From assembly GCA_013288575.1 (NCBI GenBank), contig JABDBO010000003.1:1-33784 (forward strand): a stretch of 33,784 bases of DNA. The letters run 5' to 3'. Below, in pieces: positions 1 through 33,784 of the stretch. This DNA is from Alphaproteobacteria bacterium. Lineage in GTDB: Bacteria > Pseudomonadota > Alphaproteobacteria > Rickettsiales > 21-14-0-20-44-7. The notes beneath the pieces were generated by a model. It was not told the DNA's origin and did not search any database. It saw only the letters and a list, made by a program, of their open reading frames with translations. Position 1 is the first letter of the stretch; each line of letters begins with the position of its first letter. The position numbers and the translations under genes were made by a program.

Positions 1-986
1 AACCGAAATTCATCATCCCAATCGCCGCTCGCGAGGGTGACAACATCACCAAAAAATCCGAAAACATGAAGTGGTACAAAGGCCCGGCCATCACCGAAGC
101 GCTTGACCAATTCCAACTCTTGCCAGCCCCAACTGAACTGCCGCTCCGTTTCCCGGTGCAGGACGTCTACAAATTCGACGAACGCCGCATCATCGTCGGC
201 CGCATCGAATCCGGCACTTTGAAAATCGGCGATAAAGTAATCTTCAACCCAAGCAATCGCGTTGAAACCGTAAAATCTATCGAGAACTGGAATTCACCTG
301 CGCAAACGCAAGTAAGCGCCGGAATGTCCGTCGGCATCACATTAGAAAGACAAATTTTCGTCGAACGCGGCCAAGTCGCCAGCCACATCGAAGATGCCCC
401 AAAACTTACAAACATTCTTCGCGCCAAACTCTTCTGGCTGCATGACCGCGCGCTTGAAGAAGGCAAAAAATACAAACTAAAACTCGCCACTGCCGAGTAC
501 CAAGTCGAAGTTAAAAAAGTCGAAAAAATTATCGACACATCAGACCTTGCACATTCTGACAGCAAAAAACTTGAACGCTTAGGCGTTGGCGAAGTAATCC
601 TTCGCAGCCGCACATTGATGAGCGTTGATGATTTCACCAACAATCAGCACATGGGCCGCTTCATGCTGCTCGATGGTTACGACGTTTCCGGCGGCGGCAT
701 TATCGACACTCAAGGTTTCGCTGACCAACGCAAAGACACCGACATCAAATCTGAAAACATCAAATCGGTAGATTTCAAAATCACCCGCAAAGAGCGCGAA
801 CTAGTCAACGGCCACCGCGGCGGCGTAATGTGGTTCTCTGGTCTTTCCGGTTCCGGCAAATCCACACTCGCCAATGAACTGATGACCCGCCTCTACCGCA
901 AAGGTTTGAACGTTTATGTGTTAGATGGCGACAACGTCCGCCAGGGCTTAAAGTTGCAAATTTATTCGCGGATTCCGGCACAATAG
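1..986 (+). CDS. cysNC: Bifunctional sulfate adenylyltransferase subunit 1/adenylylsulfate kinase (CysN/CysC fusion), 5' partial, truncated in the CysC domain
   Basis: Frame of ORF 66..986 is open back to base 3 (PKFIIPIAAREGDNITKKSENMKWYKGP, CysN-like). CysC P-loop GLSGSGKSTLANEL and DGDNVRQGL are at the end, then frame is lost. Confidence 0.85.
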   Translation, partial: PKFIIPIAAREGDNITKKSENMKWYKGPAITEALDQFQLLPAPTELPLRFPVQDVYKFDERRIIVGRIESGTLKIGDKVIFNPSNRVETVKSIENWNSPAQTQVSAGMSVGITLERQIFVERGQVASHIEDAPKLTNILRAKLFWLHDRALEEGKKYKLKLATAEYQVEVKKVEKIIDTSDLAHSDSKKLERLGVGEVILRSRTLMSVDDFTNNQHMGRFMLLDGYDVSGGGIIDTQGFADQRKDTDIKSENIKSVDFKITRKERELVNGHRGGVMWFSGLSGSGKSTLANELMTRLYRKGLNVYVLDGDNVRQGLKLQIYSRIPAQ

Positions 987-1318
987 TTATCACCAGTTTC
1001 ATCAGCCCATATAAAAAAGAGCGCGACCACGCGAGATCAATCGCGCCAGAAAACTTCCACTCGGTTTACATCAAGGCTGATTTAAAAACCGTCGAAGCGC
1101 GTGACCCGAAAGGCCTCTACAAAAAAGCCCGCAAAGGTGAAATCAAAAACTTCACTGGGGTTGATGATGTTTACGAAGAGCCGGAAAATGCTGATCTCAC
1201 CATCGACACCGCCACCACTTCACTCGACCGCAGCATCGAAATTTTGATGACTTATGTTGACGAAAACTTCGTTAAACCAATCCGCGAAGCGGCTGATTTC
1301 GGAGGGGCGGATATATGA
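953..1318 (+). pseudogene. Out-of-frame C-terminal part of the CysC (APS kinase) domain
   Basis: Frame from 953 reads VANLFADSGTIVITSFISPYKKERDHARSIAPENFHSVYIKADLKTVEARDPKGLYKKARKGEIKNFTGVDDVYEEPENADLTIDT..., the APS kinase C-terminus; it has no start of its own and is in another frame from 1..986. Confidence 0.8.
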
Positions 1319-1759
1319 CGCATACTCAATTCACATTCGATACCGCGATCGATTATTTCATGCTGCTCTGCGTGATAATCATCTTATTTAGAGTTCTGAA
1401 AGAATTAGGCAGAATAAAAAATTTGAAAACTAACGGCTGCATTGTTAAAGGAACTTTCATTGATAAAAAACTTTGCGAAACATTAAGTGGAAACAGCGTT
1501 TTCTGCAAAATTTCGTATTACTTTGTGGATGAAAAAAAATAATCGCTATGAAATGCCAATTTCTATATTCAATTGGAAATATAGAAAAGCCAAAGCTGGA
1601 GATGAAATTATTATAACTTACGATAAGAACAATCCTAATCGGGCTTTTATCAAAGAGGATATTAATCAACATATTAACACATACTATATTTTGGCAGGAC
1701 TATTTGTTATCCTACTTACTCTCAAAATAATTAGACTATCTGGAATAATAGAAACATAA
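1315..1759 (+). pseudogene. DUF3592-like small membrane protein split by a +1 frameshift at an A8 tract
   Basis: ORFs 1315..1542 and 1487..1759 join as ...ISYYFVDEKNNRYEMPISIFNWKYRKAKAGDEIIITYDKNNPNRAF... if one A is removed from 1532-1539; TM segments at both ends; start ATG overlaps the cysC-frame TGA (ATGA). Confidence 0.6.
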
Positions 1760-4700
1760 TGACCAACCTAAACCTCTCTCACAACCTGCAATTCCAAGAT
1801 CTCTACGCCCGCGACGGGCTAGCGAAGGTTGATGCCGCATTCGTAAAATTTTTGGAAGCCGCCAACATCGAACTCCACAATAAATTCGTTGCCGCCCGCA
1901 CCAACCCTGAAAGCTTGGAAAAGAAAGACGAATCCAACCTCCTAATCGCCATCGCGCCAATCCTCGAAGATTTCATCAGTGAGCTTTTCAACATCCGCGA
2001 AGCCGTCACCAAACTCCAATTCGCACACAACGAACTCGGCGATCTCTTCACCGCAAAACGCCTCTTCGTCCAACGCGCCGCGGCTAAGTTTTCTAAACCG
2101 GCCGAGCTGCCGGAATTAAATGGGGAAGAATTACAGCAACAACTCCTCCAGCTTTGTCATTCCCGCGAAGGCGGGAATCCAGGGTCGCAAACTCCACAGC
2201 TGGATCCCAGCCTACGCTGGGATGACTGGGAGCTGGAATTATCACGCCATATTATAAAATGGATGGACGCGGGTGACATCGAAAAACAAACCATCGCCGC
2301 CAAATACGCCAATTGGGCGAGCAATAACGAGCACATCGTAAAACACTCAACCATTTTCAAAAAACCAAAAAAACTAGATTTCACTAATCTCGTGCCGATG
2401 GAAACCATCCAGTTCAACGGCGTCACCATGCAGCGCCTGCCCGAACACGAATGGCGCGCCCGCGATGGCTTTGCACTGACCGACCAAGGCGGCTCACTAA
2501 CCTACGCCCTCGACCAGGCCAATTACTGCATCTACTGCCACAATCAAGGCAAAGACCAATGCTCCAAAGGCATGTGGGAAGCGAAAGAGCCAGTTAAAAT
2601 TGTCAAAAAATCGCCAACCAATGTCAACCTCGCTGGCTGCCCATTAGAAGAAAAAATCTCCGAAATGAACATGGTCAAAGCGCAAGGCTTCACCATCGGC
2701 GCGCTCGGAATTGTCACCGTCGATAACCCAATGTGCGCCGGCACCGGCCACCGGATTTGCAATGATTGCATGAAGAGCTGCATCTACCAAAAACAATCCC
2801 CGGTCGATATCCCGCAAGTCGAAACCCGTTCGCTTAAAGACGTGCTCAACCTCCCATGGGGCTTCGAAATCTATTCGCTATTAACCCGCTGGAACCCATT
2901 AAATCTCGCACGCCCATTACCAAAACCCGACACCGGCTATAAAGTATTGGTCGCCGGCTTAGGCCCCGCCGGATTTACGCTGGCCCATCATTTAATGAAT
3001 GACGGCCACACAGTCGTCGGCATCGACGGCTTAAAAATCGAACCTGTAGCGGAACAATATTCCGGCGTAAAATCCGATGGCTCACGCACACCATTCAAAC
3101 CAATAAAAGACATCAACGAAATAAAAGAAAACCTCTCCGAACGCACACTCGCCGGTTTCGGCGGCGTCGCCGAATATGGCATCACCGTCCGCTGGGATAA
3201 AAACTTCCTAAAAATCATCCGCCTCCTCCTCGAACGCCGCGCCCAATTCACCATGATCGGCGGCGTCAGATTCGGCAGCAACATCACTTACAGCCAAGCC
3301 TTCGACTTAGGATTCGACCACATCGCTCTCGCTATGGGCGCCGGAAAACCAACCGTCGTTGACATGAAAAACGGCCTCGCCCGCGGCGTACGCACCGCCA
3401 GTGATTTCCTCATGGCCCTCCAACTCACAGGTGCCGCCAAAAAAGACAGCATCGCCAACCTCACCGTGCGCCTCCCCGTAGTAGTAATCGGCGGCGGCCT
3501 CACCGCAGTCGACTCAGCGACTGAATCCATGGCCTATTACCCTATCCAAGTAGAAAAATTCCTGACGAGAGTTGAAGCCATCGGCCGCGAAAAATATTTC
3601 GCCAAATTAAACGAAGAAGAAAAACTGGTCGCCGAAGAATTTATTTCTCACGCCAAACAACTCCGAAACTCAAAACACGAAACTCAGAAACTTTTAAACG
3701 AATGGGGCGGCGTAACTTTGGCTTACCGCAAAAATCTCCAAGACGCGCCAAGCTATCGCCTAAACCACGAAGAAGTCGAACTCGCCTTCCAGGAAGGCAT
3801 CAACTTCCTCGGCGATGCAACTCCGGTTGAAGTCATCCTCGACAAATTCGGCCATGCTGAAAAGCTCCGCGTCAAAATCGGCACCGAAGAAAAAATCATC
3901 CCCGCCCGCACCATATTAATGGCCGCCGGCACCAGCCCAAACACCATTGCCGCCCGCGAAGAGCCGGAACATTTCGAACTCGATGGCAAATATTTCCGCA
4001 TGATCGATGAGAATGGCGAAATCAAAAAACCAGAATGGATTTCCAAACCATCCAAGGCCAATGTCCTGATGAATATAGACCAGTCTGGCAAAGCCATCAG
4101 CTTCTTCGGCGATTTACACCCTGATTATGCCGGCAACGTAGTAAAAGCCATGGGCAGCGCCAAACAAGGCTACCCGGTCGTCAGCCGCATCCTCGCCAAA
4201 GCCAAACCGAAAAACATCAACACAAATTTCAACCACCTGCTTCGCGCCAAAGTCCACGATGTCGTGCGCCTAACGCCCACAATCATCGAAGTAATCGTCC
4301 ACGCACCGCTTGCCGCGCAAAACTTCCAACCCGGCCAATTCTACAGATTACAAAATTACGAAGCTTTCGCTCCAAAACTCGAAACCCGAAACTCGGAACT
4401 CGAAACTACCTTAGCAATGGAAGGCCTAGCGCTTACTGGCGCCTGGGTTGATAAAGAAAAAGGCCTCATGTCCACCATCGTCTTAGAAATGGGCGGCAGC
4501 AGCGACCTCTGCGCCCACCTCAAGAAAGGCGAACCAGTAGTGCTCATGGGCCCAACCGGCACACCAACTGAAATCCCGAAAAATGAAACCGTCATGTTGG
4601 TCGGCGGCGGATTAGGCAATGCCGTATTATTCTCCATCGGCAAAGCCATGCGCGAAAACGGTTGCAAAGTTCTCTATTTCGCCGGCTACAAAAAACCAAG

Positions 4701-5262
4701 CGACCGCTACAAAATCGAAGAAATCGAAGCCGCATCAGATGTCGTAATCTGGGCCTGCGACGAAGCCGCTGATTTCCACCCCAACCGCAAGAACGACCGC
4801 TTCTTCACCGGCAACATCGTCCAAGCAATCGAAGCTTACGCCACCGGTAAACTCGGCGACACAATAATCAAAACCCAAGACGTCGAACATGTCGTCGTCA
4901 TCGGCAGTGACCGCATGATGGCCGCCGTCGGCTTTGCGCGCCACAACCAGTTAAAACCATATTTGAAAAACAACCACATCGCCATCGGCTCAATCAACTC
5001 ACCGATGCAATGCATGATGAAAGAAATCTGCGCCCAATGCCTGCAACGCCACGTTGACCCTGAAACCGGCAAAGAATTCTTCGTCTACAGCTGCTTCAAC
5101 CAAGACCAAAAACTGGATTTTGTTGATTTCAATTTCCTCAACGACCGCCTAAAACAAAACGGCGCGCAGGAGAAACTAACCGCCATGTGGATCAACAAAA
5201 CCCTCCACGAATTAGGCCTACGCCAGCAACACGCAGCACCTGCCGCTAAGGCGATGGGCTAA
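1759..5262 (+). CDS. Large FAD/NAD(P)-dependent oxidoreductase: GltD-like N-terminal part fused to a PyrK/ferredoxin-NADP reductase-like C-terminal part
   Basis: Cys clusters (CIYCHNQGKDQC; CAGTGHRICNDCMKSC), dinucleotide motifs YKVLVAGLGPAGF and VVVIGGGLTAVDSA, C-terminal FQPGQFYRLQNYE, VMLVGGGLGNAVLF and SPMQCMMKEICAQC. Confidence 0.8.
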   Translation: MTNLNLSHNLQFQDLYARDGLAKVDAAFVKFLEAANIELHNKFVAARTNPESLEKKDESNLLIAIAPILEDFISELFNIREAVTKLQFAHNELGDLFTAKRLFVQRAAAKFSKPAELPELNGEELQQQLLQLCHSREGGNPGSQTPQLDPSLRWDDWELELSRHIIKWMDAGDIEKQTIAAKYANWASNNEHIVKHSTIFKKPKKLDFTNLVPMETIQFNGVTMQRLPEHEWRARDGFALTDQGGSLTYALDQANYCIYCHNQGKDQCSKGMWEAKEPVKIVKKSPTNVNLAGCPLEEKISEMNMVKAQGFTIGALGIVTVDNPMCAGTGHRICNDCMKSCIYQKQSPVDIPQVETRSLKDVLNLPWGFEIYSLLTRWNPLNLARPLPKPDTGYKVLVAGLGPAGFTLAHHLMNDGHTVVGIDGLKIEPVAEQYSGVKSDGSRTPFKPIKDINEIKENLSERTLAGFGGVAEYGITVRWDKNFLKIIRLLLERRAQFTMIGGVRFGSNITYSQAFDLGFDHIALAMGAGKPTVVDMKNGLARGVRTASDFLMALQLTGAAKKDSIANLTVRLPVVVIGGGLTAVDSATESMAYYPIQVEKFLTRVEAIGREKYFAKLNEEEKLVAEEFISHAKQLRNSKHETQKLLNEWGGVTLAYRKNLQDAPSYRLNHEEVELAFQEGINFLGDATPVEVILDKFGHAEKLRVKIGTEEKIIPARTILMAAGTSPNTIAAREEPEHFELDGKYFRMIDENGEIKKPEWISKPSKANVLMNIDQSGKAISFFGDLHPDYAGNVVKAMGSAKQGYPVVSRILAKAKPKNINTNFNHLLRAKVHDVVRLTPTIIEVIVHAPLAAQNFQPGQFYRLQNYEAFAPKLETRNSELETTLAMEGLALTGAWVDKEKGLMSTIVLEMGGSSDLCAHLKKGEPVVLMGPTGTPTEIPKNETVMLVGGGLGNAVLFSIGKAMRENGCKVLYFAGYKKPSDRYKIEEIEAASDVVIWACDEAADFHPNRKNDRFFTGNIVQAIEAYATGKLGDTIIKTQDVEHVVVIGSDRMMAAVGFARHNQLKPYLKNNHIAIGSINSPMQCMMKEICAQCLQRHVDPETGKEFFVYSCFNQDQKLDFVDFNFLNDRLKQNGAQEKLTAMWINKTLHELGLRQQHAAPAAKAMG
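2156..2226. repeat. Double-hairpin palindromic element (GTCATTCC...GGGATGAC) inserted in frame within the oxidoreductase CDS
   Basis: gtcattcccgcgaaggcgggaatccagggtcgcaaactccacagctggatcccagcctacgctgggatgac; encodes CHSREGGNPGSQTPQLDPSLRWDDW. Confidence 0.85.
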
Positions 5263-5265
5263 GAT

Positions 5266-5736
5266 ATGAAAAAATCATCAGTTATTATCTTCGCTACCTT
5301 TCTTATATGCACCACCGGCTGCAGTAAAAAACCTGTAAATCCTGTTCCTACTTCATTAGAAATTATTTGTGGTGGCGGATTTGGCGGGGCCACTAAATCA
5401 ACATTAGAGAATGGAAAAATAATTCAATCTCCATATTCGCAACCAACCAATAAAACAGTCACCGACATTACTTATGTCGAATGGCAGGATTTTAGAAATA
5501 GTCTGGATAAAATTAACGTCTGGAATTGGCCAAAATCTTGCTCAAGACAAATATTTGATGGTGGTGGTTGCAGCATAAAAATTGTCTATGCTGACAAAAC
5601 ATTAGATAATAAATATTCTAACTCTTATCCTTCAAGTTCCGGCAAATGCATTGATGAATCATACCTGGCAAAAGATTATAATTCTTTCTGGGAAGCCTGG
5701 CGCAAATTGATGAAATTCCATCCACAGAATAATTAG
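5266..5736 (+). CDS. Putative lipoprotein, hypothetical
   Basis: 156 aa; signal MKKSSVIIFATFLICTTGC with lipobox-like Cys; AT-rich relative to neighbours. Confidence 0.65.
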   Translation: MKKSSVIIFATFLICTTGCSKKPVNPVPTSLEIICGGGFGGATKSTLENGKIIQSPYSQPTNKTVTDITYVEWQDFRNSLDKINVWNWPKSCSRQIFDGGGCSIKIVYADKTLDNKYSNSYPSSSGKCIDESYLAKDYNSFWEAWRKLMKFHPQNN

Positions 5737-5859
5737 CTTAAACCACGCGCCACAAACGCCCCGTTTTCAAAAATCTGGTTCTTCCCATAAGTAAACGGCG
5801 CACCCTCCGGCGTCACAACTGAACCACCAGCACTTTGCAAAATCGCCTGGCCTGCCGCC
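5736..5859 (-). pseudogene. Duplicated 3'-terminal fragment of cysQ
   Basis: 124 bp collinear with 7572-7695 (3' end of cysQ); about 6 mismatches and no indels by eye. Confidence 0.9.
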
Positions 5860-5874
5860 AAAGCGATGGGTTAA
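5851..5874 (+). repeat. Duplicate of the last 24 bp of the oxidoreductase gene (5239-5262)
   Basis: cctgccgccaaagcgatgggttaa vs cctgccgctaaggcgatgggctaa (3 mismatches); both read PAAKAMG-stop. Confidence 0.8.
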
Positions 5875-6056
5875 TTATCCAAAAGTTTCTTAATCTGGCT
5901 TAGACGCAATTTCAAAACCCTCGCCACAACTTCCGGCTCAATTCCCGCCTTCAATGCAATTTTTGCCGAAATTAATCTACTTTTCACAAACCCAGCCGGA
6001 TTCAACCTTTCTTGTCTTTCTGCCTCTTCCAGCAATTCTTCTGCAAACGGTTTCAT
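5871..6056 (-). CDS. Small hypothetical protein (61 aa)
   Basis: ATG overlaps the TGA of the upstream 239-aa gene (ATGA), indicating translational coupling. Confidence 0.5.
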   Translation of the reverse strand: MKPFAEELLEEAERQERLNPAGFVKSRLISAKIALKAGIEPEVVARVLKLRLSQIKKLLDN

Positions 6057-6772
6057 ATTTCTCTCTCTGCCAATTTCCCTTTACAATATGAATGAAACCT
6101 CGCCATCGAATCAGCATCATATCTATCACGACTACCGGTCCAGTTAGTATCTATCATAAGTAACTGACCATATTTTCTGGGTTTTGGTTCATTAGTCATT
6201 CCATCCATATCAGCTATTGCCCAAGCGATTTTTGGATCATCACTACATGATTGCAAAAGTCTTGTTACAAACTCTCTTTCCTCTTTAGGAATAAAATGTT
6301 CATATTGATCAAGATTTTTGATCACACCTGGTCTGAATGACTCAACAGTATCTGGCACAAAGCCATATTTCAGCCAGGCATAACTGCCAATTTCCTCAGA
6401 AGCTACTCTAACTGTAGAGATTTCTTTCATTTCATATATATCTTCCATGTTAACCAACATCTGGGTTGCTGATGCCTTTTGTTGATTTATAAATACATAA
6501 CCTGCAATTAGCTTGGCCTCACCTTCACCAATTTTAAAACAAAAATCAGAATGCTGAATTCTTTGCTGAAATAAATCTATCTGAATTGTTAAAAAACCAG
6601 CTGCATCTACATATAATACAATTTTCTCATACGGCTCCCACGGCGGCATTCCCCTTTTCAATATCTGATATATTTCTTGCGGCGCGCAACCTGGGAAAAA
6701 ACGTTGCCAAAAAATATCTGATTTATGCCCTGTAATGCCTTGCGGGGTTAATAAAATATCATCGTCTCTCAT
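6053..6772 (-). CDS. Hypothetical protein, paralogue of the interrupted gene 6835-7539
   Basis: Shares PQEIYQILKRGMPP, SATQxLxNMxxIYE, GSYAWLKxGFVP and DPKIAWxIAD with the neighbouring copy. Confidence 0.6.
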   Translation of the reverse strand: MRDDDILLTPQGITGHKSDIFWQRFFPGCAPQEIYQILKRGMPPWEPYEKIVLYVDAAGFLTIQIDLFQQRIQHSDFCFKIGEGEAKLIAGYVFINQQKASATQMLVNMEDIYEMKEISTVRVASEEIGSYAWLKYGFVPDTVESFRPGVIKNLDQYEHFIPKEEREFVTRLLQSCSDDPKIAWAIADMDGMTNEPKPRKYGQLLMIDTNWTGSRDRYDADSMARFHSYCKGKLAEREI

Positions 6773-6834
6773 TAAATAATATTGGCCGGATAAAGTTAAT
6801 AATTAGTTACTTTATTAATTAACTATTTAAATGA

Positions 6835-7539
6835 CTAGGCCAACCCTTTCTCCGCTAATTTTTCCTGGCAATATGCATTGAATCTTTCCATACTTTCTGG
6901 GTCTTTCCGATCTAGTTTACCACCCCAATTAGTGCCTATAGTAAGCAATTGCCCAAGTTTTAAAGAGCCCGGTTCAGAGATAAAACTTTCTAAATCTGCA
7001 ATCACCCAGGCAATTTTTGGATCAGAAGATTGCAAAATCCCCAGCACAATTTCCCTATCCCACGGGCTTACTAAATTAGCATCCATATTCACTATTACAC
7101 GTTCTTTGAATGATTCAATATCACCTGGCACAAAACCTAATTTTAGCCACGCATAACTGCCAACTTCACATGCACCTACTGTAACCGTATCAATATCAAG
7201 CGCCTCATAAATTTCATTCATATTAGCCAAAAGTTGCGTGGCCGAGCCTGTGGTCTTCTTAAAATAAACTGCAGTATCAGAAAAATAACTATTACCATTC
7301 GTAAAATTAAATACAAAATATGATTAGTGAGCTCCATTGCAATAAAAATTCATTTTTATTTTGAATGAATCATCAGAAACAGAAAATGTTACTTCTTCTT
7401 TTTTATCATACGGCGGCATTCCCCTTTTCAATATCTGATAAATTTCTTGCGGCTCGTGATTTGGAAAAGTCTTTTGCCAAAACTCCTGAGCTTCTTTCCC
7501 CAGATTACCATTAGGACCAAGATTAAATTCTAATTCCAT
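6835..7539 (-). pseudogene. Second paralogue of the 239-aa family, interrupted by one in-frame TAA (7324-7326)
   Basis: ORFs 7324..7539 and 6835..7230 are in the same frame; intervening codons read SYFVFNFTNGNSYFSDTAVYFKKTTGSATQLLANMNEIYEAL without another stop. Confidence 0.75.
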
Positions 7540-7562
7540 TATAAAATTCTAGAACTTAACTA

Positions 7563-8309
7563 TTAAGATTGGCTTAAACCACGCGCCACAAACGCCCCGT
7601 TTTCAAAAATCTGGTTCTTCCCATAAGTAAACGGCGCACCTTCCGGCGTTACAACGCTACCACCAGCACTTTGCAAAATTGCCTGGCCTGCCGCCGTGTC
7701 CCATTCCATCGTCCGGCCAAAACGCGGGTAAATATCGGCCGCACCTTCCGCAATTAAACAAAACTTCAGCGAACTTGCCGCAGCCACTAATTTCAAATCT
7801 TTAAATTTTGATTTCTGGCTTTCAATATAATGTTTCGTCTCATCATCCATATGGTTGCGGCTGCCCACAATCACCACTCCATCATCCGGCATATGACGGC
7901 AGCGAATTTCCTTCCCATTCTTAAATGCCTTTTTGCCGTCGCCCCAATATTCATCACCACTCACCGGAACATAAATCACCCCGGCCATCGCTTTAAAATC
8001 CTTAACCAAGCCAATATTTACCGTAAACTCACCACTCCCACGAATAAACCCCTTCGTCCCATCCAGCGGATCAACCAAAAAGAAGGTGCCGGAAGTCTGG
8101 CGGTCTTTCGCCCCTTCCTCCGAAACTATTGGAATATCAGGGAAATGCGCTTTGAGCTCCGCCACAATATAGTCATTCGCCGCCATATCCGCCAATGTTA
8201 CGGGTGAATCATCAGCTTTTACAGTGGCCCCAAATTCGCCCTTGTAATAGCCCATAATTATCTTTCCCGCTTGCTTTGCAATATGTGTTAATCTATTAAT
8301 GTCAGCCAA
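7563..8309 (-). CDS. cysQ: 3'(2'),5'-bisphosphate nucleotidase CysQ
   Basis: Inositol monophosphatase-family motifs: PIVSEEG, FFLVDPLDGTKGFI, EWDTAAGQAIL. Confidence 0.9.
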   Translation of the reverse strand: MADINRLTHIAKQAGKIIMGYYKGEFGATVKADDSPVTLADMAANDYIVAELKAHFPDIPIVSEEGAKDRQTSGTFFLVDPLDGTKGFIRGSGEFTVNIGLVKDFKAMAGVIYVPVSGDEYWGDGKKAFKNGKEIRCRHMPDDGVVIVGSRNHMDDETKHYIESQKSKFKDLKLVAAASSLKFCLIAEGAADIYPRFGRTMEWDTAAGQAILQSAGGSVVTPEGAPFTYGKNQIFENGAFVARGLSQS

Positions 8310-8318
8310 AATAACTCC

Positions 8319-11300
8319 TTGAAAATTCCATACGCTATGACCAAAAACTCAGCTCAAAACACGCATATGAACAAGACTACCACAAAAACCTCTACGACCA
8401 ATAAGAAATCTCAAGGAAAAAACATTTCGCCGTTGGAACAATTCACCCAGAATTTTTATTCTTATGCTTTTGAAGATGAGTTGAAATACCAATCCCGCGA
8501 TGAACTTCTCGCTAAAACTGAAAATGCTTTCAAATTTTTTGAAAAGCGCAAACCTCATGAACCGAAAATTGAAATTGATCCGCCACAAGGCAAAGATCTA
8601 AAACCGCGCACAATTTTAAAAGTCTTGAACGACGATAAAACTTTTTTGGTTGATTCTGTCATCGCCGAAGTCAGCCGTCTTGGTTACAAAATTTATGAAA
8701 TTTACCACCCGGTTCTAAAAGTAAACCGCGATAAAAGCGGCAAATTTACCGAGTTTGATTCTAAACACGGCAAGGCTGAATCTCTCATCTATTTAAAAAT
8801 CAGCTATATCGAACACCAAGTCGCTATTGATTCACTCAAGAAAAACCTCGAAGCCGTTCTCCGCGCACTTTACTTGGCCGTTGACGACTGGCGCTCGATG
8901 CTGGTCAAAGTTGATGAAACCGTCAAATCAATGCATCTTGCCCAAAGCAGCTTCCCTAATGATGAAGTTGATGAAACTACTGATTTCCTAAAATGGCTGG
9001 CTGATGATCACTTCACATTCTTAGGCTACAGCGAATATGAAATTTCGCCAAAAAGCAAAAAGCTAAAACTTATAGAAGATTCTAACCTCGGCGTTTCTCG
9101 CCCTGAAGCTGCGCAACTCACAGATATTTCACCGGAAGAACAGGCAAAACTTTCTGCCGATGGCGACCTATTGCAGATTACAAAATCCGATAATAAAGCA
9201 ATCGTTCATCGCAGCGTTTACATGGACCACATCGCCGTCAAAAAATTTGATGGTAATGGCAAAATCATCGGCGAGCGCCGTTTCTTGGGCCTTTTTGCCA
9301 GCAGCGCTTACTATCAGATGACGAATACAATCCCAATCATCCGCCGCAAAGTAAAATACGTCCAAGGCAAATCCGGTTTCGCCCGCGGTGGCCACTCAGC
9401 CAAAATCGTCCAGTTTATTTTAGACTCATATCCACGCGACGAAATTTTCCAAAGCAATGCCGACCAACTCCTCAAAAATATCCTCTCCATTCTCGAATTA
9501 ATGGAGCGCCCGCGCGTCGGCCTCTACATGCGCAATGACCGTTTTGACCGTTTCATTTCCTGCTTAATTTATGTTCCGAAAGAGAAATTCGATACGAATT
9601 TGCGCTTCCGCATCCAGCGCATTTTAGAAAAATCACTCGAGGGCAAAGTCACCGAATATTATACACAAATTTCTGATTCACCGCTCTCACGCCTGCATCT
9701 TATCATCAAGCCAAACAGCAAAATTGGCAAATATGATGTTGAAGAACTCCGCACCAAAATCGCCGAAGTTTCCAATTTATGGTCAGACGAACTTTTGGCA
9801 ACTCTCGCCGAAAAATTTGGTGACCGCAAAGGCGAACAGCTTTTCACCAAATATGAAAATGCTTTCCCGAAAGATTACACCGCAATTTACAGCTCAAAAC
9901 ACGCCATCAGTGATATCAACAAAATCGAAGAATCGCTAAACGCGCATCGCCTCGAAGTTGAATTCTACCAATCAAAAGAAGATGGCGAAGTTGATAGCTA
10001 CCACCTAAAAACCTTCAACCCGGGTGACGCAATCGCACTTTCTGACGTGCTCCCAATTCTCGAAAACTTTGGCCTGCGCGTAATTTCTGAAAAACCATTC
10101 TTCGTTGAACCGGCCGGTGGCGAAGTCGGCGTCGGTATTTCAGATTTCGAAGTTGAGCCGATGAACAAACAGCCGATTAATCTCGAAGAAATAAAAGAAC
10201 TGCTCGAAACTGCCTTCAAAAAAGTTATCTTAGTTGAGGCCGAAAATGACCAGCTCAACAAGCTCGTGATTTTTGCTAACCTTCCTTGGCGCGATATCGT
10301 GCTGCTCCGCGCTTACACTCGTTATCTCCGCCAGGCAGGTCTTGCCCTCGGCATCAACTTCTTCATGGATGCGCTTGTCAACCAAGCCAAACTCTCAAGC
10401 CGGTTGGTTGATTTGTTCCACTCTTATTTTGATCCGAAAACCAAATTAAAAGCTGAAGATATTATTGCTGAAATCAATGAAGATTTAGCCAATGTTTCTA
10501 ACCTAAACGAAGACCGCGCCATCCGCCGCTTGAGTGAAACTATTGAAGCCACGCTTCGCACCAATTTCTTCCAAACTACTGATGTTGGTAGCAACAAATC
10601 ATACGTTTCCTTCAAATTTGATTCGCGCAAAGTGCCAGACTTGCCATTGCCGCGCCCACTCTATGAAGTTTTCGTCTACGCTCCATTCGTCGAAGGCATT
10701 CACTTACGCGGCGGCATGGTTGCCCGCGGTGGCCTCCGCTGGTCAGACCGGTCTGAAGATTTCCGCACCGAAATTTTGGGCCTCATGAAAGCGCAAATGG
10801 TCAAAAATTCCGTTATCGTGCCAGTCGGTTCCAAAGGCGGCTTCATCGTAAAAGGCCATGTGCCGGATGACCGTGACGCCAAATTGAAACAAGGCATCGA
10901 ATGCTACAAAACTTTCTTGCGCGGTGTGCTTGATGTTACTGATAACATCGTCAAAGGCAAAATCGCCCCACCGCAAAATGTCACTCGCCGTGACGGGGAT
11001 GATCCATACCTCGTAGTTGCCGCCGATAAAGGCACCGCAACATTCTCAGACATCGCCAACAGCGTTTCTGAAGAATACGGCTTCTGGCTCGGCGACGCAT
11101 TCGCATCAGGCGGAAGCGCCGGTTACGACCACAAAAAAATGGGCATCACCGCCAAAGGCGCATGGATTTCCGTCCAACGCCACTTCCGCGAAATCGGCGT
11201 TGATGTGCAATCACAAGATTTCACCTGCGTCGGCGTGGGTGATATGTCCGGCGACGTTTTCGGCAATGGCATGCTGCTTTCCGAACACATCAAATTAGTT

Positions 11301-13121
11301 GCCGCATTCAACCACATGCACATCTTCCTCGACCCAACTCCTGATGCTGCATCAAGCTTCAAAGAACGCGACCGCCTGTTCCAACTCCCACGCTCCGGCT
11401 GGGATGATTACGACAAAAAACTCATCTCCAAAGGCGGCGGAATTTTCAAACGTTCCGACAAATCAATCAAACTAACGCCGGAAGTAAAACAAGCGCTCGA
11501 CATTAAAGAAAATGAGTTAAACCCTGATGAGCTAATCCGCGCCATCCTAAAATCTCCAGTTGATCTATTGTGGAACGGCGGCATCGGCACTTATGTAAAA
11601 GCTGAGCTAGAGACTGCGCGCGATGTCGGTGATAAAAACAACGACAACTTGCGCATCAACGGCAAAGAACTCCGCGCCAAAGTAGCTGGTGAAGGTGGCA
11701 ACTTAGGTTTCACCCAACTCGGCCGCATCGAATACGCACTTAACGGTGGCCGCTTAAACACCGACGCTATCGATAACTCGGCTGGCGTTGACACTTCCGA
11801 TCATGAAGTAAACATCAAAATTCCTCTACAAGCCGCGATCGAGAAAAAGAAACTTAACATTGCCAACCGCAACAAGTTGTTGGTAAAAATGACAGATGAA
11901 ATCGCTGATCTGGTGCTACGCGATAACTACCTGCAAACTCAGGCAATCTCGATTGCCGAAACCCGTGGATATCTTGGCAACGAAGCTCGCGCCGCACTCA
12001 TGCGCAAACTTGAAGAAGACGGTTTGCTAAAACGCAAAATCGAATTCTTACCAAGTGATGAAGAAATCTTGCGCCGCACATCTTTAAAACTTTCCTTCAC
12101 CCGTCCGGAAGTTTCGGTACTGCTCGCATATAGCAAAATGTGGCTCTACAACCAGCTCATCGAATCTGATCTGCCAGATGATGAATATTTCAAAATTGAT
12201 TTGAACCGCTATTTCCCGGTCGAATTACAAAAGAAATATAAAACCGAGTTGGAAGATCACAAACTCCGCCGCGAAATTATTGCGACATTTGCCACCAACT
12301 CAATCGTCAACCGCGCCGGTTCGACATTCTTCTCAACCATTATCAAAGACACTGGCATGAGTGCGAGCGATATCGCCCGCGCTTACACCGTAACTCGCGA
12401 CGCCTTCAAACTGCGCGACTTATGGAAAGCGATTGAAAACCTCGATGGCAAAGTCGAAGCAAAAGTTCAATATGAAATGTTCCTCTCCATCGGCCGTTTC
12501 ATCGAGCGCCAAACCTTGTGGTTCCTCCGCAACTTGCCATTACCAATCAATGTGGAAAAAACCATCAAGGAATATGCCACCGATATTGCTGAATTCTCCA
12601 GCAAACTTTCCAGCATGTTAAACGAACTGGTTTCCGAACAAATCGAAAAACAGGAAGCCGCACTTACCGAGAAAAACGTTCCGCTCGCACTTGCCAAAAA
12701 AGTGTCATCACTTCGCGCGCTGATTTCCGCCTGCGACGTAGCACTCATCACCCGCACCAGCAAACTGCCGCTGCACATCGTCGGTAAAGTTTATTTCCAA
12801 CTCGGCCAGCGCCTGTCATTCAACTGGCTGCGCCTTGCCGCGCTCGAAATGCCGGCCGATACTTACTGGCAGCGTTTGGCAATTAAAAACCTTATCGATT
12901 CACTCTTTGAGCAACAACGCCGCATCGCTCGCGAAATTACGAGCAGCGCCTGTAAGGGTGATAAATGCGACACCGCATTAGACACCTGGACGGAGAAAAA
13001 CGCCGGCAACCTGGAACGCCACGATAAAATGATCGCCGAGTTGCAACAGTCATCCGATAAGTTTGATTTGGCTATGTTGATAGCGGCAGTGCGCAGAATC
13101 GAAAGCTTGGGCTCGGTTTAA
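8319..13121 (+). CDS. NAD-specific glutamate dehydrogenase, large (GDH-160/180 type)
   Basis: 1600 aa; RGGLRWSDRSEDFRTEILGLMKAQMVKNSVIVPVGSKGGF, GVGDMSGDVFGNGML and AKVAGEGGNLGFTQLGRIEY are typical of this family. Confidence 0.95.
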   Translation: MKIPYAMTKNSAQNTHMNKTTTKTSTTNKKSQGKNISPLEQFTQNFYSYAFEDELKYQSRDELLAKTENAFKFFEKRKPHEPKIEIDPPQGKDLKPRTILKVLNDDKTFLVDSVIAEVSRLGYKIYEIYHPVLKVNRDKSGKFTEFDSKHGKAESLIYLKISYIEHQVAIDSLKKNLEAVLRALYLAVDDWRSMLVKVDETVKSMHLAQSSFPNDEVDETTDFLKWLADDHFTFLGYSEYEISPKSKKLKLIEDSNLGVSRPEAAQLTDISPEEQAKLSADGDLLQITKSDNKAIVHRSVYMDHIAVKKFDGNGKIIGERRFLGLFASSAYYQMTNTIPIIRRKVKYVQGKSGFARGGHSAKIVQFILDSYPRDEIFQSNADQLLKNILSILELMERPRVGLYMRNDRFDRFISCLIYVPKEKFDTNLRFRIQRILEKSLEGKVTEYYTQISDSPLSRLHLIIKPNSKIGKYDVEELRTKIAEVSNLWSDELLATLAEKFGDRKGEQLFTKYENAFPKDYTAIYSSKHAISDINKIEESLNAHRLEVEFYQSKEDGEVDSYHLKTFNPGDAIALSDVLPILENFGLRVISEKPFFVEPAGGEVGVGISDFEVEPMNKQPINLEEIKELLETAFKKVILVEAENDQLNKLVIFANLPWRDIVLLRAYTRYLRQAGLALGINFFMDALVNQAKLSSRLVDLFHSYFDPKTKLKAEDIIAEINEDLANVSNLNEDRAIRRLSETIEATLRTNFFQTTDVGSNKSYVSFKFDSRKVPDLPLPRPLYEVFVYAPFVEGIHLRGGMVARGGLRWSDRSEDFRTEILGLMKAQMVKNSVIVPVGSKGGFIVKGHVPDDRDAKLKQGIECYKTFLRGVLDVTDNIVKGKIAPPQNVTRRDGDDPYLVVAADKGTATFSDIANSVSEEYGFWLGDAFASGGSAGYDHKKMGITAKGAWISVQRHFREIGVDVQSQDFTCVGVGDMSGDVFGNGMLLSEHIKLVAAFNHMHIFLDPTPDAASSFKERDRLFQLPRSGWDDYDKKLISKGGGIFKRSDKSIKLTPEVKQALDIKENELNPDELIRAILKSPVDLLWNGGIGTYVKAELETARDVGDKNNDNLRINGKELRAKVAGEGGNLGFTQLGRIEYALNGGRLNTDAIDNSAGVDTSDHEVNIKIPLQAAIEKKKLNIANRNKLLVKMTDEIADLVLRDNYLQTQAISIAETRGYLGNEARAALMRKLEEDGLLKRKIEFLPSDEEILRRTSLKLSFTRPEVSVLLAYSKMWLYNQLIESDLPDDEYFKIDLNRYFPVELQKKYKTELEDHKLRREIIATFATNSIVNRAGSTFFSTIIKDTGMSASDIARAYTVTRDAFKLRDLWKAIENLDGKVEAKVQYEMFLSIGRFIERQTLWFLRNLPLPINVEKTIKEYATDIAEFSSKLSSMLNELVSEQIEKQEAALTEKNVPLALAKKVSSLRALISACDVALITRTSKLPLHIVGKVYFQLGQRLSFNWLRLAALEMPADTYWQRLAIKNLIDSLFEQQRRIAREITSSACKGDKCDTALDTWTEKNAGNLERHDKMIAELQQSSDKFDLAMLIAAVRRIESLGSV

Positions 13122-13123
13122 TA

Positions 13124-13196
13124 CGTCGTCCTGCGGCTCGACCGCAGGATCTGGTTTCACAATCAGGAGATCCTATGGTCAAGCCATAGGATGACG
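13124..13196. repeat. Double-hairpin palindromic element, left outer copy
   Basis: cgtcgtcctgcggctcgaccgcaggatc...gatcctatggtcaagccataggatgacg; inverted copy at 13845-13917 with two differences. Confidence 0.9.
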
Positions 13197-13221
13197 TTTA
13201 TAATAAAATTTAAAGAACAGA

Positions 13222-13288
13222 GAGCCGTCAGCCCGACGCATCCGTCGGCGTTACCAAACGCGAGCATGCGCAATGCTCGTTTGGTAAC
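13222..13288. repeat. GAGCCGTCAGCCCG-tagged hairpin element, left inner copy
   Basis: gagccgtcagcccg + linker + gttaccaaacgcgagcatgcgcaatgctcgtttggtaac (stem of about 16 bp with one bulge). Confidence 0.85.
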
Positions 13289-13453
13289 AATAAAAATACC
13301 CACCTAATTTGACTATTAGCTTCCCCCATGCCTAGAATTTTCATGTAGAGCCAATTTCTGCCTTTCTAACGTTCTCTAGCGTCTTGAAAATGACGGGAAG
13401 TGGCTCTGCATGGCCATCAAAAATTCAACGAAATCAAACAAAAACAATAGCTT

Positions 13454-13765
13454 ATGCAAGAAAATAATGAAAAATCCACAATTCGCGTTTCAATGCCGGT
13501 TAAAACACTGAACGAAATCGAAGATATTCTCGCCGAAACCGGCCTTGAGATTCACGAAGCAGTGCGCTTATATTTAAGCCAAATCGTGCTAAATCACGGC
13601 ATTCCTTATAATGGTTTCAAATCCGGTTTAAAGCCAAAACCTATTAAAGAAAAAAAGCGCGATCAAAAGCGGGAATTTATGCTGGAAGCCGCAGAGCGCG
13701 AACTTGCCATTAGCAAAACTCACAAGGAAATAAAACACAGTGGCGGCCAAATTCCGAAATTATGA
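13454..13765 (+). CDS. RelB/DinJ-like antitoxin (ribbon-helix-helix), apparently without a neighbouring toxin
   Basis: TIRVSMPVKTLNEIEDILAETGLEIHEAVRLYLSQIVLNHGIPYN resembles the RelB/DinJ N-terminus; basic C-terminal tail. Confidence 0.75.
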   Translation: MQENNEKSTIRVSMPVKTLNEIEDILAETGLEIHEAVRLYLSQIVLNHGIPYNGFKSGLKPKPIKEKKRDQKREFMLEAAERELAISKTHKEIKHSGGQIPKL

Positions 13766-13767
13766 TT

Positions 13768-13833
13768 GTTACCAAACGAACGCTCGGGTGCTCGCGTTTG
13801 GTAACAGCGCTGGATGCAGCGGGCTGACGGCTC
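13768..13833. repeat. GAGCCGTCAGCCCG-tagged hairpin element, right inner copy (inverted)
   Basis: gttaccaaacgaacgctcgggtgctcgcgtttggtaac ... cgggctgacggctc. Confidence 0.85.
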
Positions 13834-13844
13834 CCTAGTCTTGA

Positions 13845-13917
13845 CGTCATCCTATGGCTTGACCATAGGATCTCTTGATTGTGAAACCAGATCCTGCGGT
13901 CGAGCCGCAGGATGACG
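13845..13917. repeat. Double-hairpin palindromic element, right outer copy (inverted relative to 13124-13196)
   Basis: cgtcatcctatggcttgaccataggatc...gatcctgcggtcgagccgcaggatgacg. Confidence 0.9.
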
Positions 13918-13987
13918 AATTCTGAGAACACAGGAAATATTTTCCCCTGCTAACGAAATCTTAATACTTGCCCCCCATGATGGTAAT

Positions 13988-14737
13988 ATGAAAAGCAAAG
14001 ACAATATATTAGCAATAGCCTCCGGCAAAGGCGGCGTCGGCAAAACCTGGGTTTCCACAACGATTTCGCATATTTTCGCCAATTCTGGCCGCAAGGCATT
14101 ATTATTTGATGGTGATATTGGCCTGGCCAATGTCGATGTCCAACTCGGCCTTTCACCGGCAGTTGATTTAAGCGATGTTTTCACCGGCAAAGCTACTTTG
14201 GCCCAAGCCGTAACCCATTATGATGAAGGCAATTTTGATATCATCGCCGGTCGTTCGGGCAGCGGGTCACTTGCCAATTTATCGGTCGATAAAATCAATT
14301 CACTTAGCCGGGAACTTGATGCGCTCGCCAAAACTTATGATCTCGTGCTGCTTGATCTCGGCGCGGGTATTGAACAACAAGTGCAAGCCATGGCCCAACT
14401 TGCCAGCCGCTGTTTAATTGTCATTACCGATGAGCCGACTTCGCTTACCGATGCTTATGCATTTATCAAAATTCTCCGCATGCAAAATCAAGATGCGGAT
14501 ATCCAAATTATTGTAAACATGGCTGAAAATCAGCGCGAAGGTTTAAAAACTTTTGGCGCCATTAAAAATGCTTGCGAGAGCTTTTTGAAATTTTCACCGC
14601 GCCTGGCGGGAATTGTTCGCCGTGATCCGAAAGTTAAGGAAGCTATACGTTCGCAAACGCCAATTCTCCTTAAAAACTCCAAATCGATGGCCGCCGCCGA
14701 TATCGCCGCATTGGCCGTAAAGCTAATGGCTCGATAG
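13988..14737 (+). CDS. flhG: MinD/ParA-family ATPase, FlhG/FleN-like flagellar regulator
   Basis: Deviant Walker A ASGKGGVGKTWVS, LLFDGDIGLANVDVQLGL; flagellar neighbours. Confidence 0.75.
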   Translation: MKSKDNILAIASGKGGVGKTWVSTTISHIFANSGRKALLFDGDIGLANVDVQLGLSPAVDLSDVFTGKATLAQAVTHYDEGNFDIIAGRSGSGSLANLSVDKINSLSRELDALAKTYDLVLLDLGAGIEQQVQAMAQLASRCLIVITDEPTSLTDAYAFIKILRMQNQDADIQIIVNMAENQREGLKTFGAIKNACESFLKFSPRLAGIVRRDPKVKEAIRSQTPILLKNSKSMAAADIAALAVKLMAR

Positions 14738-14838
14738 GAATACTAATTTGCGCTCGGCGCGCAGCCCCCGCCCTCAATGGGCTTGCCTTCCCGCTGGTCA
14801 GGATCCATAGCATCAACTTTGGCGTGGTTTAAGAACCG

Positions 14839-14895
14839 GAGCCGTCAGCCCGCAGAGCGGTAGTTTAAAGTAGCGCCCGAGCGCTGCCTTTAAAC
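14839..14895. repeat. Third GAGCCGTCAGCCCG-tagged hairpin element with a different stem
   Basis: gagccgtcagcccg + cagagcggta + gtttaaagtagcgcccgagcgctgcctttaaac hairpin. Confidence 0.7.
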
Positions 14896-14905
14896 ATTTA
14901 TAAAG

Positions 14906-14931
14906 TTCATAAAATCTTAAGACTTTATGAA
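14906..14931. promoter_or_regulatory. 26-bp near-perfect palindrome covering the annotated start codon of the fliK-like gene
   Basis: ttcataaaatcttaagactttatgaa; matches its reverse complement at 24 of 26 positions. Confidence 0.55.
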
Positions 14932-16747
14932 TAAAATCAAATACATGGACGTGCCTATTATACCGCCAGTCACTATCCCGCCGCCGCAACCTGCCCCGCA
15001 AGCTGCGCTTAATCAAGGTACGCAGAATAATGCGCCACAAGTTCAGCAGCAACAAACTCAAGCCATCAACCAAATTCCTTTGGGGATCACGGTCGGCCAA
15101 GTGGCCGGTAATGACAAAAACGGTAACTTAATCGTGCGCCTTGCTGGCAGTGATCTGGTTCTCTCAAGCCCAATTGCTTTAGCAAAAGATGCGCTGGTGA
15201 CTTTGAAAATTGATAATATCAGCAGCAATTTGGCCGTGCAGCTTTTAAGCGTTGATGGCAAAACTCCAGCTTCGCAGCCGCAAGCTTTATCAAACCAGTT
15301 GCAACAAAATCCACCAAAAGACCAAAACCAGAATTCGCAAAACCAATTCCAGCAAAATCAGAACGGCAGCGTACCGCTGAAACTTGTTTCGATATTAAAT
15401 TCCAACAGCAGCACAAAACCTGCCGAACCACCTGCTCCTCAGCCAAACCAGGCGCAACCCGCGCAGGTTTATAAAACTGATACGGTAACTCTCACCTCGC
15501 CGCAAACCACTGCCGTTAAGGGAATTATCATCACTCTAGCGCCCGAAGCTGTTCAAAATCTAAAAGCGAATCTGCCATTTGATGAAGGTGATTCAGCCAA
15601 ACTTGCCGATTCTATACCTGAAGAAATCAAACCCGGCACGCAAGTAAATGCAAAAATCACCAGCATTGCCCAACCGCCGCAAAATCCAAATCAGCAGGTG
15701 CAAACTGAAAATAAAACCCTTGCCAAGCAAGATTGGATGCAGCCAGAACAACAAGCCCTAAAAGAATCTGCTGATGAGCCAAATGCTCCCCAGGTAAAAT
15801 TGCAAGAACAGGCCGATAATTTCACCCCCACCCTGCGCCCATTATCCAATGGCAATATCCAGATGAATGCGCGGGTGCTTGATGCCAAACCAAATGGCGA
15901 AATGCTGGTCGAAACTAAAATCGGCAAAATTCTAATTAGCAGCAATCCGCAAATTTCTACCGCCGTCAAAGGCGCGATATTAAAACTTGAACTAACAAAT
16001 TTCAGTCCGCCGGAAAAGGCTGATATTGAATTGCCAAGTGGTGATCAACTACCGCCGGCCCAACAGCTCGGCCATGATTGGCCGGCTCTCAAAACTTTAG
16101 CTGAGCGCGCTGACGAACTCGGCATGCCGCAACTTACCAATCAGCTCGCAGGGATTGATTCAGCTTTCGCTGGCCGTTTAGCAGGTTTTATCAATGCTAT
16201 GAAAACCGGCGATCTTAAAGCCTGGCTTGGTGAAAATGCTTATGACCTGCTTGATGATGGTGATTCTGGCAGCAATCTTTTGGCCAAGCTTAGAGGCGAT
16301 ATAAATAACATCCGCGATATTTTCAACCAGCGTGATAATGGCTGGCAAACTATGCTATTCCCTGTTTATGACGGGAACAGTTTATATCAGGCGCGCATGC
16401 ATGTGAAATATCTGCCTGATGAAGAAACCGGCCAGCCGGATAAAGCCAGCGGCACGCGTTTCATTGTTGAAGTTGATACTAGCCATTTCGGTGAAATTCA
16501 GCTTGATGGTTTAGTGCGCGGCAATATGACAGCCAAACATTTTGATTTAATGGTGCGCACACATAAGAATTTAGAGCTTAATATCCAGGATGATATTCGC
16601 AATATTTTCAGTTCAGCTGGTGAAATTACCGGCTTCCATGGTGATATTGAATTTTCAACCATGAAGGAATTCCCGGTAAATTTGTTTGATAAAATGGTCA
16701 ATAGCTCGCTCGCCAAAAAAATCGACCATAAAGGAATCGAGGCTTAA
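14927..16747 (+). CDS. Putative flagellar hook-length control (FliK-like) protein
   Basis: Pro/Gln-rich low-complexity N-terminal half; C-terminal FIVEVDTSHFGEIQLDGLVRGNMTAKHFDLMVRTHKNLELNI resembles the FliK C-terminus; flagellar context. Confidence 0.55.
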   Translation: MNKIKYMDVPIIPPVTIPPPQPAPQAALNQGTQNNAPQVQQQQTQAINQIPLGITVGQVAGNDKNGNLIVRLAGSDLVLSSPIALAKDALVTLKIDNISSNLAVQLLSVDGKTPASQPQALSNQLQQNPPKDQNQNSQNQFQQNQNGSVPLKLVSILNSNSSTKPAEPPAPQPNQAQPAQVYKTDTVTLTSPQTTAVKGIIITLAPEAVQNLKANLPFDEGDSAKLADSIPEEIKPGTQVNAKITSIAQPPQNPNQQVQTENKTLAKQDWMQPEQQALKESADEPNAPQVKLQEQADNFTPTLRPLSNGNIQMNARVLDAKPNGEMLVETKIGKILISSNPQISTAVKGAILKLELTNFSPPEKADIELPSGDQLPPAQQLGHDWPALKTLAERADELGMPQLTNQLAGIDSAFAGRLAGFINAMKTGDLKAWLGENAYDLLDDGDSGSNLLAKLRGDINNIRDIFNQRDNGWQTMLFPVYDGNSLYQARMHVKYLPDEETGQPDKASGTRFIVEVDTSHFGEIQLDGLVRGNMTAKHFDLMVRTHKNLELNIQDDIRNIFSSAGEITGFHGDIEFSTMKEFPVNLFDKMVNSSLAKKIDHKGIEA

Positions 16748-16756
16748 ATTTTCGAA

Positions 16757-17470
16757 CTACTGCAGCGCCATCATATAATAAAATTGCCCATATACCGAGC
16801 GCGAATCAGTGCAAGGGTAAACCGCCAAATCACCATCGCTGCAATAACCAACCTGGCCGGCAGAATTTGCCAAACCTATTGAACTTCCAACAAACGGCAC
16901 AGAACCAAGCTTGGCCTCAAGCGCTAGTTCGGTGATTGGCATTACCTCAACCATCAGCGAAAAATTCCACGTTCCGCCCACATAATAAGAATCTATTCCC
17001 GGTTTAGAGCCCAAAACTGCAGTAGCTGGGCCTTCTATTTCAGTATAAGGTTCAACAACGCCGGGAATATCTGCAATATTATCAGAATGCGGGCCACCGC
17101 AGGCAGTTGCCGGCGAATACGGAACATAATTACCCGTAATCATGCCAGCTTCCACAAGATGCGCAAATACCTGCTGGTTTTCGGAATTGCTAAGTAAGCC
17201 GTTACACTGCGAACTACTTCCTCCCCCGCCAAGATCTAACTGTTCATCATTATTGCCAGGAGGGATGAAGTTGGAACTATCACCGGGATATTTTTTATAA
17301 TTCAGCCTAAAGTTATTTATCGCAACTTCATATTGCTGCAAATTTCTTATTATTTGCTGGGTCTTGGCTGTGCTTATCATACTTTGCGCAACTAATATGC
17401 CGCCGATAAGCAAGCCAATAATAACCAGCACAATAGAAAGTTCCACTAATGTGAAACCTTTACTGCGCAT
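16757..17470 (-). CDS. Type IV prepilin/type II pseudopilin-like protein
   Basis: MRSKGFTLVELSIVLVIIGLLIGG, a class III prepilin signal with Glu+5. Confidence 0.85.
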   Translation of the reverse strand: MRSKGFTLVELSIVLVIIGLLIGGILVAQSMISTAKTQQIIRNLQQYEVAINNFRLNYKKYPGDSSNFIPPGNNDEQLDLGGGGSSSQCNGLLSNSENQQVFAHLVEAGMITGNYVPYSPATACGGPHSDNIADIPGVVEPYTEIEGPATAVLGSKPGIDSYYVGGTWNFSLMVEVMPITELALEAKLGSVPFVGSSIGLANSAGQVGYCSDGDLAVYPCTDSRSVYGQFYYMMALQ

Positions 17471-17879
17471 CTTTCCTCACGAAACCGCGAAGCGCTACCT
17501 CATTCATCATTATGGTTTCGCGTCTTTGCGTTTCGCCACGTTCGGCCGCTAGGCGCTGATCGAGCGCAATTTCAAATTTTTTGAGTTCGCTAAATGCATC
17601 AAGCAATTCATCGCGTTTTTTATCAATTGCAACTTGCAACATTTCAATATTTTTAAGCAATGCCCGTTGCCGCTCAATTGTCTTTTTCGCAAATGCCGCA
17701 AACGCACTAGCACATTCCGGAAAGTTGGTTGCCGCAGTTGCTTCTAGTTCCAACTGCACGCCAAGTTCATGGTGTTCATCTTTTAAAATCCGCTGGCGCT
17801 CTTCTATTTGCGTCAGCTCTTTCTTGAGCTTATCGGCCTCATCTTTTTTCAGGCGAATCAATGTGCGCAATGTTTTCAT
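17460..17879 (-). CDS. fliJ: FliJ-like flagellar export chaperone
   Basis: 139-aa coiled-coil-like protein directly after fliI. Confidence 0.65.
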   Translation of the reverse strand: MKTLRTLIRLKKDEADKLKKELTQIEERQRILKDEHHELGVQLELEATAATNFPECASAFAAFAKKTIERQRALLKNIEMLQVAIDKKRDELLDAFSELKKFEIALDQRLAAERGETQRRETIMMNEVALRGFVRKDAQ

Positions 17880-19205
17880 CTACGCCTCCGCCGGTTGCTC
17901 AGCTAAAATTTCCCCTAACCTCTTATATCCTTCCACCAATGTCGTATGATCGCGTGGAGTTTGCGATAAAAATTCTTCGATTTTCGGGTTCAACCGAATC
18001 GCCTCATCAACCGCCGGATCACTGCCTTTGCGATATGCGCCTAAACGAATCATCTCCGCCATATCATCATAAGTGGATAAAATATTCCGTGCTTTATTTA
18101 CAATCTTGTTTTCTTCATCAGTATTACATTGCGGCATCATCCGTGAAACGGATTTCAAAACATTCACCGCCGGATATCTTCCGCGCTCGGCGATTTTTCT
18201 TTCCAACACAATATGCCCATCTAAAATACCGCGCACCGCATCGGCTACCGGTTCATCATGGTCACCGCCATCAACCAAAACCGAAAATAGTCCGGTAATC
18301 GAACCTTCACCAACTCCCGGCCCGGCCCGTTCTAGCAACCTTGGCAGCTCAGCAAAAACAGTTGGCGTATAACCTTTTGATGTCGGCGGCTCACCGGCTG
18401 ATAAACCAATCTCACGCTGCGCCATCGCAAAACGCGTGACTGAATCCATCATGCACAAAACTTTTTTCTCACGGTCACGGAAATATTCGGCTACTGCCAT
18501 CGTCACAAACGCCGCATATTTACGCATCAGTGCGCTTTCATCAGAAGTTGCCACAATAACCACCGAGCGTTTCAAACCTTCTTCACCCAAATATTCCTCA
18601 ATAAATTCCTGCACCTCACGGCCACGTTCACCGATCAAACCGATCACGTTGATATCCGCCGAAGAGTAACGCGCAATCATCGACATGGTCATAGATTTAC
18701 CCACACCCGATCCGGCGAAAATACCAATACGCTGGCCGCTGCACAAAGTTGTAAATGTGTTTAAAACCCTAACGCCTAAATCAATTTTCCCGCCCACTCT
18801 TTTGCGCTTATTAGCCGGTGGCGGCGAAGCTTTTAGCGGGTAGCTATCCAACCCCAAAGGTAATGGCCCCTTATCATCAATCGGCTCGCCAAAAGCATTT
18901 ACTACCCGGCCCAGCCACTCATCACATGGGTGAATTGCGCTTTCCGCATCAGCCAGTTCCACTTTTGAACCAACACCCACACCTTCTACCGGGGTAAACG
19001 GCATCATTAAGGCTTTTTCTTCTTCAAATCCAACAACTTCGCAGGTAATCGGCTTGCCGACACGCGGATAAACCTTGCAGCGGCTGCCAATGCTCATGAA
19101 TTTCTCCAAACCGACGCACTCAACCAGTAGCCCGGAAATCTTACTAACCTTGCCGTAATACTGCACCGAATCTAGGCGATTGATTTCCCTAACTAAATGA
19201 TCCAT
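17880..19205 (-). CDS. fliI: Flagellum-specific ATPase FliI
   Basis: RIGIFAGSGVGKSMTM, LIGERGREVQEFIEE, TRFAMAQREIGLSAGEPPTSKGYTPTVFAELPRLLERAG. Confidence 0.95.
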   Translation of the reverse strand: MDHLVREINRLDSVQYYGKVSKISGLLVECVGLEKFMSIGSRCKVYPRVGKPITCEVVGFEEEKALMMPFTPVEGVGVGSKVELADAESAIHPCDEWLGRVVNAFGEPIDDKGPLPLGLDSYPLKASPPPANKRKRVGGKIDLGVRVLNTFTTLCSGQRIGIFAGSGVGKSMTMSMIARYSSADINVIGLIGERGREVQEFIEEYLGEEGLKRSVVIVATSDESALMRKYAAFVTMAVAEYFRDREKKVLCMMDSVTRFAMAQREIGLSAGEPPTSKGYTPTVFAELPRLLERAGPGVGEGSITGLFSVLVDGGDHDEPVADAVRGILDGHIVLERKIAERGRYPAVNVLKSVSRMMPQCNTDEENKIVNKARNILSTYDDMAEMIRLGAYRKGSDPAVDEAIRLNPKIEEFLSQTPRDHTTLVEGYKRLGEILAEQPAEA

Positions 19206-19435
19206 TTACAGATAAATCCCCTAATTTGTTCCTTGTAAATCACCCCTGTGACAACAAAACCCCAAGTTGTAAGAAATTTACCTAATTTCTCAAAGCAGGG
19301 AAGATTTTTCCCTTGCCTTCGTATATCTTGGCTATAAAAGTTTAATATAAAGTAAAGATTGTTATTGAATTCCAACAAAATATAAGTTAACTTAATAATT
19401 AAGAAATATTGCAGTTTCATTAAAGGAGAAGAGCA

Positions 19436-20155
19436 ATGCGTGTATTACTAGTAGAAGATGATGCATCAACCGCCCGTTCGATAGAATTGGCCTTAGCTTC
19501 TGAAGGTATCGTTTGCGATACTGCTGACCTCGGCGAAGAAGGGCTAGAGATCGGAAAAATATACGATTATGACATCATCATCCTTGATTTAATGCTCCCT
19601 GACCTTGACGGTTACGAAGTTCTCCGCCGCCTCCGCGCTGCAAAAATTAAAACTCCAATTTTAATCCTTTCCGGCCTCTCTGCTCCTGACCAAAAAATTA
19701 AAGGTCTTGGCTTTGGCGCTGATGATTATCTCACTAAACCTTTCAACAAAGGCGAGCTCATTGCCCGTATCCAGGCAATTGTACGCCGCAGCAAAGGCCA
19801 CTCAGAATCAATCATCCGCACTGGCAAACTCTCTGTTAACCTCGACACTCGCAGCGTTGAAATTGAATCTAAACCAGTTCACCTGACTTCTAAAGAATAT
19901 GGCATCTTGGAACTTCTTTCTTTACGCAAAGGCTCAACCCTTACTAAAGAAATGTTCTTAAACCACCTTTACGGCGGCATTGATGAACCAGAACTCAAAA
20001 TCATCGACGTATTCGTCTGCAAACTCCGCAAAAAACTGGCTGATGAAGCTGGTGGCGAAAACTACATCGAAACCGTTTGGGGCCGTGGCTATGTGTTGAA
20101 AGACCCAGCTCGCGCCGGTGCTGATGCTAGCGCAGAAGAACTCGCAAACGCGTAG
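19436..20155 (+). CDS. ctrA: Cell-cycle response regulator CtrA
   Basis: [84 protein letters not shown]; strong SD aaggag. Confidence 0.95.
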
Positions 20156-20177
20156 GGATATTTCAAATAAATAATCT

Positions 20178-20211
20178 AAGGCCGCTCCGAGAAATTGGGC
20201 GGCCTTTTTTT
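20178..20211 (+). terminator. Rho-independent terminator after ctrA
   Basis: aaggccgctccgagaaattgggcggccttttttt: GGCCGC/GCGGCC stem followed by T7. Confidence 0.85.
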
Positions 20212-20221
20212 AAAGGTTTAT

Positions 20222-20761
20222 ATGCAATCGGATGATATTGAAATAGATAGACAGGACGAAAAACATAAAGAACTCTTCAAAAAAGCTCTTAATTATGAGA
20301 TGCGGTTCTTTTTACCAGCACTGGCAGTAGTTATATTATGCGGCGCTTTCGAAATTTTCAGCTGCGGCACCAGTTGCGTTGCCACTACAGAAAAACTTCG
20401 CTTAGCCATATATGCTTGCAGTTTCTGCGGGATAATTATTCTATACATGCTCTATGAAAGCCTCTCTTTAAGCTCAAAATACCAAGCGACAATCGGCATG
20501 CGCAAAGCCGGAATTTACGCCACCCGCCAAGATAAAACCAAACATAGTTTCTTAAGCGCCATAGCAATTTACCTGCCGATATTGTTATTTGCTTTCATCA
20601 TGATTCTCTTAGACGAAGCAAAACCATGGATTAAGCATTTGCTAAGTAATATAGGATATGAGTTATTTACTATCGGCACGCCAATTATGTTGATGAGTTT
20701 GATGCTGTATTTTGTCCGAAAAGTCAGAAACAGCCGCCGTTATTTTATCGGCCACAAATAA
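20222..20761 (+). CDS. Putative membrane protein, divergent RDD-like
   Basis: TM segments; KYQATIGMRKAGIYA resembles the RDD-family WQATPGKRIIGIYI of the next gene. Start moved to ATG 20222 because the upstream TTG lies in the terminator. Confidence 0.55.
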   Translation: MQSDDIEIDRQDEKHKELFKKALNYEMRFFLPALAVVILCGAFEIFSCGTSCVATTEKLRLAIYACSFCGIIILYMLYESLSLSSKYQATIGMRKAGIYATRQDKTKHSFLSAIAIYLPILLFAFIMILLDEAKPWIKHLLSNIGYELFTIGTPIMLMSLMLYFVRKVRNSRRYFIGHK

Positions 20762-20800
20762 ACCGCTTTGCTTTTCGTTTAAAAGCAATAATCTACGCCC

Positions 20801-21418
20801 ATGCAACCAACTTCCCAATACGCCACATTTTTCCAGCGCCTGCTCGCCCATATTATTGATACAGTACTGGTCGGCACGCCGGTGATTGCCCTTGTATTTT
20901 ATATATTAGTGCCGATGTTTCTTAATTTCCCCGTCATTCAGGCCGCAAAAGATAAGGAAGTTGAACTTGCCATCGAGCTTTATACCAGCCAGGTTTATAT
21001 CGCACTGCTAAGTGCGATATGCATGGCTTTCGTCTTAACAATTTTTGCCATTTCCAAATGGCAGGCTACTCCGGGAAAACGTATAATCGGCATTTATATT
21101 TCAATGCGAAATGGCGCAAAACCGCAATTTCGCGCGGCTTTCGGCCGGTTTATTTCACTGCCGCTTTTTTTACTTTTACTGCAATTTTTTGAACGCCGCG
21201 AAACTTATCAAAAGCTAAGCGACTTAAAAACTCCTGGCCGTGCAATTACTAATATAGAGCAATTGGAACAATATCTTAACGGCCCGGTTACTGCGCTTAC
21301 CACGCTTATTATATTAGTGGTAATTTCGTTCTGGTATTTGAAAATTGTTTTCTCAAGCGAACATACGGCAGTGCATGACACACTTTTTGAAACCCGGGTG
21401 CTCCAGGGCAAGAAATAA
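20801..21418 (+). CDS. RDD family membrane protein
   Basis: FFQRLLAHIIDTVLVGTPV, KWQATPGKRIIGIYI, AVHDTLFETRVL. Confidence 0.8.
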   Translation: MQPTSQYATFFQRLLAHIIDTVLVGTPVIALVFYILVPMFLNFPVIQAAKDKEVELAIELYTSQVYIALLSAICMAFVLTIFAISKWQATPGKRIIGIYISMRNGAKPQFRAAFGRFISLPLFLLLLQFFERRETYQKLSDLKTPGRAITNIEQLEQYLNGPVTALTTLIILVVISFWYLKIVFSSEHTAVHDTLFETRVLQGKK

Positions 21419-21466
21419 CTGATAATCTGATGGAAAATTCCTGCGCTCATCTATATAATCCGCCCC

Positions 21467-22648
21467 ATGTCCAAAAATAAAAACCATAATCCAGAAACTA
21501 CAGTTGTTCACTCTGGCCGCGAACCGGAGAAGAATTTTGGCGTCGTTAATCCGCCGGTTTACCATGCTTCGACCATTTTATTTGAAACTTTCCAAGACTT
21601 CAAAAAAGCCGAAGAAGGCCGTTTGGAACGCGCCGCTTATGGACGCCACGGCACACAAAGTTACCGCCTGTTTGAAGAATCACTCTGCGCAATTATCGGC
21701 AGCGAAAAGTGCCTCATCACCAATTCTGGCCTAAACGCAATTGCCATTACACTCACCGCCCTGCTCACGCCCGGCGACCATATTCTAATTGTTGATTCGA
21801 CCTATTCACCCACCCGCTTTTTTGCTGACCAGGAACTCAAACGTTTCGGCGTTGAAGTTGAATATTATGCACCGGGAATTGGCGCAGGAATTTCAAAACT
21901 CATCAAGAAAAACACCAAGGTAATTTATTGCGAAAGCCCCGGTTCACTGACGTTTGAAGTGGAAGATATTCCGGCAATCGTGAAATGCGCGCATGAAAAA
22001 AATGCGCTGGTCGTGCTTGATAACACCTGGGCAACACCACTGTTTTTTGATGCGGTAAAACACGGGGTTGATATTTCAATTCACTCCGCCACCAAATATA
22101 TCGGCGGCCATTCGGATTTGATGATGGGCATAATTTCGTGCAGCGAAAAATTATTTCCAACCTTAAAACGCAGCTATAAAAACTTCGGCATAATTTCCGG
22201 GCCGGATGATATTTATCTCGCGCAACGCGGCCTTCGCACTTTGCCAACACGTTTAAAAGCGCATGAAAAAGCTGCGCTTGATATTGCCCATTGGCTAAAA
22301 AACCAGCCGCAAATTGCGCGCGTTTTGCACCCAGCTTTGCCTGATTGCCCAGGCCATGAATTATGGAAACGTGATTTTACCGGCTCATCTGGCCTATTCA
22401 GTTTTGTGCTGAAAAAGCATTTGGATGAAGCAACTCTTGGCAAATTCCTCGATAATTTGCAGCTCTTCAAAATGGGTTATTCATGGGGCGGTTTTGAAAG
22501 CCTCATCATCCCAGTCTGGGCTGAAAAAATCCGCAGCGTTGAGAAATTTAAACCTGAAGGCACCGCCTTCCGCGTTTCAATCGGCTTGGAAAATGTGGAT
22601 GATTTAAAGGCAGATTTAGCTAACGGCTTGAGCGCACTAAAAAATTAA
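21467..22648 (+). CDS. metC: Cystathionine beta-lyase-like PLP enzyme (Cys/Met metabolism family)
   Basis: YGRHGTQSYRLFEESLCAIIG, VVLDNTWATPLFFDAVKHGVDISIHSATKYIGGHSDLMMG. Confidence 0.85.
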   Translation: MSKNKNHNPETTVVHSGREPEKNFGVVNPPVYHASTILFETFQDFKKAEEGRLERAAYGRHGTQSYRLFEESLCAIIGSEKCLITNSGLNAIAITLTALLTPGDHILIVDSTYSPTRFFADQELKRFGVEVEYYAPGIGAGISKLIKKNTKVIYCESPGSLTFEVEDIPAIVKCAHEKNALVVLDNTWATPLFFDAVKHGVDISIHSATKYIGGHSDLMMGIISCSEKLFPTLKRSYKNFGIISGPDDIYLAQRGLRTLPTRLKAHEKAALDIAHWLKNQPQIARVLHPALPDCPGHELWKRDFTGSSGLFSFVLKKHLDEATLGKFLDNLQLFKMGYSWGGFESLIIPVWAEKIRSVEKFKPEGTAFRVSIGLENVDDLKADLANGLSALKN

Positions 22649-22812
22649 TTTCCTATTAGCAATATACTATATATGCGAACCAGCCGGAAAATTCCCACTA
22701 GATGTTGCATAATTGCACTCTATTTCGAATTCTAAATAAATCTCACTAAAAAGGTTTGAAGTTACCTCTGACCTCTTGCAAAAGAGAGGCGAAATTTAGT
22801 TTAATTGGAAAC

Positions 22813-24303
22813 ATGTTCAACGAGGGTGGAAACCGCATATGCTCGCCTGAGCTGCTAGCGCAAATAGCAGAGGTAATTGACTCGGCGGTAGTAATTACAA
22901 AATTTGGCAGCCTCGGCCAGTTTGACCATCGCATAATCTACGCAAACCCGGCATTTACAAAACTTACCGGCTATAAAAATAACGAAATTATCGGCCGCTC
23001 ACCCGATGTTTTATGCGACCCACGCACTTCTGGTGACAAGATCATCGAGTTCTACACGCGCTGCGCACATGGCGGAAAATTCGCGGTAGAAATTGACAGC
23101 TTCAAAAAACTCGGCAGCGAAATTAAACTCCGCATGGAAGTGACACCGGTCATTGATGAAACTCAAGGCGTTAATTATTACATCCTATTTTTGAAAGATT
23201 TAGCACAAGCGGAAATTCGCGCTGCTATGCCGGAAAGCTTTGGCAGCCGCCCAACTTACGCTTACCAGCCACGTGAAGAACAAGAGCCGGCCCCTGCACT
23301 AAAACCGCAATATCATTTTGAAGTTCCGCCAGTAGCGGCAGTTAAACCAGCGGCAAAAGTTGAGGAAGAAGTTTTCCAATTCCAAACTCAATATCATCCA
23401 GAACCGCAAACTCAGCCACAATCACAGCCGGTTCAACAAGCAGTTCCGCCGAAAAAATTTGATGAACGTTATTGGCTTTCGCCTAACAATGATTTAACTC
23501 CTCATAGCACTCATAGCGCCGCAGAAGATGATGCTTTGCCAAAAGTTCCAGCTGAAATTTCTACTGATGAAAGCATTGCAGAATATTGCAAAACCCAGTT
23601 CTTAGCCAATATGAGCCATGATCTGCGTACGCCATTAAACGCAATTATCGGCTTTTCGGAAGTTATCAAAGACCAACTCTTCGGCCCGATTGATAACTCG
23701 CGTTATGTTTCATATGCCAATGATATTTTTAAAAGCGGACAAGAACTTTTCGCCACTATCAGCGAAATTATGGAGCTCTCTGAAATCGCGCCAGATGAAG
23801 ATTTAAGCGAAAACGAACGCATGAATATTTGCGATGTTATTGAATCAGTCATCGATGTCCTTTCGCCAAAAGCTTTTGAAGCTGATGTGAAAATTATCAA
23901 ATCGCTAAACGTTCACGAGCTGCGCTTAAAAGGCGATCGCCGCAAAATCAAACAAGCAGTAGCCGGCGTTATCAACAACGCGATCAAATATTCAGATAAA
24001 GCCAGCAAGATTGAAATTAGCGCTAATTTAAATGAAAAAGGTGACTTGAAACTCGTCGTTTATGCACGCTCTGCCAATATTATGCCAGCTCGCGGCGGCA
24101 ACGGTTTAATGGGCACCATCACAAAAAAAGCCGAAAGCGAATATCCGGAAATTTCGCTCGCCAAACGCTTTATCGAAGCACATGAAGGCAAATTCGCCAT
24201 TTTTAACTCAGCCATTTCCGGCACTGAAATTGCCATCACATTGCCAGCCACGCGGCTCTCGATGGAACAGGAAAAGAAAACCCTACTCAAAGTTATAAGC
24301 TAG
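22813..24303 (+). CDS. PAS-domain sensor histidine kinase-like protein with degenerate HATPase domain
   Basis: PAS region IIYANPAFTKLTGYKNNEIIGRSP; H-box MSHDLRTPLNAIIGFSE; N-box VINNAIKYS; no DxGxG or GxGLGL. Start at ATG 22813 preferred. Confidence 0.8.
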   Translation: MFNEGGNRICSPELLAQIAEVIDSAVVITKFGSLGQFDHRIIYANPAFTKLTGYKNNEIIGRSPDVLCDPRTSGDKIIEFYTRCAHGGKFAVEIDSFKKLGSEIKLRMEVTPVIDETQGVNYYILFLKDLAQAEIRAAMPESFGSRPTYAYQPREEQEPAPALKPQYHFEVPPVAAVKPAAKVEEEVFQFQTQYHPEPQTQPQSQPVQQAVPPKKFDERYWLSPNNDLTPHSTHSAAEDDALPKVPAEISTDESIAEYCKTQFLANMSHDLRTPLNAIIGFSEVIKDQLFGPIDNSRYVSYANDIFKSGQELFATISEIMELSEIAPDEDLSENERMNICDVIESVIDVLSPKAFEADVKIIKSLNVHELRLKGDRRKIKQAVAGVINNAIKYSDKASKIEISANLNEKGDLKLVVYARSANIMPARGGNGLMGTITKKAESEYPEISLAKRFIEAHEGKFAIFNSAISGTEIAITLPATRLSMEQEKKTLLKVIS

Positions 24304-24465
24304 TACCATTATTTATTATGAACATGCGCGAGGCAGAAGCCGAGCCCAGCCATGAGCTAGCGAAGCTATATTCCATCTAAAGCGGCAGGAGCCGCGAAGG
24401 GGAAAATTAATAAATTGATGCTAAAAATGCTGGCATTTTTACAAATAAATTTGTATAATATTCAT

Positions 24466-24852
24466 ATGAAACACAAATTTACTCCGCAGCAGCATCGCGA
24501 ATATATTATCCTTTCACGCAAAACCGGGATGGATTGGCTGGAAGTTTTTTCCGGCAATACTGATTTTTATTCCACCTATTTCTGGGAGCTCTTAACCGAA
24601 ATGTGGTTCCATGATAAACCGGTGATGGTCTCTGACGCATTGCGTTATATGAAATCAATCAAAAGCCCATTCACTGCGCGCAAATATTTGCAAAAAGCCA
24701 TTGATGGCAAATTGGTAGTTGAGCGCAAAAACCCGAGTGATGAGCGTTCGATATTGGTTGAGCTACCGCCAGAAATGCGCAAGAAACTCGATGCATTTTT
24801 TGATAAGTCGATCGAGAAACTGCTGGATTCTGCCGAGAATTTGAAAAAGTGA
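24466..24852 (+). CDS. MarR-like winged-helix protein
   Basis: SDALRYMKSIKSPFTARKYLQKAIDGKLVVERKNPSDERSILVELPPEMRKKLDAFF. Confidence 0.6.
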   Translation: MKHKFTPQQHREYIILSRKTGMDWLEVFSGNTDFYSTYFWELLTEMWFHDKPVMVSDALRYMKSIKSPFTARKYLQKAIDGKLVVERKNPSDERSILVELPPEMRKKLDAFFDKSIEKLLDSAENLKK

Positions 24853-24862
24853 AAGTTAGAAG

Positions 24863-25270
24863 TTATTCTCTTTCAAAGCTTTTAACTTCAATAGCTCTCT
24901 TTGCCGTAATATTACTAGCCCAGCCATCAGATTCCATAATAAGACTCTCTTGTGGTGACATTGGAGCTTTTTCAACTTCCTGATTCGCTTCTTGTTGCGC
25001 GGTTAAAACAGTTAAACCGCCGATAGCTATAGCTGGTAAAGGTGACTTACGAAAAAATTCTTTTACTGAAAAGCTTGCATTTCTTATCGCGCCGCTTGGC
25101 AATTCCCAGCATAGATATATTGCAACACGAATTGGCCAAATTGGCCTTGCATTCCAACGCTGTGACGCCACATAATCATCGCTGTCCCTTTCTTCAGCAT
25201 AACCATCATTGGGAAATCTTTTGACTGATTCCAATAACGCGGATAGCAACTCTTCAATGCTTTCTCTCAT
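24863..25270 (-). CDS. Hypothetical protein
   Basis: 135-aa ORF in AT-rich DNA with plausible codon use; no recognised family. Confidence 0.45.
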   Translation of the reverse strand: MRESIEELLSALLESVKRFPNDGYAEERDSDDYVASQRWNARPIWPIRVAIYLCWELPSGAIRNASFSVKEFFRKSPLPAIAIGGLTVLTAQQEANQEVEKAPMSPQESLIMESDGWASNITAKRAIEVKSFERE

Positions 25271-25321
25271 AAAATGAATATATACAAGCTATTAGCTATT
25301 GTCAATTTTCGTTAGCAATTA

Positions 25322-25666
25322 CTATTCTTCTACTATAGCAAACGCCACTGCATAGTGGAAATCATCACTCAATGTCAGGTGAATTTTAGCAGTTACGCCT
25401 TTGACAATCGCATAAGGCTGGCCGCTGGGATGGTTTAAGATTTTGATATCTTTAAAACCAGTCTGCCCAATTCCCGTGCCAAGCGCTTTTGAAATTGCTT
25501 CCTTGGCAGCGAATCGTTTGGCGTAATGCGCCATTTTGATCTCGCCGGTTTTATCGGTACGCTCTTCGTCGTTGAAAATGCGATTCAGAAATTTCTCACC
25601 AAATTCATCAATCATTCCGGCAATGCGGTTGATGTCGACTATATCTGTGCCAATTCCGATTATCAT
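25322..25666 (-). CDS. acpS: Holo-ACP synthase
   Basis: MIIGIGTDIVDINRI, KRFAAKEAISKALGTGI; adjacent to pdxJ. Confidence 0.95.
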   Translation of the reverse strand: MIIGIGTDIVDINRIAGMIDEFGEKFLNRIFNDEERTDKTGEIKMAHYAKRFAAKEAISKALGTGIGQTGFKDIKILNHPSGQPYAIVKGVTAKIHLTLSDDFHYAVAFAIVEE

Positions 25667-25667
25667 A

Positions 25668-26402
25668 TCATGCCCCGAATTTGCGCGCCTTATCCATTAA
25701 AACCCGCATTTCGATTATTGCCATATCAAGCCCGGCGAATACGGCTTCACCGATCAAAAAATGCCCAATATTGAGTTCGCGGATAATTGGAATGGCGGCA
25801 ATTTTACTTACATTTCCGTAATTTAGCCCATGTCCGGCATGGCATTCCAGGTTCAATTCTTCAGCCTGGGTTGAAGAACACAGGATTTTTTCATATTCAC
25901 CCTTCTCGCCATGCGCATAAGCGCCGGTATGAAATTCAATTACCGGGGCTTTAAGTTCAGCCGCAGCTTCCACCTGTTTGGCATCGGCATTAATGAATAG
26001 CGAAACGCGGATTCCTGCGGCCGATAATTCCTCAACATAGCGCTTTAATTCATCTTTAAGCCGTGACACATCCAAGCCACCTTCAGTTGTCACTTCCTCC
26101 CTTCTTTCGGGAACCAGGCAAACCGCATGAGGCTTTGTTTTTAAAGCAATTTTTAGCATTTCAGGGGTAGCTGCCATTTCCAGATTAAGTGGCAGATTTA
26201 CCTCCATTTTGAGCTCTTCTATATCCCGGTCTTTTATATGCCTTCTATCTTCGCGCAAATGGGCGGTAATTCCGTCCGCACCGGCATCGGAAGCAAGCTG
26301 GGCAGCACGTAGCGGCGAAGGATGCACCCCGCCGCGGGCGTTACGAATTGTTGCAACATGGTCAATATTTACGCCAAGCCTCAGTTTTTGAACGATTGTC
26401 AA
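25668..26402 (-). CDS. pdxJ: Pyridoxine 5'-phosphate synthase
   Basis: [50 protein letters not shown]. Confidence 0.95.
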
Positions 26403-26464
26403 GCACTTCTCCTTAGAAAAACCTAGATATTTAAATTTTTTTCATTATGGTAACTTCCGCGCAA

Positions 26465-26998
26465 ATGAAAAGACTAAAAAAACTAATTGCCATAATATTT
26501 TTATCCGGTCTGACTGCCTGTGGCACCAGCATGCACGCCTCGCGTGACCCAAACCCAGAAGTTTATACGGATGCGGATGACTTTTATGATAGCGTCATCA
26601 CTGAAATAAATTACACGCCTGATCAGCAAAAGCTCATAAACTATAGCCGCGGCCTGCTTGGCACTGATTATAGCTATGGTAGCGAAAACCCGACTGATGG
26701 GTTTGATTGCAGCGGTTTCACTCAATATGTTTATGCCAAGTCATTGAATTTTAAGCTTCCTCGCACTGCACGTGAGATGGCGCAAACCGGTGAGCCGGTA
26801 AACATAGCTGACCTAAAAGCGGGAGACCTAGTATTTTTTAATTTATTAGGCTTCAAATATTCACATGTTGGTATATATATTGGTAACGGCCGGTTCTTCC
26901 ATGCCAGCACGAATCAGAAAGCAATTGTAATAGGGAATTTGAAAAATGAGTATTTTGCAAAAAGATATAACGGCGCTAGACGAGTCTTATCAAGCTAG
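26465..26998 (+). CDS. NlpC/P60-family lipoprotein endopeptidase
   Basis: Lipobox LTAC; GFDCSGFTQYVYAKS, LKAGDLVFFN, YSHVGIYIGNGRFFHAS. Confidence 0.9.
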   Translation: MKRLKKLIAIIFLSGLTACGTSMHASRDPNPEVYTDADDFYDSVITEINYTPDQQKLINYSRGLLGTDYSYGSENPTDGFDCSGFTQYVYAKSLNFKLPRTAREMAQTGEPVNIADLKAGDLVFFNLLGFKYSHVGIYIGNGRFFHASTNQKAIVIGNLKNEYFAKRYNGARRVLSS

Positions 26999-28139
26999 TG
27001 AGCCAGTTGCCAAAAAGGGCAATATTAAATTTTCAATTGATCGCGCCAATATTTTGCGCGCGCTTTCGCATATTCAATCAGTTGTTGAAAAACGCACAAC
27101 CATTCCTGTGCTGTCAAATGTGAAGCTGGAAATTGAAAGTGATAAGCTGCGCTTAACCGCAACTGATATGGAAATTTCCATCACTGAAACTATTCCGGTT
27201 AAATCATCCGGCAATGGCGCAACAACGCTCTCTGCGCAGATTTTATATGATATCATCCGCAAACTTCCGGAAGGTTCGGAAGTTGAATTCTCAAGCGGCA
27301 AAAATGACCAGGTGGAAGTTAAAGCGGGCCGTTCTAAATTTAAACTTCTTTCACTTCCGGCTGAAACTTTCCCGGCACTAGAGCAAAATGATTTGCCGCA
27401 TAAATTTACATTGCCGGCCAAAGAAATGCGCTCGCTGATTGATAAAGTCCGCTTTGCGATTTCGAATGAGGAAACCCGTTATTATTTGAACGGAATTTAT
27501 TTGCACACCGGCGAAGAAAATGGCTCAGCAGTTTTGCGCACAGCTTCAACTGATGGCCACCGTTTGGCGCGGGTATCAATTAACCAACCAGCGGGCGCGG
27601 CAGAAATTCCGGGTGTTATTATTCCGAAGAAAACGGTTGGCGAATTGCGCAAACTTTTGGCTGAATATCAAAATGAAGTTGAAGTTTCGCTTTCTGAAAC
27701 CAAAATTATTTTCAGCTTCGGCGATGTGATTGTTTCTTCAAAATTGATCGACGGCAAATTCCCTGATTATGACCGCGTTATTCCGAAAGGTAATGACAAA
27801 ATCTTGGAGGTGAATTCAAAAGAATTCGCTGAAGCGGTTGACCGCGTTTCGACAATTTCAATGGAAAAAGCGCGCGCGATTAAACTCTCAATCAAAACTG
27901 GCCTAATCGGCATTTCGACTGATTCACCAGATGGCAGTAATGCCAACGAGGAATTGGAAGCAAGTTACAGCGCCGATGCGATCGAAACTGGTTACAACTT
28001 CCGGTATATACTTGATATGATGGGGCAAATTGAGGGCGAAACGACACAATTCATGCTTGCTGACGCTTCAAGCCCAGCATTAGTGAGAGATCCTAGTGAC
28101 GTTTCAGTACTTTATGTCATTATGCCAATGAGAATCTGA
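26946..28139 (+). CDS. dnaN: DNA polymerase III subunit beta
   Basis: IKFSIDRANILRALSHIQSVVEKRTTIPVLSNVKLE, ATDGHRLARV, C-terminal VLYVIMPMRI. Confidence 0.95.
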   Translation: MSILQKDITALDESYQASEPVAKKGNIKFSIDRANILRALSHIQSVVEKRTTIPVLSNVKLEIESDKLRLTATDMEISITETIPVKSSGNGATTLSAQILYDIIRKLPEGSEVEFSSGKNDQVEVKAGRSKFKLLSLPAETFPALEQNDLPHKFTLPAKEMRSLIDKVRFAISNEETRYYLNGIYLHTGEENGSAVLRTASTDGHRLARVSINQPAGAAEIPGVIIPKKTVGELRKLLAEYQNEVEVSLSETKIIFSFGDVIVSSKLIDGKFPDYDRVIPKGNDKILEVNSKEFAEAVDRVSTISMEKARAIKLSIKTGLIGISTDSPDGSNANEELEASYSADAIETGYNFRYILDMMGQIEGETTQFMLADASSPALVRDPSDVSVLYVIMPMRI

Positions 28140-28216
28140 CCTTAGAATTTGGTGTTAATATAAGGCGTTAATTCAAAAATTAACCCGTTCTTAAGGCATA
28201 AATTATAGAATGGGTA

Positions 28217-30820
28217 ATGGCTTTACATAAAGATTTAAATAGGGGTTTTGCCCTCATTATTCTAGCCGTATTACTCGCCATTTTAGGCTTGGTTCTGATT
28301 AGCCGCGTCCCGGCTCAGCCCGATAAAGATAAAGTTGTTTTTATTAGAACCCAAACCAAGCTGGATGCTATTCATGCAGCTTTGCTGAATTATTATAATC
28401 TTAATTCTGGAACTTTGCCCTGCCCAGCCAATCCAACATTAAACACAAAAATCGATGCCGCTTTCGGCACTGCAGTTGCAACCGGTGCCGCATGTTCCAC
28501 AACCGCTTCCTGCCCCGCAGGTTTAGTTTGTGCAGCGGCTGACCCTAATGCTGCTGGCAATTCTACAGCTAACCAAATTAAAATTGGCGGCGTACCGACT
28601 AAAACTTTAGGCTTGCCTGATGAATATGCTTTTGACGAATGGGGTAACCGCCTGACTTTTGCGGTTGATCCAACTGCTGCCGAAAATATAGGCGTTTATT
28701 ATATTGATCGAACTGGTGCTAGTCCCGCTACTGTTCAATATAGCAACACAGCTAATCCTTGTTACACTTCCGCTTCGGCCGCTACTCCAAATTCCGCAAT
28801 TGCGCCAAAAAATTCACGCTGCTTAACTGACGATGTCTTAAATCCAATTACTATTCCGGCCGGCCAATTGCTAACTTATGGCACACATAAGGGTGTTGCC
28901 GCTTTCATAGTTGCGCATGGCAAAGATGGCTCTGCCATTTGGAACCGTAACGGCACTTCGGCAGGCACTTGTGCTAATTATAAAAATCCTAGCGGCACTG
29001 CGCTTATAACAACGGCAACCAGTGGCCTGGCAATTCCTTCTGAGGTCGAAAATTGTAACAATGATGCTAGCTTTATTATGGATACGGAAGGCGAAACTAA
29101 AGACAGCGCAAGCGGCAAATCAAGTTATTACGATGATCTCACAACCTATTTCGTGCCTGGCAAAACTTGCAATAATCCAATTTTTGCGATGATGATTTTG
29201 TCGGGCAGCGCAGTCTCAAAAGCTGAAAAAGATTATTCTGTCGGTAAGTTATGCGACGATGGAACCTACATGAGCGCGGAACAATTAGCAGCGAGCGATT
29301 CAGGCAACCTCTGGATTGCTACTAACGGTAGCACCGCTGGCAGTATAATGAATGGTAGTTATTGCTTGGAGTTGGCTAATGGTAATCCTTTATGCGTTGT
29401 TACCGGAGGCATAAATACAGATGATAAGATATCATTCCCTATGTTTTGGGCAATCCTGCCGCCAGATACCAAAACTTTTACCGCATCTGGATCAACCAAT
29501 TACACAGGTGCTAATTGCCTACTCGCACCACAACCAGCCCCTCCCGGCGCGGGTGTGAGTTATATCCGGCGCTACAAATCTACTAAATGCGTTGAACTTA
29601 ATACATTCTCAAATGTTGTGATGTGCGCTCTTGGCTCAAACGGCACTAATTCCGGTTTTGGCCATATATTTGAAGTTGATACCAACAACACAACATGTCC
29701 AATTATCCAGACCCCTTCATATTATATATCGGGATCTATGACGAGCACCTATCCGTCTGTCTATAGCGATATACTTGCCTGTGCTCCATTCGTTTCAACT
29801 TCTGATATGGTATGTATAAGACAATGGGCCGGTGGAAGCAAAATAGCTGCGTATAGATTGCCTTCCGTTTATGACCATGATGCACATGCTGGCGGCGCCC
29901 CTAGCGGCTCAACAACAACTTTAAACCCATATCTGCCAGTCGGTACAAATACAACTGCCTATTATATTGGTAAAAATGAAGATGGTGGGCAGGCCGATTG
30001 CAAAACTTTGAGCACTGATGAAGTGCTCTGCGTTGTTGCTTATGAGGATATGTATTACGCCGGGGCCGGCCCAACATATTATTGGCGACCAAGGCTTGAT
30101 GTACTCGTTTTTGACAAAGATATCACCACTACTTCTTTAGCTGATACAACCACTTTATGTACAACTACTAGCGGATCAAGCTCTTGCACAAGCCCAGTTG
30201 CAACAAACCCTATTCGCACAAGCACTAGCGGTACAGACTTGCCTTCGCCTAATCCTAACAATAACTGGAATAGTTATTCGCCAGTCAGCGGCACATATGT
30301 ACCACCTAATATTGGCGGCATGTATGGTTTAACCTTCCATTCCACTGATAATCCTCAGGAATATGCCACTGGTGTCTTTTGCAACCCTTACACAACTTTA
30401 GTTGGCGGCGTATTAACTCCAACTCCTGGCAAATTTACCTGCGTAGTAACTTTTTATGGAACTACTGGCTCTCCTAATGATGGGGTTGATGCGGGAGTAT
30501 TTATTGTCACCGCGGGTAGTAGAAGCTTAAATGTTGCACCAACCATAACTGCAGCGCCCGCCCCTACTTGCTCGAGTGCTGGCGGTTATTATGGCGATTA
30601 TCAAACCTGCTCAAAAACATTCTCAAATAACAATAAATTCTTTTGTTTGCAGCAAAATGGCGGCACCACTTGGTTAACTGGTCACCAATACAGAACTATT
30701 TCTTTCCCTGCTGATGGCAACGGATCATGCTCAATTGGTAAATGGAATGATATCCCATTTTATAATTCTATAACTAATCCGAGTGAAGTTTTGACGCAGA
30801 CTACATTCATTCGTAAATAA
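28217..30820 (+). CDS. Giant prepilin-like protein 1 (867 aa), Cys-rich C-terminal region
   Basis: MALHKDLNRGFALIILAVLLAILGLVLISRVPAQPDKDKVVFIRTQTKLDAIHAALLNYYNLNSGTLPCPANP: short basic leader, G/F junction, hydrophobic helix, pilin-like start; long Cys-rich tail. Confidence 0.7.
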   Translation: MALHKDLNRGFALIILAVLLAILGLVLISRVPAQPDKDKVVFIRTQTKLDAIHAALLNYYNLNSGTLPCPANPTLNTKIDAAFGTAVATGAACSTTASCPAGLVCAAADPNAAGNSTANQIKIGGVPTKTLGLPDEYAFDEWGNRLTFAVDPTAAENIGVYYIDRTGASPATVQYSNTANPCYTSASAATPNSAIAPKNSRCLTDDVLNPITIPAGQLLTYGTHKGVAAFIVAHGKDGSAIWNRNGTSAGTCANYKNPSGTALITTATSGLAIPSEVENCNNDASFIMDTEGETKDSASGKSSYYDDLTTYFVPGKTCNNPIFAMMILSGSAVSKAEKDYSVGKLCDDGTYMSAEQLAASDSGNLWIATNGSTAGSIMNGSYCLELANGNPLCVVTGGINTDDKISFPMFWAILPPDTKTFTASGSTNYTGANCLLAPQPAPPGAGVSYIRRYKSTKCVELNTFSNVVMCALGSNGTNSGFGHIFEVDTNNTTCPIIQTPSYYISGSMTSTYPSVYSDILACAPFVSTSDMVCIRQWAGGSKIAAYRLPSVYDHDAHAGGAPSGSTTTLNPYLPVGTNTTAYYIGKNEDGGQADCKTLSTDEVLCVVAYEDMYYAGAGPTYYWRPRLDVLVFDKDITTTSLADTTTLCTTTSGSSSCTSPVATNPIRTSTSGTDLPSPNPNNNWNSYSPVSGTYVPPNIGGMYGLTFHSTDNPQEYATGVFCNPYTTLVGGVLTPTPGKFTCVVTFYGTTGSPNDGVDAGVFIVTAGSRSLNVAPTITAAPAPTCSSAGGYYGDYQTCSKTFSNNNKFFCLQQNGGTTWLTGHQYRTISFPADGNGSCSIGKWNDIPFYNSITNPSEVLTQTTFIRK

Positions 30821-30887
30821 CTATAACTTCAATAAAACTTTACATGGGTTCAAGAGTTGATAAAATATTTGAAATAGGGTTTAGATT

Positions 30888-33602
30888 ATGATTACGAACA
30901 AAGCTTTAGATAAAGGTTTTGCGCTTATAATTCTGGCAGTCTTGATTGCCATTTTAGGCTTGGTCTTAATTGGCCGCGTGCCAGCTCAACCGGAAAAAGA
31001 TAAAGTCGTTTTCGTTAGAACCCAAGCTAAACTAGATGCTATTCACGCGTCTTTGCTGAATTATTATAATCTTAATTCTTCAACTCTGCCCTGCCCGGCC
31101 AACCCAACTTATGCCACTAGTAACGCTAGTTTCGGTTTAGCTGCCGCTACTGGTTCCACTTGTTCAGGCACAGGATCTTGCCCTGCAGGTTTAGTTTGCG
31201 CGGCGGCCGATCCTAATGGTGCTGGCAATTCCACAGCTAACCAAATTAAAATTGGCGGCGTACCGACTAAAACTTTAGGTTTGCCGGATGATTACGCTTT
31301 TGATGAATGGGGCAATCGTATTACTTTCGCGGTTGATCCAACTGCTTCTGAAAATATTGGTGTTTATTGGATTAATCGCACTGGTACTTCAGCGCTTGTT
31401 CAATATAGTAACACTGTCAATCCTTGTTACACTTCTGCCTCGGCCTATACGCCAAGCACCGCAATTGCGACTAAAAATTCTCACTGTTTAACTGATGATA
31501 CATTAAACCCAACTTCTACCCCAATCGGACAGTTGCCAACTTATGGCACACATAAAGGGGTAGCCGCTTTCGTCGTTGCACATGGTAAAGATGGCTCTGC
31601 TATCTGGAACCGCAATGGCTCTAACATTTCTGCCAATTGTGTTGCCGGAACTTTAAAAAATCCTAGTAGCACCACAATGGATAGTTCGGTCTCGGAGCAA
31701 CAGAATTGCAATAAAACAGCTGTAGGAAGCGTCGCAAGTTTTGTTATGGATACTTTGGGTGATAAACTCTTAAACAGTAAATCTACCTATTATGATGATC
31801 TTACCACTTACTTCGTAGCAAATAACTCTTGCCCGGTTAATACCTCAACTTTCGGTATGATGATTGGCACTGAAGTCACTTCCGGTGCAACTTACGGGAA
31901 AGGCTACCAAGTATTCAAATTGTGCCAGGATGGAAGCATCTCAACAGTTGAAAATTATAATGACAGCACAAATGCAGCAGGAAACTTGTGGCTGACCAAT
32001 GGGACAGGATCTACCACATATATGCAAAGAGCATCTTGTCTGGAACTCAGTAATGGCAACCCATTTTGCGTAGTATATGGATGGTCAGTCAACGTAGGTA
32101 CATATTGGGTTATAAGCCCGGTTACTGGGGCAAAATTAGCATCCGCCGGAACTAATTACACAGGCTCTTCCTGCCAATTCACTCCAATCAATTCAACTGT
32201 AGATCCTGCAGTTGCAGGTTATACAGCTTATACCAGTGGCATTTCAGGTAATAATTCAACTAACCAATTAAATTGTTCAGAATCAGTTGCTGTTCCAGGC
32301 AAGATAGGGTGCAATTTGCAGTTCGGCGGTACTAGCAGTGGTTATGTTGGCGATTTTGAAATAGATGCCAATAACTTGCCTGTTGCCTGCCCTCTAACTT
32401 ACGATTATAACACTATAAGTAAGGGTCTTGCCAGCGGCGATGGCAATAGACCTATTTCTTGCGCGTTTTTCCCCGGTTCAGCCGATAAAGCATGTTTTAG
32501 AACCTATAGCGCTTCAGAAGTTTATCTTATGGAGCGTCACCATACAGTGTATAATGATATGAATGAAACTGGCACTGGTACGGGTGCATTTAATCCATAT
32601 CTTCCTAATCCTGCTTCCAATAATACTGAGAAATTAGATGCTAATCACGGCATGTACGGCGGCGCCAACAATGATCTGCCTCACCATACCGTTGCAGCAG
32701 ATTGTCATTCGTTAAATAGCGTTGCCTATCCTGATGATGTATTATGCATGGTAACTTATGAGGAACAATATATTGCTGGTACAGGTGGCGGATATCATCC
32801 GGCTGGTAACCAATACCGAGCAACTTTGAATGCTATCGTAGTAGCAAAAGATAATTATCCTGCCGAGCAAAATGGCTGCTCAGCAACACAAATATCGTCT
32901 CACCATAACTCTTTATGCTCTGTACCAACCACCGTATCTAATTGTGCGGGTTCAACTGGCTGTACTGCTCCGGTAAGTTCAAATCCTGCTCCAAATGATC
33001 TTACTACTACACCTAGTCCTAATGTAAATTGGACGACTTATTTTAACTCGTCAGCAGCAGGCACTAGAGATGCCTATTTACCATATACTATAACTGGGAT
33101 TGACCCTACCGTGGCGCAACCAGCCGGATCAAGCGCAACTTATATTCCTACCTATAACAATATTTTTTGCCGGCCTTATACGTCAAATGGCATAACTTCT
33201 AAAAACAAATATGTTTGCATAGTTTTATATTCGACAGGCGCTAATCCTGGGCTTTTCATAGTAGATGCGACACTAGCACCGGTTAAAATTACGGCTGGCC
33301 CTATCTGCTCAGGAATTTCAAGCACAAATAATCTTATTTGGGATTGTTCAAAAGTTTATACAAAAAACACGCCGAATAATTTTTATTGTTATATGTCGCT
33401 TACTACGCAACCAATAGGTATTACCACTCCTGAGGTCATTTCACATAGCTATCAGATGTTAAATATTGCCGCTGATGGCTCGTCGTGTGCTGTAACCAGT
33501 AGGGGGACGCAAACTGCGCCGCTCAGCCTTTATGTCAGAGGTGTTTCCTTCCAGAAAAATGACCATTGTGTTTTCAGTCCCTTAGATTCTATTTGCCAAT
33601 AA
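30888..33602 (+). CDS. Giant prepilin-like protein 2 (904 aa), tandem paralogue of the preceding gene
   Basis: First 73 aa align without gaps to the previous protein at 60 of 73 identical positions; similar architecture with divergent C-terminal region. Confidence 0.7.
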   Translation: MITNKALDKGFALIILAVLIAILGLVLIGRVPAQPEKDKVVFVRTQAKLDAIHASLLNYYNLNSSTLPCPANPTYATSNASFGLAAATGSTCSGTGSCPAGLVCAAADPNGAGNSTANQIKIGGVPTKTLGLPDDYAFDEWGNRITFAVDPTASENIGVYWINRTGTSALVQYSNTVNPCYTSASAYTPSTAIATKNSHCLTDDTLNPTSTPIGQLPTYGTHKGVAAFVVAHGKDGSAIWNRNGSNISANCVAGTLKNPSSTTMDSSVSEQQNCNKTAVGSVASFVMDTLGDKLLNSKSTYYDDLTTYFVANNSCPVNTSTFGMMIGTEVTSGATYGKGYQVFKLCQDGSISTVENYNDSTNAAGNLWLTNGTGSTTYMQRASCLELSNGNPFCVVYGWSVNVGTYWVISPVTGAKLASAGTNYTGSSCQFTPINSTVDPAVAGYTAYTSGISGNNSTNQLNCSESVAVPGKIGCNLQFGGTSSGYVGDFEIDANNLPVACPLTYDYNTISKGLASGDGNRPISCAFFPGSADKACFRTYSASEVYLMERHHTVYNDMNETGTGTGAFNPYLPNPASNNTEKLDANHGMYGGANNDLPHHTVAADCHSLNSVAYPDDVLCMVTYEEQYIAGTGGGYHPAGNQYRATLNAIVVAKDNYPAEQNGCSATQISSHHNSLCSVPTTVSNCAGSTGCTAPVSSNPAPNDLTTTPSPNVNWTTYFNSSAAGTRDAYLPYTITGIDPTVAQPAGSSATYIPTYNNIFCRPYTSNGITSKNKYVCIVLYSTGANPGLFIVDATLAPVKITAGPICSGISSTNNLIWDCSKVYTKNTPNNFYCYMSLTTQPIGITTPEVISHSYQMLNIAADGSSCAVTSRGTQTAPLSLYVRGVSFQKNDHCVFSPLDSICQ

Positions 33603-33650
33603 TTAGCGAAGTAGAGTTTACATATATTTAAGAGTGAATAGAATGTTTGG

Positions 33651-33784
33651 GTGCTTACCCAATTACTGCTCAACAATTTCCGCAATTACCATTCGCTACA
33701 ATTAAATTTTGCGGCGCAGGTAACGGTGATTTACGGCCATAATGGCGCCGGCAAAACCAATCTGCTGGAAGCAATTTCGCTATT
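33651..33784 (+). CDS. recF: DNA replication/repair protein RecF, 3' partial
   Basis: From GTG 33651: (V)LTQLLLNNFRNYHSLQLNFAAQVTVIYGHNGAGKTNLLEAISL. Confidence 0.85.
   Translation, partial: MLTQLLLNNFRNYHSLQLNFAAQVTVIYGHNGAGKTNLLEAISL

Follow-up and report, generated by a model that had tools for sequence, protein, structure and literature searches.

What are two large proteins that begin like prepilins doing between dnaN and recF? The window analysed here, 33,784 nt of a 1.05 Mb draft Rickettsiales genome that is 58% complete and comes from an uncultured bacterium, contains two intact open reading frames on the same strand with a spacing of 67 nt (Table 1). As the initial annotation had described, they encode tandem proteins of 867 and 904 aa; the two are 52% identical. 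In both, a basic leader of ten residues with a final Gly (MALHKDLNRG in gene 1, MITNKALDKG in gene 2) is followed by FALIILAV(L/I)LAILGLVLI, which places Ile at +5 and agrees with the earlier reading of a prepilin start without Glu5. In other words, the class III signal, i.e. a short hydrophilic leader up to Gly followed by ~20 hydrophobic residues from Phe, is present. Cys makes up 3.2-3.5% of both proteins, Ser plus Thr ~21% and Asn 7-9%; the stretch rich in these residues had also been recognized, and the present analysis adds that it comes after a defined pilin module of ~320 aa. On the sequence, each protein thus consists of a class III leader, a family pilin module and a large extra module.

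Table 1. Coordinates of the tandem genes and their modules, the flanking genes and the canonical prepilin in the window.
Feature	Position	Strand	Basis
Canonical Glu5 prepilin, 237 aa, candidate co-assembling subunit	16757..17470	-	Pfam N_methyl 1.6e-6
dnaN, upstream flank of insertion	26946..28139	+	
Gene 1, Glu5-less modular pilin, 867 aa	28217..30820	+	Sequence, family homology
Gene 1 basic leader, ends at Gly10, predicted prepilin-peptidase site between Gly and Phe	28217..28246	+	Gly-Phe conserved in family
Gene 1 mature pilin module, aa 11-320	28247..29176	+	Alpha-1 helix, LPCPA, GGVPTKTLGLPDEYAFDEWGNR, HGKDG, YYDDL
Gene 1 C-terminal Cys-rich module, orphan	29177..30817	+	Homologue searches, AF2
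Gene 2, paralogue of gene 1, 904 aa	30888..33602	+	Sequence, identity to gene 1
Gene 2 mature pilin module	30918..31838	+	Family alignment
Gene 2 C-terminal Cys-rich module, 37% identity to that of gene 1	31839..33599	+	Comparison with gene 1
recF start, cut by contig end, downstream flank of insertion	33651..33784	+	

Downstream of the pair, the recF open frame begins at ~33651 (GTG; ...LLLNNFRNYHSLQLNF...YGHNGAGKTNLLEAIS) and leaves the contig at 33784. The dnaN locus was read in 29 relatives; in at least 20 of them an open recF frame starts within ~150 nt of the dnaN stop, and in the only genome of the same family this frame lies ~16 nt after the stop. Two of the 29 have a shorter insert between the two genes, and the remainder were unjudgeable or without the motif; no pilin was seen at these loci. 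Because recF directly follows dnaN in most relatives, including the same-family genome, gene order identifies the pair as a lineage-specific insertion, in line with the initial annotation. Its GC content (0.43-0.44) matches that of dnaN (0.43) and the neighbourhood.

The pilin module spans residues 1 to ~320 and is homologous to an order-wide family. The first ~160 residues match members of this family in 39 of 57 Rickettsiales genomes, the source genome included (best match outside it, E 3e-21), and on this basis we regard the N-terminal signal as not due to chance. Family members number up to seven per genome, are often in tandem, and have open frames of roughly 230-2445 aa; their alignment shares the Gly-Phe site, LPCPA, GGVPxxTLGLPDxYAFDxWGNRxTY, and then HGxxGxGA and FDD. 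In some alpha- and betaproteobacteria, tblastn carries the match as far as residue 330. Pfam N_methyl has no match on either window protein; a profile of 60 module sequences matches solved type IV pilins, including a geopilin domain (5.5e-12), as well as PilA, PilE, MshA and GspG. An AF2 model of aa 1-320 contains helices at 6-29 and 37-62, i.e. a broken alpha-1, with pLDDT ~90, followed by a sheet (pTM 0.70). Thus, the profile matches and the long alpha-1 helix support a genuine pilin module, in line with the earlier view. The structural comparison added less: Foldseek of the module against the PDB gave four weak matches, three of them to ETEC type IVb pilin structures, and none was significant. 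Prepilin peptidase (PilD) would be expected to cleave both proteins at the predicted site after Gly10. No paper on this Rickettsiales pilin family was found in the literature searched, the coverage of which is incomplete.

Does the family belong to a type IV-like filament, as had been proposed? Across the 57 genomes, which are not independent, its presence tracks that of PilC (38 of 39 family genomes, p=6e-10), PilD (37/39, p=4e-9) and the secretin (37/39, p=4e-8). Family genes adjoin PilD and secretin genes in many genomes; in G018, for instance, PilD (A24_N_bact 8e-27) and the secretin (3e-30) are divergent from two family genes. These associations uphold the proposed link. In the source genome itself, pilC is complete, and the genes after it encode products that are PilM/N- and PilO-like by position and length and have no Pfam support. 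PilD, a PilB-type ATPase and the secretin were not found in this 58% complete genome, while the same-family genome has all three. A neighbour of the pilC cluster encodes a protein of 518 aa in which Pfam recognizes a retropepsin-like aspartyl protease domain (L111:11056-12612; 4e-21).

A possible partner of the pair is encoded in the window itself. A homologue of the canonical prepilin at 16757-17470 adjoins a Glu5-less, propeller-bearing relative of the pair in genome G017, and this arrangement makes a partnership between the pair and the canonical prepilin plausible. On the minus strand, this prepilin gene comes immediately after fliI-fliJ, and it overlaps the end of fliJ.

The window has further features of its own. 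The ORF at 1759-5262 (1167 aa) contains, in frame, a palindromic REP/RPE-like element at 2155-2230 (TCATTCCCGCGAAGGCGGGAATCC ... GGATCCCAGCCTACGCTGGGATGA), which adds CHSREGGNP...LDPSLRWDD to the encoded protein. In the CysN/CysC-like ORF at 3-1315, the APS-kinase part ends at 986 after DGDNVRQGL, and a continuation is readable in another frame to ~1315, pointing to a deletion, a frameshift or an assembly error. Two adjacent related ORFs of 239 and 131 aa at 6053-7230 on the minus strand share the motifs KIAWVIADLES/KIAWAIADMDG and LGQLLTIGTNW/YGQLLMIDTNW and look like a duplicated gene.

Glu at +5 is almost invariant in bacterial pilins, and capping subunits lack it. Within the family, Glu occupies this position in 102 of 119 distinct N-termini that have a residue there (~86%). 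The median length is 551 aa in members without Glu5 and 313 aa in those with it (p=0.005, uncorrected for kinship); on a tree built from 136 modules, seven changes are required to account for the absence of Glu5. In this tree, the window pair groups, with a support of only 65, with six further proteins that also lack Glu5; the eight members of this clade are 646-904 aa long. Each of the six has a Pfam propeller, either NHL (L026 twice, L126) or FG-GAP (L045, L121, L129), and their genes are mostly orphans among housekeeping genes. According to the review literature, Glu5 mutants of type IV pilins are processed and join compound filaments with wild-type subunits, while they form no homopolymers (PMC4471445), and tip complexes are reviewed as being capped by a subunit without Glu5 (PMC10191384). 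Because Glu5 seems to have an important part in type IV pilus methylation (PMC4471445), the N-methylated Phe assumed in the initial annotation is doubtful for the pair.

The family-wide module carries very different heads. Propeller repeats are present in 21 of 48 large members scanned (FG-GAP 5, NHL 6, RCC1 6 and, with weaker scores, WD40-type 4), LamG is present in 5, and L-type lectin (weak), PA14, vWA (weak) and C1q with an S74 chaperone occur once each. With so many different head domains on the same base, the domain matches indicate that one carrier family took up many unrelated binding-type modules. Two Glu5 pilins stand out: a protein of 2444 aa with 17 FG-GAP stretches (L035:7960-15291), by far the largest of the family, and one of 1661 aa that has C1q domains and ends in an S74 endosialidase chaperone (L057:1949-6931).

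The head of the window pair is of a kind of its own. The Cys-rich C-terminal module extends ~540 aa beyond the family-wide pilin module, and 18 of its cysteines are conserved between genes 1 and 2. It had no homologue in 739 genomes (352 from the order, 387 from the class) and no significant match in Pfam, NCBIfam or PHROG. A head match in G637 (E 0.008 over 48 positions) was taken as chance, and phmmer matches to immunoglobulin light chains in the PDB (E ~0.003-0.09) were rejected as compositional noise. In the full-length AF2 model, the module has low confidence (pLDDT mostly <50) and its strands recur in groups of three; Foldseek on this model returned nothing usable for the head. Six or seven C...C...C units picked by eye gave an alignment score of 524 vs 530 +/- 22 for shuffles, and an hhalign profile comparison of the head with NHL and FG-GAP modules was negative; we therefore rejected the units as a demonstration of a propeller. 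Since the units score like shuffles and hhalign fails, that the window head is a beta-propeller is likely only by the company it keeps.

The two copies have not diverged evenly. The proportion of synonymous differences (pS) between genes 1 and 2 is 0.50 in codons 1-250 and 0.73 in the head, where it is near saturation. The lower synonymous divergence in the base than in the head suggests that, in the window pair, the base underwent gene conversion or heads were exchanged; in four other tandem pairs this contrast was not clearly seen. For aa 1-250, a dN of 0.14 vs a dS of 0.84 indicates that the base is under constraint at the protein level.

Based on these data, we read the pair as probable modular type IV pilins without Glu5 that would be co-assembled with Glu5-bearing pilins, likely at the tip, and bear a putative ligand-binding head. 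In this model, the two proteins would form no filament alone and would enter a filament of Glu5-bearing pilins, most likely as capping subunits. On the cell exterior, the 540-aa Cys-rich module would then serve as an adhesin or as a head that binds a ligand, and it may be a beta-propeller; a conserved base with differing heads in the two copies could provide two binding specificities. Because heads of many binding types, often beta-propellers, sit on the same base elsewhere in the family, the pair are probably sticky tips of type IV pili.

The overall principle has precedents. Modular pilins are a widespread grafting strategy in which the extra module is thought to be exposed at the tip (PMC8179133), and PilB (vWA) and PilC (lectin) of Streptococcus sanguinis, like the pair, combine a small pilin base with a large C-terminal module (PMC8179133). 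Unlike in these proteins, the module of the pair is an unrecognised Cys-rich stretch of 540 aa and Glu5 is absent; moreover, in Rickettsiales, a single carrier family has many heads. The large minor pilin CofB of the ETEC type IVb pilus also has C-terminal extra domains and a predicted tip position (PMC8179133); however, its heads are a beta-repeat and a beta-sandwich, and no sequence similarity to the pair was found. In Saccharibacteria, PilX2 is a minor pilin with an RCC1 beta-propeller and a proposed host-binding adhesin (PMC12206443), and heads of the RCC1 type are found in the Rickettsiales family as well. PilX2 is from another phylum and was reported without a predicted PilD signal, whereas the window pair has a clear Gly-Phe site and its propeller is only a candidate. 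Thus, the modular pilin principle and the RCC1-propeller minor pilin are already known (PMC8179133, PMC12206443), and the pair represents a modular pilin with an unrecognised head.

Other readings of the pair differ in where the proteins would act. They could be dispersed along the pilus body at low stoichiometry, since Glu5 mutants do incorporate with wild-type subunits (PMC4471445) and a flexible linker could permit such a position (PMC8179133); we consider this unlikely, as the heads are very bulky and the arrangement described is a cap without Glu5 (PMC10191384). The initial annotation had compared the missing Glu5 with tip pseudopilins of the GspK type; as pseudopilins of this kind, the pair would cap a short periplasmic pseudopilus of type II secretion and serve secretion rather than adhesion. 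Subunits of the GspK type also lack Glu5, are large and sit at the tip, as we propose for the pair; in addition, the N-terminus has a weak NCBIfam likeness to GspG (E 0.012), and the family adjoins a secretin, which type II secretion also uses. Against this, neither Pfam nor NCBIfam gave a GspK match even at a cutoff of E=1, and the 540-aa module is appended, unlike the alpha domain inserted inside the pilin fold of GspK (PMC8179133). Moreover, relatives bear the adhesin-type heads LamG, FG-GAP, vWA and PA14, and the literature assigns type IV pili to basal Rickettsiales (PMC9352585, PMC10847448). We therefore reject a GspK identity, the pair belonging to a separate order-wide family, and regard a secretion pseudopilus of this kind as decidedly unlikely; what endures of the earlier reading is large Glu5-less pilins that are probable tip adhesins in kind. 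It is very unlikely that the pair are envelope proteins held in the membrane by a pilin-derived signal anchor and no longer part of any filament: the orphan site within a replication operon and remote from pilus genes, the loss of Glu5 and the strongly hydrophobic segment would fit, but the Gly-Phe site and the globular motifs have been kept under constraint, as the dN and dS values above indicate. Finally, a binning or assembly artefact that joined the pair to dnaN and recF from elsewhere is hardly credible, given a continuous contig with intact ORFs, matching GC and recF in frame at the far end, and given that clade relatives are likewise mostly orphans, even if the insertion is known from a single incomplete draft and from no second genome.

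How, then, would the proposed tip pilins relate to PilY1? PilY1 is the protein that usually sits at the tip of diderm T4aP, and it is not itself a pilin. Like the pair as we read it, the PilC/PilY1 tip adhesin (PF05567) presents a large variable head at the pilus tip. PF05567, which may under-detect PilY1 in this order, matched in just 4 of the 57 Rickettsiales genomes (G024, G032, G043 and G049), and neither in the source genome nor on the window proteins. Three of these four genomes have LamG-headed pilins. None is among the eight with propeller pilins, an exclusion that is not significant (p=0.56). We offer only tentatively the idea that, in Rickettsiales without PilY1, Glu5-less propeller-headed pilins are one-piece caps that do the tip adhesion of PilY1, probably to eukaryotic or bacterial partners, with the window pair as a new Cys-rich propeller type and head swapping having diversified attachment.

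Type IV pili have been proposed as an ancestral host-attachment organ of Rickettsiales (PMC9352585, PMC10847448), and no paper naming a Rickettsiales type IV pilus adhesin was found in the literature searched. The order-wide context is in this respect of more interest than the window pair alone. A pilin family with exchangeable heads, in an order in which PilY1 is absent from most genomes, is a concrete candidate for the Rickettsiales pilus adhesin and offers natural cases for how a tip adhesin may be built without PilY1.
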